Source: Solirubrobacter pauli
GTDB lineage: Bacteria; Actinomycetota; Thermoleophilia; Solirubrobacterales; Solirubrobacteraceae
Assembly (NCBI RefSeq): GCF_003633755.1
Contig: NZ_RBIL01000001.1
Coordinates: 3,519,426-3,583,425, forward strand
Direction: 5' to 3'
Length of the DNA: 64,000 nt
The notes under the pieces are model-generated. The model was given only the letters and a program-made list of their open reading frames with translations, did not search any database and was not told the origin of the DNA. The translations under genes were made by a program, and so were the position numbers. The stretch's first letter is position 1, and each line of letters opens with the position of its first letter. Below, one piece after another: positions 1-64,000 of this stretch.

Positions 1-24
1 GTTCCGGGCAGTATTCCCGGACGC

Positions 25-897
25 ATGGCTGCCGCTGTAAGACACGACGTCACCATCGGGAGCGAGGTCGCCGCCTGGCTCTGGCATCCCGAGGGCGCGA
101 AGGGCTGCGTCGTGCTGGGCCACGGGCTCTCCGCCGTGCGCGACCAGCGGCTCGACGCCTTCGCCGAGCGCTTCGCCGAGGCCGGCCTCGCGGCGCTCGC
201 GTTCGACTACCGCCACTTCGGCGCGAGCAGCGGGCAGCCCCGCCAGCTGCTGGACATCAAGCGCCAGCTCGAGGATTGGCGCACCGCGGTCGCCTACGCC
301 CGCGGGCTCGAGGGCGTCGAGCGCGTCGGCCTGTTCGGCTCCTCGTTCGGCGGCGGCCACGCGACCGAGATCGCCGCGAGCGACCCGAGCATCAGCGCGG
401 TCGTCCTGCAGTGCGCGATGGTCGACGGCCTGCCGGCCGCCCTCAAGATCCCGCCCAAGACGACCGCGAAGCTGGCGAAGGTCGCGCTGCAGGACGAGAT
501 CGGCTCACGGCTCGGGCGCAAGCCCAAGTACGTGCCTGCGGTCGGCGCCCCGGGGGAGCTCGCGCTCATGAGCACCGAGGACGCCGTCTCCGGCTTCGCG
601 TCGATGACGCCCGAGAACTCGCTCTGGGTGAACGCCGTGGCCGCCCGCATCGGCCTGTGGGTCGGCACCTACCGGCCGGCCCGCAACGCGGCGTCGATCA
701 CGTGCCCGGTCCTGGTCGCGCTGTGCGAGAAGGACTCGCTCGTCTCCAACGAGGCGCTCGAGAAGCTGGCGGACGCGGCGCCGCAGGGCGAGCTCGTCCG
801 CTACCCGATCGGCCACTTCGAGCTCTACAGCGGCGAGTGGTTCGAGCGGGCGGTGACGCGCGAAGCGGAGTTCTTCGCGCGCCACCTGAGCGCGTGA
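25..897 (+). CDS. Alpha/beta hydrolase
   Basis: This is a cytoplasmic alpha/beta hydrolase of 290 residues with no signal peptide. The nucleophile elbow reads GSSFGG near residue 110, and the acid and base are probably the Asp in CEKDS near residue 237 and the His in GHFEL near residue 263. The N-terminal VVLGHG strand supplies the usual oxyanion region. Its length and layout fit the dienelactone hydrolase / X-Pro peptidase-like lineage rather than true lipases. The substrate cannot be read from sequence. It lies tail to tail with the next gene, with one base between the stops. The ATG at 25 is the first start in the window frame, and the upstream promoter may lie outside. Confidence 0.85.
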   Translation: MAAAVRHDVTIGSEVAAWLWHPEGAKGCVVLGHGLSAVRDQRLDAFAERFAEAGLAALAFDYRHFGASSGQPRQLLDIKRQLEDWRTAVAYARGLEGVERVGLFGSSFGGGHATEIAASDPSISAVVLQCAMVDGLPAALKIPPKTTAKLAKVALQDEIGSRLGRKPKYVPAVGAPGELALMSTEDAVSGFASMTPENSLWVNAVAARIGLWVGTYRPARNAASITCPVLVALCEKDSLVSNEALEKLADAAPQGELVRYPIGHFELYSGEWFERAVTREAEFFARHLSA

Positions 898-898
898 G

Positions 899-1717
899 CT
901 ACTCGCTGATCTGGATGTAGACGCGCTTGCGGGCGCCGGCCGCCGTCGCCGTGCCGTCGCTGTTGCGCGCGCTGAACACGAACGCGTTCGGCGTCTTGGC
1001 GTTGGCCGGCGCGCACTCGACCGCCGCGGTCTGGCAGCGCGCGACGCTGACCTCGCCACCGAAGTTCGGGTCGGCGGTGCCGTCGCCGGACTGGTCGATC
1101 TTGTTCTGGATCGCGATCGTCGCCTGCAGGCCCTTGCCCTCGAGCGAGGCGCCGGCGTCGATGTAGACGTTCGCGTTCGTCTGGTAGGCGTCGAGGATCG
1201 TGAAGCCGCCCGACTGCTCCTCGATCTGCCCCGCCTCGTTGACGAGCAGCCAGCGGGTCTTCAGGGACGCGGCGTCGGCGCCGTCCACGCGGTCGGCGTT
1301 CAGGCCCGTGGCCACGCCGGTCGCGTTGGTGGTGAACGGGCGCTTGCCGTCGCCGCCGTTGCCGACGGTGATCGTGCCCGCCGTCTCCCCGCCCGCGGCG
1401 TTGAACTCGAACGCGAACCCGTTCGCGAGGTTGTTGGCCCGGATGCACGGGTTCTTCGGCGGGTTGGCCGCCGAGCCGCCCGCCGTCGACCGGCAGCCGT
1501 AGATCGCGCCGCCGCCCGTCGCGGACTTGTTGGACTGCCGCGTCGTGTAGCCGGCGGCGTTGTTGGAGATGATCTCCGTCTCCTTGGTGGCGGTGCCGTT
1601 GCGCGTCCCCTCGCGGAGGGCGTCACCGGTGGCCGCGACCCCGAGCGGCGCGATCCCGAGGACCAGGATCGTGGACGCGATGACGACGTGGCGGGTACGG
1701 GTGTTGAATGAGCGCAT
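899..1717 (-). CDS. Secreted hypothetical protein
   Basis: This is a 272-residue protein of unknown function. I chose the ATG at 1717 because it places a clean signal peptide (MRSFNTRTRHVVIAST, then a hydrophobic stretch ending near APLGVAA) at the N-terminus; an earlier in-frame start at 1780 would put 21 unlikely residues in front. The mature part is rich in Gly, Ala, Asn and Thr and contains repeated TNA, GNGG and NADRVDG-type stretches, as in surface-exposed beta-rich proteins of this group. Two Cys pairs (YGC with NPC, and ARC with VEC) could form disulfides. It is divergent from the amidase gene across 153 bases. No catalytic motif is visible. Confidence 0.7.
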   Translation of the reverse strand: MRSFNTRTRHVVIASTILVLGIAPLGVAATGDALREGTRNGTATKETEIISNNAAGYTTRQSNKSATGGGAIYGCRSTAGGSAANPPKNPCIRANNLANGFAFEFNAAGGETAGTITVGNGGDGKRPFTTNATGVATGLNADRVDGADAASLKTRWLLVNEAGQIEEQSGGFTILDAYQTNANVYIDAGASLEGKGLQATIAIQNKIDQSGDGTADPNFGGEVSVARCQTAAVECAPANAKTPNAFVFSARNSDGTATAAGARKRVYIQISE

Positions 1718-1870
1718 GATGAGTGCTGCGCCGCACGGGCCATGGCGGATGCCCCAGTTGGCGTGCCCGCGATGCCGCAACCGAGAGGTTGCTCAACACC
1801 CGGTGGTCGAACGCGAATCCGACATCCGGTCCAATGTGAGACGCCAGTGGGGCCGCCACCCTCCGGGGCT

Positions 1871-4800
1871 ATGAAACCTGCTCGAGCCGCGTCGCGGCTG
1901 GCGGCGATGGCGTGCGCGCTCGGCCTGGTCATGGCCGCGCCCGCTTCTGCCGCCGACCTCGACCTTGAGACGCTGGACGGGCCGACCGCGGTCAAGCTGA
2001 TGGACGAAGGCAAGCTGACCTCCGTCGAGCTCACCCGCGCGTACATCGCCCGCATCGCCGCGCTGAACAAGCGCGGGCCTGGCCTCAACGCCGTGTCGCA
2101 GCTCAACGCGCAGGCGATCAAGGACGCCGCGCTGCTCGACAAGGAGCGCAAGGAGGGGCACGTGCGTGGCCCCGCGCACGGCCTGCCGATCCTGCTCAAG
2201 GACCTGATCGACGTCAAGGGCATGTACACGTCGGCGGGCAACTTCTCGCTGCGCAACTCCTTCCCGCAGATCGACTCCGGCGTGGCCAAGAAGCTGCGTG
2301 AGAGCGGGGTCGTGATCCTCGGCAAGCTGGGGCTGTCCGAGTACGCGAACTACTTCGGCAACCAGCCGTCGGGCTTCAGCAACCTCACGGGCCAGGTGCT
2401 CAACGCGGTCGACGCGGACCAGAACCCGTCGGGCTCCTCGTCCGGCTCGGGCTCCGCGTCCGCCGCCGCGCTGTCGACGCTCGTCGTCGGCACGGAGACG
2501 TCCGGCTCGATCATCTCGCCCTCGCAGGCGAACGGGCTCGTCGGCCTGCGCCCGACCGTCGGCCTGGTGCCGGGCTACGGCATCGCGCCGATCTCCGCCT
2601 CGCAGGACACGGCCGGCCCGATGGACCGCACGGTCGCCAACGCGGCGCTCACGCTGCAGTCGATCGCGGGCTACGACGCGCACAACGCCGAGTACTACAA
2701 GGGCATCTGGGGTCCGGGGATCAAGGACGAGGACATCATCCCGCCCGTCCCGGCCACGGTCCCGAACTACGTCTCGGCGCTGGACCTGAACTTCGTGCGC
2801 GGCAAGCGCATCGGCTACAACGGCGCGCTCACCGAGGGCACGCCGCTCAAGCAGGCCTACGACGCGCTCGCCGCGGCCGGCGCGATCCTCGTCGAGCGTC
2901 CGGTGATCAGCCCGAGCGGCATCCCCGGCGGCGTGCTCGCCTACGAGGCCAAGCGCGACATCGGCTCCTACTACAAGCACCTCGGCCCGGAGGCGCCGAT
3001 CAAGACGGTCGAGCAGGAGATGGCCGACAACACGCTCAACGCCCACGAGGCGCTGAAGTTCGGCAACGCGACGCACGCCAGCGCGTTCGCGATCGACATC
3101 TCGCCCGACTCGCCCGCGTCGGTCCAGTACCGCAGCGACCTGCTCGTCGGCAAGCAGCTGAGCCACTCCGGGATCGACCGGATGATGCAGAACGACACGC
3201 CGGCAGACCCGAGCGACGACTTCATCGCGATCCTCGGCAGCGTCTCCAACGGCGCCCGCGCCGGCTACCCGCAGATGACGATCCCGATGGGCTACAACGA
3301 CACCCAGCGGCGGACGCTGAACGTCTCGATCCACGCCAACGCGTACAAGGAGCGGGACCTGATCGGCGTCGGCTACGTGATCGAGCAGGGCACGAAGCTG
3401 CGCAAGCCGGTGTCCCAGATCAACCCGAGCATGTACCGCTGCGCCGACACGACGCCCAAGCCGGCGTTCGCCGAGCGCGGCGCCTGCAACCCGAGCTACA
3501 AGGACGCGCTGGCGCTGGCCGGCGGCACGGAGACGATCCTGCCGTTCTCGCTCGAGACGGAGTCCGCCGCGTCGCTGCGTGACCGGCTCGCCTCGGGCAC
3601 GCTGACGTCGGAGGCGCTGACCAAGGCGTACCTGACGCGGATCGCGCTCGTGAACGCCGAGGGCCCGGCGCTCCAGGCCGTGCGGTCGCTGAACGCGGAC
3701 GCGGTGGCGCAGGCGAAGGCGCTGGATGCCGAACGCGCCGCGGGCACGGTTCGCGGTCCGCTGCACGGCCTGCCGGTCCTGCTCGACGACACGATCGACG
3801 CGGCCGGGCTCCCGACCACGGGCGGTTCGATCGCGCTCCAGAACCACAAGCCCGCGGCCGACGCCGCGCTCGTCGCCAAGCTCAAGGCGGCAGGCGCGAT
3901 CGTGCTCGGCAAGACGAACGTCACCGAGCTCGGCGGCCTCTTCGACGCCAACCTGCCCGAGGGCTACTCGTCGCTCGGCGGCCAGGTGCTGCTGCCGTCG
4001 GACACCGACAAGACGCCGGCGGGCTCCTCCGCGGGCTCGGCCGCGGCCACCGCGACCGGCCTCGCCGCGCTGACGATCGGCACGGAGACGTCGACCGACA
4101 CGGCGCAGCTGATCGCTCCCGCGGGCGTCGCGGGCGTCGTCGGCCTCAAGCCCAGCGTCGGCGCGGTCTCGACGACCGGCGTGCTGCCGATCGCCAAGGC
4201 CCAGGACGCGGCCGGCCCGATCACCCGCACGGTCGCCGACGCCGCGACCGCGTTCGAGGTGCTCTCCGGCAAGACGGTGAGCCTGAACGCCTCCGCGGCC
4301 GGCACCAAGGTGGCCGTGATCAACAACACCACCGCGCCGTACCCGGCCGCGATCACCGCGCTGACCGGCGCGGGCGCGACCACGGTGACGAAGACGGTCG
4401 GCACGCCCGCCAGCGTCCCGAGCATCGTCACGCGCTCGTTCGAGACGGACCTGAACGCGTACCTCGGCGGCAAGGCCACGCTGAAGTCGATCACCGACTA
4501 CAACGCCGCCAACCCGGTCGAGGGGCTCAAGTACCAGCAGCGCGAGCTGACGGCGGCGCTGTCGCCCGACACCTCGGCGCTGGAGGCCGACACCACGGCC
4601 GGCAAGGCCGCCAACGCGGCCGTCATCGACGCGCTGCTCGCGGACACCGACGTGATCATGGTGCCGTCGGGCAACGCGCTCGTCGGCTACGCGGACCGCG
4701 CGGGCTACCCGGTCCTGACCGTCCCGGCCGGCTTCGGCACGGGCAGCGCGGGCCGCAACCCGATCGGCGTCACGTTCGTCGCGGCGGCCGGCGCCGAGGC

Positions 4801-5353
4801 GAAGCTGCTGTCCGCGGGCTACGCGTTCGAGCAGGCGACGAAGGTCCGGCAGGCGCCGTCCTTCACGAACCCGAGCATGTTCCGCTGCGTGCCCGGCTCC
4901 ACGTTCTACTCGCCGCACCACTGCCACCCGGGCGACCTCGAGTCCCCGACGGCGGCCGGTCCGAACGAGACGGCGGTCGCGGGTGACGTCGGCGGTACCG
5001 TGCCGGCGACGCTCGCGCTGACGCTGGGCGCTCCGGCCTCGTTCGGCGCGTTCACGCCGGGCTTCCCCAAGACCTACAGCGCGACGACGAAGGCGACGGT
5101 CATCTCGACCGCCGGCGACGCGACGCTGACGGTCGCGGATCCGTCCACGACGGCGACCGGCCATCTGGTCAACGGCTCGCTGAAGCTGCCGAAGCCGCTC
5201 GGTGGGCTGGGCGTCGTGAAGACGTGGACGGCGCCCACCTCCAACGAGGAGGTGCCGGTGACGTTCACGCAGGAGGTCGGAGCGAACGACGCGCTGCGCA
5301 CCGGGTCCTACTCGAAGACCCTGGCGTTCACGTTGTCGACGACGACGCCGTAG
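1871..5353 (+). CDS. Secreted tandem amidase, second half degenerate
   Basis: A 1160-residue secreted protein carries two amidase-signature domains and a C-terminal beta domain. The ATG at 1871 gives a signal peptide ending near residue 28 (APASAAD); the upstream in-frame start at 1742 would hide it. Domain one (about 32-560) keeps the Ser-Ser-Lys triad of the family: Lys110 in LPILLKDLID, the cis-Ser in NPSGSSSGSG near 190, and Ser213 in GTETSGSI. Domain two (about 585-1040) keeps GSSAGSAA but has Asp639 where Lys is expected and lacks the nucleophile Ser around residues 737-750, so it is probably inactive. The tail (about 1045-1160) resembles a beta-sandwich domain often found on secreted actinobacterial enzymes. 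It probably hydrolyses amides outside the cell; the substrate is unknown. Confidence 0.85.
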   Translation: MKPARAASRLAAMACALGLVMAAPASAADLDLETLDGPTAVKLMDEGKLTSVELTRAYIARIAALNKRGPGLNAVSQLNAQAIKDAALLDKERKEGHVRGPAHGLPILLKDLIDVKGMYTSAGNFSLRNSFPQIDSGVAKKLRESGVVILGKLGLSEYANYFGNQPSGFSNLTGQVLNAVDADQNPSGSSSGSGSASAAALSTLVVGTETSGSIISPSQANGLVGLRPTVGLVPGYGIAPISASQDTAGPMDRTVANAALTLQSIAGYDAHNAEYYKGIWGPGIKDEDIIPPVPATVPNYVSALDLNFVRGKRIGYNGALTEGTPLKQAYDALAAAGAILVERPVISPSGIPGGVLAYEAKRDIGSYYKHLGPEAPIKTVEQEMADNTLNAHEALKFGNATHASAFAIDISPDSPASVQYRSDLLVGKQLSHSGIDRMMQNDTPADPSDDFIAILGSVSNGARAGYPQMTIPMGYNDTQRRTLNVSIHANAYKERDLIGVGYVIEQGTKLRKPVSQINPSMYRCADTTPKPAFAERGACNPSYKDALALAGGTETILPFSLETESAASLRDRLASGTLTSEALTKAYLTRIALVNAEGPALQAVRSLNADAVAQAKALDAERAAGTVRGPLHGLPVLLDDTIDAAGLPTTGGSIALQNHKPAADAALVAKLKAAGAIVLGKTNVTELGGLFDANLPEGYSSLGGQVLLPSDTDKTPAGSSAGSAAATATGLAALTIGTETSTDTAQLIAPAGVAGVVGLKPSVGAVSTTGVLPIAKAQDAAGPITRTVADAATAFEVLSGKTVSLNASAAGTKVAVINNTTAPYPAAITALTGAGATTVTKTVGTPASVPSIVTRSFETDLNAYLGGKATLKSITDYNAANPVEGLKYQQRELTAALSPDTSALEADTTAGKAANAAVIDALLADTDVIMVPSGNALVGYADRAGYPVLTVPAGFGTGSAGRNPIGVTFVAAAGAEAKLLSAGYAFEQATKVRQAPSFTNPSMFRCVPGSTFYSPHHCHPGDLESPTAAGPNETAVAGDVGGTVPATLALTLGAPASFGAFTPGFPKTYSATTKATVISTAGDATLTVADPSTTATGHLVNGSLKLPKPLGGLGVVKTWTAPTSNEEVPVTFTQEVGANDALRTGSYSKTLAFTLSTTTP

Positions 5354-5368
5354 CAAGTTGCAGGGGGT

Positions 5369-5419
5369 CGCACGCTCGCTGGGTGCCGTTGAGGGGCGGC
5401 CGGGGGAAGCGAGCGTGCG
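5369..5419. terminator. Inverted repeat between convergent genes
   Basis: A perfect 12-base inverted repeat (cgcacgctcgct at 5369-5380, complement at 5408-5419) encloses a 27-base G-rich loop in the short gap between the convergent amidase and response-regulator genes. There is no T-run, so it would act as a bidirectional Rho-type or structural end rather than a classic intrinsic terminator. Confidence 0.5.
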
Positions 5420-5467
5420 GCGCGGTCGAACGCGGGCGGGTGACGGAAGGGGAAGAGGGACGCTCCG

Positions 5468-6115
5468 TCACCCGCCGCGACCGCGCTCGATCACGCCGTG
5501 CTCGTAGGCGTAGATCACGGCTTGCACGCGGTCGCGGAGGCCGAGCTTGCCGAGCAGGTTGGACACGTGGCGCTTGGCCGTGGGCTCGGCGACCACCAGC
5601 GCCGCCGCGATCTCCGCGTTGCTGAGCCCGCCGGCGATCAGCTGGAGCACCTCGCGCTCGCGGTCGGTGAGTCCGTGCAGGTCGGCCTTCGGCGTGAGCG
5701 GCGGGAGCCGATGCGCCACCCGGTCGAGCAGCTGGCGGGTGACGTTGGGGCTCAGGACGGCGTCACCGCTGGCCACGGCCTTGACCGCCGCAACCAGCTC
5801 CTGGCGCGGGACGTCCTTGGTCAGGAACCCGGACGCGCCGGCGCGGAGCGCTTCGACGATGCACTCGTCGAGGCCGAAGGTGGTGAGCACGAGCACCTTG
5901 TGCCGTGGCAGCCGCCGCGTCGCCTCGATGCCGTCCAGCCGCGGCATGCGGACGTCCATCAGGATCACGTCGGGGTGGTGGCGCTGCGCCTGCTCGACGG
6001 CCTGCTCGCCGTCGTCGGCCTCGGCCACGACCACGATCTGGCCCGTCGCCTCGAGCACGGTCTTGAAGCCGGTGCGCATCAGCGGCTGGTCGTCGGCGAT
6101 CAGGACGCGGATCAT
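5468..6115 (-). CDS. LuxR/NarL-family response regulator
   Basis: This 215-residue DNA-binding response regulator is the partner of the kinase gene it overlaps by four bases (ATGA, 6112-6115). The receiver domain (about 1-115) has the acidic pair DD at 8-9, the phospho-acceptor Asp54 in ILMDVRMP, and the conserved Thr/Lys of LTKDV. The LuxR helix-turn-helix (about 150-205) contains TDREREVLQLIAGG and the recognition helix around TAKRHVSNLL, where the family more usually has VKTHV. The ATG at 6115 is fixed by the overlap and by the receiver domain starting at residue 2. The neighbouring ABC exporter genes run in the same direction and are the likely targets. Confidence 0.9.
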   Translation of the reverse strand: MIRVLIADDQPLMRTGFKTVLEATGQIVVVAEADDGEQAVEQAQRHHPDVILMDVRMPRLDGIEATRRLPRHKVLVLTTFGLDECIVEALRAGASGFLTKDVPRQELVAAVKAVASGDAVLSPNVTRQLLDRVAHRLPPLTPKADLHGLTDREREVLQLIAGGLSNAEIAAALVVAEPTAKRHVSNLLGKLGLRDRVQAVIYAYEHGVIERGRGG

Positions 6116-6954
6116 GCGTACGGGATCCTCGCCTCGACCTCGTGGCCGTCCCTGGTCGCGCTGACCATGAGCGACCCGCCGAAGGCGCTGACGCGCTCGC
6201 TCAGGCCGACCATCCCGTGGCCGTGGCTGATGCCGAGCGACCGCCCGCCCGCATCGGCGATCGACAGCCGCAGCCGGTCCTCGTCGTAGCCGATGGTGAC
6301 CGTCGCCGGTGCGCCGTGGGCGTGGCGGATCACGTTCGTCACGGCCTCCTGCACGATCCGGTAGACGGACGCGTCGAGCCCCTTGGAGAGCGGCCGCGGC
6401 GTGCCCTCGATCGCGAGCGTGATCGGCGTGCCGGCCGCGCGGGCGCCGTCGAGGATCTCGTCCAGCTGGTCCAGCCCCTTGCGTTCGGGGTCCTCGTTGC
6501 GCAGCACGCGGTGCAGCTCGGCCATCGTCCTCCGGCCCTGGGCGGCGATCGCGTCCGCTCGCTCGTCGCCGGTGACCGCGGCGAGCGCCTCGGCCTGGAC
6601 CACCATCAGCGTGACGTCGTGGCCGACCAGGTCGTGGATCTCGCGCGCGATCCGCAGCCGCTCCTCGGACGCCGCGTTGCGGGCGAGCAGCTCGCGGCGC
6701 ACCGTGACGAAGCGGGCGGTCGCGATGGTGACGGCGGCGAAGCCGGCGACGGACACCGGCTCCAGCGGGTGGTCGAGGTCGGCGAGCTGCGCGGCCGCCA
6801 GCGCCACGGCCGCGACGACCGCGGGCTTGAGCCCGCGGTCGGCGGCGATCCAGTACAGCGGGACGAGCGCGAGCAGCGCCAGGAACGGCAGCACCAGGCT
6901 CGCCGCGAGGATCGCGACGAGCAGTGGCACGGCGTTCTGGCGCAGCATGAGCAC
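6112..6954 (-). CDS. Sensor histidine kinase (HisKA_3)
   Basis: A 280-residue membrane kinase of the NarL-partner (DesK-like) class. Hydrophobic segments fill about residues 9-80, probably four short membrane spans with no extracellular sensor domain, so it may sense the membrane itself or an ABC partner. The H-box is AREIHDLVGHD with His107. The ATPase domain carries the N-box EAVTNVIRHAH and the glycine-rich DAGGRSLGISHGHGMVG. The GTG at 6954 is the first start; an ATG two codons later (6948) is equally possible. It begins four bases after the permease stop and overlaps the regulator, giving a five-function set: ATPase, permease, kinase, regulator. DesK-type kinases beside ABC exporters often control drug or lipid export; that role here is inferred. 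Confidence 0.85.
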   Translation of the reverse strand: MLMLRQNAVPLLVAILAASLVLPFLALLALVPLYWIAADRGLKPAVVAAVALAAAQLADLDHPLEPVSVAGFAAVTIATARFVTVRRELLARNAASEERLRIAREIHDLVGHDVTLMVVQAEALAAVTGDERADAIAAQGRRTMAELHRVLRNEDPERKGLDQLDEILDGARAAGTPITLAIEGTPRPLSKGLDASVYRIVQEAVTNVIRHAHGAPATVTIGYDEDRLRLSIADAGGRSLGISHGHGMVGLSERVSAFGGSLMVSATRDGHEVEARIPYA

Positions 6955-6957
6955 GGG

Positions 6958-7653
6958 TCAGATCTCCTGGATGCGGGTCCTCCACAGGCCGGCGCCGAGC
7001 GCGGCGGCGGCCCAGGCGAGGATGATCGCGATGGCGCCGACGAGGGGCAAGGTCGCGACGAGGCCGTCGGCGTTGTCCAGGCGGCTGATGGCCACGGCGG
7101 GGATGGCGAAGCGGCCGTCGCCGAGCACGTCGAGCTGGGCGAGCAGCGGCGCCACGCCGAGCTGGAACGCCAGCACGAAGCCCATCACCTGGCCGGAGCG
7201 GCCGGTCAGCGCGGACAGGCCGACGCAGACGGCGGCGGTGAGGGCGCCGCTCACGAGCACGCTGAGCGCGCCGCGGAGCGCCTCGGTCAGCGGAGGCGTC
7301 GCGATCACCGCCGCCACCACCAGCGCCACCAGCAGGATCGCGAGCGTGACCAGCCACGCCGCGGGCACGCGCGCGAAGAACAGGGCGCTGCGGTTGCGGC
7401 CGGTGGCGACGAGGTCGCGGAAGACGCCGCTCTCGATGTCGGCACCGCCCGCGGTCGCACCGATGACCGCGCCGGCGACCGCGGCGAGCAGGGTGAGGAT
7501 GCCGACGGCGCTCTCGAAGTCGGTCGTCTTGTCCAGCGCGGCGCCGATCCCGAAGTAGAGGGCGACGGCGCCGACCGTGAGCCCGGCGGTCACGGCCAGC
7601 ATCCCCTGCCGGCGGCGCAGCTTGAGCACGTCGGCTTCGATCAGGCGCAGCAT
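6958..7653 (-). CDS. ABC transporter permease
   Basis: A 231-residue integral membrane protein with about six hydrophobic segments, starting MLRLIEADVLKLRRR, the usual cytoplasmic lead of ABC-2-type permeases. A short loop after the second membrane segment carries GGADIESGVFRDLVATGRNR, which matches the coupling region of ABC-2 exporters. The ATG at 7653 overlaps the stop of the ATPase gene (ATGA), so the two subunits are translationally coupled. It is expected to form an exporter with the ATPase as a dimer of both parts. The exported substrate is not predictable. Confidence 0.8.
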   Translation of the reverse strand: MLRLIEADVLKLRRRQGMLAVTAGLTVGAVALYFGIGAALDKTTDFESAVGILTLLAAVAGAVIGATAGGADIESGVFRDLVATGRNRSALFFARVPAAWLVTLAILLVALVVAAVIATPPLTEALRGALSVLVSGALTAAVCVGLSALTGRSGQVMGFVLAFQLGVAPLLAQLDVLGDGRFAIPAVAISRLDNADGLVATLPLVGAIAIILAWAAAALGAGLWRTRIQEI

Positions 7654-8591
7654 CACGCGTTCTCCAACCGGGTCGTCATCGACAGGAACTGGTCCTCGAG
7701 GCTGCGCTTGACCGGGTTCACGCGCTCGACCGCGACGCCCTCGGCGATCAGGCGGGTGAGCAGCGAGGTGACGACGTCGGCGTCGCGCGGCGCGTCCGGG
7801 GCGAGCGTGGCGCGGATGCCGCCGTCGTGCTCGACGGCTCGATGGACGGTCGGCGCGGCGGCCAGGATGTGCGTGGCCCGGACGGCGGGCGCGGCGACGA
7901 TGTCGATCGTGCGCTCGTCGCTCATCGCGGTCAGCTGCTCGATCGTGCCCTGCGCGACCACGCGCCCCTGGTCGACGATCGCGGCGCTGTCGCACGTCTT
8001 TTCGACCTCGTCGAGCAGGTGGCTCGAGAGCAGGACCGTGCGGCCCTCGTCGACGAGCGAGCGGACCAGGTGGCGGAACTCCAGGATGCCCGCGGGGTCG
8101 AGGCCGTTGACGGGCTCGTCGAGGATCAGCAGCTCGGGATCGCAGAGCAGGCAGCGGGCGATCCCGAGGCGCTGGCGCATGCCGAGCGAGTAGCCCTTGA
8201 CCACGTCGTCGGCCCGGGCGCCCAGGCCGACGCGCTTGAGCGCGGCGTCGATGCGGCCGCGGGCGGCGGGCTCGCGTGCCGCGGCATGGACCAGCAGGTT
8301 CTCGCGCCCGGTCAGGTGCGGGTGGAAGCGCGGCTCCTCGACGATCGCGCCCACCCGGGCGAGCGCCTGCGCGCGCCCACCCGGCAGGTCGTGGCCGAGC
8401 AGGCGCATCGTCCCCGAGGTGGGCGTGGCCAGGCCGAGCAGCAGCCGCACGAGCGTCGTCTTGCCGGCGCCGTTGCGGCCGAGGAAGCCGAACGCGGTCC
8501 CCCGGGGCACCTCCAGGTCGATCGACTCCAAGGCGGCCCGCGCGCCGAAGCGCTTGCCCAGGCCGTGGGTCTCGATGGCGAGCGATGTCAT
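7653..8591 (-). CDS. ABC transporter ATP-binding protein
   Basis: A 312-residue ATPase of the CcmA/DrrA-like exporter class. The Walker A motif is GRNGAGKTT near residue 39, the signature is YSLGMRQRLGIARCL, and Walker B with the catalytic Glu is LLILDEPVNGLDP. The C-terminal hundred residues (from about 215) form the regulatory extension typical of drug and lipid exporters, with a DALL-like region in which the end of the protein packs on the dimer. It leads the ATPase-permease-kinase-regulator operon. The start at 8591 is an ATG followed directly by a beta strand; the 98-base gap to the divergent DsbA-like gene holds a shared control region. Confidence 0.9.
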   Translation of the reverse strand: MTSLAIETHGLGKRFGARAALESIDLEVPRGTAFGFLGRNGAGKTTLVRLLLGLATPTSGTMRLLGHDLPGGRAQALARVGAIVEEPRFHPHLTGRENLLVHAAAREPAARGRIDAALKRVGLGARADDVVKGYSLGMRQRLGIARCLLCDPELLILDEPVNGLDPAGILEFRHLVRSLVDEGRTVLLSSHLLDEVEKTCDSAAIVDQGRVVAQGTIEQLTAMSDERTIDIVAAPAVRATHILAAAPTVHRAVEHDGGIRATLAPDAPRDADVVTSLLTRLIAEGVAVERVNPVKRSLEDQFLSMTTRLENA

Positions 8592-8656
8592 GGCTCGATC
8601 GTCCGCTGCGGCGACGGTCCTGTCGTCGGCCGGGCGACCTATCTGCGCAGGTGGAG

Positions 8657-8682
8657 TGATCCGATCGGATCAGTCCTATTCT
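8657..8682 (+). promoter_or_regulatory. Palindromic operator and -10 element
   Basis: The perfect 16-base palindrome tgatccgatcggatca (8657-8672) sits four bases upstream of the -10-like hexamer tattct (8677-8682), which itself lies seven bases before the ATG of the DsbA-like gene. A dimeric repressor bound there would cover the -35 region. It could also act on the divergent ABC operon. The palindrome is directly visible; its use as an operator is inferred. Confidence 0.55.
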
Positions 8683-8689
8683 TGGAGCC

Positions 8690-9346
8690 ATGCCGTTGAC
8701 CGTGGAGATCTGGTCCGACGTCGTGTGCCCGTGGTGCTACATCGGCAAGCGGCGGTTCGAGAAGGCGCTGGAGCAGTTCGAGCACCGGGACGAGGTCACC
8801 ATCCTGTGGCGTTCCTTCGAGCTGGACCCCGACGCCGCGCGTGACGTGCCCGGCACGGCGGCCGAGCGGCTCGCCGGCAAGTACGGGATGAGCCTGGAAC
8901 GCGCGCAGCAGCTGCACGCCGAGATGGAGGAGCGCGCCGCGGGCGAGGGTTTGGAGTACCACCTGGAGCAGTCCAAGGGTGGGAACACGTTCGACGCGCA
9001 CCGGATGATCCACCTCGCCGCCACCTACGGCCACCAGGGCGCCGCGCAGGAGCGGCTCATGCGCGCGTACTTCACCGAGGGCGAGTCGCTCGGCGTGTGG
9101 GACACGCTCGTGCGGCTGATGGAGGAGGTCGGCGTCGATCCGGAGGAGGCGCGCTCCGCGCTGAAGCTGGAGAAGTTCGCCGAGGACGTGCGCGAGGACG
9201 AGGCGCTCGCGCAGCAGCTCGGGATCCAGGGCGTGCCGTTCTTCGTGTTCGATCGCCGCTACGGGCTCTCGGGCGCGCAGCCGCCGGAGACGATGCTCGC
9301 CGCGCTCGAGAAGGCGTGGGAAGAGGCGGTTAACCTCCAGGCGTGA
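8690..9346 (+). CDS. DsbA-family oxidoreductase (FrnE-like)
   Basis: A 218-residue thioredoxin-fold protein of the DsbA/FrnE branch. The active site CPWC (Cys13, Cys16) follows the first strand VEIWSDVV, and the cis-Pro loop is GVPFFVF near residue 182. There is no signal peptide, so unlike classical DsbA it should work in the cytoplasm as a disulfide or polyketide-type isomerase; FrnE homologues are linked to oxidative stress protection. The ATG at 8690 lies seven bases after tattct, suggesting a leaderless transcript. The stop overlaps the next start (GTGA, 9343-9346). Confidence 0.85.
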   Translation: MPLTVEIWSDVVCPWCYIGKRRFEKALEQFEHRDEVTILWRSFELDPDAARDVPGTAAERLAGKYGMSLERAQQLHAEMEERAAGEGLEYHLEQSKGGNTFDAHRMIHLAATYGHQGAAQERLMRAYFTEGESLGVWDTLVRLMEEVGVDPEEARSALKLEKFAEDVREDEALAQQLGIQGVPFFVFDRRYGLSGAQPPETMLAALEKAWEEAVNLQA

Positions 9347-10395
9347 TCCTCGCCGCCGCTGTCGCTCTCGCCACCTCCTGGGTGCAGGTCGCGCCCACCG
9401 AGCAGGCGGCGATGACGCGCAGCGGGACGCTCTACCTCGCGTGGGCGAGCGGCGGGCAGCTGGTCTTCAACGACCCGTCGTTCCTGGAGACGGAGCCGAT
9501 CGCGCCGGCGCCGGATGTGCGCCCGGCGTTCTTCCCCGGAGGTGACGGCCTGCGGGTCGTCACCGGCGGTGTGTCGGCGACGTCGCTGGACGGCACCGCG
9601 TGGCGGGTCGAGCCCAACGCCGCGACCGGCGAGGTGAGCGCCGTGGAGCTGGCCTCCGGCGAGCCGCTCGTGGCCTGGGAAGCCGGCGGGCACGTGCACG
9701 CCGGCGCGACCGACTACGGCCCGGGCGCGTTCCCGGCGCTCGCCGCGGACCCGCGCGGCGCGATGCTGGCCTGGTTCGCCGATGGCGTCCGCGTGCGTGG
9801 CGTCGAGCCGCAGGCGGTCGCCGCCGAGATGCCGGGCACGGCGGGCCTTGCGGCCGGGCGGCCGTCGCTCGCCGTCACCGGCGGGCGGTCCGTCGTGGCG
9901 TTCCGCGACCAGGTGTGGACGGCCGGCGCGCCCTCGACCCTGCGCCTGGAACGCGCCACCGAGTCCGCCGTGTCCGCGGACGCGCGCGGGCGCGTCTGGG
10001 CCACGTGGACCGACGGCGCGCGGGTGTGGACGGCACGGTCGGACCGGGACGTGTCCGAGCTCGGCGCGGCGGTGGACCTGGGCGCGCTGCCGGCGTCCCA
10101 CCTGCAGGTGAACGCGACGAACACCGCGGCGCACGTCCTGGCGGCGGCGAACGGAGTCTCGTACCTGCGGCGCGTGCTGCCCGGGCTGACGCTCGAGGAG
10201 CGCCACCGGCGGGAGATCTTCACGTTCTCCGTGACCGACGCGGGGGAGCCCGTGCGCGGCGCCGTCGTGAAGGTGCGCGGGCGGTCCGGCAAGACGGATC
10301 GCAACGGGCGCGTGACGCTCCGGGTGTCCGGGCGCAAGGCGCGCGTGACGGCGACTTTGAAGGGCTACACGAGCGCGAGGTTGACGACGAAGTGA
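9343..10395 (+). CDS. Secreted repeat protein with Ig-like tail
   Basis: A 350-residue exported protein of unknown function. The GTG at 9343 overlaps the stop of the DsbA-like gene and starts a short signal peptide (MILAAAVALATSWVQVAP). The middle part consists of short beta hairpins of the type found in propeller proteins, with recurrent VAF, VWTA and GRVWATWTDG strands. The last 75 residues (FTFSVTDAGEPVRGAVVKV) form a carboxypeptidase-regulatory-like or Ig-like beta domain. No enzyme motif is visible. Coupling to DsbA-like and cupin genes implies joint expression, though all three functions look unrelated. Confidence 0.65.
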   Translation: MILAAAVALATSWVQVAPTEQAAMTRSGTLYLAWASGGQLVFNDPSFLETEPIAPAPDVRPAFFPGGDGLRVVTGGVSATSLDGTAWRVEPNAATGEVSAVELASGEPLVAWEAGGHVHAGATDYGPGAFPALAADPRGAMLAWFADGVRVRGVEPQAVAAEMPGTAGLAAGRPSLAVTGGRSVVAFRDQVWTAGAPSTLRLERATESAVSADARGRVWATWTDGARVWTARSDRDVSELGAAVDLGALPASHLQVNATNTAAHVLAAANGVSYLRRVLPGLTLEERHRREIFTFSVTDAGEPVRGAVVKVRGRSGKTDRNGRVTLRVSGRKARVTATLKGYTSARLTTK

Positions 10396-10823
10396 GCTAC
10401 TCGGTCCTTGGCGGCGGCGAGGCGTTCTGGCGCCCGTCGAATCAGATGGGCGTGCTGAATACGGACCTGGCGAAGCAGCTGGGGGTCGACGGGTTCGGCG
10501 CGCGGCTGTGGCGGCTGCGGCCCGGCCAGGCGTCCACGAAGCACCGGCATCGGCTCACGGCCGAGCTCTACGTGGTGCTGGACGGCGAAGGGCGCATGCG
10601 GGTCGACGAGGACTCACTGGTCCTGCCGCGGCTGTCGGCGGTGTTCGTCTCGCCCGACTCGGTGCGGCAGCTGTTCAACGACGGCGACGCCGACGTGCTG
10701 TGGCTCGTGTTCGGGGCTCCGGGGGAGGCGGCGAACACGCTCGAGATGGACGAGGAGACGATGGCGTTCATCTACCCCGAGGGGCCGAAGGCGCTGCCGC
10801 CGGAGCTGGCGTCCGATGGTTGA
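10392..10823 (+). CDS. Cupin-domain protein
   Basis: A 143-residue single-domain cupin. The GTG at 10392 overlaps the previous stop (GTGA) and gives the normal N-terminus VSYSVLGGGEAFW. Cupin motif 1 is visible as TKHRHRLTAELYVVLDGEGRM, with two His and one Glu as possible metal ligands. In motif 2 the usual His is replaced (SPDSVRQLFND), so one ligand is missing and metal binding may be weak. It resembles small sugar-isomerase-like cupins, but the function is unknown. It overlaps the HhH-GPD gene by eight bases. Confidence 0.75.
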   Translation: MSYSVLGGGEAFWRPSNQMGVLNTDLAKQLGVDGFGARLWRLRPGQASTKHRHRLTAELYVVLDGEGRMRVDEDSLVLPRLSAVFVSPDSVRQLFNDGDADVLWLVFGAPGEAANTLEMDEETMAFIYPEGPKALPPELASDG

Positions 10824-11355
10824 CCGTCTGCACTTCACAGGCGACGAGGCCGCCGACCGGTTCCTGGTCGAGGACCCGTTCGCGCTGCTGGTCGGGTTCG
10901 CCTTGGACCAGCGGGTGCCGGTGCCCAAGGCGTTCATGGGCCCGTGGGTGCTGCGAGAGCGACTTGGCTCCTTGGATCCTCGGGTGGTCGCGGAGGCCGA
11001 CCTCGAGCCCGTGTTCCGGCAGGTGCCCGCGATCCATCGCTTCCCGGGGATGATGGCCAAGCAGGTGCACGCGCTGGCCGTGCACGTGGTCGACGTCTAC
11101 GACGGTGACGCGGCGGCGGTGTGGCGGTCGGCTTCGACGTCGGAGGAGCTGCGCGCGAACATCGACGGGCTGCCGGGGTTCGGGACGATGAAGGTCAAGG
11201 CGCTCGGCTCGGTGCTCTTCAAGCGCTTCGACGTCGCGCTGGCGGAGCCGCTGGTGCCGTGGCACCCCACGTTGGGCGACGTCGACTCCGCCGAGGCGCT
11301 GAAGGCCTACCAGACGGCCAAGAAGGCCAACAAGTCGGTCTGGGAGGCGTCGTAG
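10816..11355 (+). CDS. HhH-GPD-type base-excision repair protein
   Basis: A 179-residue protein that matches the short actinobacterial HhH-GPD family (about 180 residues, lacking the FeS tail of Nth and MutY). The opening LHFTGDEAADRFLVEDPFA, followed by ALDQRVPVPKAF, is characteristic, and the helix-hairpin-helix is DGLPGFGTMKVKALG near residue 120. It probably removes damaged bases from DNA, but a catalytic Asp cannot be assigned with certainty, so activity is unproven. The start overlaps the cupin stop. Its 3' end overlaps the convergent RTX-like gene by 49 bases. Confidence 0.8.
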   Translation: MVDRLHFTGDEAADRFLVEDPFALLVGFALDQRVPVPKAFMGPWVLRERLGSLDPRVVAEADLEPVFRQVPAIHRFPGMMAKQVHALAVHVVDVYDGDAAAVWRSASTSEELRANIDGLPGFGTMKVKALGSVLFKRFDVALAEPLVPWHPTLGDVDSAEALKAYQTAKKANKSVWEAS

Positions 11356-11981
11356 CGGCCGAGCGTCGCGAACGCGCTCTCGCCCGGCTTCTTGCAGTCG
11401 CCGTTGGGCTTTGAGCCGTACGCGCAGAAGTGCCGGACGCGCTCGCAGTTGCGCACCCGGTAGTCGTCGCGCTGCCAGCGCGTCTGCGCGTAGTCCTTCT
11501 TGCCGGGCCCGCAGTCGATCAGGCCGTGGCCGTAGTAGGCGATGATCCGGTCGTTCCCGGCCCCGCCGTACATGTTGTTCTTGCCGTGGCTGGGATAGAT
11601 GAAGTCGTTGCCGTCCTCGCCGCGCATCACGTCGGTCTGGTTGGACGGGTTGTCCTTCTCCCAGTCGCCCCACAGCACGTCCTTGCCCGGGCCGCCGTAC
11701 AGCGTGTCGTCGCCGTGATGGCCGAGCAGCTCGTCGTTGTCCTCGGTGCCGGTCCGCTCGTGGTCGCGGCTGTCCAGGACCTTCCACAGGATGCCGGTGA
11801 TCTTCGGCCAGCCCTTGTGGCTGACGTTCCCCGTGTCCCCGCCGCCCGGCGTCTGGCGGCCATTGCCCTCACCGCACTGCTCGCCCTGCTTGCTCGGTCC
11901 GCAGCGGTCCTCATCTTGGGCTCGCGCCGTGTCCGGGATGAACAGCACAAGCCCAGTGAGGAAGATGAGTGCGAGCCGCAT
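11307..11981 (-). CDS. Secreted calcium-binding-repeat protein
   Basis: A 224-residue secreted protein with a signal peptide ending near TARA (residue 20). Residues about 80-150 carry haemolysin-type nonapeptide-like repeats: GHHGDDTLYGG, GGPGKDVLWGD, GEDGNDFIYPS and GGAGNDRIIAY. Such repeats form a calcium-filled beta roll outside the cell. Cys at CGPG, NCER, FCAY and DCKK near the end may form disulfides. No catalytic domain is attached. It follows the PPOX gene by nine bases in the same direction and may be cotranscribed. Its last 49 bases lie under the end of the HhH-GPD gene on the other strand. Confidence 0.75.
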   Translation of the reverse strand: MRLALIFLTGLVLFIPDTARAQDEDRCGPSKQGEQCGEGNGRQTPGGGDTGNVSHKGWPKITGILWKVLDSRDHERTGTEDNDELLGHHGDDTLYGGPGKDVLWGDWEKDNPSNQTDVMRGEDGNDFIYPSHGKNNMYGGAGNDRIIAYYGHGLIDCGPGKKDYAQTRWQRDDYRVRNCERVRHFCAYGSKPNGDCKKPGESAFATLGRYDASQTDLLAFLAVW

Positions 11982-11990
11982 CGGCCGACA

Positions 11991-12416
11991 CTACCCGCTC
12001 GCCCGCCAGCACAGGACGCGAAGTGGTGAGAGGGTGATGAGCGGTCCGGTCAGCGGTGTGGTGGCGTACTGCGGGTACTTGGCCTGCAGCGCGGTGCGTG
12101 CTGCGTCGCCGAGCTCGCCCACGGTCGCGGTGGCGAGCACTTGGACCCAGGCCAGGCGGGTCCAGTCGTCGGCGTAGCGGTCGACGGTGAGCGTGGCGCG
12201 CGGGTCCTGCTGGAGTCGCTTGATCCTTGCGGGCGTGGCCTGCTTCGGCTTCGCGTCGATGGCCGTGACGAGCGTGTCGGCGAGCAGCGCGAACGTCACC
12301 GGCTGCACGCGGGGGTGCCCGCCCTCGTCGAGGAGCGCGAGATGGGCGACCGGCGCCGTCTCGAGCAGCTCGGCGCCCCACGCGGGCAGTTCGCTGAGTC
12401 GTTGCACGATCGGCAC
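11991..12416 (-). CDS. PPOX-class F420-dependent oxidoreductase
   Basis: A split-barrel flavin or F420 protein of 141 residues when started at the GTG at 12416 (VPIVQRLSELPAW), the usual length of the actinobacterial PPOX-class F420 family. The frame is open up to 12491, but that would overlap the divergent gene and add residues without family character. Typical strands are VAHLALLDEGGHPRVQPV and TLVTAID, followed by the phosphate-contact segment LQQDPRATLTVDRYADDW. It probably reduces small substrates with F420H2; the substrate is unknown. Confidence 0.75.
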   Translation of the reverse strand: MPIVQRLSELPAWGAELLETAPVAHLALLDEGGHPRVQPVTFALLADTLVTAIDAKPKQATPARIKRLQQDPRATLTVDRYADDWTRLAWVQVLATATVGELGDAARTALQAKYPQYATTPLTGPLITLSPLRVLCWRASG

Positions 12417-12472
12417 AGTTTCGTCACAAACGCGTCTTGTTTCGTCGCGGCGCCCTGCGCGATCGTGTGCCC

Positions 12473-13393
12473 ATGCTAAGCGACTGGTCACTTCGACGGG
12501 CAGAAGCCATCAAACTGACCAGTGGCCTCGACGCCGCCGTCGCGCAGCTCGCAGCCGGCGCATGGGGCGTCGTGTCCGCGTCGGAGTTGCTCGCGCTCGG
12601 CATGTCTCGCGACGCGATTCTCACCCGGTTGCGGCGCGGAAACCTGCACCTCCTTCACCGGGGTGTTTACGCCGTAGGCCACCGCAACGTCACCACGGAA
12701 GGCCGCTTCCTCGCCGCCGTGAAGGCCTGCGGCCCCGACGCCGTCCTCAGCCACTACGCGGCCGCGTGCCTCTACGGCTGGCTCAGGTACGACGGCCGCC
12801 CGATCGACGTGACGGCGCCGGTCAAGCGCAACCGGCCGATGATCAACGCGCACCGGTCCGACCTCGTCGAGCGCGAGCTCTACCGCCAGATCCCCGTCAC
12901 GCCCCGCGTCCGCACCATCACCGACCTCGCCCGCATCGAGGACGAGCGCACCGTCAAACGCGCTCTGCGCCAGGCCAAGCTCACCGCCGAGGAGCTCGCG
13001 CAGCTCCCGACCACCGGGCTCCTCGGCCGCATCGTCGGCCTCAGCGCCGCTCCGACCGCCAGCGGCAACGAGGATTTCGTGCTGGACCTGGTGCTCGAGG
13101 CCGGCTTCGAGCACCCGCTCGTCAACGCGCCGTACCCGCTCCCTGGTCGGGTCTACGTCCCCGACCTGTGGTGGCCCGACGTGCGCCTCATCGTCGAGGT
13201 CGACAGCCGCGAGTGGCACGAGGCGCCGCTCGACCAGCGCGACGACCTCGAGCGGCAGGCGTGGCTCGAGGCCAACGGCGAGCGCGTGCTGCGGACGACG
13301 AAGCCGCAGGTCCGGCGCGATCCAGAGCGGTTCTTCGCGCGTCTGCGTGCTGCCGGCGCGCCCTACACGAGATCGGCGCAGACCCAGTTATGA
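12473..13393 (+). CDS. AbiEi-like N-terminal and DUF559 endonuclease-like protein
   Basis: A 306-residue protein made of an AbiEi-type winged-helix start (GVVSASELLALGMSRDAI, then LRRGNLHLLHRGVYAVG, residues about 25-75) and a Vsr/DUF559-like C-terminal domain (about 200-300). The latter shows the PD-(D/E)XK-like pattern YVPDLWWPDVRLIVEVDSREWH. Such fusions occur in many copies in Solirubrobacter-type genomes. They resemble antitoxin or DNA-end-processing proteins, but no toxin gene adjoins here, so a toxin-antitoxin role is not supported. The ATG at 12473 is chosen over the one at 12437, which would add a random Arg-rich leader. The 3' end overlaps the convergent muralytic gene by 31 bases. 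Confidence 0.75.
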   Translation: MLSDWSLRRAEAIKLTSGLDAAVAQLAAGAWGVVSASELLALGMSRDAILTRLRRGNLHLLHRGVYAVGHRNVTTEGRFLAAVKACGPDAVLSHYAAACLYGWLRYDGRPIDVTAPVKRNRPMINAHRSDLVERELYRQIPVTPRVRTITDLARIEDERTVKRALRQAKLTAEELAQLPTTGLLGRIVGLSAAPTASGNEDFVLDLVLEAGFEHPLVNAPYPLPGRVYVPDLWWPDVRLIVEVDSREWHEAPLDQRDDLERQAWLEANGERVLRTTKPQVRRDPERFFARLRAAGAPYTRSAQTQL

Positions 13394-14340
13394 CGGCCGG
13401 CGCCACCCGCCCACAGCCGCGCCGCGAGTCGGTCCTGCTCGGCCTTGGACGCCTGGTACGCGTGCGGCGTCGAGCCGCCGAGGCCGCGCCAGGTGTCGGG
13501 CATGAACTGGTAGTAGCCGGAGGCGCCCGCGTGGTTGGGCGGCAGGTTCTGGCCGCCGGACTCGCACTGGACGATCGCCCACGGGATCGCCCAGGGGCCG
13601 CCCGGGCCGGAGGCGCGCGCGGCGCGGGCGCGGGCGGCGAGCAGGCGGTTGAGCTCGCGCTCGGCCTTGCGGCGGCCGGAGCGCGTGGCCTGCAGCGCGG
13701 CCTGGCGCGCCGCGCGGGCGCGCGTGAGCGTGTCGCGGCGCTCGCGCAGGCCGGCGGTGATGTTCGCGAGCGCGTCGCGGCGGCTGCGGACGGCCTTCGC
13801 CTCCTGCTGCTGGCGGGCCGCGAGCGTCTCCAGCGCGCGCTGCTCGGTGCCGGCTTCGCCGCGGGCGTCGCGGACGAGGTCGAGCACGCGCGTGTCCGCG
13901 CGCTCGACGCGTTTGACGAACGACAGCGTCTGCAGCAGCTGCGGGAAGCCGTCGGCGTGCAGGACGACCGTGACGAAGTCGGGGCGGTCGCTCATGTAGC
14001 GCTCCTTGAGCAGCCCGGCGAGCTTCCCGCGCACCTCGGCGAGCCGCTTGCGCAGCCGGTTCACGCGCTGGCGGGCCTGCTTCTCGCGCACCTCCGTGCT
14101 CGCGAGCCGGGTCTCGGCCTCGTTGAGCTCCGTCTGGGCGGCGCCGAGCCGGCCCTCCAGGATCGACACCTCGCGCGCGGCCTTGCGCTCGAGCTCGGCG
14201 AGCCGGTCCGCCGCGCTCGCCAGCGACCGCTCGCGCGCCTTGCCCGAGCCGATCCGGTCGCGGAGGGTGCCCTCGTCCTGCGCCGCGGCGGACGGGACGA
14301 GCAGCAACAGGGCACAGACGATCAACACCAGACGGCGCAC
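13363..14340 (-). CDS. Coiled-coil secreted muralytic protein (Rpf/SLT-like)
   Basis: A 325-residue exported cell-wall protein. A signal peptide ends near residue 21 (SAAAQ), then a long coiled coil (about 25-245, rich in Arg, Glu, Ala and Leu) resembles the regulatory arm of PcsB and of actinobacterial RipA-type hydrolases. The C-terminal 76 residues form a lysozyme-fold transglycosylase-like domain with the probable catalytic Glu260 in IVQCESGGQN, followed by GASGYYQFMPDTW. It should cleave peptidoglycan during growth or division, with the coiled coil holding it inactive until recruited. The start is a GTG at 14340, nine bases after taggtt, again without a Shine-Dalgarno site. Confidence 0.85.
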   Translation of the reverse strand: MRRLVLIVCALLLLVPSAAAQDEGTLRDRIGSGKARERSLASAADRLAELERKAAREVSILEGRLGAAQTELNEAETRLASTEVREKQARQRVNRLRKRLAEVRGKLAGLLKERYMSDRPDFVTVVLHADGFPQLLQTLSFVKRVERADTRVLDLVRDARGEAGTEQRALETLAARQQQEAKAVRSRRDALANITAGLRERRDTLTRARAARQAALQATRSGRRKAERELNRLLAARARAARASGPGGPWAIPWAIVQCESGGQNLPPNHAGASGYYQFMPDTWRGLGGSTPHAYQASKAEQDRLAARLWAGGAGRHNWVCADLV

Positions 14341-14410
14341 GGCCGCTTCAACCTAGAAGGGCACCGGCGTCGCCTCTGCAAGCCCGCTGTCACCGGTAGC
14401 CTGCCCGACC

Positions 14411-14848
14411 GTGGCGACGATCTTCACCATCGGCTACGAGCGGCTGCTTCCTCCGGAGCTGGTCGCCGAGCTCGAGGCCGCGGGCGTGCAACGCGTGATC
14501 GACGTGCGCTTCCGGCCGCAGTCGCGCCGGCCCGGCATGTCCAAGACGCGGCTCTCACAGCTGCTCGCCGACCACGGGATCGCCTACGAGCACCGCCGCG
14601 AGCTCGGCACACCCGCGGACCTGCGCTGGCTCTTCCACGCCGGGCGCGTGCAGGAGGGGGCGACGGCGTTCCTCGCGCACGTCGAGGAGACGGCTCCGGA
14701 CGCGCTGGACCGGCTGGCCGCCGAGCTCGAGCACGCACCCGCGACCGCGTTGCTGTGCCTGGAGGCCGACCCGGCGGGATGTCACCGGCGGGTGCTGACG
14801 GACGCGCTGCAGACACGCACACCCGACCTACGGGTCGTCGACCTCTGA
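14411..14848 (+). CDS. DUF488-family protein
   Basis: A 145-residue DUF488 protein. It opens with the family signature IFTIGYERL and continues with VIDVRFRPQSRRPGMSK and the late CLEADPAGCHRRVL, where the conserved C-H-R cluster lies. The family is widespread in bacteria and its biochemical role is unsettled. The GTG at 14411 sits exactly eight bases after tagcct. It is divergent from the muralytic gene, with 70 bases between them. Confidence 0.8.
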   Translation: MATIFTIGYERLLPPELVAELEAAGVQRVIDVRFRPQSRRPGMSKTRLSQLLADHGIAYEHRRELGTPADLRWLFHAGRVQEGATAFLAHVEETAPDALDRLAAELEHAPATALLCLEADPAGCHRRVLTDALQTRTPDLRVVDL

Positions 14849-14853
14849 GGCAC

Positions 14854-14979
14854 GCTAGACGCTTGATCGGTGCGGCCTGCCTGAGCGTGCCGGTACTCTG
14901 TGTCCCGGCGTGTGCCCCCGGAACTTCAGTCGGGGGCACACGATCCGTCTTCCGGCGTGCCCAGTCACTAGCGTCTAGC
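14854..14979. other. Nested inverted repeats upstream of a kinase gene
   Basis: Two perfect inverted repeats are nested in the gap between the DUF488 and kinase genes. The outer one is gctagacgct (14854-14863) with its complement at 14970-14979; the inner one is gtgtgcccccg (14910-14920) with its complement at 14931-14941 around a 10-base loop. Together they would fold a roughly 126-base RNA or act as a terminator plus operator. The outer right arm includes the tagcgt -10-like sequence of the kinase gene. Confidence 0.5.
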
Positions 14980-14984
14980 CCACT

Positions 14985-16427
14985 GTGCGCGGCCCCGCCT
15001 TGACCCCCGCAGCGTTGCGGGGACTGCTCGACGCGACCCCTGCGGCGATCGGCTGCTTCGACGAGCGGCTGCTCGCCGTGTACGCGAACACCGCGTTCAC
15101 GATGGCGACCGGCGTGCAGGCCGGGCGCGTGCTGCCGGACGGCCCGCTCGCGGCGGAGATCCGCGCGATGGCCGGTGGGACGGGCGCGCCGCGCCGGGTC
15201 CGGATCGCCGCGCCGCACCGCATGCCGATCTCCGGCACGTTGTTCGTGCTCGAGGACGCGCTGATCGGGTTCGTGCTGGACGCGGGCGCGTACGAGGCGC
15301 TCGCGCAGCTGGCCGAGGAGCAGTCGGCGCTCCGGCGGGTCGCGACGTTCGTCGCCTCCGACCCGGAGCCCGAGGCGCTGTTCCGCGTCGTCGCGGAGGA
15401 GGCCGGGCGGCTGCTGCACGCCAGCAGCGCGGCGACCATCCGCTACGAGGGCGAGTTCGCGCTCACAGTCGGCCGCTGGGCGGACGACGACCTCGGCGGG
15501 TTCGAGGTCGGGACCGTCGTGCCGCTGACCGACAGCGACGGGCTCACCGCCGTGGTCGCGCGCACGGGTGCGCCCGCGCGCATCGAGGACTACCGCGGCG
15601 TGCGCGGGTACGCGGCCGAGCTGATGGTCGCCAACGGCTATCGGTCGGCGGTCGCGGCGCCGGTCGTCGCCGCGGGCGGACGGGTCTGGGGCCTGCTGCT
15701 CGTCGCCTCCGCCGGCGTCCTCGGAGAGGCCGCCGAGCACCGGCTGACCGGCTTCACGGAGCTGGTCGCGCTCGCGCTCGAGTCCGCGGACGCGCGGGCC
15801 GAGCTCAAGGCCTCGCGCGTGCGCATCCTCGAAGCGGGCGTGAACGAGCGCCGCCGCCTGGAGCGCAACCTGCACGACGGCGCCCAGCAGCGGCTCGTCG
15901 CCATCGCGGTCCAGCTGCGCGTGCTGGAGAAGCGCCTGGGCGAGCCCGACAAGGCGGTCGCGCTGCTGCGATCCGCCGCGACCGAGCTCGAGCAGGCCCT
16001 CGCGGAGCTGCGCGAGCTCGCCCGCGGCCTCCACCCGGCGGTGCTCGCCGACCGCGGCCTGGCCGCGGCGCTGGAGACGCTGGCGACGCGCTCCCCGCTG
16101 CCGCTGGTGCTCGAGGGCGTCCCCGAGGGGCGCCTGGCCGAGCCGCTGGAGGCCGCCGCGTACTTCGTCGTCGCCGAGAGCCTCACGAACGCCGTCAAGC
16201 ACGCCGAGGCGACCGAGCTGCGCGTGCGGATGGCGACCGAGGACGGCGAGCTGCGCGTCGAGATCGCCGACGACGGCCGCGGAGGCGCCGACCCCGCCGT
16301 GAGCGACGGCACCGGCCTGCGCGGCCTCGCCGACCGCGTCGAAGCCCTCGGCGGCCGGCTGGAGCTCGAATCGCCACCGGGGACGGGCACGACCGTTCGC
16401 GCCGCGCTGCCGCTGAGCCAGACCTAG
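14985..16427 (+). CDS. GAF sensor histidine kinase (orphan)
   Basis: A 480-residue soluble kinase. Residues about 1-105 form a PAS-like segment (TPAAIGCFDERLLAVYANTA), about 110-265 a GAF domain, then a HisKA_3 dimerisation region with His297 in LERNLHDGAQQRLV. The ATPase domain has the N-box ESLTNAVKHAEA, DDGRGGADPA and GTGLRGLADRVEALGGRLE. No response regulator lies nearby, so the partner is elsewhere. The GTG at 14985 lies ten bases after tagcgt; a TTG five codons later is an alternative. It ends just before a GC-rich low-complexity stretch. Confidence 0.85.
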   Translation: MRGPALTPAALRGLLDATPAAIGCFDERLLAVYANTAFTMATGVQAGRVLPDGPLAAEIRAMAGGTGAPRRVRIAAPHRMPISGTLFVLEDALIGFVLDAGAYEALAQLAEEQSALRRVATFVASDPEPEALFRVVAEEAGRLLHASSAATIRYEGEFALTVGRWADDDLGGFEVGTVVPLTDSDGLTAVVARTGAPARIEDYRGVRGYAAELMVANGYRSAVAAPVVAAGGRVWGLLLVASAGVLGEAAEHRLTGFTELVALALESADARAELKASRVRILEAGVNERRRLERNLHDGAQQRLVAIAVQLRVLEKRLGEPDKAVALLRSAATELEQALAELRELARGLHPAVLADRGLAAALETLATRSPLPLVLEGVPEGRLAEPLEAAAYFVVAESLTNAVKHAEATELRVRMATEDGELRVEIADDGRGGADPAVSDGTGLRGLADRVEALGGRLELESPPGTGTTVRAALPLSQT

Positions 16428-16439
16428 GACGAGTCGCGC

Positions 16440-16715
16440 CCGCGCCGTCGGCGTGCGCCTCGCAACCCCCGCCGCGCCGCGCCGCGCCACCGCCGCGCGG
16501 GCCGCGCCACCGTCGCGTCGCGCCGCGCCGCGCCGCTCCATGGCCGCGCCGCGCCGCTCCATGGCCGCGCCGCGCCGCTCCATGGCCGCGCCGCGCCGCT
16601 CCACGGCCGCGCCGCGCCGCGCCGCGCCACCGCCGCGCCACGCCACCGTCGCGCCACGCCACCGCCGCGCCGAGCCGCGCCACCGCCACCGCCACCGCCG
16701 CGCCGCGCGTAACAC
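16440..16715. repeat. GC-rich low-complexity tract with 21-base tandem repeats
   Basis: This 316-base gap (16428-16743) holds almost only C, G and A in gccgcgcc-like steps. Its core is four consecutive 21-base units starting at 16536, 16557, 16578 and 16599, each beginning ctccatgg or ctccacgg and continuing gccgcgccgcg. Looser ccaccg and gccgcg repeats flank the core. It can be read as an Arg/Ala/Pro-rich frame fused to the sigma factor, but nothing in it looks like a protein domain. It is probably replication-slippage DNA. Confidence 0.8.
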
Positions 16716-16743
16716 TCTTCGCGGTGCCGGACACAGACGCGGT

Positions 16744-17256
16744 GTGAGCCACTTCGACGACGTGTACGCCGCGCATCGTGACGCGGTGTGGCGGTACTTC
16801 AAGCGCCGGTCGGCGGCCGACCACGAGGATCTGACGACCGAGGTGTTCCTCGTGGCCTGGCGTCGGCGGGACGAGCTGCCCGCGGAGCCGCTTCCGTGGT
16901 TGTACGGCGTCGCCCGTCGCGTGCTCGCGAACCATCGGCGGGCCGGTGACCGCCGTGATGCGCTCGCCGAGCGGGCCGCCGCGCACGCCGCCGCCGCGGA
17001 GCCCGACCCCGCTGAGGCCGTCGGCCTCAGGACCGACCTCGCCCGCGCGCTCGGCCAGCTGACCGAGCGCGACCGCGAGCTCGTCCTGCTCGTCGCCTGG
17101 GAGGGCCTCACGGTCGCCGAGGCGGCCGCCGCGCTCGGCTGCCGCCGCGGCGCCGCCGCCGTCCGCCTGCACCGCGCGCGCCGCCGACTGCACACCGCGC
17201 TGAACGACGACGCCGGACCCGCCCTCGCGCCCATGACCGTCTTGGAGGAACGATGA
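16744..17256 (+). CDS. ECF RNA polymerase sigma factor
   Basis: A 170-residue sigma-70 family factor of the extracytoplasmic function type. Region 2 is visible as FDDVYAAHRDAVWRYFKRR, then EDLTTEVFLVAWRRRDELP; the region 2.4 segment is LPWLYGVARRVLANHRRAGDRR; region 4 is LTERDRELVLLVAWEGLTV with the helix-turn-helix EAAAALGCRRGAAAVRLHRARR. The GTG at 16744 begins the domain; the frame remains open upstream through the low-complexity tract but that part is not family-like. It overlaps the downstream partner by four bases (ATGA), the usual coupling with its regulator. Confidence 0.9.
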   Translation: MSHFDDVYAAHRDAVWRYFKRRSAADHEDLTTEVFLVAWRRRDELPAEPLPWLYGVARRVLANHRRAGDRRDALAERAAAHAAAAEPDPAEAVGLRTDLARALGQLTERDRELVLLVAWEGLTVAEAAAALGCRRGAAAVRLHRARRRLHTALNDDAGPALAPMTVLEER

Positions 17257-18386
17257 ACGACCTGATCGCCACGCTGGCGGCCGAGGACCCGGCCCGCGCC
17301 GTGACGCCGTCCGCCGCCGAAGCGGCCCGGATGGACGAGACGCTCCGCCGCCTGCTGGCGGACGCCTCGCCGGCCGCGGCCGACGACCGGCGCCTGGGGC
17401 CGGCCGACGACCCGCGCCTGGGAGCGGCCGGCGCGCCGCCCGCGGGCGCGGCCGCCGACCCGCGCCTGGGAGCGGCCGGTACACCGCGCACGGGCGCCGC
17501 CGACGGGCGCTCGCGGCGTCGCGCTGCCGCGCCGCGGCCGTCGCGCGCTCCCCGCCGTCGTGCCTGGGCGCTCGTGCCCGTCGCCCTCGGCACGCTTGCG
17601 CTTTCGCTCGGCGTGGCGGTGCCCGGCGGGAAGACGCCCGCGGTCATCGCTCCGCAGCCCGCCAGCGCGGCGACCGTTCTCGCCGAGTTGCGCGGGAAGG
17701 CCGCGACGGCGACCGTCCCGAACGGGCGGTACGCCTACCAGAAGCAGCTCGCGTACGTGTCGCACATGCGGGGCAGCACGGGCACCGGCGGGCGGTTCGT
17801 GGTGGTGCTGCCGCACGAGCTCGAGCAGTGGGTCGACGCGGACGGGAACGCGGTCGGCAAGGAGGTCATCCACGAGGACCAGGCGACGTTCCCGACGCCG
17901 GAGGACGAAGCCGCCTACGAGCGGCTCGGCGAGGGCCCGCCGCCGTACCAGAGCGGGCCGTACCGGATCAGGGACTTCAAGGTCGCCGGGCTCACCGTGC
18001 CCGAGGTGGCGCAGCTGCCCACCGACCCGACAGCACTGCGGAGCGCCCTCGAGCGCGGCCAGCTCGCCCTGCTGCCGGCCACCGCGCAGCTGCTCGCCAG
18101 CCCGATCGCGTCCGCGCAGCTCAAGGCCGCCCTGTTCTCCGTCCTGAAATCGCTGCCCGGCGCGCGGCTGGTCCCGTCGGCGCAGGACCTGCAGGGCCGC
18201 GCGGGCGTCGGCGTTGAGTTCGAGGACGACGCCTGGCGCACGTTGTTCCTCTTCGACCCGGACACGGGCGCGCTGCTGGGCACGCGGTCGATCGGCAAGC
18301 AGGAAGTGCCGGGACGGACGATCAGCGACTGGTGGCTCGTCGTCGACGCCACGCGCACGGACACCGCGCCGAAGACCGCGCGCTGA
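17253..18386 (+). CDS. Membrane partner of ECF sigma factor (CU044_5270-like)
   Basis: A 377-residue single-pass protein coupled to the sigma gene. Residues 1-40 are cytoplasmic; about 40-90 are a Pro/Ala/Arg-rich linker in which DDPRLGAAG-type units repeat; a membrane segment is ALVPVALGTLALSLGVAV near 108-125. The outer domain (about 130-377) resembles the actinobacterial CU044_5270 family, often encoded beside ECF factors, and may sense envelope stress and restrain the sigma factor. The start is fixed by the ATGA overlap. An 11-base-stem hairpin follows the stop. Confidence 0.75.
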   Translation: MNDLIATLAAEDPARAVTPSAAEAARMDETLRRLLADASPAAADDRRLGPADDPRLGAAGAPPAGAAADPRLGAAGTPRTGAADGRSRRRAAAPRPSRAPRRRAWALVPVALGTLALSLGVAVPGGKTPAVIAPQPASAATVLAELRGKAATATVPNGRYAYQKQLAYVSHMRGSTGTGGRFVVVLPHELEQWVDADGNAVGKEVIHEDQATFPTPEDEAAYERLGEGPPPYQSGPYRIRDFKVAGLTVPEVAQLPTDPTALRSALERGQLALLPATAQLLASPIASAQLKAALFSVLKSLPGARLVPSAQDLQGRAGVGVEFEDDAWRTLFLFDPDTGALLGTRSIGKQEVPGRTISDWWLVVDATRTDTAPKTAR

Positions 18387-18394
18387 CATCCGGG

Positions 18395-18421
18395 GTTGCG
18401 CAGACGGCCGGTCTGCGCAAC
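18395..18421 (+). terminator. Hairpin after the ECF operon
   Basis: A perfect 11-base stem (gttgcgcagac at 18395-18405, complement at 18411-18421) with loop ggccg lies nine bases after the stop. Only a weak T-rich run (tcttgag) follows. It is the probable terminator of the sigma-partner operon. Confidence 0.6.
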
Positions 18422-18590
18422 TCTTGAGTCAGGCAATGGCAGATCCGCCGGACCCCTTAGGGCTATATCCCGGCGGCGAGCTTTAGCTCGTCACACCAAG
18501 GCTCTGAAGCCTGGCGCTCGCTGAGCGGGCACCACTCGAGATTCGGAGGCAGCCCGGACGGTGACAGCGTTCGGGCGCCCCGCAATACGA

Positions 18591-18648
18591 GGTGGGGACA
18601 TCCCCTCCGCCCCACCCCGATCATCCGACTCGAGGGCACTAGCCCTCG
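18591..18648 (-). terminator. Two hairpins at the end of the binding-protein gene
   Basis: Read on the minus strand, a 7-base stem with loop at 18631-18648 includes the TAG stop (18639-18641), and a second 7-base stem at 18591-18616 follows, then tcgtattg. They probably end transcription of the binding-protein gene. The rest of this 252-base convergent gap (about 18422-18590) contains short stems such as gagct with agctc, but nothing I can name. Confidence 0.5.
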
Positions 18649-19586
18649 GCGCGCACGGAGAAGTCGAACGTCGCGTCCACGTCGGGGCGCTCCTTGACCA
18701 GCCCGATCTCGGCGTCGAAGTCGGCCCACCGCTCGAGCACGGCACGGTCCAGCTTCAGCCCGTCGGCGAAGATCGGCAGCACGGCGTCCACCTGCGCCCG
18801 CACGAGCTCGCGGTCGTCGGTCTCGGCGGCCTTCGCGATCACGTCGACCGCCTCCTCCGGCCGCGCCCGCGCCGCCTCCAGGCCACCCGCGATCGCGTCC
18901 AACGCCCCCGCGATCCGGTCGCGCTCGGCGTCGAGCGTCGCGCGCGAGGTGAAGAACACGACCTCCGGGTACGGCGGCGCGCCGTAGTCCTCGACGCGGA
19001 ACTCCTTCGCCTCGAGCCCGCGCTGCTTGAGCGCCACGCCCTCGGCGTTCCAGAACACCGGCACGGCGTCCACGCGCTTGGTCAGCAGCCGGGACACGGC
19101 GTTGAAGCCGATCGTCACCTGCTTGATCTTGGAGACGTCGCCGCCGTCGTGGCCGACGATCGCCTGCAGGAACGCCGGGTCCGACGGCAGCCCGGACACG
19201 CCGACGGTGCGGCCTTCCAGGTCCCGCGGGCGCGTGATGTCCGGCTGCGCCACGAGCGCCGCGAGCGGCTTGCCGACCAGCGCGCCGACGGCCACCACGT
19301 CCGTCCCCGCCTCGCGCGCGATCGCGAGGTCGTGGATGTCCAGCACGCCCAGCTCGACCTTCCCGCTCGTCACGAGCTTGAGCCCGTCCGGGCCGCTGCC
19401 GGGCTTCTGGATCTTCACCGCGTCGCCGGCGAGGTAGATCGGCGCGTGCACGGGGTTCGGGACGAAGTCGAGCGCGACCGTGACCGGACGCGCGGGCGGC
19501 GGCGAGGACGACGGGGACGCGGGCTTCTCGTCGCCACAACCGGCGACGAGCACGAGCAACAGCACAAGGGCAACGAGACGACGCAT
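18639..19586 (-). CDS. NMT1/THI5-like substrate-binding lipoprotein
   Basis: A 315-residue periplasmic-type binding protein anchored by a lipobox (VLVAGC, Cys17) and a Ser/Pro linker. It shows the signature of the thiamine-pyrimidine (ThiY/THI5) family: VALDFVPNPVHAPIYLA, KLVTSGKVELGVLDIHD and DLEGRTVGVSGLPSD. A stretch usually found after the HAPIY motif (the KGYF helix of homologues) is missing here, since YLAGDAVKIQKPG joins directly. No ABC permease or ATPase is adjacent. The ATG at 19586 puts the lipoprotein signal at the start; upstream starts do not. It shares a 28-base divergent gap with the queuosine glycosidase gene. Confidence 0.8.
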   Translation of the reverse strand: MRRLVALVLLLVLVAGCGDEKPASPSSSPPPARPVTVALDFVPNPVHAPIYLAGDAVKIQKPGSGPDGLKLVTSGKVELGVLDIHDLAIAREAGTDVVAVGALVGKPLAALVAQPDITRPRDLEGRTVGVSGLPSDPAFLQAIVGHDGGDVSKIKQVTIGFNAVSRLLTKRVDAVPVFWNAEGVALKQRGLEAKEFRVEDYGAPPYPEVVFFTSRATLDAERDRIAGALDAIAGGLEAARARPEEAVDVIAKAAETDDRELVRAQVDAVLPIFADGLKLDRAVLERWADFDAEIGLVKERPDVDATFDFSVRAEG

Positions 19587-19614
19587 GCGGCCAGAGACCG
19601 TAGCCTGTCGCCCC
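19587..19614. promoter_or_regulatory. Compact divergent start region
   Basis: Only 28 bases separate two divergent start codons. On the plus strand tagcct (19601-19606) lies eight bases before the ATG at 19615. On the minus strand tacggt (just upstream, overlapping the plus element) lies ten bases before the ATG at 19586. Both genes could be transcribed as leaderless mRNA from overlapping promoters. Confidence 0.5.
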
Positions 19615-20442
19615 ATGCTCGCCGACGAGGTCCGCCGCCACTGCGCCCAGATCGCCGCGTCGGCGAAGCACGTCACGATCGACCTCGACGCGCCGATCGA
19701 ACTGGACGGGCTCGCCGGCCTCGACGAGACGCTGCACTACCTCGAGGGCAGCCGGGAGGACGTCGCCCGCTACGTCTTCATCCTCGACGCGATCAACTTC
19801 GGCTCGGGCTACTTCGGAGAACTCAGCACGACCACCGACGCGATCACCGAGCGCCTGACCGCCCACGCCCGCGCGCACGGCCCGTGGACCGCGACGGAGC
19901 TGCAGCGGATCGACACGCCGACGGTCGCCGACACGCTCGGCCTCGAGCCCGGCCACCGCCTCACCCAGCTGTACGCGGAGGCGCTCAACCAGCTCGGCGT
20001 CTGGCTCCCCGGCAACGCGGTGGGCGACACCGCCGACGACCTCGCCCGGCGCCTCACGCAGATGCCGTTCTTCGCCGACCACGGCTTCTACAAGCGCGCG
20101 CAGATCACGGCCAACGACCTGCAGCTGGCGGGCGTCGCCGACTTCCCCGACGTCGACCGGTTGACGATTTTCGCCGACAACCTCGTCCCGCACGTTCTCC
20201 GGCTCGACGGCGTCCTCATCTACGACGACACGCTCGCCCACGCCGTGGACCACCAACAGGAGCTGCCCGCGGGCGGCGAGCTCGAGCGGGAGCTGCGCGC
20301 GACCGCCGTCCACGCGTGCGAGCGGCTGGCCGAGCGGGCCGGCGTCCCGCCCCGCACGCTGGACAACTGGCTGTGGAACCGCGGCCAGCACCGGCCCTAC
20401 AGCGAGCGCCCCGCGCACGTGACCAGGACGGTCTTCTACTGA
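19615..20442 (+). CDS. Queuosine 5'-phosphate N-glycosidase (Q salvage)
   Basis: A 275-residue member of the queuosine salvage family (DUF2419, eukaryotic QNG1). The match runs along the whole protein: FILDAINFGSGYF replaces the human TLNFSFW segment, FYKRAQITANDL matches FYKRAQILVAD, FADNLVPHVL matches FADYRLPQVL, and LDNWLWNRGQHRPY with the terminal VFY matches the end of the family. The enzyme releases queuine from queuosine 5'-monophosphate so that it can be reused for tRNA. The ATG at 19615 lies eight bases after tagcct. A QueA-like gene is 2.4 kb downstream. Confidence in the family is high; activity is inferred. Confidence 0.9.
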   Translation: MLADEVRRHCAQIAASAKHVTIDLDAPIELDGLAGLDETLHYLEGSREDVARYVFILDAINFGSGYFGELSTTTDAITERLTAHARAHGPWTATELQRIDTPTVADTLGLEPGHRLTQLYAEALNQLGVWLPGNAVGDTADDLARRLTQMPFFADHGFYKRAQITANDLQLAGVADFPDVDRLTIFADNLVPHVLRLDGVLIYDDTLAHAVDHQQELPAGGELERELRATAVHACERLAERAGVPPRTLDNWLWNRGQHRPYSERPAHVTRTVFY

Positions 20443-20450
20443 CCGACTGC

Positions 20451-20483
20451 TGAACCGGTTCACTCACTGTCGGACGTCTGACG
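20451..20483 (+). promoter_or_regulatory. Palindromes upstream of a sigma factor gene
   Basis: The 87-base gap before the sigma gene contains the perfect palindrome tgaaccggttca (20451-20462) and a near-perfect one, gtcggacgtctgac (about 20470-20483). A hexamer taaggt (20513-20518) lies eleven bases before the ATG. These could be operator sites for control of the sigma gene. Confidence 0.4.
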
Positions 20484-20529
20484 CGCTTCACGCTGCGCAA
20501 AGGGGGCGAGCGTAAGGTCCGCCTCGCCG

Positions 20530-21255
20530 ATGCGCCGCACGCATGACCTGTGGCGACGCGCGCACGAGGGCGACCAAGCCGCGCGCGCCCGCCTGATCGA
20601 GCAGCACATGCCGCTCGCGCGCTCTCTCGCCGTGCAGTACCGCCACGCGCGGGAACCGCTCGACGACCTGATCCAGGTCGCCAACCTCGGGCTGGTCAAG
20701 GCCGTGGACCGGTATGACGCCGAGCGCGGCATCGCGTTCACCTCCTACGCGGTGCCCACGATCCTGGGCGAGCTCAAGCGCCACTTCCGCGACCGCACGT
20801 GGACGATCCACGTCAGCCGCGGCGTGCAGGAGGCGATCGCGCGCGTCGAGCGGGTGAGCGAGGACATGCGCGCCGAGCTCGGCCGCTACCCGAGCGTCCG
20901 TGAGGTCGCGGACGCCACGGGGATGTCGATCGAAGAGGTCACCGAGGCGCGGCTGGCCGAGGGCGCGGCACGGCTCGCCAGCCTCGACGCGCCGGTCACC
21001 AGCCGCGACGAGCCGGGGGACAACGGGTTGGCCGACACGCTCGGACGGGAAGATCGCGGGCTCAACCGGGTCGAGGACGCCGTCTGGATCGATCAGCTCG
21101 CCAGTGGCCTCACCGACCGCCAGCGTGAGGTGCTCCGGCTGCGCTTCGTCGAGGACCTGGTGCAGCGCGAGATCGCCGAGCGGGTCGGGCTCTCGCAGAT
21201 GCACGTGTCACGGATCCTGCGCGACACCCTCGCCCAGCTCGCGGACGCGGCGTAG
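20530..21255 (+). CDS. SigB/SigF-type RNA polymerase sigma factor
   Basis: A 241-residue alternative sigma factor of the SigB/SigF/SigG group. It has region 2 (LARSLAVQYRHAREPLDDLI, then VANLGLVKAVDRYD and FTSYAVPTILGELKRHFRD), region 3 (SVREVADATGMSIEEVTEA) and region 4 (LTDRQREVLRLRFVEDLVQ, EIAERVGLSQMHVSRIL). Such factors are held by RsbW anti-sigma kinases and freed by STAS proteins. The convergent neighbour encodes a SpoIIE phosphatase, and two RsbW-like ATPases and a STAS protein lie elsewhere in the window, so a general stress or partner-switch role is likely. Its 3' end overlaps the phosphatase gene by 48 bases. Confidence 0.9.
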   Translation: MRRTHDLWRRAHEGDQAARARLIEQHMPLARSLAVQYRHAREPLDDLIQVANLGLVKAVDRYDAERGIAFTSYAVPTILGELKRHFRDRTWTIHVSRGVQEAIARVERVSEDMRAELGRYPSVREVADATGMSIEEVTEARLAEGAARLASLDAPVTSRDEPGDNGLADTLGREDRGLNRVEDAVWIDQLASGLTDRQREVLRLRFVEDLVQREIAERVGLSQMHVSRILRDTLAQLADAA

Positions 21256-22851
21256 CCCGAGCAGCGCGATGTCGTCGTCGCGCGCCGCGGGCAGCGCGAC
21301 GAGCAGGTGGTCGGCGATCGCTTCCAGCTCGCCGTCGTCGGCGCGCGCCGCGGTCTCCGCGAGCGAGTCGAGCCCGGCGTCGATCGGCCGCGTGCGCGCC
21401 TCGACCAGGCCGTCCGTGTAGAGCCACAGCGTCTGCCCGGGCGCGAGCGTGAAGGCGCTCGCCGCGCACCGGTCCACGCCGCCGAAGCCGAGCGGCGGGC
21501 AGCGCGGCGTCTCGACGTAGCCGACGCCCGCCACGAGCGGCGGCAGGTGCCCGGCGGTGGCGACCTCGCAGCCGCCGGTCGCCAGGTCGAGCACGACGTA
21601 CACGACGGTCGCGAACGTGATGTCCCCGGCGGCCTGGTCGACGAGCGCGTGCAGGTCCGCGAGCGCCGCGCCGGGCCCGCCTCCCTTGAGCGCGTAGGCG
21701 CGCAGCGCGTTGCGGATCTGGCCCATCGTCGCGGCCGCCTCGAGCCCGCGGCCGCCGACGTCGCCGATCACGATCCCGATCCGCCCGTCGGGCAGCTGGA
21801 ACGCGTCGTACCAGTCCCCGCCCGCGTGGTCGCGCGCGTCGCTCGGCACGTACCGCACCGCGAGCTGGTACCCCGGCAGCTCCGGCAGCGTGGCCGGCAG
21901 CAGCGCGCGCTGCAGCGTCTCCGCGGCGCGGTGCTCGCGCGCGAACAGCCGGGCGTGGTCGAGCGCGAGCCCGGCGCGGCGGCCCAGCTCCTCCGCCAGC
22001 TCGAGGTCCCGGGCGGTGTACTGGCGGCCCGACTCGGCCCACACGAACGTGATCGCGCCGAGCGTCCGGCCGCGCGCCGACAGCGGGACGACCATCACCG
22101 AGTGCATCTGCAGCTCGCGCACGAGCCGGATCTGCTCCTCGTCGAGCGCCGCGGCCTCCAGCAGGGCCGCGTCGATCTCGGGGTAGAGCTCGGACCGCCC
22201 CGAGCGGATCACGGCGGGCGCGCCGGTGGGCGAGTCCGGGTCGGGCGGGTAGCGCTCCTGCAGCTCCCAGGCCCAGCGGACCTTGTCCGGGTCGACGTGG
22301 GCGACGGCGACCTGCTCGAAGTCCCCGTCCGAGCCCTTCGCGATCTGGACGGCGCACCAGTCGGCGAGCCGGGGGACGGCGAGCTCGGCGACCTCTTCGA
22401 GCGTGTGCACGGGATCCAGCGACGCCGCGAGCCGCTGGGAGGCCGCGTCGAGGAACGCGCGCGCGTCCTCGCGATGGCGCCGCTCGGTGACGTCGGACAG
22501 GAGCCCGATCACGCGCTCCGCCCGGCCTTCGGCGTCGGTCAGCACGCGGGCGCGAGCGTGCAGCCAGCGCTCGCCGTGCTGCGCGTGGCTCACGCGCAGG
22601 TCGAACTCGTAGCTGGTGCCCTCGCGGACGGCCCGCTCGATGATCTCCGCGATCCGCTCGCGGTCCTGCGGGTGCACGATCCGGTCCAGGAAGTCCGCGA
22701 CGCCGCTCGGCTGCGTGCCGCGCGGCAGGCCGTAGAGCGGGCCCATGTTGTCGGACCACTCGACGGCGTCGGTGGCCACCGTCCACTCCCAGAACCCCGT
22801 CTCGGTGCCCTCCAGCGCCAGCCGGAGGCGCTCCTCCAGACCCCGAATCAC
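21208..22851 (-). CDS. PAS-GAF-SpoIIE PP2C phosphatase
   Basis: A 547-residue soluble phosphatase. A PAS domain (about 1-130, ending in the PAC-like GLLSDVTERR), a GAF domain (about 145-310) and a PP2C/SpoIIE domain (about 335-535) follow in order. The SpoIIE metal ligands are visible in AGGDWYDAFQLPDGRIGIVI and GDVGGRGLEAAATM. The enzyme should dephosphorylate a STAS anti-anti-sigma protein in response to a small ligand or to light or redox sensed by PAS and GAF, thus freeing a sigma factor. It faces the SigB/F-type gene. The GTG at 22851 lies six bases after tagagt. Confidence 0.9.
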   Translation of the reverse strand: MIRGLEERLRLALEGTETGFWEWTVATDAVEWSDNMGPLYGLPRGTQPSGVADFLDRIVHPQDRERIAEIIERAVREGTSYEFDLRVSHAQHGERWLHARARVLTDAEGRAERVIGLLSDVTERRHREDARAFLDAASQRLAASLDPVHTLEEVAELAVPRLADWCAVQIAKGSDGDFEQVAVAHVDPDKVRWAWELQERYPPDPDSPTGAPAVIRSGRSELYPEIDAALLEAAALDEEQIRLVRELQMHSVMVVPLSARGRTLGAITFVWAESGRQYTARDLELAEELGRRAGLALDHARLFAREHRAAETLQRALLPATLPELPGYQLAVRYVPSDARDHAGGDWYDAFQLPDGRIGIVIGDVGGRGLEAAATMGQIRNALRAYALKGGGPGAALADLHALVDQAAGDITFATVVYVVLDLATGGCEVATAGHLPPLVAGVGYVETPRCPPLGFGGVDRCAASAFTLAPGQTLWLYTDGLVEARTRPIDAGLDSLAETAARADDGELEAIADHLLVALPAARDDDIALLGLRRVRELGEGVAQDP

Positions 22852-22866
22852 GGGGCCACTCTACGT

Positions 22867-23835
22867 CTACGGCACGATCAGATGTGAATCGCCGAATTCG
22901 TGGCGGCGGTAGCCACGGTCGAGCGCGGCCGCGTACGAGCGCTCGATCAGCGCCGCGCCGCCCACCGCCTCGAGCATCAGCAGGTGCGAGGCGTCGGGGT
23001 CATGCCAGCCCGTGAGGAGCCCGTCGACCACGCGCAGCGGTCGCTCGGGAGTGACGACGAGGCTCGTCCAGCCGGCGCCGGCGCGCACGACGCCACCCGC
23101 GTCGGCGGCGGTCTCCAACGCGCGCACGACCGTCGTCCCGACCGCGATCAGGCGGCCGGAGCGCTCGTTGACGCGGCGCGCGGTGTGCTCGGAGACGGCG
23201 TAGCGCTCGGGGTACGGCCGCTCCCCCCGCTCCTGCGAGGAGACGCCGGTGTGGAGCGTGATGCGCTGCACGCTCACGCCTCGGTCGCGGAGCGCGCGCA
23301 GCGTGTCCCGCGTGAACGGCCGCGCGGCGCTCGGCATCTCCGCGCTGCCCGGCTCGGTGGCGAAGATCGTCTGGTAGTCGGCGAGCGGGCGCGGCGCGGT
23401 GTCGTGGGCGTAGCGGATCGGCGCGCCGTGGCGGTCGAGGTAGTCGAGGAGCGGGGTGGGGAGCCGCAGCTCCGCGATCCACAGCCGGCCCGGGCTGAGG
23501 TAGGGCGCGAGGAGCGTGGCCGTGCCGCCGGCGGGGAGCAGCAGCGTCTCGGCGCGCGCCTTGAGCCTGCGGCCGTGGCGGCGCAGCTCGACGACGTGGC
23601 GGTCAGGGTCGGTCGGGTCGGGGGTGGAGAGGTGCAGGTCGACGGGCGTGCCGTCTTTCTTGCGCGCGGGCAACGCCGCCGGGATCGTCGCCGACGCGTT
23701 GACGATCAGCAGGTCGCCCGCGCGCAAGTGGGTGGGGAGGAGGTCGAAGCGGGTGTGGACGAGCGGCTCGCCGCGTTGGGCGACCATGAGCCGGATGGGC
23801 TCGGGCTGCGCGTGCGGCGCCCGCAGCGCAATCAC
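22867..23835 (-). CDS. queA: S-adenosylmethionine:tRNA ribosyltransferase-isomerase-like (QueA)
   Basis: A 322-residue QueA-family protein, slightly shorter than the usual 340-360. Family motifs include LRAGDLLIVNASATIPAAL, HTGVSSQERGERPYPERYAV, RLIAVGTTVVRALETA and the ending FGDSHLIVP. QueA transfers and rearranges the ribose of SAM onto preQ1 in tRNA to give epoxyqueuosine. Several motifs deviate from the classical enzyme, as in many actinobacterial homologues whose hosts lack the rest of the Q pathway, so a related reaction is possible. The GTG at 23835 overlaps the stop of the dehydrogenase gene (GTGA). A Q-salvage gene lies 2.4 kb away. Confidence 0.8.
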   Translation of the reverse strand: MIALRAPHAQPEPIRLMVAQRGEPLVHTRFDLLPTHLRAGDLLIVNASATIPAALPARKKDGTPVDLHLSTPDPTDPDRHVVELRRHGRRLKARAETLLLPAGGTATLLAPYLSPGRLWIAELRLPTPLLDYLDRHGAPIRYAHDTAPRPLADYQTIFATEPGSAEMPSAARPFTRDTLRALRDRGVSVQRITLHTGVSSQERGERPYPERYAVSEHTARRVNERSGRLIAVGTTVVRALETAADAGGVVRAGAGWTSLVVTPERPLRVVDGLLTGWHDPDASHLLMLEAVGGAALIERSYAAALDRGYRRHEFGDSHLIVP

Positions 23836-24494
23836 GCCGGCACCAGCTCGGAGGTGCGGTAGCGGCCCGAGCGCAGGTCGCCCTCGACGAGCGCCAGGAG
23901 GCCGGGCACGCTCGCCTCGGGCGGCGGCCGGTCGGAGATGTCCTCGCCCGGGAACGCTTCCTGGTGCAGTCGCGTGTTCATGTCGCCGGGGTCGACGGAG
24001 TAGATCCGCAGGTCGTGGTGCTCGACGGCGAGGATCGCGGTCAGGTGGTCGAGCGCGGCCTTGGCGGAGCCGTAGCCGCCCCAGCCCTCGTACGGCTCCT
24101 CGGCGGCGTCGCTGGTGACGTTGATGACGCGCGGGCGCCGCGGCAGCGCCAGCTGGATGAGCGCGAGCGGGGCGAAGACGTTGACGGCGTAGACGTGCTC
24201 GAGCGTGTCCAGCGGGTACGTGGCGAGGCCGGGTTGTGGGCTCGGGCCGAGCACGGACGCGTTGTTGACCAGCAGCTGCAGGTCGTCGCCGGCGGCGGCG
24301 ATCAGCGCGGCGCGGTGCTCGGGGTCGGTGACGTCGCCCGGGATGGCGATCGCGCCAGGCAGGTCGGCGGCCGCCTCGTGCAGCGGGCCGGACACGCGCG
24401 CGTCGAGCACGAGCCGCCAGCCGCGCTCGCTCAGGGCGCGGGCCAGCGCGAGTCCGAGGCCGCGGGAGGCGCCGGTGACGATGGCGGTGGGCAT
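23832..24494 (-). CDS. Short-chain dehydrogenase/reductase
   Basis: A 220-residue classical SDR. The cofactor motif TGASRGLG (residues 8-15), the structural NNAS and the catalytic YGSAK with Ser upstream (NVTSDAA) are present. Loss of the Rossmann Asp after the second strand (VLDARVSG) suggests NADP(H) or relaxed preference. The substrate is unknown. It overlaps queA by four bases, so the two are coupled. The ATG at 24494 lies seven bases after tagctt on the minus strand. Confidence 0.85.
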   Translation of the reverse strand: MPTAIVTGASRGLGLALARALSERGWRLVLDARVSGPLHEAAADLPGAIAIPGDVTDPEHRAALIAAAGDDLQLLVNNASVLGPSPQPGLATYPLDTLEHVYAVNVFAPLALIQLALPRRPRVINVTSDAAEEPYEGWGGYGSAKAALDHLTAILAVEHHDLRIYSVDPGDMNTRLHQEAFPGEDISDRPPPEASVPGLLALVEGDLRSGRYRTSELVPA

Positions 24495-24558
24495 GCCGAC
24501 GAAGCTACGCCCGGCCCCGCCCGCCCACCATCGGGAATTGGGCCTAGGACCGCGAAGA

Positions 24559-24617
24559 TAAAGGGGTCAGACCCCTTCGCGCGACAGGTGTCGCGTAAAG
24601 GGGTCTGACCCCTTTAG
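24559..24617. repeat. REPIN-like double palindrome
   Basis: Two copies of the palindrome aaaggggtctgaccccttt lie in inverted order (24560-24577, slightly shortened, and 24597-24615) around a short hairpin cgcgacaggtgtcgcg. The whole 59 bases form one long inverted repeat. The TAA stop (24614-24616, minus strand) of the response-regulator gene lies inside it. The same palindrome recurs at 41170 and 41258. The structure matches the REP-doublet (REPIN) design; no transposase is in the window. Confidence 0.8.
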
Positions 24618-25249
24618 GTTTCGGGCACCAGTCCGTGGCGGACGGCGTACAGCGCGGCCTGGGTGCGGTCGGTCAGGTCGAGCTTGCCGAGGATGTGGGA
24701 GACGTGCGTCTTGACGGTCTTCTCGGCCACGCCGAGGTCCAGCGCGATCGCCTTGTTCGAGCGGCCCTTGGCGATCAGGACGAGCACGTCGCGCTCGCGT
24801 GGCGTGAGGTCGTCGACCTGCGCGGGCGCGCCGCCACCCGCCGCGATCTCCTCGACGACGCGCGTGGCGATGGTCGGGGACAAGGGGGCGTTGCCGCTGT
24901 GGGCCGACCGGATGGCCTGCACGAGCTCGGCCGGCTCGACGTCCTTGAGCAGGTACCCCGCCGCGCCCGCCCGCAGCGCGGCGAACAGCTTGTCGTCGTC
25001 GCCGAAGCTGGTGAGCACGATCACGCGCGCACGGCCGCCGCGCAGGCGCTTGAGCGCGCCGACGCCGTCCAGCCGCGGCATCACGAGGTCCAGCAGGATC
25101 ACGTCGGGATCGGTGCGCTGCGCGGCGTCGACCGCGACCTCGCCGTCACCCGCCTCGGCGACGACCTCGATGTCGTCCTGCAGGTCCAGGAACGTGCGCA
25201 GGCCCTGGCGCACGACCGCGTGGTCGTCGGCGAGCAGGACGCGGATCAC
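24614..25249 (-). CDS. LuxR/NarL-family response regulator
   Basis: A 211-residue regulator. The receiver domain has DD at 8-9, phospho-acceptor Asp54 (ILLDLVMP), the Thr of LTSFGDDD and the Lys of LLKDVEP. The LuxR domain (about 145-205) contains LTPRERDVLVLIAKG and the recognition helix GVAEKTVKTHVSHIL. The GTG at 25249 overlaps the kinase stop. Its TAA stop lies within the REPIN-like palindrome, which may serve as the 3' end of this operon's mRNA. Confidence 0.9.
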   Translation of the reverse strand: MIRVLLADDHAVVRQGLRTFLDLQDDIEVVAEAGDGEVAVDAAQRTDPDVILLDLVMPRLDGVGALKRLRGGRARVIVLTSFGDDDKLFAALRAGAAGYLLKDVEPAELVQAIRSAHSGNAPLSPTIATRVVEEIAAGGGAPAQVDDLTPRERDVLVLIAKGRSNKAIALDLGVAEKTVKTHVSHILGKLDLTDRTQAALYAVRHGLVPET

Positions 25250-26358
25250 GGCGCCAGCTCCAGCGTCACCGTCGTGCCGACGCCGCGCTCGGAGCGGACC
25301 GTGAGCGTCGCGCCCATCTCGGTCGCGCGCTCCTCCATGCTCGTCAGCCCGAGCCGCTGGCCGCGCACCTCCGGGCCGGACGGGTCGAAGCCGACGCCGT
25401 CGTCGGAGACGGTCAGCGTCTGCCCGCGCAGGCGCACCTCGATCCGGGTGGCGTCCGCGTGGCGGACCGCGTTCCCGAGCGCCTCCTGCGCGATCCGCAG
25501 CACCTGGGTCGCGCACTCGGGGGTCATCCGCGCGACCTCGCACACCTTCAGGTCGATCTCCTGCCCGGTCACGCGGCGCAGCACCTCGACGTGCTTGCGC
25601 AGCACGGTCGCGAGGCCCTCGGCCTCCAGCGACGCCGGCCGCAGCTCGAAGACCACGGCGCGCAGTTCCTCCATCGCGCCGCGCGCGAGGTCGCTCACCC
25701 GCTTGAGCTCGACGCCGGCCTTGGACGGGTCCCGGTCGAGCAACGTGAGCGCCGACTCGGCCGCGAGCTTGACGCCGAACAGCCGCTGCGTCACCGAGTC
25801 GTGCAGCTCGCGCGCGAGCCGGTTGCGCTCCTCGACGATGCTCAGCTCACGCGAGCGCTCGTGCAGCCGCGCGTTCTCGATCGCGATCGCGGCGTGCGCC
25901 GCCAGCAGCTGGATGAGGCTCTGGTCCTCCTCGTCGAAGTGCGACCCGTCCTCCTTGACCGTCAGGTAGATCGCGCCGATCACCTCGCCGCGGGAGACGA
26001 TCGGCACGCCGAGGAACGACCGCATCTGCGGGTGCGCCCGCGGCCACCAGCCGCGGAAGCGCGGGTCGGCGGTGATGTCGTCGGTGAGGTGCGGCTCGGG
26101 CGAGTCCAGCATCGCGCCGAGCATCCCGTGCGTGCGCGGCAGCGGGCCCATCGCCTCGATCAGCTCGTCGCTCATGCCGGACGTGATGAAGCGCGCGAAC
26201 GCGCCCTCGCCGTCGGGGATGCCGAGCGCGGCGTAGCGTGCGCGACCGAGCTCACGCGCGGAGTCGACGATCCGCTGCAGCACCGAGTCGACCTCGTGGT
26301 CGGCGGCCAGCGCGAGCACGACGTCGCTCAGCGTGCGGAAGGCGGTGCGCTCCATCAT
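25246..26358 (-). CDS. GAF sensor histidine kinase
   Basis: A 370-residue soluble kinase with an N-terminal GAF domain (about 10-165) related to the oxygen/redox-sensing DevS/DosS group (ITSGMSDELIEAMGPLPRTHG is typical). A haem ligand cannot be assigned safely. The H-box is RLARELHDSVTQRLFG with His186; the ATPase domain shows EALGNAVRHADATR, DDGVGFDP and LGLTSMEERATEMG. It overlaps its regulator by four bases. The start ATG at 26358 (or 26355) lies six bases after taccgt. Confidence 0.9.
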   Translation of the reverse strand: MMERTAFRTLSDVVLALAADHEVDSVLQRIVDSARELGRARYAALGIPDGEGAFARFITSGMSDELIEAMGPLPRTHGMLGAMLDSPEPHLTDDITADPRFRGWWPRAHPQMRSFLGVPIVSRGEVIGAIYLTVKEDGSHFDEEDQSLIQLLAAHAAIAIENARLHERSRELSIVEERNRLARELHDSVTQRLFGVKLAAESALTLLDRDPSKAGVELKRVSDLARGAMEELRAVVFELRPASLEAEGLATVLRKHVEVLRRVTGQEIDLKVCEVARMTPECATQVLRIAQEALGNAVRHADATRIEVRLRGQTLTVSDDGVGFDPSGPEVRGQRLGLTSMEERATEMGATLTVRSERGVGTTVTLELAP

Positions 26359-26389
26359 CCCGGGACGGTAGATCGCGGCCGGTCCGACC

Positions 26390-27769
26390 TCAATCCGGCA
26401 AGGGGCTTAGGACCTTGCCCGGGTTGAAGAGGCCGTCGGGGTCGAGCGCGGACTTGATGGCGCGCATCATCGCCAGCGCCTGCGGGCCGTGCTCGAGCTC
26501 GAGGAACGCGAGCTTGCCGTAGCCGACGCCGTGCTCGCCGGTGCACGTGCCGTCGTAGCCGATCGCGCGCCGGACGAGCCGGTCGTTGAGCTCCTGCGCG
26601 CGCTGCAGCTCCCCGGCGTCGTCGGGGTCGACGAGGATCGCGAGGTGGAAGTTGCCGTCGCCGACGTGGCCGACGATCGGCGCGATCAGCCCCGACGCGT
26701 CGAGGTCGGCCTTCGTCTCGGCGATGCACGCGGCCAGGTTGGAGATCGGGACGCACGCGTCGGTCGTGAACCCCTGCGCGCCGGGGCGGAGCGCGCGGGC
26801 GGACTCGTAGGCGCCGTGGCGGGCGTGCCACAGCGCACGACGTTCGGCCTCGTCCGCCGCCCAGTCGAAGCCGAGGACGTCGTGCGTGCGCGCGATCGCC
26901 TCCACGTCCTTGGCCTGCGCCTCCGTCTCGGCGGGCGTGCCGTGGAACTCGAGCAGGAGCGTGGGGGCCACGGCCAGGTTCAGCTCGAAGTGGCGGTTGA
27001 CGGCATCGATCTGGACGTCGTCGAGCAACTCGATCCGAGCGACGGGGATGGCGTGGGCGAGCACCTCGATCACGGTGTCCACGGCGGCGTCGAGCGTCGG
27101 GAAGGCGCAAGCCGCGGCGGTCATCGACTCCGGGGTCGGCTGCACGCGCAGCGTGATCTCCGTGATCAGCGCCAGCGTTCCCTCGCTGCCGACCAGCAGC
27201 CGCGTGAGGTCGTAGCCGGCGGAGGACTTGCGGGCGCGCGAGCGGGTCCTGACGATCTCGCCGTCGGCGGTCACGACCGTGAGGCTGAGGACGTTCTCGC
27301 GCATGGTCCCGTAGCGGACGGAGGTCGTGCCCGACGCGCCCGTGGCGACCATGCCGCCGATGCTCGCGTCCGCTCCGGGGTCGACCGAGAAGAACACGCC
27401 CTCGGGCCGCAGCTTGGCGTCCAGCTGCCGGCGCGTGACGCCCGCCTGGACGGTGACGTCCATGTCCTCGACCGACAGCCGCAGGATCTTGTCCATCTGC
27501 GCGGTGTCGATCGACACGCCGCCGGCCAGCGCGGCGATGTGTCCCTCGAGGCTCGTGCCCGCGCCGAACGGCACGATCGGCGTCCCGTGCCGCTTGCACG
27601 CGCGCACGACCGCGGCACACTCCTCGCTGTCGCGCGGATAGACGACGAAGTCGGGGGCGGCCGGCGGGTGCCAGCCCTCGTCGGTGCCGTGGCGACGCAG
27701 CTCGTCGGCGCCGGTGACCACGCGGTCCGCGTCGAGCGCCGTGATCAGCTCCTCCTGCAGGCCCATCAC
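26390..27769 (-). CDS. FAD-linked oxidase (D-lactate/glycolate dehydrogenase-like)
   Basis: A 459-residue flavoprotein of the FAD_binding_4 / FAD-oxidase_C family, similar to D-lactate dehydrogenase (cytochrome) and GlcD. The FAD-binding PCMH fold contains PIVPFGAGTSLEGHIAALAG and GTTSVRYGTMRENVLSL; the C-terminal part contains IVGHVGDGNFHLAILVDP and TGEHGVGYGKLAFLELEHG, with NPGKVL at the end. It should oxidise a 2-hydroxy acid and pass electrons to the respiratory chain or another acceptor. No Fe-S partner (GlcF) adjoins. A GTG at 27769 and an ATG at 27766 are both possible; the ATG sits eight bases after tagagt. Confidence 0.85.
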   Translation of the reverse strand: MMGLQEELITALDADRVVTGADELRRHGTDEGWHPPAAPDFVVYPRDSEECAAVVRACKRHGTPIVPFGAGTSLEGHIAALAGGVSIDTAQMDKILRLSVEDMDVTVQAGVTRRQLDAKLRPEGVFFSVDPGADASIGGMVATGASGTTSVRYGTMRENVLSLTVVTADGEIVRTRSRARKSSAGYDLTRLLVGSEGTLALITEITLRVQPTPESMTAAACAFPTLDAAVDTVIEVLAHAIPVARIELLDDVQIDAVNRHFELNLAVAPTLLLEFHGTPAETEAQAKDVEAIARTHDVLGFDWAADEAERRALWHARHGAYESARALRPGAQGFTTDACVPISNLAACIAETKADLDASGLIAPIVGHVGDGNFHLAILVDPDDAGELQRAQELNDRLVRRAIGYDGTCTGEHGVGYGKLAFLELEHGPQALAMMRAIKSALDPDGLFNPGKVLSPLPD

Positions 27770-27772
27770 GCC

Positions 27773-28966
27773 TCACTCTACGTAGAGCGAGCGCGTGACC
27801 TCCTCACCGTTGCGCAGGTGCGCGGTGGCGGTCGCGTCGCCGCCGGGGAACTGGCCGTCGTACACGGCGATGAACAGGTGATGCTCCGGGCTGGGCACGA
27901 GGGTGCGCACGTCGCGCGGCGTGCGGATGGTCACGCTCACGACGTCCGGGTGCACGCGGCCGTGGAACACGATCCGGTTCGGGAGCGTGCGGCGCTCGAT
28001 CCGGCCGCGATCGTCGTCACCGCCGGGGATGCTGGAGACGAGCGTGGTGACGCGCAGGGGGAAGGCACGAGTGGGCTTGGGGAGAGCGCAGACGACCTCG
28101 AAGTCGCCGGTCGAGGAGAACGTGTCCAGGACCGGGTCGACGTAGCCGAGCTGCGTCCCCACCAGGCGGCCGGGACCGCCGAAGCAGCGTCCGCCCTTGC
28201 TGCCTTCGTGGACGACGATGGCCCACGGCTCGCCACCGGCGGGATCGGGGGCGCGGACCTCGACCGAGCGTGTGCCCGGCACGGGCCGCTCGCGCTTGCG
28301 GTTGGGCAGCGACGGGGCGTGGTCGAACCGCTTGCGGCTGCCGTCGCGGCGCTCGAGCACGCCGCGCAGGAGCCGGTCGGACTCGCCGCGGACGACCCGC
28401 AGGACGACGCCTTCGGGACCGACCGGGATCCGTGGCCCGCCCTCGGGGGTGATCGCCACGACGTCCGTCGCGACCGGGCCCCAGGTGACGCCGCGCGCGG
28501 GCTGCGGGGCGCCGTCGGGCGGCAGGGTGACGGTGCCGAACCCGGTCACGATGCTGCCGACCTTCTCCAGGCCACGCGGCGAGAGGCAGTTCAGCGGGAG
28601 CCCGTGGTCGCCGGGTGCGTGCGCCGTGAACGCGCCCTTGCCGTCGATCCAGCCGAACCGGTCGCCCGCCAACCGGCCGAGCTCCCAGCACGCGTTGCGC
28701 TGGAGCCTGGTCCGGGTCCGGATCCGGGTGTCGAAGCGGCGCACGGCCCATGGCGCGCCGCCCTCGGGGTCGGGGACCTGGATCAGCAGGCGCACGGCCT
28801 CGGCCTCGAGCGGCTCGGGCGTCGGTTGCGCCGCCGTGGGCGCCGCGGCGGCGACGGCCGGTGGGGTGGGCTTGCGCGGCGGGTCGTCGTCGGCGACCGC
28901 GAGCACGGCGGTGGCGCCCGCGGCCGAGCCGAGCAACGCGGCGGCCAGGGCGAGTCGGGCGATCAT
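27773..28966 (-). CDS. Secreted protein with two-cysteine repeat module (A)
   Basis: A 397-residue exported protein of unknown function. A signal peptide (MIARLALAAALLGSAAGATA) is followed by a Pro/Ala linker and two copies of a module of about 150 residues. Copy one starts VPDPEGGAPWAVRRFDT near residue 66, with Cys in NACWEL and LNCLS; copy two starts APDPAGGEPWAIVVHEG, with Cys in GRCFG and VVCAL. The same module occurs twice in the next upstream gene. The start ATG at 28966 overlaps that gene (ATGA). It is the third gene of an ECF sigma operon and is probably an envelope protein controlled by it. Confidence 0.75.
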   Translation of the reverse strand: MIARLALAAALLGSAAGATAVLAVADDDPPRKPTPPAVAAAAPTAAQPTPEPLEAEAVRLLIQVPDPEGGAPWAVRRFDTRIRTRTRLQRNACWELGRLAGDRFGWIDGKGAFTAHAPGDHGLPLNCLSPRGLEKVGSIVTGFGTVTLPPDGAPQPARGVTWGPVATDVVAITPEGGPRIPVGPEGVVLRVVRGESDRLLRGVLERRDGSRKRFDHAPSLPNRKRERPVPGTRSVEVRAPDPAGGEPWAIVVHEGSKGGRCFGGPGRLVGTQLGYVDPVLDTFSSTGDFEVVCALPKPTRAFPLRVTTLVSSIPGGDDDRGRIERRTLPNRIVFHGRVHPDVVSVTIRTPRDVRTLVPSPEHHLFIAVYDGQFPGGDATATAHLRNGEEVTRSLYVE

Positions 28967-30240
28967 CGGGGCCTCCGGGACTTGACGAGGTCGGGGATGA
29001 GGCCCTCGCCGGGGTTGCCGTGCTGGATCGTGCCGTCGGCGAGCGTGACGTCGAGGCTCAGGTCCTCCGGCTTGGCGGTGGCGGGCAGGACGGCCGCGAA
29101 CGCGCCGTCCTTGGAGACCGTCAGCCGGCGGGGCTTCCCGGCGCCGAGCAACGTGACGGCGCGGACAGCGCGGTTCGTGCGCCCGACGCCCCAGACGACC
29201 GTGCGCGCGGGCGCGTCCAGCCAGGTCCAGCGGTCGAAGCCCGGCACGCCCTTGTCGCCGGGGCGCAGCGTGCGCGCGTCCGCGACCCACGCGCGCTTGG
29301 ACGTGCGCAGGCCGAGGCAGGCGGTCGGGCTCTTCACGCGCTGCTCCCCGCTGGCCCGGGCCTGGCGGACGTAGGCGCAGCGGTAGCGCGTGCCCATCAC
29401 GAAGCGGTCGACCGCCCACGCCTGCTCGCCCTCGGGGTCCGGGATCGTCGAACGGGCGGCGCCGAGCCGGTGACGCTCGGTCCGGCCGTCCGCGAACTGC
29501 AAGCGGACTTGCAGGAGATGGTCTTCTGGATAACCACGGAGCACGGCGACGTACGTCCCTGCGGACCCGAGCTCGAGCGCGCGGTCCCCGGTGGCGGTGA
29601 CGAGCGTGGCCGCCCGCAACCGGTCACCGGCGACGCCGTAGACCACCGACCGCACGTCGCGGCGCCGGTCGGCCGCGAGCACCCGCGCGCCGGTCAACGT
29701 CCCGCCCTGCCCGCACGCGTCGGAGAGCTCGCCGGGCAGCCGCCGGAACACCCGGTCGAGCCCGACGAGCCCGAACACGCCGTCCTGCACCTGGCCGACC
29801 GTCGTGCACGTGAACCCCGTCTTCGAGCGCGCCACCCGGAGCGTCCACGGGGGCCCGCCGCCGGGGTCGGGCGCGCGCAACGCGCTCACGACCGCGGTGC
29901 CCGCGAGCGGCGTCTGCTCGTCCGCGACCTGGTCCGGCTGAGGCGCGGAGATCACGGTCTGGCGGAGCACGACCGCGGTCGCCGCGCCGCTGGTGGCCGC
30001 GACCGGCAGGACCACCGCGAGCGCGACCGCGACCGACCGGAGCCGACGCCGGCGCGGCGGCTGCCGCACGCGCGCGACCAGCCGCTCGCCGAACGCCTCG
30101 ATCGAGGGCAGCTCGTCCCGCCGGACGGCCGCGACGAGCGCCTCACCGAACGCGGCGAGCCCGGGGAGGTCGTCGCCGCCGCGTGCCGCGTCGCCCGCGC
30201 CGTGCCGGCCGCCCGCGTCGCCCTCTCGGCGCTCGCTCAC
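28963..30240 (-). CDS. Membrane-anchored two-cysteine repeat protein (B), sigma partner
   Basis: A 425-residue protein between the sigma factor and module protein A, overlapping both by four bases. Residues about 1-65 are cytoplasmic and contain a paired segment (GLAAFGEALVAAVRRDE and SIEAFGERLVARVRQ); a membrane span is VAVALAVVLPVAATSGAAT near 70-90. Outside, two repeat modules start APDPGGGPPWTLRV (Cys in FTCTT and DACGQ) and IPDPEGEQAWAVDRF (Cys in YRCAY and TACLG). The position suggests it regulates the ECF factor, with the N-terminal segment binding sigma. It lacks a ZAS-type HXXXCXXC anti-sigma motif. Confidence 0.7.
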   Translation of the reverse strand: MSERREGDAGGRHGAGDAARGGDDLPGLAAFGEALVAAVRRDELPSIEAFGERLVARVRQPPRRRRLRSVAVALAVVLPVAATSGAATAVVLRQTVISAPQPDQVADEQTPLAGTAVVSALRAPDPGGGPPWTLRVARSKTGFTCTTVGQVQDGVFGLVGLDRVFRRLPGELSDACGQGGTLTGARVLAADRRRDVRSVVYGVAGDRLRAATLVTATGDRALELGSAGTYVAVLRGYPEDHLLQVRLQFADGRTERHRLGAARSTIPDPEGEQAWAVDRFVMGTRYRCAYVRQARASGEQRVKSPTACLGLRTSKRAWVADARTLRPGDKGVPGFDRWTWLDAPARTVVWGVGRTNRAVRAVTLLGAGKPRRLTVSKDGAFAAVLPATAKPEDLSLDVTLADGTIQHGNPGEGLIPDLVKSRRPR

Positions 30241-30797
30241 GCCGCGTTCCTCTCGGCCTCGAGCGCGGACGCCAGGCCCCGCAGCGCGCGGGACACCCGG
30301 GCCCGGGCGGCCGGCTCGGCGATGCCCAGCTCGGCGGCGACCTCCGGGTACGGGCGCTCGTCGAGGATGCGCAGGCGGAGCGCGTCGCGGGACTCGGGGG
30401 CGAGCTCGGCGACCAGCTCCGCGACGCGTCCGCGCAGCTCCGCCAGGCCCGCGAGCTCCTCGATCCGCTCGTACTCGACGTCGCTCAGCAGCGGCGGCTC
30501 GAGCCCGAGGCGGCTGAGCATCTTGCGCTCGACCGCGGCGCGGCGGTACCAGTTGGAGAGCTGATGGCGGGCGATGCCGTACAGCCAGGCGCCGGCGGCC
30601 TCGTCACCGGTGCCGCGGAACGCGCGGCGGTCGGCGACGGCGGCCGCGAACGTCTCGGCCATCAGCTCGCTCGCGACCTGCGGGTCGAACGTGCGGCGGG
30701 CGAAGTACGCGACGAGTCCGCGGGCGTGCTGCGCGTAGAGGCTGGCGATCGCGTCGGCGTCGAGTGGCACTGCAGCTTTAGGGGCGCGACCGGCCAC
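30237..30797 (-). CDS. ECF-type RNA polymerase sigma factor
   Basis: A sigma-70 family factor of 186 residues from the GTG at 30797, or 177 from the GTG at 30770 (VPLDADAIASLYAQH), which matches the domain start better. Region 2 is LYAQHARGLVAYFARRTFD, then MAETFAAAVADRRAF and AWLYGIARHQLSNWYRRAA; region 4 is LAPESRDALRLRILDERPY and EVAAELGIAEPAARARVSRA. It overlaps the membrane repeat protein gene by four bases and heads a three-gene operon. It is divergent from the NUDIX gene, with only 11 bases between the outer start codons. Confidence 0.85.
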   Translation of the reverse strand: MAGRAPKAAVPLDADAIASLYAQHARGLVAYFARRTFDPQVASELMAETFAAAVADRRAFRGTGDEAAGAWLYGIARHQLSNWYRRAAVERKMLSRLGLEPPLLSDVEYERIEELAGLAELRGRVAELVAELAPESRDALRLRILDERPYPEVAAELGIAEPAARARVSRALRGLASALEAERNAA

Positions 30798-30808
30798 ACT
30801 TGTGACCG

Positions 30809-31273
30809 ATGGCGAAGCGGAGTTCCGGCATCCTGCTCTTCCGGCGCGCGGCCGGCGGCGACCTCGAGGTGCTGCTCGTGCACCCCGGCGGGCCGTTCTG
30901 GGCCAAGAAGGATCTGGGCGCGTGGTCGATCCCGAAGGGCGAGCACGACGAGGGCGAGGACGCGCAGGCGTGCGCGATCCGCGAGTTCACCGAGGAGACC
31001 GGCTCGGCGCCGAACCCCGGCGAGCTGACCGACCTCGGCACGGTCAAGCTCAAGTCGCGCAAGGTCGTGCAGGCGTGGGCGCTCGAGGGCGACCTCGACG
31101 CGTCGACCGTCACCTCGAACACCTTCTCGCTGCAATGGCCGCCGCGCAGCGGAACGTTCCAGGACTTCCCGGAGGTCGACCGCGCCGAGTGGTTCGGGCT
31201 CGAGGAGGCGGCCGAGCGCATCAACGAGGCGCAGGCGGCGTTCCTGGAGCGCCTGCGTACCCGGTTCGGTTGA
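30809..31273 (+). CDS. NUDIX hydrolase
   Basis: A 154-residue NUDIX protein. The box runs from Gly44 to about residue 66 (GEHDEGEDAQACA, then IREFTEETGS) and matches the GX5EX7REUXEEXGU pattern. The start SSGILLFRRAAGGDLEVLLV and WAKKDLGAWSIPKGE are typical of actinobacterial MutT-like proteins that hydrolyse nucleoside diphosphate derivatives. Substrate specificity cannot be predicted. The ATG at 30809 is eight bases after cacact. Confidence 0.9.
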   Translation: MAKRSSGILLFRRAAGGDLEVLLVHPGGPFWAKKDLGAWSIPKGEHDEGEDAQACAIREFTEETGSAPNPGELTDLGTVKLKSRKVVQAWALEGDLDASTVTSNTFSLQWPPRSGTFQDFPEVDRAEWFGLEEAAERINEAQAAFLERLRTRFG

Positions 31274-31322
31274 TGACGCGACGGCAGGTGTAAAGCCGTC
31301 GGGGACGGGCATACCCCTTCCC

Positions 31323-31796
31323 ATGAGCTTGGTTGTGGAGGCCAACTTGCTCGACGTAGACCTGCCGGCGGAGCCCCGAAGCGCGTCAAGAGCGCGCAGA
31401 GCGGTGCTCGACGCACTCAGTGGGATCGCCGTCGACAAGGACGCCGTCGGAGTGGTGGTGTCGGAAGCGGTGACGAACGCGGTCGTGCACGCGTACCGCG
31501 ATCGGGAGGCCCCGGGCCGTGTCCACGTGTCCGCGTGCCTGGACGATCACGGCGTCGAGGTCGCGGTCGACGACGACGGCATGGGCATGCGCCCGCGCGC
31601 CGACAGCCCCGGCGTCGGCCTCGGCCTGCCGCTGATGGGCGACCTCGCCGACCGCGTGGACATCTCGAGCCGCGGCCCCGGCACCCGCATCGCCGCCTTC
31701 TTCTCGCTGATGGGCCCGGCCGGCCCGCACGGCCGCCCGCTGGCGCGCCACGTGTCCGGGCGCGCCGAGCGGCGTACCGCCGTCCTCGTCAGCTAA
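31323..31796 (+). CDS. RsbW-like ATP-binding anti-sigma kinase
   Basis: A 157-residue GHKL-type ATPase without other domains, as in RsbW/SpoIIAB and actinobacterial serine kinases. The N-box is [17 protein letters not shown], the ATP lid includes [16 protein letters not shown] and the glycine-rich [14 protein letters not shown]. Such kinases bind a sigma factor or phosphorylate a STAS protein. A SigB/F-type factor and a phosphatase lie 9-11 kb away; a functional link is plausible but unproven. The last eight bases overlap the convergent trpB2 gene. Confidence 0.85.
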
Positions 31797-33153
31797 GGGC
31801 GGGCGTCCCCTGAGGCAGCGCGGCCAGCGCTGTCTCCAGGTCGGCCTCGGAGAACTCCGGGTCTTCGAGCGTGCCGCCCAGGTACGCGTCGTAGGCGGCG
31901 AGGTCGAAGTTGCCGTGGCCGCTGAGCCCGAACAGGATCGTGCGCTCCTCGCCGGCCTCCTTGGCGGCCAGCGCCTCCTCGATCGCCCCGCGGATCGCGT
32001 GGGCGGACTCCGGGGCCGGGATGATGCCCTCGGTGCGGGCGAAGCGCACCGCCGCCTCGAACGTCTCGTTCTGCCGGTACGCGCGCGCCTCGACGACGCC
32101 CGCCTTGACGAGCCCGCTGATCATCGGCGCGGCGCCGTGGTAGCGCAGGCCGCCGGCGTGCAGCGGCGGCGGGACGAAGTCGTGGCCGAGCGTGTGCATC
32201 GGCATCAGCGGGGTCAGGCCGACGGTGTCGCCGAAGTCGTAGGCGTAGTGGCCGCGCGTCAACGTCGGGCACGCCGCGGGCTCCGCGGCGAGGTAGCGGA
32301 TCCGGTTCTCCCCGCGCAGGGTCCCGCGGATGAACGGGAACACGAGCCCGGCGAAGTTCGAGCCGCCGCCGACGCAGCCGACGATCACGTCCGGGAAGGC
32401 CTGCGCGAGCTCCAGCTGCGCGATCGCCTCCTGCCCGATCACCGTCTGGTGCAGCAGCACGTGGTTGAGCACCGAGCCGAGCGCGTAGTTGGTGTCCTCG
32501 TTCTGAGCCGCCACCTCCACGGCCTCCGAGATCGCGATCCCGAGCGAGCCGGTGGCGTTGCCCGCCTGCGCCCGCCCGGACTCCGTCAGGTCCGACGGCG
32601 AGCGGTGCACGGTCGCGCCCCAGGTCCGCATCATCGAGCGCCGGTAGGGCTTCTGGTCGTACGAGGAGCCGACCATGAACACCTCGCACTCGAGCCCGAA
32701 CAGCGAGCACGCGAACCCCAGCGAAGAGCCCCACTGGCCCGCGCCCGTCTCGGTGACGAGCTTCCTCACGCCCGCCTGCGCGTTCTCGTACGCCTGCGGC
32801 ACGGCCGAGTTGGGCTTGTGCGAGCCCGCGGGCGAGACGCCCTCGTACTTGTAGAACAGCTTCGCCGGCGTGCCGAGCGCCTGCTCGAGCCGCCGCGCGC
32901 GGTAGAGCGGCGTCGGGCGCCAGAGCCGGTAAGCGTCGCGGACGGGGTCCGGGATCGCGACCTCCGGCTCCATCGACACCTCCTGGCCGATCAGCGCCAT
33001 CGGGAAGATCGGCGTCAGGTCCTCCGGGCCGGCGGGCTGGCCCGTCGCCGGGCTCAGGGGCGGAAGCGGCTCACCCGGGAGGTCGGGAAGCAGGTTGATC
33101 CAGTGCGTCGGGATCGCGTCCTCACCGAGGACGAACTTCGTTTCCTCGCTCAT
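31789..33153 (-). CDS. trpB2: Tryptophan synthase beta-like (TrpB2 type)
   Basis: A 454-residue PLP enzyme of the TrpB2 branch, recognisable by its long N-terminal part ([20 protein letters not shown]) that classical TrpB lacks. The PLP Lys is Lys113 in AGSHKPNSA, and the phosphate-binding loop is [12 protein letters not shown]. TrpB2 makes tryptophan from indole and serine or O-phosphoserine, often without an alpha subunit; no trpA adjoins. In some lineages it recycles free indole. The ATG at 33153 lies six bases after tagatt. Confidence 0.9.
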
Positions 33154-33180
33154 CGCCCGAATCTACTGGGAAGGAGGGGT

Positions 33181-33440
33181 GGGGCCGCCGCGTTGGTCAG
33201 ACGCGACGGCCCCTGATGCTTCGACGGCGGCGGGTGTCGGAGGGGATTTGGACTTCCCGGTGCCGGAGCTTGGAGGAACTGCGTTCAAGACTGGCGGTGG
33301 AACCTTGGCGCCACCTTGCCCGCACCTTGATGCTTCATAAGGATCGAGGCCTTAAGCAAAATGGCCCGCCGCGTTGGTCAGACGCGACGGGCCCAAGTGC
33401 TTGCCGGCCGGCGAGCGTCGGTGGGGGAATAGGGCGCCCT
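33181..33440. repeat. Tandem hairpin units in a 449-base gap
   Basis: The gap 33154-33602 holds two copies of a hairpin with identical core cgcgttggtcagacgcg (33181-33213 and 33363-33393). Each has a C-A mismatch and outer arms that differ but remain paired (ggggccg with cggcccc, and ggcccg with cgggcc). A similar G-rich tail of about 70 bases follows each copy. Further on come a palindrome agggcgccct (33431-33440), a small stem ggccca/tgggcc (33465-33480) and cccccgtacggggg (33522-33535). No protein-coding frame is convincing. tacggt (33591-33596) precedes the next gene. Confidence 0.65.
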
Positions 33441-33602
33441 GGGGCCGGTGCGAGGAGAGAAAGTGGCCCATCCGTGGGCCTGTGTCTTGAGTCCTTCAGG
33501 GAACGAGGAGAATCCTGCCACCCCCCGTACGGGGGAGGGCTACGGGGAACAGGTGAGCGATGGTGTGGACAGCCGCACCGTCGGCACCTCTACGGTTACG
33601 CC

Positions 33603-34364
33603 GTGAGCATCACGGGGGATGCGCCGGTCCGGGCGCAGCAGTCGGAGACCACGCCTGGGCCTGCCCCCGTGGCGTGGTGGTGGCTGGTCGCCGCCTCCGC
33701 GCTGCTGCTGATCGTCGTCGCGGCCGTCCTCGCCGTCTGGTCCGCGCGCTCGCACGAGACGCGCACGACGCCCTACCGCATCCTCGGCGACGTCTCCGGC
33801 CTGCGGCTGGACCTCGGCGACGCGGACGTGGAGATCAACGGGGGCGCCACGGCCATCGAGGTGCGCCGGATCGACGAGTTCACGTTCGGCAACCCCTCCG
33901 AGGAGACCCGCCGCGTCAAGGACGGCACGGTCAGCCTCGTCTCGCGCTGCCCGGAGCAGGTGCTCGGCTCCTGCCGCGTCAGCTACCGGATCACCGTCCC
34001 CGACAACGTCCCGCTCGAGATCGAGACGGCGGGCGGGAAGGTGGACGTCGCGGGCGTCCGCGCGACGGTCCGGATCACGACCGGCGCCGGCGCGATCCGC
34101 GCGACCGGCTTCTGCGGCTTCTCCTTGCAGGCGGTGTCGGACACGGGCGACGTCTCGACCATGTCCGAGTGCTCCGCCGACCGCTTGGAGCTGCGGTCGC
34201 GCACGGGTGACGTGCGCGCCGTCGTGCCGGCGGCGCGCTACAGCATCGACGCGCAGAGCGACACCGGCGACGTCCGCACGCGCGGGCTGGCCTCCGTCGA
34301 GGACGCGCCGTTCCAGATCCAGGCGCTCTCGACGAGCGGCGACGTGACGGTCGAGGCGGCATGA
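33603..34364 (+). CDS. Membrane-anchored DUF4097-like beta protein
   Basis: A 253-residue single-pass protein. A short cytoplasmic start with Pro-rich segment is followed by a membrane span (VAWWWLVAASALLLIVVAAV, near 25-48). The outer part (about 60-253) is a DUF4097-type right-handed beta structure with repeating strands: ETAGGKVDVAGV, TTGAGAIRATG, VSDTGDVSTM, RSRTGDVRAV, QSDTGDVRTRG and LSTSGDVTVEA. It ends six bases before a sensor kinase gene, and a lipoprotein gene follows. The GTG at 33603 lies six bases after tacggt. Function unknown; an envelope sensor role fits the context. Confidence 0.75.
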   Translation: MSITGDAPVRAQQSETTPGPAPVAWWWLVAASALLLIVVAAVLAVWSARSHETRTTPYRILGDVSGLRLDLGDADVEINGGATAIEVRRIDEFTFGNPSEETRRVKDGTVSLVSRCPEQVLGSCRVSYRITVPDNVPLEIETAGGKVDVAGVRATVRITTGAGAIRATGFCGFSLQAVSDTGDVSTMSECSADRLELRSRTGDVRAVVPAARYSIDAQSDTGDVRTRGLASVEDAPFQIQALSTSGDVTVEAA

Positions 34365-34370
34365 CGGCGC

Positions 34371-36002
34371 ATGACTCGCGCCGCGCGCTCGCCAGCGCTG
34401 CCGGGAACTCGCCCAGGTGCCGGCGTGGCTAGCGCCATCGACATGGCGCCCCATCTGCGCGCCGCCCGGCGCACGCTGCTGTACCTCGTCGTGGGGCTGG
34501 GCCAGGGCCTGACGTACCTGCTGCTCGTGGGCGGCGGGCTCCTCGTCGGCGTGCTGCTCGCGCCGCTGTGGGTCGGCCTGCCGATCCTCGTCGGCACCGC
34601 CCGCCTCACCTGGCGGCTGGCCGAGGGCGAGCGGCGCCAGGCCAACCGGCTGCTGGAGACGCACCTGCCGCCCGTCCCGCCGCCGCCTCCCGGTGGCGGC
34701 GTGCGCGAGCAGCTCGGCAACCGGACGTACTGGCGGGTCGCGGCGATGCTGCTGCTCAAGCTGCCGACCGTGCTGCTGGTGCTCGTGGTCGCGCTCGCAC
34801 CCGCCGTGCTCACGGTGCTGTTGGCGGGGCTCGGCGTGAGCGGGCTCGCGGGCGACGACGGGCGGCTGTTCGGCCCGTGGGCGCTCGGCCCGGTCGTCGG
34901 GCTCGCGCTGTGCGCCCTCGCGCTGCCGGCGACGATCGTGTCGATCGCCGCGCTGGAAGGCGTCGGCTACCTGATGTGCGGGCTCGCGCGGCGGGTGCTG
35001 CGCACGCCGGCCGTCGAGGGCGGCCCGGTGCGCGAGATGCTGGCCGAGCGCCTCGGCGACCGGTCGCTGAACATCGCGTACTGGCTGCCCGACCGCGAGA
35101 TCTTCGTCGATGACGCGGGCCGCAAGGTCGAGCTGCCCGACCAGGGCTCGGGGCGGACGTGGACGGCCGTCGAGCACGAGGGCGTGCGCGTGGCCGCGAT
35201 CGTGCACGACGCCGAGCTCGACGCGACGCCGGAGCTCGTCACCGCCGCCGCCTCCGCCGCCGCGCTGGCGATCGACAATGAGCGCCTGAAAGCCGAGCTG
35301 CGCGCGCGGGTGGAGGAGCTGCGGGTGTCGCGGCTGCGGATCGTCGAGGCCGCCGACGACGCCCGCCGCCGGATCGAGCGCGACCTGCACGACGGCGCGC
35401 AGCAGCAGCTCGTCTCGCTCGCGCTGGACCTGCGGATGCTCAAGGCGCGCCTCGGCGACAGCGGCCTGAGCACCACCGTCGACGAGATCGGCGACAAGCT
35501 GGCGATCGCCCTGGCCGAGTTGCGCGAGTTCGCGCGCGGCATCCACCCGGCGTTCCTGTCCGAGCGCGGCGTCGGCGCGGCCGTCGAGGCGCTCGTGGCG
35601 CGCGCGCCGCTCGACGTGGAGGCCTCGGTCGAGCTGCCCGACCGCCTGCCCGCGCCGGTCGAGGCGGCCGCCTACTTCGTCGTCGCCGAAGGGCTCACGA
35701 ACGTCATCCGCTACGCCGAGACGCGCAACGCGACCGTGCGGGTCCACGAGGTCGACGGCGAGGTCGTGGTCGTCGTCACCGACGACGGCAAGGGCGGCGC
35801 GACCGTCGCCGGCGGCACCGGCCTGCGCGGCCTGATCGACCGGCTCGCGGTGCTGGACGGCCGCCTCGACGTCTACTCGCCGGTCGGCGAGGGCACGCGC
35901 CTGGAAGCGCACATCCCGATCGAGGCCGGCTCGCTCGTGGCCGAGGCGTCGGAGATCCGCGCCTGGCCCGTGCACCCGCTGCCGCCGGAGCGGGCGTCGT
36001 GA
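34371..36002 (+). CDS. Sensor-domain histidine kinase (orphan)
   Basis: A 543-residue membrane kinase. About 30-215 is a Sensor-type membrane domain with four or more spans (LLYLVVGLGQGLTYLLLVGG and LLLKLPTVLLVLVVALAPAV, with the ALEGVGYLMCGL re-entry), of the kind paired with NarL regulators. A variable cytoplasmic region follows. The H-box is RRIERDLHDGAQQQLVSLAL with His340, then EGLTNVIRYAETRN, DDGKGGATVAGGTGLRG. No regulator gene is next to it. The ATG at 34371 is uncertain because the first 25 residues look random; MAPHLRAARR at 34444 is a possible later start. The following lipoprotein gene overlaps by four bases. Confidence 0.8.
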   Translation: MTRAARSPALPGTRPGAGVASAIDMAPHLRAARRTLLYLVVGLGQGLTYLLLVGGGLLVGVLLAPLWVGLPILVGTARLTWRLAEGERRQANRLLETHLPPVPPPPPGGGVREQLGNRTYWRVAAMLLLKLPTVLLVLVVALAPAVLTVLLAGLGVSGLAGDDGRLFGPWALGPVVGLALCALALPATIVSIAALEGVGYLMCGLARRVLRTPAVEGGPVREMLAERLGDRSLNIAYWLPDREIFVDDAGRKVELPDQGSGRTWTAVEHEGVRVAAIVHDAELDATPELVTAAASAAALAIDNERLKAELRARVEELRVSRLRIVEAADDARRRIERDLHDGAQQQLVSLALDLRMLKARLGDSGLSTTVDEIGDKLAIALAELREFARGIHPAFLSERGVGAAVEALVARAPLDVEASVELPDRLPAPVEAAAYFVVAEGLTNVIRYAETRNATVRVHEVDGEVVVVVTDDGKGGATVAGGTGLRGLIDRLAVLDGRLDVYSPVGEGTRLEAHIPIEAGSLVAEASEIRAWPVHPLPPERAS

Positions 36003-37015
36003 AGCGGCTCCTGCTCCTCGCCCTCCTGGTCCTCGCCGGCTGCGGGGCCGAGCGGACCGTGCCCGGCGACGACATCGTCGTGCGCGCCGACGACCGGGCC
36101 GTCACCCGCGACGCGCCCGACCAGCAGTCACGCGGCGTCCGGATCGCCGACATGCGCTTCGTGTTCATCACGCACGGCCAGGCGTCCGACCCGGTCTGGC
36201 CGGTCGTCAAGCGCGGGTCCGAGGCGGCGGGGCGCCAGACCGGCGCGGCCGTGTCCTACCGCGCGCCCGACTCGTTCTCGATCTCGACGATGCGGCGCTA
36301 CATCGACCAGGCCGTCGCCGACCACCCGGACGGCCTCGTGCTCAGCGTGCCCGACCCGATCGCGCTCGGGCCGTCGATCCGGCGCGCCGTCGAAGCCGGC
36401 ATCCCGACGATCACGATCAACAGCGGCAGCGACGCCTTCAAGCGCCTGGGCGTGCTCGCCCACGTCGGCCAGCCGGAGTACGAGGCGGGCGTGCAGGCGG
36501 GCGAGCGGCTCAAGCGCGCGGGCGTCAAGAGCGTGCTGTGCGTGAACCACGAGGAGGGCAACGCGGGGCTCGACGACCGCTGCCGCGGGCTGCAGGCCGG
36601 CATCGGCGGGCGCGTGCGGTCGCTCGCGGTCCCGCTCCAGGACGCCGCTACGGCGCAGCGGCGCATGTCGGCCGCGCTGGGCGGCGAGCCGGTGGACGCG
36701 GTCGTCACGCTCGGGTCCAACGAGGCGCCCCCGGCGATCGCCGCCGTCAAGGCGAGCGGCCAGAGCGCGCGGATCAAGGTCGCCACGTTCGACCTCAGCC
36801 CCGAGGTGCTGACCGCGGTGCGTGACGGCAAGATCCTGTTCGCGGTCGACCAGCAGCCGTACCTGCAGGGCTACATCCCGGTGATCATGCTCGCGGAGAA
36901 GGTGCGGCACGGGATCTTCGCCGGCACGGGGCAGCTGATCCCGACCGGCCCGCAGTTCGTGACCAAGGACAACGCCGAGGACGCGCTGCGCCTGTCCGAG
37001 GACGGGATCCGCTAG
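35999..37015 (+). CDS. Sugar-type ABC substrate-binding lipoprotein
   Basis: A 338-residue periplasmic-binding protein of the type-1 (RbsB-like) fold. The lipobox LVLAGC gives Cys15. Typical parts are MRFVFITHGQASDPVWPVV, LVLSVPDPIALGPSIRRAV, GIPTITINSG and the hinge-near AVDQQPYLQGYIPV. No permease or ATPase gene is present in the operon; instead it is coupled (GTGA) to an orphan sensor kinase, so it may deliver a ligand signal to the kinase rather than feed a transporter. The 3' end overlaps ybaK on the other strand by four bases. Confidence 0.85.
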   Translation: MKRLLLLALLVLAGCGAERTVPGDDIVVRADDRAVTRDAPDQQSRGVRIADMRFVFITHGQASDPVWPVVKRGSEAAGRQTGAAVSYRAPDSFSISTMRRYIDQAVADHPDGLVLSVPDPIALGPSIRRAVEAGIPTITINSGSDAFKRLGVLAHVGQPEYEAGVQAGERLKRAGVKSVLCVNHEEGNAGLDDRCRGLQAGIGGRVRSLAVPLQDAATAQRRMSAALGGEPVDAVVTLGSNEAPPAIAAVKASGQSARIKVATFDLSPEVLTAVRDGKILFAVDQQPYLQGYIPVIMLAEKVRHGIFAGTGQLIPTGPQFVTKDNAEDALRLSEDGIR

Positions 37016-37482
37016 CGAGATATGGGGGCGAACGCCGCTCGCGTGAGCCGCGCGAGGTCATCCGGCGCGAGCTCGACCTCGAGGCCACGACGGCCGCCGC
37101 TGACGTGGATGGTGCCGTGCGCGCGCGCCGACTCGTCGATGACGGTCGGAAGCGCCTTGCGCTGGCCGAGCGGGGAGATGCCGCCGGCGACGTAGCCCGT
37201 GGTGCGCTCAGCCTGCTTGACGTCGGCCATCTGCGCCTTCTTGGCCTTCACCGCCGCGGCGAGCGCCTTCAGGTCCAGCTGGCGCTCGACGGGCACGATC
37301 GCGACCGTCAGCTTGCCGTCCAGGTCGGCCACGAGCGTCTTGAAGACCGTGCCCGGGTCCAGCCCCAGCCGCTCGGCCGCCTCGAGCCCGTACGACTCGT
37401 GCTTGGGGTCGTGCTCGTAGGTGTGGGTCACGAACGCGACCTTCGCGCGCTCGAGGGCTTTCGTGGCTGGCGTGGCGCTCAT
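37012..37482 (-). CDS. ybaK: Cys-tRNA(Pro) deacylase (YbaK/EbsC)
   Basis: A 156-residue YbaK-type editing domain protein that removes misloaded cysteine from tRNA-Pro. Family motifs include ALERAKVAFVTHTYEHDP, LGLDPGTVFKTLVADLDGK, ADVKQAERTTGYVAGGISPL and TVIDESARAHGTIHVSGGRRG. The key Lys lies in VFKTLV. The ATG at 37482 is chosen because earlier in-frame starts give unrelated residues. No proS adjoins. It is divergent from a small secreted gene across 13 bases. Confidence 0.9.
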   Translation of the reverse strand: MSATPATKALERAKVAFVTHTYEHDPKHESYGLEAAERLGLDPGTVFKTLVADLDGKLTVAIVPVERQLDLKALAAAVKAKKAQMADVKQAERTTGYVAGGISPLGQRKALPTVIDESARAHGTIHVSGGRRGLEVELAPDDLARLTRAAFAPISR

Positions 37483-37495
37483 GTAGGTTGCGCGA

Positions 37496-37960
37496 ATGCG
37501 CCGCTTCAGCCTATTGGTTGCTCTCGCCTTCTTCGCCTGCGTGCCGAACGCGATGGCCCTCATCCAGATCGACCGGGGGATCGCGGGAGCGCGCCTCGGG
37601 GCGAGCCCGGCGCAGGTGCGCGCCGCCCTCGGCAAGCCGACCAAGGTCAACTCGGGCCGGAACGAGTTCGGGCCGTGGCAGCGGTACACGTTCGCCGGCG
37701 GCATCGGCGTGTTCTTCCAGGGCCGCAAGGAGGTCACGTCGGTGCAGACGACGGGCCTCGGCGACCGCACGGCGAAGGGCGTCGGCGTCGGCTCCACCCA
37801 GGATGAGGTCGTCAAGAACGTCCCGCGGGTGAAGTGCGAGACCGTCGAGACCTCGCTCACGTGCCACACGCGCGACTTGCTTCCCGGCCAGCGGGTAACC
37901 GACTTCCGGATCGAGGACGGGAAGGTCGTTCGCGTCACGGTCGGGATCGTGATCGACTAG
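37496..37960 (+). CDS. Small secreted protein
   Basis: A 154-residue exported protein with a signal peptide (MRRFSLLVALAFFACVPNAMA). The mature part recalls a BamE/SmpA-like or lipocalin-like beta hairpin: GIAGARLGASPAQVRAALG, then KPTKVNSG. A second half-repeat GVGVGSTQDEVVKNVPRVKC gives a two-module layout with LG(A/S)xxxEV, and KCE/TCH may form a disulfide. Function unknown. The ATG lies six bases after taggtt. Confidence 0.7.
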   Translation: MRRFSLLVALAFFACVPNAMALIQIDRGIAGARLGASPAQVRAALGKPTKVNSGRNEFGPWQRYTFAGGIGVFFQGRKEVTSVQTTGLGDRTAKGVGVGSTQDEVVKNVPRVKCETVETSLTCHTRDLLPGQRVTDFRIEDGKVVRVTVGIVID

Positions 37961-37977
37961 GGGGAAGGAACGAGAGC

Positions 37978-39450
37978 ATGGGCGACGAGGTCGCTGACAC
38001 CACCTTCAGCCGCGAGAACCGCCAGCGCTACCGCGACAAGGTCAAGCTGTGCCTCGACGTCTTCGCACGGATGCTCGCGGAGGCCCGCTTCGACCCGGAC
38101 AAGCGCTCGATCGGGCTCGAGATCGAGCTCAACCTGACCGAGGAGACCGGCGATCCGGCGCTGGCGAACACGCACGTGCTCGAGCTGATCGCCGACGACG
38201 ACTTCCAGACCGAGCTGGCGCAGTTCAACATCGAGATCAACATCCCGCCGCGCAAGCTGGAGGGACCGGTGTTCACGGAGCTCGAGGAGACCGTGCGCCG
38301 CGACCTCAACCATGCCGAGGAGCAGGCGCAGCAGGCGCACGCGCACATGATGATCATCGGGATCCTCCCGACGCTCACCGAGCAGCTGCTCAACGGCGAG
38401 GCGCTGAGCGCCAACCCGCGCTACAAGCTGCTCAACGAGCAGATCTTCGCCGCGCGCGGGGAGGACCTCGAGATCGACATCCGCGGCGTGGAGCGGCTCG
38501 CGATCCTGGCCGACACGATCGCGCCCGAGGCGGCGTGCACGTCGGTGCAGTTGCACCAGCTCGTCGATCCCGCCGCGTTCGGCGCGCACTGGAACGCGGC
38601 GCAGGCGATCGCGGGCGTGCAGCTCGCGATCGGCGCGAACTCGCCGTTCTTCTTCGGCCGCGAGCTGTGGCGGGAGACGCGGATCGCGCTGTTCGAGCAG
38701 ACCACGGACACGCGGCCGGAGGAGCTCAAGGCCCAGGGCGTGCGGCCGCGCGTGTGGTTCGGCGAGCGCTGGATCACGTCGATCTTCGACCTCTTCGAGG
38801 AGAACGTGCGCTACTTCCCGGCGCTGCTGCCGGTGGTCGAGGACGAGGACCCGGTGGCGGTCCTGGAGTCCGGCGGCGCGCCGAAGCTGCAGGAGCTGCG
38901 GTTGCACAACGGCACGGTGTACCGCTGGAACCGGCCGATCTACGACATCGCGCGCGGACGGCCACACCTGCGGGTGGAGAACCGCGTGCTGCCGGCCGGG
39001 CCGACGATCGTCGACACGCTCGCGAACGCCGCCTTCTACTACGGGCTCGTGCGCGTGCTGGTCGAGGACGACCGGCCGATCTGGACGCAGATGTCGTTCT
39101 CCGCGGCCGAGGACAACTTCTACTCAGGGGCTCGCGAGGGGCTGGACGCGCGCGTGTTCTGGCCGGGCGTCGGCGAGGTGCCGGCGAGCGAGCTCGTGCT
39201 ACGGCGGCTGCTGCCGATGGCGCGCGAAGGGCTGTCGCGCTGGGGCGTGGACAGCGGCGACGCCGACCGCCTGCTGGAGATCATCGAGCGGCGCTGCGTC
39301 GACCACGTCAACGGGGCGTCGTGGCAGGCCGCGGCCTTCCACCGGCTCTACGACCGGCTGGACCGCGAGGACGCGCTGCGCGAGATGACGGTCCGCTACC
39401 GCGAGCACATGCACTCCAACGAGCCCGTGCACACGTGGCCCTTGCCTTGA
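37978..39450 (+). CDS. Glutamate-cysteine ligase family (GCS2)
   Basis: A 490-residue ATP-dependent carboxylate-amine ligase of the GCS2 family. Conserved segments include SIGLEIELNLTEE (substrate Glu binding), QFNIEINIPPRKLEG, VQLHQLVDPA and VENRVLPAGPTIVDT. It may make gamma-glutamylcysteine for ergothioneine (EgtA-like) or another thiol, or use a different amine; there are no egt genes nearby. The ATG at 37978 follows a good Shine-Dalgarno site (gaagga), unlike many neighbours. Confidence 0.8.
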   Translation: MGDEVADTTFSRENRQRYRDKVKLCLDVFARMLAEARFDPDKRSIGLEIELNLTEETGDPALANTHVLELIADDDFQTELAQFNIEINIPPRKLEGPVFTELEETVRRDLNHAEEQAQQAHAHMMIIGILPTLTEQLLNGEALSANPRYKLLNEQIFAARGEDLEIDIRGVERLAILADTIAPEAACTSVQLHQLVDPAAFGAHWNAAQAIAGVQLAIGANSPFFFGRELWRETRIALFEQTTDTRPEELKAQGVRPRVWFGERWITSIFDLFEENVRYFPALLPVVEDEDPVAVLESGGAPKLQELRLHNGTVYRWNRPIYDIARGRPHLRVENRVLPAGPTIVDTLANAAFYYGLVRVLVEDDRPIWTQMSFSAAEDNFYSGAREGLDARVFWPGVGEVPASELVLRRLLPMAREGLSRWGVDSGDADRLLEIIERRCVDHVNGASWQAAAFHRLYDRLDREDALREMTVRYREHMHSNEPVHTWPLP

Positions 39451-39477
39451 CCTGATCGCCTGTGGGAGGGTCGGGCC

Positions 39478-41160
39478 ATGCGCTCGATCCTCCTCGCACT
39501 CGGGGCGCTGATGACGCTCCTGTTCACCGCTCCGGCGTTCGGCCAGAGCTTCGCCCAGCTCGGCGGAGAGGCCGGGTGCGTGATGCAGACCGGGCTCGAG
39601 GTCATCGACGAGTACGACGAGGAGGAGACGACGCCGGTCGCCTGCTCGCGCGCGGGCGGGCTGCAGTCGGCTCGGTCGGTCGTCGTCTCGCCCAACCAGC
39701 AGCACGTCTACGTGGTGTCGGGCGGTGGCGCGCTGGACGGCTCCAACGGCGTGGCGGTGTTCGCGCGCGACAGCGGGTCCGGCGCCTTGACGGCGCGCTC
39801 GTGCGTGACGGCCACGGGCGGTGACGGGCGCGTCGGCTCCGACGGCCTGTGCACGCGCGCCGACGCGCTCCGGGACGCCCGCGCGCTCGCGTTCTCGCCG
39901 GACGGGCGGTTCGCGTACGTGGTCGCCGCGAGCTCGAACGCGATCTCCTGGTTCGCGCGGGACGAGACGACCGGCGCGCTCACCCAGCGGGGGTGCATCA
40001 AGCACACGTTCGGGTTCGGCGAGCGGTGCACGAGCGGGTTCGCCCTGGACGGCGCCACGGACGTGGCGGTCAGCCCCGACGGCAAGCACGTCTACGTGGT
40101 CGGTGACCGCAGCGGCGCCGTCGTCACCTTCGCGCGTGACGCGACGACCGGTGCGCTGACCGAGTCCGGGTGCGTGAGCGACACCGGCTCGGACGGGCAG
40201 TGCGAGGACGGCGTGGCGCTCGCCGGGGCGTCGACGCTGCTGATGGCGGCCGACGGCGCGGACGTCTACGTGACGTCGGCGGCTTCCGGGTCCGTCGTCG
40301 GGCTGCGGCGCGACGCCACCACGGGCAAGCTGTCGCCGAACGTCTGCCTGCTCGCGGACGCGCCCGCGGGCGGGCCGTGCACGAGCGTGCCGTCGCTGGT
40401 GAACGTGCAGGACGGCGCGATCACGGCGGACGGCGCGGCCCTGTACGTGGTCGGCGCCGAGGACAGCACGTTGACGTGGCTGGCGCGCGACGCCGCCACG
40501 GGCCGCCTGAGCGCGACCGGCTGCCTGCAGTACGCCTCACCGACGCGGGAGGACGTCGTCGACCCCGACGACTTCTACGACGACGAGGACGAGGAGGAGC
40601 GCATCCCGGGCTGCGGCCGCGCCGCCGCGCTGTCCCAGCCGGACGCGGTCACCGTGTCGGCCGACGGGCGCACCGTGTACGCGGCCGGCGACTACGCGCT
40701 GACCGCCTTCACCCGCGACCCTGCGACCGGCGCGCTGTCGCAGTTCGGCTGCGTCGAGGCCTACCTCACCTTGAAGGCGTGCTCCCAGGGACGCGTGATC
40801 CAGGGCGCGGCCGACCTCGCGGCCAGCGGCGACGGGCGCAGCCTGTACGTCACCAGCCCGCAGTCGGGGAGCGTGGCGGTGTTTGCCGCGTCGGTGGCGA
40901 TCGCCTCCTCGCGGGCGCGGGTCGCCCGCGCGGGCACGATCCGCGTGCGGCTGTCCTGCCCGGAGGCCGCCCGGCGCGCGTGCGCGGGCGCGGCGCGGGT
41001 GGCCGGCGCACGGTCGGCGCGGTTCCGCGTGGCGGCGGGCGCCGCGCGGGCGATCACGCTGCGCGTGTCCTCGAGCGCCGCGCGGCGACGGTCGGCGGTC
41101 GTCGTGGCGCAGGTCAACGGCCTGTCCGACGTGCGCCGGCGGGTCGCGCTCCAAAGGTAA
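39478..41160 (+). CDS. Secreted seven-bladed beta-propeller (lactonase-like)
   Basis: A 560-residue exported protein with a signal peptide ending near PAFGQS. Blades repeat every 45-65 residues with the strand VxVSPDGKHVYVV, then FARDxxTGALT and a Cys in the GC or SC that follows (CVTATGG, CIKHTFG, CVSDTGS, CLLADAP, CLQYAS, CVEAYL). The 6-phosphogluconolactonase / YVTN-like propeller family fits, but the secretion and Cys pairs argue for a surface role. The end (about 475-560) is an Arg/Ala-rich beta domain. It stops just before the second REPIN-like repeat. Confidence 0.8.
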   Translation: MRSILLALGALMTLLFTAPAFGQSFAQLGGEAGCVMQTGLEVIDEYDEEETTPVACSRAGGLQSARSVVVSPNQQHVYVVSGGGALDGSNGVAVFARDSGSGALTARSCVTATGGDGRVGSDGLCTRADALRDARALAFSPDGRFAYVVAASSNAISWFARDETTGALTQRGCIKHTFGFGERCTSGFALDGATDVAVSPDGKHVYVVGDRSGAVVTFARDATTGALTESGCVSDTGSDGQCEDGVALAGASTLLMAADGADVYVTSAASGSVVGLRRDATTGKLSPNVCLLADAPAGGPCTSVPSLVNVQDGAITADGAALYVVGAEDSTLTWLARDAATGRLSATGCLQYASPTREDVVDPDDFYDDEDEEERIPGCGRAAALSQPDAVTVSADGRTVYAAGDYALTAFTRDPATGALSQFGCVEAYLTLKACSQGRVIQGAADLAASGDGRSLYVTSPQSGSVAVFAASVAIASSRARVARAGTIRVRLSCPEAARRACAGAARVAGARSARFRVAAGAARAITLRVSSSAARRRSAVVVAQVNGLSDVRRRVALQR

Positions 41161-41168
41161 ACGGCAGC

Positions 41169-41277
41169 TAAAAGGGTCAGACCCCTTTAGGTTCCTTTAG
41201 GTTCGTGGTCGTGCGTTAGCGCCGCTTACGTGGGCCTGAAGGAACCTGCGCTTCCCTAAAGGGGTCAGACCCCTTTA
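41169..41277. repeat. REPIN-like repeat pair upstream of an ABC permease
   Basis: Two same-sense copies of the 19-base palindrome (41170-41188, with one changed base, and 41258-41276) enclose a second inverted repeat aggttcctt / aaggaacct (41189-41197 and 41239-41247). The outer copy ends ten bases before the GTG of the permease gene. It shares its palindrome with 24559-24617, showing a dispersed family. No Shine-Dalgarno site is seen between it and the start. Confidence 0.75.
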
Positions 41278-41286
41278 TGTCGCGGC

Positions 41287-44200
41287 GTGCTCGCGGTGCT
41301 GGGTCTGGTGCTGGCGCGAAGCCGCCGGCGGGCGGGGGCGCTGCTCGCGGTCGCGGTCGGGGTCGCGGCGGCCGCCGCCGTCGTGCTCGCGGCCGGGCCT
41401 CTGACGCTCGTCGCGCGCGACGCGGCGATGGGGCGCGCGCTGTCCGAGGCGTCGGCGAGTGAGCGTGCGCTGCGGCTGACCGTCCAGCGGCCGGGCGAGC
41501 GCGAAGGCGGGGCGGATGCCCTGCGGACGCTCGAAACCGACGTGGCGGCCGGGTTTCCGGGCGCGGGCGCGCGGTCGGTGCGGTTCAGCGGGCGCGCGGT
41601 CGGCCGGACGTCCGTCGTGCTGGCGGGCGTCGACGCGCTCGGGACGTACGTGCGGCTGGCGGCCGGGCGGCTCCCGACGCGCTGCGACGCGCGGGTGTGC
41701 GAGGTCGTGGCGGTCGCCGGCCGGCCCGAGGCGGTCGTCGACCTCGAGGGCGCACGCCTGCGCGTCGTCGGTCGCGGACGGCTCGACGGCGTACCGCTCG
41801 GTCCGTTGCCACCCGCCCCGGGGCGCCCGGACGCGGGCGCGACGTTCCTCGTCGCCGGCGGCGTCGCGCCGCTGCTGGAGCTGGAGGCCCTCGACGGCCT
41901 GCCGCGCACGTTCGGCTGGACCCGCGTGCTCGACGCGAGCACCGTCCACCCCTGGAACACCGACCGCGTCCTCACCGGCCTCGCCGACGTGCAGGACGCC
42001 TTCGCGGGCGTGATCGACGGCGCCCAGGTGAGCTTGCCGACCGCTCCGATCGCGGCCGAGGCCCGCCGCGGCCGCGCGGCCGCCGCGTTCGCCCTGATCG
42101 TGGCCGCGCTGGCCGCGACGATCCTCCTCGCGTTCGCGGCCTTCGCCGCCGCCGAGCAGCACGACGACGTCGCGGCCGAGCTGCGCCGCCTGCGCGCGAT
42201 GGCCGCGCGCCGCCGCCACCGGACCACGCTCGTCCTCGGCGAGGCCACGATGCCCGCGCTGGCCGGCGTGCTCGTCGGCGCGACGATCGCGGTCGCCGCG
42301 ACCGCGCTGGCGGCGAGCCTCGCGCTGGACGGGCCGACGACGACGGCCGCGGCCACGATCGCGGGCGCGCCGCCGTCTGCCGGCGCTGCCGCGGGCGGGT
42401 CGGCCGTCCCCTCGTCGGTCGGTCCCACCGCTGGCTCGTCGGCCGGCGCGTCCGGCGTGGCGGTCGTGCTGCGTGAGGGGTTCTTCACGTCCCGCGCGCT
42501 CGTCGCCGCGCTCGTGCTGCTCGGGGCGGGCGTCGGGGTGATCGCGGGCGTGCTGGCCGGGGCGCAGTCGCGTGGGGTGCGGGTCGCGCTCGAGGCCGGG
42601 TGCGTCGTCGTGCTCGGCGGGATCGTGTGGCAGGGCGCGTCGCGGGGGAGCGTGGACGCCGTCGCGCTGGCGGACGGCGGGGCGGTCGATCCCGTGCTGG
42701 TGCTCGCGCCCGGGGCCGCGGCGCTCGCGTGCGGGCTGTTGGCGTTGCGGCTCGTGCCGCCGCTGCTGCGGGCGCTCGCGCGCGGTGCGGAGCGGTTGCC
42801 GGTCGGCCCGTATCTGGCGCTCGTGGCCCTCGCGCGCCAGCCCGCGCGGACGGCGGCCGCGGTCGCGGTCGTGGCGGTCGCCGCGGCGGCGGGGACGTTC
42901 GCGCTCGGGCACGCGCGCACGCTCCAGCAGGGCGCGCTCGACCAGGCCGCGTACCGGACGGCGGGCGACGTGCGTGGGCTGCGACCGGCGGCAGGGTCTC
43001 GGCCGAGCGCCGACCAGACGCCGGTCGTGCGGATCAAGGCTGAGACGCTCGGGCGGCCGCTGGCGGTGCAGGTGGTCGGCGTCGGCGCGGAGGCGCTTCC
43101 GCGGCTGCCCGGCTGGCGCGAGGACTTCAGCTCGACGCCGATCGCGCAGCTCGCGCAGCGCCTCGACGGCGACCCGGACGGGTTGCAGCTCGGCGGCGTG
43201 GAGCTGCCGCGTGACGTCCGCCGGATCGAGCTGCCGGTGAAGCTCACCGGCGCCCGCGCGGTGATCCAGCTCGCGGTGCAGCGGGCGGACGGCACGTTCG
43301 CGCGACTGCTCGGCGGCACCGAGCTCCCGCCTGGCGGCTACCGGCTGTCCGCGCCGGTCCCGCGCAGCGAGCGCGGCGGGCGGATCGTCGCGCTGGAAGT
43401 CGCGCTCGGCCCGGGCGGCAGTGGCACGAGCGACCTGGGAGAGGTGATCCCGCGCGCGCTCACCGCCACGTTCGCCGACGGCCGCCGCGCCCCGCTGACC
43501 GACTTCGCCGACTGGATGCCGAGCACGGCCGGCAGCTTCACCGGCGGCACGTTCTCGTACTCGATCGCGGGCGTCGTCGGGTACCTCGGCATCCGGCCGC
43601 AGCAGCCGGCGGCGCGCGAGCCGATCCCCGTCCTGGCGACCCCCGCGCTGGCCGCCCGCGTGCGCGCGGGCGGGAACCTCGTGCTGCGCCTGCCGGGCGG
43701 CGGCCAGTCGCGCATGCGGATCGTCGGGACCGTCCGCCACGTGCCGACGACCAGCCCGGGCGAGGCGATGATCGCCGACGTCGGCCGCCTGTTCGCCGCG
43801 CTCAACACCCAGTACCCGGGCCTGGCCGCCGTGTCCGAGCACTGGCGGATCGGCCCCGCGCCGCCGTCCGGCCCGGAGCTGCGTCGCGCGGATCTCGCCG
43901 CCGCGGCCGCCGCGGACCCGCTCGCCCGCGGCGTGCTCGTGGCCCTCCGTGGGCTGGCGATCCTCGGCGCGCTGGTCGCGCTCGCGGCGGTCCTCCTCGC
44001 CGTCGCCGCGACCGCCCGCGACCGCGGCGGCGAGCAGGCCGAGCTCGAAGCCGTCGGCGTCCCGCCCCGCACGCTGCAGGCGCAGATGGTCGCCGGCGCG
44101 GCGGCGACCGCGCTCGTCGGCCTGCTCGCCGGCGTCGTGGGCGGCGCGGCGCTCACCGGCCGTTTCACGGACCTCGTCGCGCTCGGCGCCGACGGTCGCC

Positions 44201-44346
44201 GCCCGCTGCCCGAGCTGCTCCCGACGTTCCCATGGACCCTCGCCGGGCTGGCCGTCGCGGCGGCGGCCGTCGCCGCGATCGTGGCCGCGGGCGGGCAGGC
44301 GCGCCGCGCGTTCCGCGGCGACGCGGTGGGGAGGCTCCGTGGCTGA
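41287..44346 (+). CDS. FtsX-like ABC permease
   Basis: A 1019-residue permease of the MacB/FtsX superfamily. The first membrane span is near residues 15-37, extracellular segments occupy about 45-250 and 560-830, and clusters of spans occur near 255-300, 385-440, 465-540 and 880-1010. A Thr/Ser/Gly-rich linker near 355-385 is atypical. It is followed by a gene for a double ATPase, which should power extrusion or mechanical signalling at the membrane. Translation seems to begin at the GTG at 41287; the closer ATG at 41277 is out of frame. Confidence 0.85.
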   Translation: MLAVLGLVLARSRRRAGALLAVAVGVAAAAAVVLAAGPLTLVARDAAMGRALSEASASERALRLTVQRPGEREGGADALRTLETDVAAGFPGAGARSVRFSGRAVGRTSVVLAGVDALGTYVRLAAGRLPTRCDARVCEVVAVAGRPEAVVDLEGARLRVVGRGRLDGVPLGPLPPAPGRPDAGATFLVAGGVAPLLELEALDGLPRTFGWTRVLDASTVHPWNTDRVLTGLADVQDAFAGVIDGAQVSLPTAPIAAEARRGRAAAAFALIVAALAATILLAFAAFAAAEQHDDVAAELRRLRAMAARRRHRTTLVLGEATMPALAGVLVGATIAVAATALAASLALDGPTTTAAATIAGAPPSAGAAAGGSAVPSSVGPTAGSSAGASGVAVVLREGFFTSRALVAALVLLGAGVGVIAGVLAGAQSRGVRVALEAGCVVVLGGIVWQGASRGSVDAVALADGGAVDPVLVLAPGAAALACGLLALRLVPPLLRALARGAERLPVGPYLALVALARQPARTAAAVAVVAVAAAAGTFALGHARTLQQGALDQAAYRTAGDVRGLRPAAGSRPSADQTPVVRIKAETLGRPLAVQVVGVGAEALPRLPGWREDFSSTPIAQLAQRLDGDPDGLQLGGVELPRDVRRIELPVKLTGARAVIQLAVQRADGTFARLLGGTELPPGGYRLSAPVPRSERGGRIVALEVALGPGGSGTSDLGEVIPRALTATFADGRRAPLTDFADWMPSTAGSFTGGTFSYSIAGVVGYLGIRPQQPAAREPIPVLATPALAARVRAGGNLVLRLPGGGQSRMRIVGTVRHVPTTSPGEAMIADVGRLFAALNTQYPGLAAVSEHWRIGPAPPSGPELRRADLAAAAAADPLARGVLVALRGLAILGALVALAAVLLAVAATARDRGGEQAELEAVGVPPRTLQAQMVAGAAATALVGLLAGVVGGAALTGRFTDLVALGADGRRPLPELLPTFPWTLAGLAVAAAAVAAIVAAGGQARRAFRGDAVGRLRG

Positions 44347-44510
44347 CCGCGAAGCGACGCGCGGGGAAGCGAGGCGCGGCGTGGGCGGGCGGCGCGGCGT
44401 GGGCGAGGGACGGGGTGCGGGCGCGCGGCGCGGCGTGGGCGGGCGGCGCGGCGGGCACGAAGGGCGCGGCGGTGCCGAGCGCCGCGGCGCGGTCGCCGGG
44501 GCGGTGCCCT
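44347..44510. repeat. GC-rich repeat between permease and ATPase genes
   Basis: This 164-base stretch repeats ggcgcggcgtgggcgggcgg with a 54-base offset (core at 44372-44399 and 44426-44453). It reads as Gly/Arg/Ala in all frames and shows no domain. It resembles the slippage-prone tract at 16.5 kb. Either strand could fold strongly and affect ATPase translation. Confidence 0.7.
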
Positions 44511-46043
44511 GTGCCTGACCGGGCGATCGACGCGCGCAAGGTCTTCGTCGTCCACCAGGGCCTGAGCGGCAACGTCGTGTCACTGCAGGGCGCCTCGCTG
44601 AGCGTCGATGCGGGCGAGCTCGTCGCGGTGATGGGCCCGAGCGGCTCGGGCAAGTCGACGCTGCTGAACTGCCTCGCCGGCCTGCAGCCGATCACCGCCG
44701 GGCACCTGCAGGTGGCGGGGCCGGTGGCCACGGTCGCGCAGGACGCCGCGAAGGCGCTCGGGGACGACCAGCCGATCGCCAAGCGGATCGCGCTGCGGGC
44801 CCGGCTCGCCGGGACGCGGCGGCGCGCCGCCACGGAGCGGGCGTACGCGCTGCTCGAGCGGGTCGGCCTGGAGGGGCGCGAGCACGCGCGGCGCCAGGAG
44901 CTCTCGGGCGGCGAGCAGCAGCGGGCCGCGCTGTGCGTCGCGATCGCCGCCCAGCCACGGCTGCTGCTGGTCGACGAGGTCACCGGCCAGCTCGACGCCG
45001 CGACGGGCCGCGGCATCCTCGAGCTGCTGGCCGAGCTCGCGCACGAGGGGCATTCGACCGTCCTGCTGGCCACGCACGACCCGCGCGCGACCGAGGTCGC
45101 CGACCGCACGGTCACGATCCGCGACGGCCGCGTCACCGGCGAGCTGCACGGGCGCAACGGGCGCCGCTACGTGTTCGTCGACGACGGCGGCCTGCTGCGG
45201 CTCGATCCCGACGACCTCAGAGCCGCGGGGATCGGGCAGGAGGCCGAGGTGAGCCTCGCACCCGGCGCCGTGATCCTGCGCGGGGCGAGCCGTCCCGGCC
45301 TCGCGCTCGTCGACACGCCACCGGCCGCCACGGGCGGGGAGGTGCTCGTCCGCCTCGAGCACGTGCGCCGCCGGTTCACCACGCGGGCGGAGACCGTCGA
45401 CGCCGTCGCGGGCGTCGACCTCACGTTCAAGTCCGGCGCCTTCCACGCGCTGGTCGGCCCGTCGGGCTGCGGGAAGACCAGCCTGCTGCACCTGATCGCG
45501 GGCCTCGACCGCGCCGACGGCGGACGGGTCGAGATCGGCGGGATCGACGCGGCCGACGAAGACCGCGCCGGCCTCGCGCGCCTGCGCCGGGAGCTCGTCG
45601 CGGTCGTCCCGCAGGTGTCCGCGCTGGTCGGCGGCCTGTCCGTCCTCGACAACGTCGCGCTCGCGCTGCGCGCCCGGGGGGAGCGCGCGCAAGCCGCCCG
45701 TGCCCAGGCCCTCGAAGCGCTCACCGCGCTCGGCCTGCAAGATCTCGCCCACCGCCAGGCCCAGGCGCTGTCCGGTGGAGAACGCCAGCGCGTCGCGCTC
45801 GCCCGGGCGCTCGCCACGCAGGCGCCGCTGATCGTCGCCGACGAGCCGACCGCCAACCTCGACGAGGCGAACGCGATCAAGGTCGCCGAGCTGCTCGCGG
45901 ACACGGCGCGCCAGGGCGCCTGCATCGTCTGCGCCACGCACGACGCGTCGGTCACGGCGCGCGCGACGACCGTCATCGCCATGCGCGACGGCAGGGTCGC
46001 GCCGGGCGCCGGCGGCGCGCACGCCCCGTCGGCGATCGCGTGA
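44511..46043 (+). CDS. Fused double ABC ATPase
   Basis: A 510-residue protein with two nucleotide-binding domains. Domain one (1-235) has Walker A GPSGSGKST at 42-50, signature LSGGEQQRAAL and Walker B LLLVDEVTGQLD. Domain two (about 280-505) has GPSGCGKTS near 316-324, LSGGERQRVALARAL and LIVADEPTANLDE. A linker of about 45 residues with a small beta segment joins them. FtsX-like permeases usually use two copies of one ATPase; here the fused form offers two fixed sites. The GTG at 44511 is taken because the frame upstream is low complexity. No Shine-Dalgarno site is clear. Confidence 0.8.
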   Translation: MPDRAIDARKVFVVHQGLSGNVVSLQGASLSVDAGELVAVMGPSGSGKSTLLNCLAGLQPITAGHLQVAGPVATVAQDAAKALGDDQPIAKRIALRARLAGTRRRAATERAYALLERVGLEGREHARRQELSGGEQQRAALCVAIAAQPRLLLVDEVTGQLDAATGRGILELLAELAHEGHSTVLLATHDPRATEVADRTVTIRDGRVTGELHGRNGRRYVFVDDGGLLRLDPDDLRAAGIGQEAEVSLAPGAVILRGASRPGLALVDTPPAATGGEVLVRLEHVRRRFTTRAETVDAVAGVDLTFKSGAFHALVGPSGCGKTSLLHLIAGLDRADGGRVEIGGIDAADEDRAGLARLRRELVAVVPQVSALVGGLSVLDNVALALRARGERAQAARAQALEALTALGLQDLAHRQAQALSGGERQRVALARALATQAPLIVADEPTANLDEANAIKVAELLADTARQGACIVCATHDASVTARATTVIAMRDGRVAPGAGGAHAPSAIA

Positions 46044-46119
46044 GCGAAACGCAGACGCGCCAGGTCAGTTCCACAACCCGAGCGGTTTCCGGCCAAATCG
46101 CACGGGGCAGCCGAGACGC

Positions 46120-46500
46120 ATGGAGCCCCACACGCTCGAGCTGACGTATCCGCCCGAGCCCACATCCGTCGCCCGAGCGCGCACCGAGCTGTGCGAGGCG
46201 ATGGCGCCGGACCTGCAGGACGAAGAGGTCGAGACGCTGCGGCTGCTGGTGTCCGAGCTGGTCACCAACGCCGTCCGCCACGGCGACGGCGGCGACCCGG
46301 TCGAGGTCCACGCGCACTGGAACGCGGAGGTGCGCATCGAGGTCGTCGACCACGGCCGCGGCTTCGAGCCGACCCCGCGCTACGGCCGCAGCGACGAGCC
46401 CGGCGGCTTCGGCCTGTTCCTCGTCGGTCGCCTGGCTGACCAATGGGGCGTCGAGACCACCGACGGCACCACCGTCTGGTTCGTGCTCCAGCGTCACTGA
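46120..46500 (+). CDS. RsbW-like ATP-binding anti-sigma kinase
   Basis: A 126-residue single-domain GHKL ATPase. The N-box is LVSELVTNAVRHGDGGD, G1 is VVDHGRGFEP and the glycine loop GGFGLFLVGRLADQWG, which match actinobacterial anti-sigma or serine kinases. It is followed by a STAS gene in the same frame with the stop TGA at 46498-46500 between them. The pair should form a kinase/antagonist switch. The start ATG at 46120 is clean. Confidence 0.9.
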   Translation: MEPHTLELTYPPEPTSVARARTELCEAMAPDLQDEEVETLRLLVSELVTNAVRHGDGGDPVEVHAHWNAEVRIEVVDHGRGFEPTPRYGRSDEPGGFGLFLVGRLADQWGVETTDGTTVWFVLQRH

Positions 46501-46527
46501 GCATCCGGTGCGGTAGCGTCCTCCTCT

Positions 46528-46857
46528 ACGAGCACGCACGGCGGCCCAACCAGCTGGAAGGTCACGGAGGTCTCCGACCTGCGGGGTGATCGCACGCTCT
46601 TCGTCCACGGCGAGCTGGACATCGCGACCGCACCGGAGCTCGTCGACCTGCTCGCGCGCCTGCGCCACCACCGCCACGCGGTCGTGCTGGACCTCGCCGA
46701 AGTGACGTTCATGGACTCGACCGGCCTCACGACGCTGATGGACGCGCACCGGGCGGCCGAGGAGGACGGCTGGTCGTTCACGGTCCGGCGCGCCTCGCCG
46801 GCGGTGCGCCGCGTGTTCGAGCTCGCGAACGTGACCGGCGTCCTCGACGACGGGTAG
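46528..46857 (+). CDS. STAS anti-anti-sigma protein, probable ACG start
   Basis: A 109-residue STAS-domain protein that standard gene calling would miss because the frame has no ATG, GTG or TTG before the domain. The domain is complete: FVHGELDIATAPELVDLL, VVLDLAEVTFMDSTGLTTL (phosphorylatable Ser in DSTG) and FTVRRASPAVRRVFELA. The ACG at 46528 lies exactly eight bases after tagcgt (46514-46519), the spacing used by neighbours with normal starts, and would give a normal N-terminus STHGGPTSWKVTEVSDL. It should be phosphorylated by the adjoining kinase and freed by a phosphatase. Confidence 0.75.
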   Translation, partial: TSTHGGPTSWKVTEVSDLRGDRTLFVHGELDIATAPELVDLLARLRHHRHAVVLDLAEVTFMDSTGLTTLMDAHRAAEEDGWSFTVRRASPAVRRVFELANVTGVLDDG

Positions 46858-46868
46858 GCTCGGCCACG

Positions 46869-47999
46869 GTGGAGAGCCACACCGTTCCCCAGCAGCCGAC
46901 GGTCAGCATCGACGCGCTCGAGACGTTCGTCGAGCTGCTGGCCCGCGTCGACGCCGACCCCGCCACCGACGACTTCTACAGCCGCCTGTGCGAGGCCACG
47001 TGCCGCCTGGCGGACATGGACCGCGCCGTCATCTTCCGCTACGACGGCGCCCGCCGCCGCGTCCGCGCCGCCGGCGCCTACGGCATCGACCTCGACGTGT
47101 TCGCCGACGCCCAGGTGACGGTCGAGACCGTCCAGGTCGCCCGCGAGTCGCTCGTTGAGGACCGCGTGATCGAGATCAGCTCCTCGATGGCCGAGGACGT
47201 CCCCGAGGAGTACCGCGGGCTGATCACCGCCTCCAACACGCTGGTCTGCACGCCGATGGCCGCCGCCGGCCGCTGGCTGGGTGTGATCCTGTCCGACCGC
47301 AAGCCGGACCGTCCCCCGCTCAGCGACTCCGAGCGCTACGTCCTGTGGACGCTCGGCAAGACCGCCGCGCTCGCCGCTTACGCGCGCCAGGCGACGAACA
47401 AGCAGGCCCAGGCGCGCCAGCTGCAGGAGCGGATGGACCTCGCGCGCGAGGTGCACGAGTCGGTCATCCAGCGGCTGTTCGGCATCCAGCTCGTCTTCAG
47501 CTCCCAGGCGGAGCTGTCCGTCGCCGCCCGTCAGCGGATCGCCGCGGAGCTGCAGGCCGCCCTGCACGACCTGCGGCGGGCGCTGCAGCGCCCGCTCGCG
47601 CGCCAGGCGCCGGAGACGAACACGACGCTGCTCGAGGAGGTCGAGCGCCTGCGCCGCGAGCACCGCGACCTGCACCTCGTGCTCACCCCGGACAGCGAAG
47701 CGGTGACGATCCCGCCGTCGATCGAGCCGCTCGCCCAGTCCGTGCTGGCCGAGGCGGTCCGCAACGCGCACAAGCACGCCAAGCCGAGCAGGATCGAGGT
47801 CAGCCTGGCGATCAAGGACGACGAGACGCTCGTGCTCGACGTCGTCAACGACGGCCTGCGCGGCCGCGCGCGTCAGAGCGGCATGGGGCTCAAGCTCGCC
47901 GCCCTCGAGGCGCTGCAGTTCGGGGGCATCGTGGAGTTCGGCGAGCGCGATCCGGGTTGGTGGCGCGTCAGACTGGCGGTCCCTCTTGACCGGGCCTGA
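46869..47999 (+). CDS. GAF sensor histidine kinase
   Basis: A 376-residue soluble kinase. A GAF domain (about 30-175, AVIFRYDGARRRVRAAGAYG) precedes the H-box LAREVHESVIQRLFG with His196. The ATPase part has EAVRNAHKHAKPSR, DVVNDGLRGRARQSGMGLKL. The GTG at 46869 lies eight bases after taggct, which overlaps the STAS stop. It overlaps the response regulator by 14 bases, forming a signalling unit with the partner-switch pair upstream. Confidence 0.9.
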   Translation: MESHTVPQQPTVSIDALETFVELLARVDADPATDDFYSRLCEATCRLADMDRAVIFRYDGARRRVRAAGAYGIDLDVFADAQVTVETVQVARESLVEDRVIEISSSMAEDVPEEYRGLITASNTLVCTPMAAAGRWLGVILSDRKPDRPPLSDSERYVLWTLGKTAALAAYARQATNKQAQARQLQERMDLAREVHESVIQRLFGIQLVFSSQAELSVAARQRIAAELQAALHDLRRALQRPLARQAPETNTTLLEEVERLRREHRDLHLVLTPDSEAVTIPPSIEPLAQSVLAEAVRNAHKHAKPSRIEVSLAIKDDETLVLDVVNDGLRGRARQSGMGLKLAALEALQFGGIVEFGERDPGWWRVRLAVPLDRA

Positions 48000-48630
48000 C
48001 CTCAACCCCTCCCGCATCGCCGCCGGCACGTCGGACCGCAAGCTCCGGGTGCTCGTGGTGGACGACCACGAGGTCGTCCACTGGGGCCTGCGGCTGATGC
48101 TCGGCGAGCAGCCGTGGGTGGAGCGCTGCCTGTCCGCGCGCAACACGCAGGAGGCACTCGCGCTCGCCCGCCGCTACGACCCGCACGTCGCGCTCGTGGA
48201 CCTGTTCGTCGGGCAGGAGTCCGGCGCCGAGATCTGCGCGCAGCTGCTGGCGCTCTCCCCGCGCCTGAACGTGCTGCTGATCAGCGGCGCCGGGCGGATC
48301 AGCCCCAACGCGGCGCGCGCCGCCGGCGCGAGCGGCTTCATCTCCAAGGACTGGCCGGCCGCGGACATCGCGGGCGCCGTGCGCATGGTCGGCCTCGGCA
48401 TGACCGTCTTCAAGCCGCACGAGGCGCCGGCGGGGCCCCCGCTGTCCGAGCGCGAGCGCGAGGTCCTGGAGGCGATCGCGGGCGGCGCGACCAACCGCGA
48501 GATCGCCGGCGAGCTGTTCCTGTCGCCCCACACCGTCAAGGAGCACACGTCCTCGCTGTACCGCAAGCTGGGCGTGCGCAACCGGGCCGAGGCCGTGCAG
48601 AAGGCGCAGCGGCTCGGCTTGATTTCTTGA
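47986..48630 (+). CDS. LuxR/NarL-family response regulator
   Basis: A 214-residue regulator that starts with TTG at 47986 inside the kinase gene. The receiver has DD at 26-27, Asp72 in VALVDLFVGQ, the Ser of ISGAG and Lys of ISKDWPA. The LuxR domain (about 150-210) has LSEREREVLEAIAGG and FLSPHTVKEHTSSLYRKL. The receiver lacks the usual MPxxDG after the Asp (LFVGQESG), so its output face differs from the two other regulators here. A hairpin follows the gene. Confidence 0.85.
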   Translation: MTGPDLNPSRIAAGTSDRKLRVLVVDDHEVVHWGLRLMLGEQPWVERCLSARNTQEALALARRYDPHVALVDLFVGQESGAEICAQLLALSPRLNVLLISGAGRISPNAARAAGASGFISKDWPAADIAGAVRMVGLGMTVFKPHEAPAGPPLSEREREVLEAIAGGATNREIAGELFLSPHTVKEHTSSLYRKLGVRNRAEAVQKAQRLGLIS

Positions 48631-48647
48631 GCGAGTGGGTGGGTGCC

Positions 48648-48665
48648 ACCCCCTAAGCGGGGGGT
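48648..48665 (+). terminator. Hairpin after response regulator gene
   Basis: A six-base stem (accccc with gggggt, loop taagcg) follows the regulator stop by 17 bases. Its right arm leads into taggcc, the probable -10 of the fabH operon. The terminator role is inferred, as no T-run follows. Confidence 0.4.
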
Positions 48666-48680
48666 AGGCCGCGAGCGGAG

Positions 48681-49742
48681 GTGGGACACACAACGGCTCT
48701 GCGCGAGGGTGCACGTGTGAGCAACGCCACCCTTTCCCCTGAGCTGCTGCAAGTCGCGCGCGACGCGGCGCGCAACGGGAGGCGCCCCGCACCCCCGCGG
48801 ACCGCGACGATCCTCGGGCTCGGCCACTACCTCCCCAGCGAGGTCGTCCCCAACGCGGACATCGCGGAGCGCATCGGCGTCGACGACCACTGGATCATCA
48901 AGCGCACCGGCATCAAGGCCCGCCGTCGCGCCGCCGCGAACGAGGGCACCACGGACCTCGCCGTGAAGGCCGCCCGCCGCGCGCTGCAGGACTCGGGCAC
49001 CAAGCCCGGGGACCTCGACTACGTGATCGTCGCGACCATGAGCGCCGACGAGATCACCCCGAACTGCGCGCCGCTCGTGGCGCATGCGCTCGGCGCCGAC
49101 CGCGCCGCCGCGTTCGACATCGGCGCGGCCTGCACGGGCTTCCTCGCGGGCCTGTCCCAGTCCGCCGCGCTGATCGAGGTCGGCCGCGCGGAGCGCATCC
49201 TGCTGGTCGGCGCGGAGAAGCTCACGCGCATCACCGACTTCGACGACAAGAAGACCGGCATGCTGTTCGGCGACGGTGCGGGCGCGGTCGTGCTCGGCCC
49301 GTCCGAGTCCGGTGCCGGCATCGGCCCGATCGACCTGCTCGCCGACGGCGGGCTGGGCGACACGATCCTCGCCACGCACGAGGACCCGTACATCCGCATG
49401 GACGGGATCTCGACGTTCAAGATCGCGGTCAAGAACCTGTCCGAGTCGACGGTCTACGCGGTCGCGGCCGCGGGCCTCGAGCTCGGCGACATCGACCTGT
49501 TCGTCTATCACCAGGCCAACAGCCGCATCCTCAAGGCGGTCGGCGAGCGCCTGGAGCTGGACGCCTCGAAGGTCGCGGACTACATCGCCCAGCTGGGCAA
49601 CACGTCCGCCGCCTCGATTCCCCTCACGCTGTCGCTCTCGCGTGAGGACGGGCGCCTGCGCCCGGGCCAGAAGATCCTGGTCGGCGCGATCGGCGCGGGC
49701 TTCACCTGGGGCGCCGGCGTGATGGAGTGGACCCTGCGATGA
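48681..49742 (+). CDS. fabH: Beta-ketoacyl-ACP synthase III
   Basis: A 353-residue initiating condensing enzyme of type II fatty acid synthesis. The Cys-His-Asn triad is Cys151 (GAACTGFLAG), His277 (VYHQANSRIL) and Asn307 (QLGNTSAAS). It joins an acyl-CoA starter to malonyl-ACP. The first 40 residues are an extension not needed in E. coli FabH. The GTG at 48681 lies ten bases after taggcc; a GTG at 48717 after gagggtg is an alternative. The stop overlaps fabG (ATGA), and the operon continues through acyl reductase. Confidence 0.9.
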   Translation: MGHTTALREGARVSNATLSPELLQVARDAARNGRRPAPPRTATILGLGHYLPSEVVPNADIAERIGVDDHWIIKRTGIKARRRAAANEGTTDLAVKAARRALQDSGTKPGDLDYVIVATMSADEITPNCAPLVAHALGADRAAAFDIGAACTGFLAGLSQSAALIEVGRAERILLVGAEKLTRITDFDDKKTGMLFGDGAGAVVLGPSESGAGIGPIDLLADGGLGDTILATHEDPYIRMDGISTFKIAVKNLSESTVYAVAAAGLELGDIDLFVYHQANSRILKAVGERLELDASKVADYIAQLGNTSAASIPLTLSLSREDGRLRPGQKILVGAIGAGFTWGAGVMEWTLR

Positions 49743-50479
49743 GCACGCGTCCCGACAACGCCGTCGCGCTCGTCACCGGCGCGTCCAAGGGCATCGGCGC
49801 GGCGATCGCGCAGAGCCTCGCCGCCGACGGCTGGGCCGTCGCGGTCAACTACCGCTCCGGCGAGGCCGCGGCCAACGAGGTCGTCGCGAAGATCGAGGCC
49901 GCCGGCGGCAAGGCGAAGGCGATCGGCGCCGACGTCACGACCGCCGACACCAAGGCCCTGCTCGAGCAGGTCACCGGCGAGCTCGGCGGCCCCGTCCTCG
50001 CGCTCGTCAACAACGCGGGCGTCGCGCGCGACAACATCGCGCTGCAGCTCACCGACGAGGACTGGGACGTCGTCATCGGCACCAACCTCTCCCCGGCCTT
50101 CAAGCTCACCCGCGACGTGCTGCGCTCGATGATCAAGGCGCGCTACGGCCGCGTGGTCAACATCGCGTCGGTCGTCGGCCCTCGGGCCAACGCCGGGCAG
50201 AGTAACTACGCCGCGGCCAAGGCGGGCCTGATCGGCATGACCAAGACGATCGCCGCGGAGGTCGCGCGGCGAGGAGTCACCGTCAACGCGGTCGCACCTG
50301 GTTTCATCGCCACCGACATGACCGCCGACCTGGCGACGGACGAGATCGTCAAGGCGATCCCGGCCCGCCGGCAAGGCACGCCGGAGGAGGTGGCCGCCGC
50401 CGTGCGGTTCCTCGCCTCCGACGACGCCGGCTATGTCACCGGCACCACGCTCTATGTCGACGGCGGAATGTCCGCTTAA
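49739..50479 (+). CDS. fabG: 3-oxoacyl-ACP reductase
   Basis: A 246-residue NADPH-dependent SDR reducing 3-oxoacyl-ACP. The cofactor motif TGASKGIG lies near residues 13-20, NNAG near 89, and the active site is Tyr157 and Lys161 (YAAAK) with the upstream Ser in NIASVVG. The ATG at 49739 overlaps the fabH stop by four bases; the in-frame GTG at 49727 would intrude into fabH. VAPGFIATDM near 187-196 is typical FabG. Its operon position leaves little doubt. Confidence 0.92.
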   Translation: MSTRPDNAVALVTGASKGIGAAIAQSLAADGWAVAVNYRSGEAAANEVVAKIEAAGGKAKAIGADVTTADTKALLEQVTGELGGPVLALVNNAGVARDNIALQLTDEDWDVVIGTNLSPAFKLTRDVLRSMIKARYGRVVNIASVVGPRANAGQSNYAAAKAGLIGMTKTIAAEVARRGVTVNAVAPGFIATDMTADLATDEIVKAIPARRQGTPEEVAAAVRFLASDDAGYVTGTTLYVDGGMSA

Positions 50480-50500
50480 CCTCAGAAGGAGACCAACCTC

Positions 50501-50749
50501 ATGGCCAACGCCATCACCGAAGAAGCCGTTCAGAAGACCGTCTACGAGGCGCTGCCGCAGTTCGGCGTCGACGAGGGCGACATCACGCGCGAGGCTACTT
50601 TCGAGGACCTCGACGTGGACTCGCTGGACCTCGCCGAGCTCTCGCAGATCATCGAGGACGAGTACGGCGTCGCGCTCAAGGGCGACGACGTGGGCAAGAT
50701 CAAGACCGTCGGCGACGCGATTGACCTGGTGGTGCAGAAGGGCGCATGA
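50501..50749 (+). CDS. acpP: Acyl carrier protein
   Basis: An 82-residue ACP with the phosphopantetheine site Ser41 in DVDSLDLAEL. It carries the growing acyl chain between the enzymes of the operon. It has a strong Shine-Dalgarno sequence (aaggag, just before accaacctc and the ATG), in line with the high ACP level cells need; most other genes here lack such a site. Its stop overlaps the fabF start (ATGA). Confidence 0.95.
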   Translation: MANAITEEAVQKTVYEALPQFGVDEGDITREATFEDLDVDSLDLAELSQIIEDEYGVALKGDDVGKIKTVGDAIDLVVQKGA

Positions 50750-51945
50750 GCCGCGAGGTCGTCATCACCGGCGTCGGCGCCGTCACCCCGCTGGGTGTCG
50801 GCGCGCGCACGCTGCATGAGCGCTGGAGCGCCGGCGTCGTCGGCATCGCCGACGGCAAGGGCGTCGCATCCGAGTTCGAGCCGACGGAGCACCTGTCCGT
50901 CAAGGAAGTCCGCCGCGCGGATCGCTTCACGCAGTTCGCGCTGGTCGCGGGCGACGAGGCGCTGGCCGAGGCGGGCTGGAGCGACGAGCTGCCCTACGAG
51001 GGCGAGCGCATCGCTTCGGTCCTGGGCACCGGCATCGGCGGCATCGGGACGCTCGAGCGCGGCAAGGAGCTGCTGATCGAGAGCGGGCCGAAGAAGGTCC
51101 CGCCGCTGTCCGTGCCGCTCATGATGAGCAACGCCGCCGCCGCGGCCGTCTCCATGCGCTTCAAGCTGCTCGGCCCGTGCCACGGCATCGTCTCCGCCTG
51201 CTCGGGCGGCGCGGACGCCATCGGCGCCGCGAAGATGATGATCGAGTCCGGCCTGGTCGACGCCGTCGTGACCGGCGGCTCGGAGGCGGCGCTGACGCCG
51301 CTCTCGAACGCCGCGTTCGGCGCGCTCGACGCGCTCTCCACCAAGGGCATCTCGCGTCCGTTCGACAAGGACCGCGACGGCTTCGTCATGGGCGAGGGCG
51401 GCGCGATCCTCGTGCTCGAGACGCGTGAGAACGCGGAGAAGCGCGGGGCGAAGATCCTCGGCACGCTGAAGGGCTACGGCGCTTCGGCCGACGCCTACCA
51501 CCTGACCGCGCCGGACAAGGACGGCGGCGGGCCCTCGCGGGCGATGAAGGCGGCGATGAAGGACGCGGGCATCACGCCCGACGACATCGTCTACGTCAAC
51601 GCCCACGGCACGTCGACCGGCCTCAACGACGCGGCGGAGACCAAGGCGCTCAAGCTGGCCCTCGGCGACCGCGCGCACGAGATCCCGATCTCGTCGCTGA
51701 AGTCGTCGATCGGGCACCTGCTCGGCGCCGCCGGCGCCGTGGAGGCGGTGGCGACGATCCTCGCGTTGCGCGACCGGATCGCTCCGCCGACGCTCGGGCT
51801 CGAGCACCCCGACGAGGGCCTCGACCTCGACTACGTGCCGCACCAGGCCAAGCCGCTCGACATCGGCGACAAGCGCGCGATCGCGATCTCGTCGTCGTTC
51901 GGCTTCGGTGGCCACAACGCCGTTCTGGCCCTGGAGGCCGCATGA
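50746..51945 (+). CDS. fabF: Beta-ketoacyl-ACP synthase II
   Basis: A 399-residue elongating condensing enzyme. The Cys-His-His triad is Cys152 (VSACSGGAD), His287 (NAHGTSTGLND) and His324 (SSIGHLLGAAG). FabF condenses acyl-ACP with malonyl-ACP in elongation. The starts and stops overlap neighbours by four bases on both sides. Length and motifs match FabF rather than FabB. Confidence 0.93.
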   Translation: MSREVVITGVGAVTPLGVGARTLHERWSAGVVGIADGKGVASEFEPTEHLSVKEVRRADRFTQFALVAGDEALAEAGWSDELPYEGERIASVLGTGIGGIGTLERGKELLIESGPKKVPPLSVPLMMSNAAAAAVSMRFKLLGPCHGIVSACSGGADAIGAAKMMIESGLVDAVVTGGSEAALTPLSNAAFGALDALSTKGISRPFDKDRDGFVMGEGGAILVLETRENAEKRGAKILGTLKGYGASADAYHLTAPDKDGGGPSRAMKAAMKDAGITPDDIVYVNAHGTSTGLNDAAETKALKLALGDRAHEIPISSLKSSIGHLLGAAGAVEAVATILALRDRIAPPTLGLEHPDEGLDLDYVPHQAKPLDIGDKRAIAISSSFGFGGHNAVLALEAA

Positions 51946-52742
51946 GCCTGCAAGGCAAGAAGCTCCTGATCACGGGCGTCATCAACCGCGAGTCGATCGC
52001 GTTCGAGGTCGCCCGTCAGGCGCAGGCCGCCGGTGCGGAGGTCGTCCTCACCGGCTTCGGCCGTGCCAAGCGCATGACCGAGCGCTCCGCCAACCGGCTG
52101 GACCCCGTGCCGGACGTCCTCGAGCTCGACGTCAACAAGCCCGAGGACATCGAAGCGGTCGCGGCTGACCTCAAGGAGCGCTGGGGGCGCGTCGACGGCG
52201 TGCTCCACGCGATCGCGTTCGCCCCGGAGGACGCGCTCGGCGGCAACTTCCTCAACACGCCGCCGGAGAGCGCGACCACCGCGTTCCAGACGTCGGCGTA
52301 CTCGCTCAAGGCCCTGACGGTGGGGCTGAGCGACCTGTTCCCGGAGGAGGGCGCGGCGATCGTCGGGCTCGACTTCGACGCGCAGGTCGCCTGGCCGGTC
52401 TACGACTGGATGGGCGTCGCGAAGGCCGCGCTGGAGGCGACCGCGCGCTACCTGGCGCGGGACCTCGGTCCCCGTCGCGTGCGCGTGAACCTGGTGAGCG
52501 CCGGGCCGCTGGCCACGCTCGCCGCGCGCGGCATCCCCGGCTTCTCCGACCTGGCGTCCGCCTGGGAGAAGCAGGCCCCGCTGCCGTGGGACGTCGAGGA
52601 TCCCGCGCCCGTCGCGGAGACGATCAACTTCCTGCTCAGCGACGCGTCCCGCGCGATCACGGCGGAGATCATCCACGTCGACGGCGGCTTCCACGCGATG
52701 GGCACGCAGATCGTGCCGTTGCGTGAGGAGGTCGAGGCGTGA
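51942..52742 (+). CDS. fabI: Enoyl-ACP reductase
   Basis: A 266-residue NADH-dependent enoyl-ACP reductase of the FabI/InhA type. LLITGVINRESIAFEVARQ is the cofactor motif, and the active site is Tyr154 with Lys161 (YDWMGVAKAAL), the seven-residue spacing of InhA (158/165). It completes each elongation round. Of the FAS-II cycle only the dehydratase is missing from the operon. The ATG overlaps the fabF stop, and the stop overlaps the acyl-reductase gene. Confidence 0.93.
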   Translation: MSLQGKKLLITGVINRESIAFEVARQAQAAGAEVVLTGFGRAKRMTERSANRLDPVPDVLELDVNKPEDIEAVAADLKERWGRVDGVLHAIAFAPEDALGGNFLNTPPESATTAFQTSAYSLKALTVGLSDLFPEEGAAIVGLDFDAQVAWPVYDWMGVAKAALEATARYLARDLGPRRVRVNLVSAGPLATLAARGIPGFSDLASAWEKQAPLPWDVEDPAPVAETINFLLSDASRAITAEIIHVDGGFHAMGTQIVPLREEVEA

Positions 52743-53842
52743 AGAACCCCGTCTTCCTGACCGGCGCGACCGGCTTCCTCGGCATGGAGGTCCTCGCGCG
52801 GCTGCTCGAGAAGGGCGACCGCGACGTGGTCGCGCTCGTCCGGGCAGCGGACTCCGAGGCCGCGACCGAGCGCCTGCACGGCGTGATGGCGAAGCTGTGG
52901 CGGGACCCCTCGCCGTACTTCGACCGCGTGAAGGCGATCGCGGGCGACGTCACCTCGCCCGGCCTCGGCATGGACCGCGAGGAGCGGTCGCAGGTCGCCG
53001 AGGAGGTCACGGCGGTCATGCACTGCGCGGCGTCGATCTCGTTCGACCTGCCGCTCGACGAGGCGCGCCTGATCAACGTCGAAGGCACCCGCGAGATCAT
53101 CGGCTTCGCGCGCGAGGCCAAGTCCACCGGCCGCCTGGACCGCTTCGTGCACGTCTCCACGGCCTACGTGGCCGGAATCACGAAGGGCACGTTCCGCGAG
53201 CGCCAGCTCGACGCGGGCCAGGAGTTCCGCAACACGTACGAGCAGACCAAGTGGGAGGCCGAGCACGTCGTCAACGACGCGTCCGACCTCGATCCCGTGA
53301 TCGCCCGCCCGTCGATCGTGATGGGTGAGTCCGACTCGGGGTGGACGCCGGCCTTCAACGTCCTCTACTGGCCGATCCGCGCGTTCTCGCGCGGGATGTT
53401 CCAGGAGGTGCCGGCCCGTCCGGAGGCGCTCGTGGACGTCGTCCCCGTCGACTACGTGGCGGACGCGCTCGTGCACCTGCTCGAGACGTCCTCGTCCGGC
53501 GTCGTGAACCTGGTGAGCGGCGGTGAGGCCTGCTCCGTCGACGACCTCGTCGGCATGACCTCGGCCGCCTTCGGCCGTGAGAAGCCACCGGTCGTCGCGC
53601 CCGGGTCGACCGGCACCGGCTCCGCCGCCGCCGACGAGCACGCCCAGGTGTACTTCCCGTACTTCGACATGGACATGGTCTTCGACGACTCCCGGGCCCG
53701 CGCGCTCCTCGGTCCGGCCGGCATCACCTGCCCGCACCTAACCGACTACTTCCCGCGGCTCATCGAGTACGCCCAGCAGACCCGCTGGGGGAAGGCGCCC
53801 CAGACGCGCGAAGAGGCTCAGGCCGCGCACGCCGCCGCGTAG
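52739..53842 (+). CDS. NAD(P)-dependent acyl reductase-like SDR
   Basis: A 367-residue extended SDR of the NAD_binding_4 / thioester-reductase group. Motifs are the cofactor loop TGATGFLGMEVLARLL, VMHCAASISFDLPLDEARL, the catalytic Tyr and Lys in NTYEQTKWEAEHVV and the FVHVSTAYVAG strand. The family includes fatty acyl-CoA reductases and the reductase parts of carboxylic acid reductases. Coupling to fabI (ATGA) suggests it acts on acyl-ACP or its products and might form fatty alcohols or aldehydes. Its 3' end overlaps the opposite gene by 83 bases. Confidence 0.8.
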   Translation: MKNPVFLTGATGFLGMEVLARLLEKGDRDVVALVRAADSEAATERLHGVMAKLWRDPSPYFDRVKAIAGDVTSPGLGMDREERSQVAEEVTAVMHCAASISFDLPLDEARLINVEGTREIIGFAREAKSTGRLDRFVHVSTAYVAGITKGTFRERQLDAGQEFRNTYEQTKWEAEHVVNDASDLDPVIARPSIVMGESDSGWTPAFNVLYWPIRAFSRGMFQEVPARPEALVDVVPVDYVADALVHLLETSSSGVVNLVSGGEACSVDDLVGMTSAAFGREKPPVVAPGSTGTGSAAADEHAQVYFPYFDMDMVFDDSRARALLGPAGITCPHLTDYFPRLIEYAQQTRWGKAPQTREEAQAAHAAA

Positions 53843-55088
53843 CCAGGTACGGGTACAGGCAGATCAGCGCGCCCGTGTAGAGGGCTCCGGCCACCAGCAC
53901 GGGCGCGAGATGCAGCGGGTCGGAGTATCCGACCTCCAGATGGACGATGGTCGTCGCCGCGAAGCCCGGCAGCCCGGCGGCGGCGAGCGTCCACCACAGC
54001 CGGCGTGCGCCGCGGTGCACGCCGCGCAGGGCGACGATCAGCAGGCCGACGCCGGCCGCCGCGAGCGCGCCCCCGAAGCCCGCGCGGTCGTGGGCGATCA
54101 AGCTCGTGAGCTGCGGGTCGATCGCCTCGATCTCGGCCTTCGTGGCCCGCAGGAACTCCAGGTCGGAGGGCACGAACACGCCCCCGATGCCGATCGTGGC
54201 GATCCCCAGCCCGCCGACCGTGACGCCGAGCGCGGCGCTCACCAGCAGCAGCTGGCCCGTCTGCGCGCGCTTCCAGGCACGGTCGTTGTGCAGGTCGGGC
54301 GGCGGCAACGCCCGCGGCGGCCGTTCCTTGAGCGTCAGGAAGAACGTCGGCAGCAACCCGGCCGTGAGCCCGAAGTGCAGCGGGTCGAAGTACCCGTAGC
54401 CGACGAACAGCAGGAACGACACGAACCCGATCGCGGCCGACGAGACCACCGCGGCCCACTCCCAGCGGGTGAGCCCGTCCATGGCCAGCCCGGCGTACAG
54501 CGCGCCGAGCGCGATCATCACGCCCGCCAGCGTCGCCCGGTCGTGCTCCATGAACGGCAGCAGCCGGTCGTTCGCGGCGTTCAGCTCCGCCTTGCCGAGG
54601 CCGACGAACGCCTCGTCGTAGCCCAGCAACACCGGCCCGCGCGCGACGAGCCAGATGATCACGCCGGCGAGCATCATGCTCCAGCCCAGCGCCTGCGCCG
54701 CGCCCCCGCCGCTCCGGGCGGGCGGCGGAGCGACGGCCGCGTTGATCCGCCGGACCAGGCTCGGCCCGGCCTCCCGCAGCGCGCTCGCGTCCACGTAGAC
54801 CCGCTCGCCGGTCCGCAACGCCGCCAGCGCCTCGGCGGGGCTCCGGACGACGGGGCCGGGGGCCTCCGGCCCGATGTGGACGCCCGCCGCGCCGAGCCGC
54901 TCGAGGACGGGATGCGGGCGCGTCGCGTGGATCCACACCGGGGACGCCACGCCGGCCGGCGGCTTCGCGTCCCCGACGAGCTCGATCACCTTGCCGCCGC
55001 CGGGAACGCGCGCGAACGCGTCCGCCGCCCGGAGCAGCAGCCCGGGCGGGAGGTGCCTCAGCAGCGGGTGGTAGCTCCAGTCAGGCAG
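53760..55088 (-). CDS. Duplicated multispan membrane protein, probable CTG start
   Basis: A membrane protein of unknown function. The first normal start in the frame is the GTG at 54989, but the open frame upstream still looks coding (PDWSYHPLLRHLPPGLLL), and a CTG at 55088 lies exactly eight bases after tacctt on the minus strand. This gives 442 residues. Residues about 1-140 are soluble; about 145-430 hold roughly eight membrane spans arranged as two similar halves. Each half has an HDRA motif (MEHDRATLAGVMIALGAL and IAHDRAGFGGALAAAGVGL) and a G-Y-x-D-P-L-H motif (GYGYFDPLHFG and VGYSDPLHLAP). No known family is recognised. Confidence 0.65.
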   Translation of the reverse strand: MPDWSYHPLLRHLPPGLLLRAADAFARVPGGGKVIELVGDAKPPAGVASPVWIHATRPHPVLERLGAAGVHIGPEAPGPVVRSPAEALAALRTGERVYVDASALREAGPSLVRRINAAVAPPPARSGGGAAQALGWSMMLAGVIIWLVARGPVLLGYDEAFVGLGKAELNAANDRLLPFMEHDRATLAGVMIALGALYAGLAMDGLTRWEWAAVVSSAAIGFVSFLLFVGYGYFDPLHFGLTAGLLPTFFLTLKERPPRALPPPDLHNDRAWKRAQTGQLLLVSAALGVTVGGLGIATIGIGGVFVPSDLEFLRATKAEIEAIDPQLTSLIAHDRAGFGGALAAAGVGLLIVALRGVHRGARRLWWTLAAAGLPGFAATTIVHLEVGYSDPLHLAPVLVAGALYTGALICLYPYLATRRRARPEPLRASGAPSPSGSAGRTR

Positions 55089-55108
55089 CGCACTGCAAGG
55101 TAGTGCGA

Positions 55109-55438
55109 CTACGGGGCGGCGGGCGTCACCAGCTCGACGACCTCGAACTCCATCACCGCGGAGCCGTGGGCGACGGGCGGGCGCTTGCCCTCGCCGTCCG
55201 CGCGCGCCTGCACGTGGCCGCGCGTGAAGGACGCACTCGTGACCCAGTTCTGGAAGTCCTCGTCGGTCTCCCAGTGGGTGACGACGAAGTAGCGCGTCTC
55301 ACCCTTGACCGGGCGCAGCAGCTGGTACCCGAGGAACCCGGGCTGGTTGTCGACTTCGCGGGCGCGCTTGGCGAAGCGCTCCTCGAGCTCGGGTCCACGG
55401 CCCTCGGCGACTTCAATCGCGTTGATCTTCACGACCAT
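55109..55438 (-). CDS. Antibiotic biosynthesis monooxygenase (ABM)-domain protein
   Basis: A 109-residue ABM-fold protein (MVVKINAIEVAEGRGPELEE, then REVDNQPGFLGYQLLRPVKG). The pattern resembles HmoA/IsdG-like haem-degrading or quinol monooxygenases; the haem-ligand His could be the one in THWETDEDFQNWV, but this is uncertain. The ATG at 55438 is within the end of the upstream hydrolase gene, overlapping ten bases, so the two are coupled. Confidence 0.8.
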   Translation of the reverse strand: MVVKINAIEVAEGRGPELEERFAKRAREVDNQPGFLGYQLLRPVKGETRYFVVTHWETDEDFQNWVTSASFTRGHVQARADGEGKRPPVAHGSAVMEFEVVELVTPAAP

Positions 55439-56271
55439 GGGAGCGAGCGTACTGCGGCGGCGACGTCTCCTGGCCGCTCCTCCGGCACGAAGTGCCCGCA
55501 GCCTTCCAGCAGCATCGTGAACGCGTCGTCGCCGCGGCGGTCCAGGCCTTCGGCGAGCCGGGTGCCGATCGGGTCGCGGCGCCCTTGCAGCAGGCGCGTC
55601 GGGATCGTCAGGCGCCCGGACGGTCCGCGCAGGACCTCGCGCACGAGGAACTGGCGGTAGTACTGGCTCGCGGCCCCGGCGGTCGTCTTGTACGGCTCGG
55701 CGTAGATCCGCTCCGCGGCGCGGTCGTAGGTCTCGCGGTCGCCCCAGGCGGCCCGCAGGAAGCGCGTCACCGCATGCGGGATCAGCAGCGGCCCGAGCAC
55801 CGGCGCGGCGATCGGCGGCTGGTAGAGGAACCGGTGGCCCTCGCGCATGAGGTCGAGCGTCGAGTTCCAGGGGTGGACGATGCCGGTCGCGACGTAGCCC
55901 GAGAAGCGCTCCGCGTGGGAGAGGGCGAGGTGCCAGCCGACCCAGCCACCCCAGTCGTGGGCGACGAGCACGACGCGGTCGAGGCCCAGCGCGTCCAGCA
56001 GCGCGATCTGGTCGCCCGCGATCGTCGCCTTCCGGTAGTCGCCGTCGGGCGCGCGGCCCGTCCAGCCGAGGCCGCGCAGGTCGGGCGCGATGATCCGGTG
56101 CTCGGGCAGCGCGGCGAACAGCCGCCGCCACTCGTACCAGTGCTGGGGGAAGCCGTGCAGCGCGAGGACCGGCACGCCGTCGCTGGGGCCGTGCTCGGCG
56201 ACGTGCACGCGCAGGCCGTTGGGCAGGTCGACGTAGGTGTGGGTGACGCCTTCGAGCTCCGGGGGATTCAC
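55429..56271 (-). CDS. Alpha/beta hydrolase (epoxide-hydrolase-like)
   Basis: A 280-residue alpha/beta hydrolase. HGFPQHWYEWRRLF is the HGXP oxyanion motif; the nucleophile is Asp in VAHDWGGWVGWHLAL, as in epoxide hydrolases and haloalkane dehalogenases; His is in GCGHFVPEERP. Cap residues include the Tyr in QYYRQFL. An epoxide or ester substrate is likely but not specified. The GTG at 56271 is taken because VNPPELEGVTHTYVDL begins the domain; it lies seven bases after taggcg. Confidence 0.85.
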   Translation of the reverse strand: MNPPELEGVTHTYVDLPNGLRVHVAEHGPSDGVPVLALHGFPQHWYEWRRLFAALPEHRIIAPDLRGLGWTGRAPDGDYRKATIAGDQIALLDALGLDRVVLVAHDWGGWVGWHLALSHAERFSGYVATGIVHPWNSTLDLMREGHRFLYQPPIAAPVLGPLLIPHAVTRFLRAAWGDRETYDRAAERIYAEPYKTTAGAASQYYRQFLVREVLRGPSGRLTIPTRLLQGRRDPIGTRLAEGLDRRGDDAFTMLLEGCGHFVPEERPGDVAAAVRSLPWS

Positions 56272-56307
56272 GCCGGTACGCCTACCCGATCGGCCAGGAT
56301 CGCTCAA

Positions 56308-56574
56308 GTGCGTGCCGTTTCGGCCGAGATTGGGAGTGTGCTCTTGTTGATCGGCTCCGTCTGGTTGTCCCTGTGCGTGGTCGCCGTCTCGCTGTGCGTC
56401 GCGGCGCGCCGCGGGGACGAGGCGCTCACCGCCCTCACGCCCCACACGGCCGCGCCCCCCGAGGCCGAGCCCGACGTCCCGTTCGTCGCCACGCTCACCG
56501 CGCTCGTGCCGGTCGAAGCGGACCCGGTGGCGGCGCCCGCGCCGTCGCTGCCGCTGCGCTCGCACGCGTCCTAG
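56308..56574 (+). CDS. Small membrane protein
   Basis: A short open frame of 88 residues from the GTG at 56308, or 78 from the GTG at 56338. It has one clear membrane span (VLLLIGSVWLSLCVVAVSLC) with RRGDE after it and a Pro/Ala/Val-rich tail ending LPLRSHAS. It is divergent from the epoxide-hydrolase-like gene and ends 27 bases before the O-antigen ligase gene. Coding character is fair and function unknown. Confidence 0.5.
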   Translation: MRAVSAEIGSVLLLIGSVWLSLCVVAVSLCVAARRGDEALTALTPHTAAPPEAEPDVPFVATLTALVPVEADPVAAPAPSLPLRSHAS

Positions 56575-56601
56575 CCCACTCGGCCTCTAGCGTTCCGCGG
56601 C

Positions 56602-58566
56602 GTGCGGAAGGTCCGGACGACCCTCGACTACGGACTCGCCCTCCTTCCCGGAGCGGCGACCGGTGCGCTGGCCTTCCAGGCCGGCGGGTTCTTCGCGGAC
56701 TCCTGGACGCCGGTCGCGTGCGTCCTGGGCGTGCTGCTCGTGCTGCGCATCACGCTGTCCGAGCGCCCGTTCGCCGGCCTGTCGCGGCCGCTGCTCGCCG
56801 CGCTCTTCGCGCTGACGCTCTTCTCCGCCTGGGTCCTCGCCTCCTCGTGGTGGTCCGACAGCCCGGGCCGGGCGACGATCGAGTACAGCCGGGTCCTCAC
56901 CTACCTGCTCGCGCTCGTGCTGCTGGGATCGACGCCGTGGACCCGTCGGCGGACGACGGTGGCGATCACGGGCGTGGTGGCTGCGCTCGCCGTGATCGTC
57001 GGCGCGGCGCTGATCGCGCGGCTGCGTCCGGACCTGTTGACCGGGCCGGGCGGCGTCGACCCGCGCCGGATGGCGTGGCCGATCACGTACTGGAACGGGC
57101 TGGGCTTCGTCGCCGCGGCGGCGAGCGTGCTCGCGCTGCACCTGGCGTCGTGGGAGGGCAGCGCGCGGACGCTGCGGCCGATCGCCGCGGCGCTCCTGCC
57201 GGGGCTGGCCGCGGGGCTCTACCTCACGCTGTCGCGGGGCGCGATCGTCTCGCTGGCCGTCGGCCTGGTCGCGTACGTGGTCATCGGCCGGCCGCGAGCG
57301 CTGATCTGCACGGTCGTCGCGGCCGGTGCGCCGACGGTCCTCGCGGTGCTGGCCGTGTACCACGCGCCGTCGCTGCTCGGGTACGACCCGACGCTTGCGG
57401 GGACCATCAGCGACGGACGGCGGGTGGCGAACGACCTCCTGCTGGCGATGCTCGTCGCCGGCGGGGTGCGGGCGCTGCTGCTGCCCGTCGACGCGTGGCT
57501 CGCGCGTCTCCGGTTCCCGGCGTGGTCGTGGCCCGCACGGGCCGGGGTGACGGCCGGCGTGCTCGCGCTGGTGGTCGTGGGGCTGTTCGCGAGCGGTGCC
57601 GTGAGCTGGGGGAGGGCGCAGGCGGACACGCTCCTGCACGGCGGCGCCGTCCAGGAGGACGACATCCGCACCCGCCTGCTGACCTTCGACAACAACGGGC
57701 GCTTCGCGCACTGGCGCGTGTCGCTCGACGCGTTCGAGGCGCATCCGCTCCTCGGCGACGGCGCCGGGACCTACGAGGTCGACTGGAAGCGCGAGCGGTC
57801 GGTCAACTTCCAGGTGGTCGACGGGCACTCGCTGTACTTCGAGACGCTGGGCGAGCTGGGGCTCGTGGGCCTCGCCCTGCTGCTGACGGCGTTGGGCGCG
57901 CTCGTCGTCGGGCTGGCGTGGCGGGCGCGCGGCCCCGACCGGCCACTGGCGGCGGCCGTGCTCGCCGCCGTGCTGACGTGGGCGGCGCACGCGGCGCTCG
58001 ACTGGATCTGGGAGCTGACGGGCGCGACGATCTGGGTGTTCGGCCTGGCGGCGGTCGCGCTGGCCGCGCCCGCGGGCGCGGGGCCGGTCGACCGTGCGGT
58101 CGGCCGCACCGTGCGGGTGGTGCTCGGGCTGGGCGCGCTGCTCCTGCTGCTCGTGCCCGCGAACGTGTACCGCTCGCAGACGGCCTACACGACCGCGGTG
58201 CAGGCGTACAAGGCGCGCGACTGCGGGCGCTCCACGGATGCGGCGCTCGACGCGCTCGACGCCCTGCCCGTGCGCGCGGACGCGTTCGAGATCATCGCCT
58301 ACTGCGACCTGCGCAGCGGGCGCCCCGAGCTGGCGGTGAGCGCGGCGCGCCGCGCCGTGGAGCTGGACCCGCGCAGCTGGGACCGCCGCTACGCGCTTGC
58401 GATCTCCCTGGCGATCGCCGGCCGTGACCCGCGCGCCGAGGCCGCCGAGGCGCTGCGGCTGAACCCGATGGACCCGCTCGCCCAGGGCGCGGTGGAGGCG
58501 TTCAAGACGGGCACGCAGAAGACCTGGACGCGCCGCGCCCTGCGCCTGCCACTGCCCGGGCGCTGA
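56602..58566 (+). CDS. O-antigen ligase/polymerase-like membrane protein with TPR tail
   Basis: A 654-residue protein with about twelve membrane spans and a C-terminal tetratricopeptide-like part (about 535-640: RADAFEIIAYCDLRSGRPEL and AARRAVELDP). The Wzy/WaaL core motif is present: HPLLGDGAGTYEVDW, then VDGHSLYFETLGELGLVG. Such proteins link or polymerise glycans on the outer surface; actinobacterial members act on cell-wall polysaccharide or glycoproteins. The GTG at 56602 lies eight bases after tagcgt. Confidence 0.8.
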   Translation: MRKVRTTLDYGLALLPGAATGALAFQAGGFFADSWTPVACVLGVLLVLRITLSERPFAGLSRPLLAALFALTLFSAWVLASSWWSDSPGRATIEYSRVLTYLLALVLLGSTPWTRRRTTVAITGVVAALAVIVGAALIARLRPDLLTGPGGVDPRRMAWPITYWNGLGFVAAAASVLALHLASWEGSARTLRPIAAALLPGLAAGLYLTLSRGAIVSLAVGLVAYVVIGRPRALICTVVAAGAPTVLAVLAVYHAPSLLGYDPTLAGTISDGRRVANDLLLAMLVAGGVRALLLPVDAWLARLRFPAWSWPARAGVTAGVLALVVVGLFASGAVSWGRAQADTLLHGGAVQEDDIRTRLLTFDNNGRFAHWRVSLDAFEAHPLLGDGAGTYEVDWKRERSVNFQVVDGHSLYFETLGELGLVGLALLLTALGALVVGLAWRARGPDRPLAAAVLAAVLTWAAHAALDWIWELTGATIWVFGLAAVALAAPAGAGPVDRAVGRTVRVVLGLGALLLLLVPANVYRSQTAYTTAVQAYKARDCGRSTDAALDALDALPVRADAFEIIAYCDLRSGRPELAVSAARRAVELDPRSWDRRYALAISLAIAGRDPRAEAAEALRLNPMDPLAQGAVEAFKTGTQKTWTRRALRLPLPGR

Positions 58567-58601
58567 ACCTGATCCGCCCATCGCGGATAATGCGCGCGAG
58601 C

Positions 58602-60194
58602 ATGCGGTGTCTCGCCCTCGTCTGCGCCGTGCTGGCCGTGGCCCCCGCGGCGCATGCCCGCGAGCGTGCGCCCGGCGCACCCGGGGACAAGGCGACCTGG
58701 ACGGCGGTCGACAAGCTCGGGTTCGGCACGTCGGCCACGCGCGAGAGCCGCGTGGCGTTCACCGTCCGCGAGCCCGGGCTCGCGGAGGTCTACTACCCGG
58801 ACCTCGCGCACCCGTCGACGCGCGAGCTGGCGTTCATGGTCGACGGCCGGCGGGTCACCGAAGGTGCGGTCACCAACGACGGTCTCGCCTACACGCACAC
58901 CACGCAGACCGACGACTGGCGGCTCGTGCGCACCTACGTCACCGACCCGCAGCGGGCGACGGTGCTCGTGAAGGTGCGCTTCGAGTCGCGCGACGGCCAG
59001 GACCACGACCTCGAGGTCGCGTTCGACCCGCAGCTCTATGGGGACGGCGACGACGACGTCGGCTGGACGCGCGGGCACGCGCTGCTCGCCCACGACGCCC
59101 ACATCGCCAGCGCGCTCGTCGCCCGCCCGGCCCTCACGCGCACCAGCTCGGGCTACAAGGGCCGCGACGAGGACACGCTCCTGGAGCACACCTACGACGC
59201 GCTGCGGCCCGGCAACGTCGTCCAGCAGGCCCACACGCGGCTCACCGGCCGGGGCGACGCACGCGACCTCGTGCTCGCGCTCGGCTTCGCCGGGCTCGGC
59301 AGCGCCGCGCTGCGGACCGCCGAGGCGACGCTCGACGCGGGCTGGGACACGACCGCCGGTGCCTACCGGGACGGCTGGATCGCCTATCGGAACACGCTCC
59401 TGCCGATCCCCGCCGCCGCGCTGCCGCTCTCCGCGGCCTATGAGACGAGCCTGCTCGCGCTCAAGGCGCTCGAGGACAAGGCGGACCCCGGCGCGTTCAT
59501 CACCAGCCCGAGCCACGAGCGCAACGTCGTCAAGGCGCGGGACCTGTACCACGTCGCCACCGGCCTGCTCGCCGCGGGGGACAAGGCCGCCGCGAACCGG
59601 GCGCTCGACCAGCTCCTGGACGAGCGCATGGCCGGTGACGGCCTCACGCTCGTGCTCGCCCACCAGCTCGGCAGCGGCGACTGGACCCGGCTGCGCCCGC
59701 TCGCCGACAAGCTGGCCCGGGGCAAGCGCAGCGCCGAGAAGATCGCCGGCCTGATCTGCGCGGCCAACCTCGCCCGCCGCAAGGGAGCGTCTGCGCGCGC
59801 CCGCACGTACGAGCGCAAGGCCGACCGCTGGCAGCGCACGATCGCGTCCACGCCCGAGACCGTGCTCGACCTCGCCCGCCTGGGGGTCAAGCGCGCGGAC
59901 GACCCGGCGATGGTCGCCGCCCTCCAGCAGCGCAAGCGGTTCCCGTTCCGGCCGGTCGAGTACGGCGAGCGCGGGGAGTACGAGCTGCTCGCCGGGCGCC
60001 CGGCGACGACCGATCTGAACGTGATGGGTTCCGCCGCCACCGATGCCAACATGCTCGGCGAGCGCAACCCCGGCGCGACGCCTTTCGCCTGGTCTCACGC
60101 ACAGTTGATCCGGCTCGCGTGGTCGGTCGAGACCCGTACTCCGGTCGAGTTGCCCGCCGTCGTGGCCGCGCGTTACACGAGCGCCGCTTCCTAG
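58602..60194 (+). CDS. Secreted glucodextranase/GH15-like protein, core shortened
   Basis: A 530-residue exported protein. I chose the ATG at 58602 (MRCLALVCAVLAVAPAAHA), ten bases after gataat; an ATG at 58590 adds four residues. Residues about 27-290 match the beta-sandwich N domain of glucodextranases (APGAPGDKATWTAVDKLGFG, then VAFTVREPGLAEVYYPD). The following helical domain keeps ARDLYHVATGLLAAGDK and the end TPFAWSHAQLIRLAWS of GH15 but is about 150 residues too short, and the W-x-x-GYHxVWPRD catalytic region is absent. It is probably inactive or has a changed activity. Confidence 0.7.
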   Translation: MRCLALVCAVLAVAPAAHARERAPGAPGDKATWTAVDKLGFGTSATRESRVAFTVREPGLAEVYYPDLAHPSTRELAFMVDGRRVTEGAVTNDGLAYTHTTQTDDWRLVRTYVTDPQRATVLVKVRFESRDGQDHDLEVAFDPQLYGDGDDDVGWTRGHALLAHDAHIASALVARPALTRTSSGYKGRDEDTLLEHTYDALRPGNVVQQAHTRLTGRGDARDLVLALGFAGLGSAALRTAEATLDAGWDTTAGAYRDGWIAYRNTLLPIPAAALPLSAAYETSLLALKALEDKADPGAFITSPSHERNVVKARDLYHVATGLLAAGDKAAANRALDQLLDERMAGDGLTLVLAHQLGSGDWTRLRPLADKLARGKRSAEKIAGLICAANLARRKGASARARTYERKADRWQRTIASTPETVLDLARLGVKRADDPAMVAALQQRKRFPFRPVEYGERGEYELLAGRPATTDLNVMGSAATDANMLGERNPGATPFAWSHAQLIRLAWSVETRTPVELPAVVAARYTSAAS

Positions 60195-60198
60195 GCGC

Positions 60199-60204
60199 TA
60201 TTCT
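60199..60204 (+). promoter_or_regulatory. -10 element of the rpmG-secE-nusG operon
   Basis: A tattct hexamer lies 80 bases before rpmG in a gap that also has a T-rich run and a G/C stem (gcgcc with ggcgc). This would give a leader of about 70 bases, unlike the leaderless genes upstream. A -35 element is not clear. Confidence 0.45.
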
Positions 60205-60284
60205 TCTTTGCCACCTCGCGCCGGAGCGGGGTTTTCTTCTGCCCCGGCGCATTCACGAACCCACGACTCTCGGAGCACGCCTCA

Positions 60285-60449
60285 ATGGCCCGCGGAGACG
60301 TCCGGATCGCAGTCACCCTCGCGTGCGAGGACTGCAAGCGCCGGAACTACCAGACCAAGAAGTCCAAGCGCAACAACCCGGATCGCATCACGCTGCGGAA
60401 GTACTGCAAGTGGTGCCGGAAGCACACCGGGCATCGCGAGACGCGCTAA
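60285..60449 (+). CDS. rpmG: 50S ribosomal protein L33
   Basis: A 54-residue ribosomal protein ([20 protein letters not shown], with [14 protein letters not shown] following). It keeps two CxxC pairs (CEDC and CKWC), so it is the zinc-binding C+ form rather than a zinc-free copy. It starts the conserved order rpmG-secE-nusG found in most bacteria. The frame is short, but identity is certain from the motifs. Confidence 0.95.
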
Positions 60450-60471
60450 ACCGTAAGGAACACACGGATTA

Positions 60472-60900
60472 ATGGCCACCCATCGTCAAGACCGCGACGA
60501 CGACGACGACCTCGGCGAGGATCGCGTCCGCGACGACGAGTCCGCGCGCGACTTCGGGGACACCGAGCCCGCCGACCCGCTCGGGCAGGCGATGCCGGAC
60601 ATCGCCGAGGCGCACATCGCCGAGGCTGGTGGCCCGGTCCGCAAGACGTCCGAGCAGCGTCCCGCGCGCGAGGACGATCACGGGCACGGCCACGAGGCGG
60701 ACCGTCCGCGCAAGGGGATCTTCGGCCGCGCCGTCGACTTCCTGCGTGCGTCCTGGGCCGAGCTCAAGCGCGTCCAGTGGCCTGACCGCCGTCAGGTCGG
60801 TCAGGGCACGGCCGTCACGCTCGGGTTCGTGGTCGTGGCGGGGGCATACCTGGGTGCGCTCGACGCGCTCTGGAACCCTCTAATTCAGTGGATTCTCTGA
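60472..60900 (+). CDS. secE: Preprotein translocase subunit SecE
   Basis: A 142-residue SecE with a long acidic, disordered N-terminal extension (about 1-75, rich in Asp, Glu and Arg). The core segment is RAVDFLRASWAELKRVQWPD near 82-101, which contacts SecY; the single membrane span is GTAVTLGFVVVAGAYLGALD near 108-128. SecE clamps the SecY channel. Its ATG at 60472 comes right after the L33 stop with ggaacaca upstream. Confidence 0.93.
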   Translation: MATHRQDRDDDDDLGEDRVRDDESARDFGDTEPADPLGQAMPDIAEAHIAEAGGPVRKTSEQRPAREDDHGHGHEADRPRKGIFGRAVDFLRASWAELKRVQWPDRRQVGQGTAVTLGFVVVAGAYLGALDALWNPLIQWIL

Positions 60901-60910
60901 AGAAGGCCCC

Positions 60911-61432
60911 ATGTTTCGCTGGTACGTCATCAACACCTATTCCGGGCACGAGAACAAGGTCAAGCAGAACCTCGAGCACCGAGTCTCTTCTCTGAACCAG
61001 TCGCGCGCCGTGCGCCAGGTCGTCGTTCCGACCGAGACGGTCCAGGAGATGAAGGACAACCAGAAGGTCTCGGTCGAGAAGCGGACCATGCCCGGCTACG
61101 TGCTGGTGAACATGGACCTCAACGAGGACTCCTGGCAGGTCGTCAAGGGCACGCCGGGCGTCACGGGGTTCGTGGGTGCTTCCAACGAGCCGATCCCGCT
61201 GACGCAGGCCGAAGTGGATCGCCTGCTCCACCGCGAGGTGGCGCAGAAGGTCCCGAGCCGCGCCCAGTTCACGATCGGCGAATCTGTCAAGGTGATCTCC
61301 GGTCCGCTGTCGGACTTCTCGGGTGAGATCTCCGAGATCAACGAGGACGCCTCGAAGCTCAAGGTGCTCGTTTCCATCTTCGGCCGCGAGACTCCTGTCG
61401 AGGTCGGGTACGACCAAGTGAAGAAGATCTAA
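60911..61432 (+). CDS. nusG: Transcription antitermination protein NusG
   Basis: A 173-residue NusG. The NGN domain begins [20 protein letters not shown] and contains the GYVLVNMDL strand. The KOW domain (about 125-172) contains [20 protein letters not shown]. NusG binds RNA polymerase and couples it to Rho or the ribosome. The stop TAA shares one base with the rplK start (TAATG). Confidence 0.95.
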
Positions 61433-61857
61433 TGGCCAAGAAAGTACTGACGACGATCAAGCTGCAGGCGCCCGGAGGCCAGGCCTCGCCGGCGCCGCCC
61501 GTGGGTCCCGCGCTGGGTCAGCACGGCATCAACATCATGGAGTTCGTGAAGGCGTTCAACGCCGCGACCTCTGGTGACATGGGGGTCACGATCCCCGTCG
61601 TCATCACGGTCTACGAGGATCGCTCCTTCACGTTCGTCACCAAGACGCCGCCGGCCGCGGTGCTGATCCGCCAGGCGATCGGCATCGACAAGGGGTCAGG
61701 CGAGCCGAACCGCACCAAGGTCGGCACGATCACCAACGAGCAGGTGCGCGCGATCGCTGAGAAGAAGCTCAACGACCTGAACGCGCACGACGTCGACCAG
61801 GCGGCCAAGATCATCGCGGGCACCGCCCGCTCTATGGGCGTGGAGGTCGTGGCGTAA
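61432..61857 (+). CDS. rplK: 50S ribosomal protein L11
   Basis: A 141-residue L11: [20 protein letters not shown], then [18 protein letters not shown], with the rRNA-binding C-terminal half ending [10 protein letters not shown]. It forms the GTPase-associated centre with L10 and L12. Start and stop overlap neighbours by one base (TAATG), so translation is tightly coupled. Confidence 0.97.
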
Positions 61858-62582
61858 TGGCCAAGCACGGCAAGAACACCGTCGCGTCGAAGGCGCTCGT
61901 GGACCGCACGCGCGAGTACACCCCCTCTGAGGCTGTGAAGCTGATGAAGGAGGCCAAGCGCGCGAAGTTCGACGAGTCCGTCGAGGTGCACATCCGCACG
62001 GGCCTGAACGTCCGCCACGCCGACGAGCAGCTCCGCGGCACGATCGCGCTGCCGCACGGCCTCGGCAAGGAAGTCAAGATCGCCGTGTTCGCCAAGGGCG
62101 ACAAGGCGAAGGAGGCCGAGGAGGCCGGGGCCGACATCGTCGGTGCCGACGACCTCGCCGCCAAGATCCAGGAAGGCTTCATGGACTTCGACGTCGCCAT
62201 CGCGACGCCGGACATGATGCCGGTGGTCGGCCGCCTCGGCCGCATCCTCGGCCCGTCGGGCAAGATGCCGAACCCGAAGGTCGGCACCGTGACGATGGAC
62301 GTCTCCAAGGCCGTCCAGGAGTCCAAGGCCGGCAAGGTCGAGTACCGCACGGACCGCACCGCGATCGTGCACATGACGCTCGGCAAGACCTCCTTCTCGG
62401 ACGAGCAGCTGCTCGACAACTACCGCGCCGTGATGGAAGAGATCAACCGCGCGAAGCCGTCCGCGGCGAAGGGCAAGTACATCCGCACGGTGACGCTCGC
62501 GTCGACCATGGGCCCCGGCATCAAGGTCGATCCGACGCGTCTCAAGGACTTGGTCGATACGGAGGCTGGCGCGGCCGCGTAA
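61857..62582 (+). CDS. rplA: 50S ribosomal protein L1
   Basis: A 241-residue L1: [18 protein letters not shown], the segment [20 protein letters not shown], and [20 protein letters not shown], the most conserved stretch of the family. L1 binds 23S rRNA near the exit site and can repress its own rplKA mRNA. A 75-base leader separates it from rplJ. Confidence 0.97.
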
Positions 62583-62657
62583 GCGGATACGCATAACCAG
62601 CCTCTCCCCAGACTCCGGCCGCCCATCGAGGCGTAAGACCGGGATAGGAGAAAGCGC
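62583..62657 (+). promoter_or_regulatory. rplJL leader (candidate L10 leader)
   Basis: The 75-base gap between rplA and rplJ is the position of the L10 leader in many bacteria, where the L10-L12 complex represses translation. Here cggccgcccatcgaggcg could form short stems, and a Shine-Dalgarno site (aggaga) precedes the TTG start. I see no full consensus, so this is a position-based call. Confidence 0.4.
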
Positions 62658-63224
62658 TTGAACCGAGAGCAAAAGGCTCAGGTCATCGAGGAGGTGGCCG
62701 AGTCTCTACGTGAGTCCAACGCCGTCTTCGCGGTGGACTATCGCGGCATTTCCGTCGCCCAGGCTGCTGAGCTGCGCACCGCGCTGCGTGCGGCCGACTC
62801 GAGCTTCACCGTCGTCAAGAACACGCTGGCCGAGCTCGCTGCGGGCCAGGTCGGTGCTGACGGCCTGAAGCCGATCCTCCAGGGCCCGACGGCGATGACC
62901 TTCGTCCGTGGCGACGCCGCCGCGGCCGCCAAGGCGCTGCGCGACTTCCGTCGCGCCACCCAGAACACCCTCCTGGAGTTCAAGGGTGGCTGGATGGACG
63001 GCCAGGCGCTGACGCCCGAGGACGTCGACGCCATCGCCCAGCTCCCGGCGAAGGAGGTCCTCATCGGCCGCCTCGTCGGCATGATCGCGTCGCCGCTCAC
63101 CGGCCTCGCGACCGCGCTCAACAACTTGCCGGCCGGCCTCGCCCGCCAGCTGCAGCAGATCGTCGACCAGGGTCTCCTTGGTGGCGACGCCCCCGCACCC
63201 GCTTCCACTGACACCGAGGAGTAA
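62658..63224 (+). CDS. rplJ: 50S ribosomal protein L10
   Basis: A 188-residue L10. The start is a TTG at 62658 after aggaga, giving LNREQKAQVIEEVAESLRES; the rRNA-binding part includes VDYRGISVAQAAELRTALRA, and the C-terminal helices (from about 135, SPLTGLATALNNLPAGLARQ) bind L12 dimers. The TTG start with a leader fits autoregulated, reduced initiation. Confidence 0.95.
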   Translation: MNREQKAQVIEEVAESLRESNAVFAVDYRGISVAQAAELRTALRAADSSFTVVKNTLAELAAGQVGADGLKPILQGPTAMTFVRGDAAAAAKALRDFRRATQNTLLEFKGGWMDGQALTPEDVDAIAQLPAKEVLIGRLVGMIASPLTGLATALNNLPAGLARQLQQIVDQGLLGGDAPAPASTDTEE

Positions 63225-63230
63225 CAAGAC

Positions 63231-63617
63231 ATGGCTTCCAGCACCCAGGAGTGGATCGACGAGCTCAAGTCGATCTCCGTTCTCGAGCTTTCCGAGCGCA
63301 TCAAGGCCCTCGAGGAGGCCTTCGGCGTCTCCGCCGCGGCGGTCGCCGTCGGCGCCGCCCCGGCCGCCGGTGGCGGCGGTGGCGAGGCCGAGGCCGCCGA
63401 GGAGCAGACCGCGTTCGACGTCATCCTGACGGCGGCCGGCGACAAGAAGATCCAGGTCATCAAGGTCGTCCGCGCGGCGACCGGCCTGGGCCTCAAGGAG
63501 GCCAAGGCGCTCGTCGACGAGGCCCCGAAGCCCGTCAAGGAGGGCGTCGAGAAGGACGAGGCCGAGAAGCTCAAGGCCGAGATCGAAGAGGCCGGCGGCT
63601 CCGTCGAGATCAAGTAG
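63231..63617 (+). CDS. rplL: 50S ribosomal protein L7/L12
   Basis: A 128-residue L12. The N-terminal dimer domain [20 protein letters not shown] binds L10; an Ala/Gly-rich hinge ([19 protein letters not shown]) follows; the C-terminal domain [20 protein letters not shown] with [20 protein letters not shown] recruits translation GTPases. Three hairpins follow the stop. Confidence 0.97.
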
Positions 63618-63645
63618 TTCTCGAACCCCACGGTTCTTCGCTTGG

Positions 63646-63745
63646 AGGGCGCCCACCGGGCGCCCTTCGGCGTTTAAGGGCCGGGGTCGAGCGTGGGCCT
63701 GAGCCCTTAAACGCAGAAGGGCGGCCAGGGGTCGGCCGCCCTTCT
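63646..63745 (+). terminator. Three consecutive hairpins after rplL
   Basis: Stem one: agggcgccc with gggcgccct (63646-63666, loop acc). Stem two: cgtttaagggc with gcccttaaacg (63671-63681 and 63703-63713, 21-base loop). Stem three: agaagggcggcc with ggccgcccttct (63715-63726 and 63734-63745), followed by tgcactt. The third is the strongest candidate for an intrinsic terminator or for partial read-through into rpoB. Confidence 0.7.
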
Positions 63746-63755
63746 TGCACTTCCC

Positions 63756-63925
63756 TCCAGGGGGTTCACGAGCTGCTGACGGTGCCGGGGTGCCGGCGGG
63801 GGACAATCGGAGGCGGTGACGGGCCGCCCCCGAGTAGTGCAGCTCGCGGGGGGTGTTCGGACTCCTGGAACCTTACGGAGGTGCGGTTATCCGCACCATC
63901 CCCCGGAAGTGGTAACCGGAATCCG
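63756..63925 (+). other. Structured leader-like region, no gene
   Basis: The 383 bases after rplL contain no convincing gene. Beyond the three hairpins, a nested fold is possible: tccagg (63756-63761) with cctgga (63864-63869), cgagctgc (63769-63776) with gcagctcg (63839-63846), and cggggg (63797-63802) with cccccg (63827-63832). A separate hairpin ggtgcgg-ttat-ccgcacc follows at 63880-63897. A -10-like tatcct lies at about 63952. In this gene order rpoB is expected next. No known riboswitch consensus is recognised. Confidence 0.45.
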
Positions 63926-64000
63926 GTGTAGCCCGGGCTTGCGGGCGTCGCTATCCTCTAGGGCACTCGGCCGATAGTCGCAGCCGTCCACTATGCCCTT

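What the first reader, a model, noticed from the sequence alone, without database searches (positions are those of the whole stretch)
46498..46869. STAS gene with an ACG start codon hidden between an RsbW-like kinase and a sensor kinase
The complete STAS domain (46528-46857) has no ATG, GTG or TTG before its core, yet its frame is open back to the TGA of the kinase gene. The hexamer tagcgt at 46514-46519 is followed after exactly eight bases by ACG, and the residues after it look like a normal N-terminus. At the next gene taggct is followed after eight bases by GTG. The simplest readings are an ACG-initiated leaderless mRNA, a recent ATG-to-ACG mutation, or in-frame TGA read-through producing a kinase-STAS fusion.
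Basis: partly seen in the sequence, partly recalled or inferred. Interest (0 to 1): 0.72.

Follow-up and report, generated by a model that had tools for sequence, protein, structure and literature searches.

The report
Conserved ACG-started leaderless STAS gene
A small signalling gene in the soil bacterium Solirubrobacter appears to start at the unusual codon ACG, right where its messenger RNA should begin; sister species keep this, and several other genes do the same with ACG or ATC, which would break the rule that messages without a leader must start with ATG or GTG.

Summary
In a Solirubrobacter genome, a complete STAS gene (46528-46857) has no in-frame ATG, GTG or TTG before 46684, inside the domain core. 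TAGCGT (46514-46519) stands 8 bases before ACG 46528. Five species keep the ACG, 7-8 bases after TAGCGT or TAGCTT; a sixth has ATG nearby. A private mutation or sequencing error is excluded. The stretch before ACG is conserved as a DNA box, not as protein, which argues against TGA read-through. The layout is genome-wide: TANNNT plus 6-8 bases precedes ATG or GTG in about 15% of genes. In 2.4 Mb, 27 genes lack a usual start; 8 of 11 in-frame codons at that spacing are ATC or ACG, against 9 of 173 elsewhere. The other seven such genes also keep the codon in sister species; one (ATC, a second STAS protein) holds in four other genera, with GTG or ATG at the same column in two. Best reading: leaderless translation from a 5'-terminal ACG or AUC. 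No RNA or protein data test it yet. Mycobacterial work found that only ATG and GTG initiate leaderless mRNAs, so this would be a notable exception.

The parts
46120..46500 (+). RsbW-like anti-sigma kinase gene (HATPase_c_2), ATG start, TGA stop
   Evidence: Pfam PF13581 E=8.9e-19; conserved next to the STAS gene in all 7 genomes
46514..46519 (+). TAGCGT, proposed -10 element of the STAS promoter
   Evidence: Conserved as TAGCGT/TAGCTT 7-8 nt before ACG in five species; matches the genome-wide TANNNT + 6-8 nt layout. No RNA data.
46528..46530 (+). ACG, proposed start codon and approximate mRNA 5' end
   Evidence: Conserved in five species; no ATG/GTG/TTG in frame back to the stop; S. pratensis has ATG nearby
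46528..46857 (+). STAS domain gene (RsbV/SpoIIAA-like), 109 codons plus TAG
   Evidence: Pfam STAS_2 and STAS; SpoIIAA chains in PDB E=3e-9; model mean pLDDT 85.8 with strand 1 at residues 11-16
46855..46860 (+). TAGGCT, proposed -10 element of the next gene, overlapping the STAS stop codon
   Evidence: TAGGCT conserved 8 nt before GTG in the window species, S. phytolaccae, S. taibaiensis and S. deserti
46869..47999 (+). GAF-domain sensor histidine kinase gene, GTG start, leaderless-like
   Evidence: Pfam GAF_3 E=2.9e-7; weak HATPase_c and HisKA_3 below cut-off

Best explanation
The STAS gene is real and under selection, and its mRNA starts at or within a base or two of ACG 46528. TAGCGT acts as its -10 element, and a 70S ribosome with ordinary initiator tRNA (anticodon CAU) starts on the 5'-terminal ACG despite the mismatch at the middle base. 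It is one of a small set of Solirubrobacter genes (eight strict cases in 2.4 Mb, the others mostly ATC) with leaderless, non-canonical starts; the likely effect is low, throttled translation, fitting for regulators. The product is an RsbV/SpoIIAA-type anti-anti-sigma protein, probably the partner of the kinase encoded just upstream. Shown: sequence, conservation, box, statistics. Inferred: RNA 5' end, initiation at ACG, low output, partner switching.
For: ACG and the box are conserved in five species, with no usual start available. Identity is 23% before and 60% after ACG. The leaderless layout is common in this genome. Among 27 genes without a usual start, ATC/ACG fill 8 of 11 in-frame codons at 6-8 nt, against 9 of 173 elsewhere, p=1.2e-7. 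Seven other ATC/ACG genes keep the codon in sister species, with TTG or GTG at the same place in some; a second STAS gene keeps ATC across four more genera, with ATG or GTG at the same column in two. Strand 1 of the fold (residues 11-16) needs a start upstream of CTG 46579.
Against: No transcript or protein data. Counted over all genes, ACG is not enriched after boxes (5 against 7.7 expected), so use is rare. In mycobacteria only ATG and GTG initiated leaderless translation (PMC4633059). The kinase and STAS frames are in phase in all species, as read-through would require.
Confidence: 0.82

Rival explanations
1. The kinase stop codon is read through, making a kinase-STAS fusion, and the STAS gene has no start of its own.
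For: The two genes are in phase in all 7 genomes, although the gap differs (27, 18 and 24 nt to the proposed start) and flanking +1/-1 indels compensate. By a rough count of independent gaps this has a chance of a few per cent.
Against: The linker is not conserved as protein but carries a conserved DNA box in shifted frames. S. soli has TAG, not TGA. S. pratensis has an ATG. Other class members have no visibly coding frame upstream.
Confidence: 0.08
2. Translation starts at CTG 46579, with GGAGG as Shine-Dalgarno, giving a shorter STAS protein.
For: GGAGG lies 8 nt before CTG in the window.
Against: The codon is CTC in S. soli and S. pratensis. The start would remove strand 1, residues 11-16 of the model. 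The codons before it are conserved as protein (WKVTEV).
Confidence: 0.04
3. ACG is the start, but on a longer leadered or polycistronic mRNA, reached by re-initiation after the kinase stop 27 nt upstream.
For: The gap to the kinase stop is short in all species.
Against: The conserved box sits exactly at the leaderless spacing used genome-wide. No Shine-Dalgarno lies before ACG. Other class members have no gene directly upstream in frame.
Confidence: 0.05
4. Recent ATG-to-ACG mutation, sequencing error or pseudogene.
For: One base separates ACG from ATG.
Against: Five species carry ACG, and the protein is conserved with an intact frame, 74-83% identity.
Confidence: 0.01

Closest known systems
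Leaderless genes with a -10 motif adjacent to the ORF (Deinococcus-Thermus, PMC12340547; mycobacteria, PMC4633059)
   Same: TANNNT-like box about 6-8 nt before the start codon, no Shine-Dalgarno, common in the genome
   Different: Start codon ACG or ATC; in mycobacteria only ATG and GTG worked for leaderless translation, and ATC was the presumed negative control
Genes with near-cognate starts, such as infC (AUU) in E. coli (own knowledge), and the non-canonical starts reported by proteomics in Deinococcus deserti (Baudet 2010; title only, paper not held)
   Same: Conserved start codon other than ATG/GTG/TTG, proposed low output
   Different: infC-type starts have a leader and Shine-Dalgarno; here the codon is proposed to be at the mRNA 5' end. 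Whether D. deserti has the same ATC/ACG leaderless type could not be read here.
RsbV/RsbW and SpoIIAA/SpoIIAB partner-switching pairs
   Same: Adjacent HATPase_c_2 kinase gene and STAS gene with DSTGL motif
   Different: No sigma factor gene seen directly next to the pair; a sensor kinase and LuxR-type regulator follow; ACG start

Membership tests
Leaderless gene | -10-like box at the spacing that puts the RNA 5' end at the start codon | tested here: met
   TAGCGT/TAGCTT 7-8 nt before ACG in five species; genome peak at 6-8 nt
Leaderless gene | Mapped RNA 5' end at the start codon | not testable with these tools
   No RNA data available
Leaderless gene | Start codon ATG or GTG (rule found in mycobacteria) | tested here: not met
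   ACG in five species; the rule comes from PMC4633059
RsbV/SpoIIAA-type anti-anti-sigma protein | Single STAS domain with phosphorylatable Ser in a D-S-[ST]-G-L motif | tested here: met
   Pfam STAS_2/STAS; FMDSTGL invariant in six species; SpoIIAA match
RsbV/SpoIIAA-type anti-anti-sigma protein | Phosphorylated by and binding to a cognate RsbW-type kinase that holds a sigma factor | not testable with these tools
   Only the gene neighbourhood supports it: HATPase_c_2 gene directly upstream in all 7 genomes
Stop-codon read-through fusion | Both genes in the same frame in every species | tested here: met
   In phase in all 7 genomes
Stop-codon read-through fusion | Linker conserved as protein and stop codon conserved | tested here: not met
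   Linker 23% identical; TAG in S. soli

The most novel reading that the evidence does not exclude
Solirubrobacter and related genera translate a conserved set of leaderless mRNAs from 5'-terminal ACG and AUC with ordinary initiator tRNA. Their ribosomes or initiation factors would then tolerate start codons that leaderless initiation is thought to reject, and some regulators would use this as a built-in low-output setting.
Probability: 0.7. Interest if true: 0.85.

Novelty: new variant of a known kind. Interest (0 to 1): 0.75.

Why it matters
Leaderless initiation is often pictured as the simplest way to start translation, and mycobacterial work concluded that only AUG or GUG works there. A conserved ACG/AUC class would show that the rule is not general, would give a defined set of genes for testing how start codons are checked without a Shine-Dalgarno, and would mean that gene finders limited to ATG/GTG/TTG miss or truncate real genes, including regulators, in a bacterial family.

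Tried and rejected
Mutation or error: rejected by conservation in five species. CTG 46579 start: rejected, CTC in two species and loss of strand 1. Variant initiator tRNA with GAU or CGU anticodon: none found with the pattern GGGYTNNNAACCCGNAGG in the whole genome; one CAU initiator-type tRNA, and a second hit (TAC) that ARAGORN does not call a tRNA. General use of ACG after boxes: not seen over all genes; four of the five ACG hits at 6-8 nt are simply followed by ATG or GTG. STAS orthologues outside the genus: none at E<=1e-20 in 146 family genomes, and none for the kinase-STAS pair at E<=1e-30 in 232 genomes of the order. CBS-DHH and YmdB-like genes in other genera: start regions too varied to show an ATC rule. 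infC as a positive control: not in the DNA held. Literature: no paper found on ACG or AUC starts of leaderless bacterial mRNAs; de Groot 2014 and Baudet 2010 not held.

Full report
WHAT IS THERE. The window lies in a 7.1 Mb genome of the genus Solirubrobacter (G000; sister species named). The first in-frame ATG/GTG/TTG is GTG 46684, well inside the STAS core. The product is a single STAS domain (Pfam STAS_2 E=9.6e-20), closest in the PDB to SpoIIAA (1TH8, E=3e-9), with FMDSTGL. The gene before it is an RsbW-type ATPase (PF13581). After it come a GAF sensor kinase and a LuxR-type response regulator.

CONSERVATION OF THE ACG. At the thresholds used, the orthologue is found only in the genus: 7 genomes, 6 species, because two of the genomes (S. 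deserti and CPCC 204708) are identical over the aligned stretch. ACG-AGC is present in the window species, S. phytolaccae, S. taibaiensis, S. deserti and S. soli, each 7 or 8 bases after TAGCGT or TAGCTT, with no ATG/GTG/TTG back to the upstream stop. S. pratensis has an ATG, three codons closer to the domain and 10 bases after TAGGCT. Amino-acid identity is 23% over the eight codons before ACG and 60% over the eight after. The box GGTGCGGTAGCGTCC is conserved as DNA but sits in different frames, because indels of one base flank it. So the stretch looks like a promoter up to ACG and like a protein from ACG on. Conservation of ACG alone is weak evidence, since ACG is the commonest Thr codon here (2858 of 4984); the argument rests on position, lack of any alternative, and the class below.

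THE LEADERLESS SIGNAL. In 1.6 Mb of the same genome, when a TANNNT box stands 6-8 bases before a coding onset, the codon there is ATG 108 times (6.3 expected from other spacings) and GTG 66 times (6.6 expected); no other triplet is enriched. By a looser count, 326 of 2175 genes (15%) have this layout. The ACG of the STAS gene sits exactly at that spacing.

A CLASS, NOT A SINGLE CASE. Among 2175 genes called by a codon-usage model in 2.4 Mb, 27 have no ATG/GTG/TTG at their onset. In these, the in-frame codons 6-8 bases after a TANNNT box are ATC or ACG in 8 of 11 cases, against 9 of 173 at other spacings (Fisher p=1.2e-7). The eight are this STAS gene (ACG), a cytidylate-kinase-like gene at C1:2279957- (ACG), and with ATC a MarR regulator C1:3364574-, a CBS-DHH protein C1:3153984-, an ArsR regulator C2:1336493-, a TetR regulator near C1:2711540+, a YmdB-like gene C1:2409813- and a second STAS gene C1:4092796-. 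Names of the other seven products are judged by eye from their sequences; only the finding's own neighbourhood was run against Pfam.

CONSERVATION OF THE OTHER SEVEN. Sister genomes keep the codon: kinase-like ACG in 7 of 7, with ATG near the start of its paralogues; MarR ATC 6 of 6; CBS-DHH 6 of 7; ArsR 5 of 6, the sixth (S. pratensis) having TTG at that place; TetR 5 of 5 close orthologues; YmdB-like 6 of 7 (GTG in S. soli); second STAS 7 of 7. The second STAS gene is also found in four other genera at 45-57% identity: ATC in 8 of 10, GTG in one and ATG in one at the same column. Caution: in some relatives MarR, the kinase-like gene, TetR, YmdB and the second STAS gene have an in-frame ATG/GTG/TTG further upstream, sometimes just after the box, so for those genes the ATC/ACG start is less certain in those species. 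The cleanest sets are this STAS gene, CBS-DHH and ArsR, where every ATC/ACG-bearing species examined lacks any usual start.

HOW IT MOST LIKELY WORKS. The box places RNA polymerase so that the mRNA begins at or next to the A of ACG or ATC, and a 70S ribosome with fMet-tRNA starts on the 5'-terminal codon. A pattern for the initiator-tRNA anticodon arm finds one tRNA in the whole genome, with CAU anticodon, so a special tRNA is not indicated. The expected effect is low output, which suits regulators; five of the eight look like regulatory proteins, and the boxes of the TetR and ArsR genes overlap palindromes. The low-output step is inference.

RIVALS. Read-through of the kinase TGA is the main rival, because both frames stay in phase in all species. 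Against it stand the unconserved linker, the TAG stop in S. soli, the ATG in S. pratensis and class members whose upstream frame is not visibly coding. The CTG at 46579 fails on conservation and would delete strand 1 of the domain (residues 11-16; model mean pLDDT 85.8). Mutation and sequencing error are excluded by the five species.

AGAINST WHAT IS KNOWN. [quoted passage not shown] ATC was their presumed negative control (PMC4633059). In M. [quoted passage not shown] Deinococcus uses the same -10-adjacent layout (PMC12340547), and non-canonical starts were reported there by proteomics (Baudet 2010, title only). I found no report of conserved ACG or AUC leaderless starts, but the searched library is open access only.

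LIMITS. No RNA or protein data; about a third of the genome scanned; gene calls from a simple codon model; other possible members (an Lrp-like and a PucR-like ATC case, and CTG cases) were not checked in relatives.

Noticed in passing
G000 C1:4092796- (L298; relatives L296-L302 and L326-L335): A second STAS-domain gene begins with ATC in all seven Solirubrobacter genomes and in 8 of 10 genomes of four other genera, with ATG or GTG at the same column in the other two. It is the best case for testing the class.
   Followed up: partly
window 55088 down to 53760, - strand: A long reading frame with no ATG/GTG/TTG at its onset has TACCTT 8 bases before CTG 55088; the first usual codon is GTG 33 codons in. 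Possible CTG start, not checked in relatives.
   Followed up: no
G000 C2:1336224-1336530, - strand: The ArsR gene's box overlaps an inverted repeat (aggcaagt...acttgcct), as expected for a repressor that controls its own leaderless, ATC-started mRNA.
   Followed up: partly
G000 C1:3379438+: A formate-dehydrogenase-like frame is open on both sides of a TGA before HSSSVPGLGTSFGRGA, and a tRNA-SeC gene lies near C1:2.6 Mb: probably a selenocysteine site.
   Followed up: no
window 46498-46528 and relatives L042-L047: The kinase and STAS frames are in phase in all species although the gap length differs and one-base indels compensate. Unexplained; could be chance or a trace of an old fusion.
   Followed up: partly
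window 48681-52742: Looks like a type II fatty acid synthesis cluster (FabH, FabG, acyl carrier protein, FabF and FabI-like frames in a row), judged by eye from translations.
   Followed up: no
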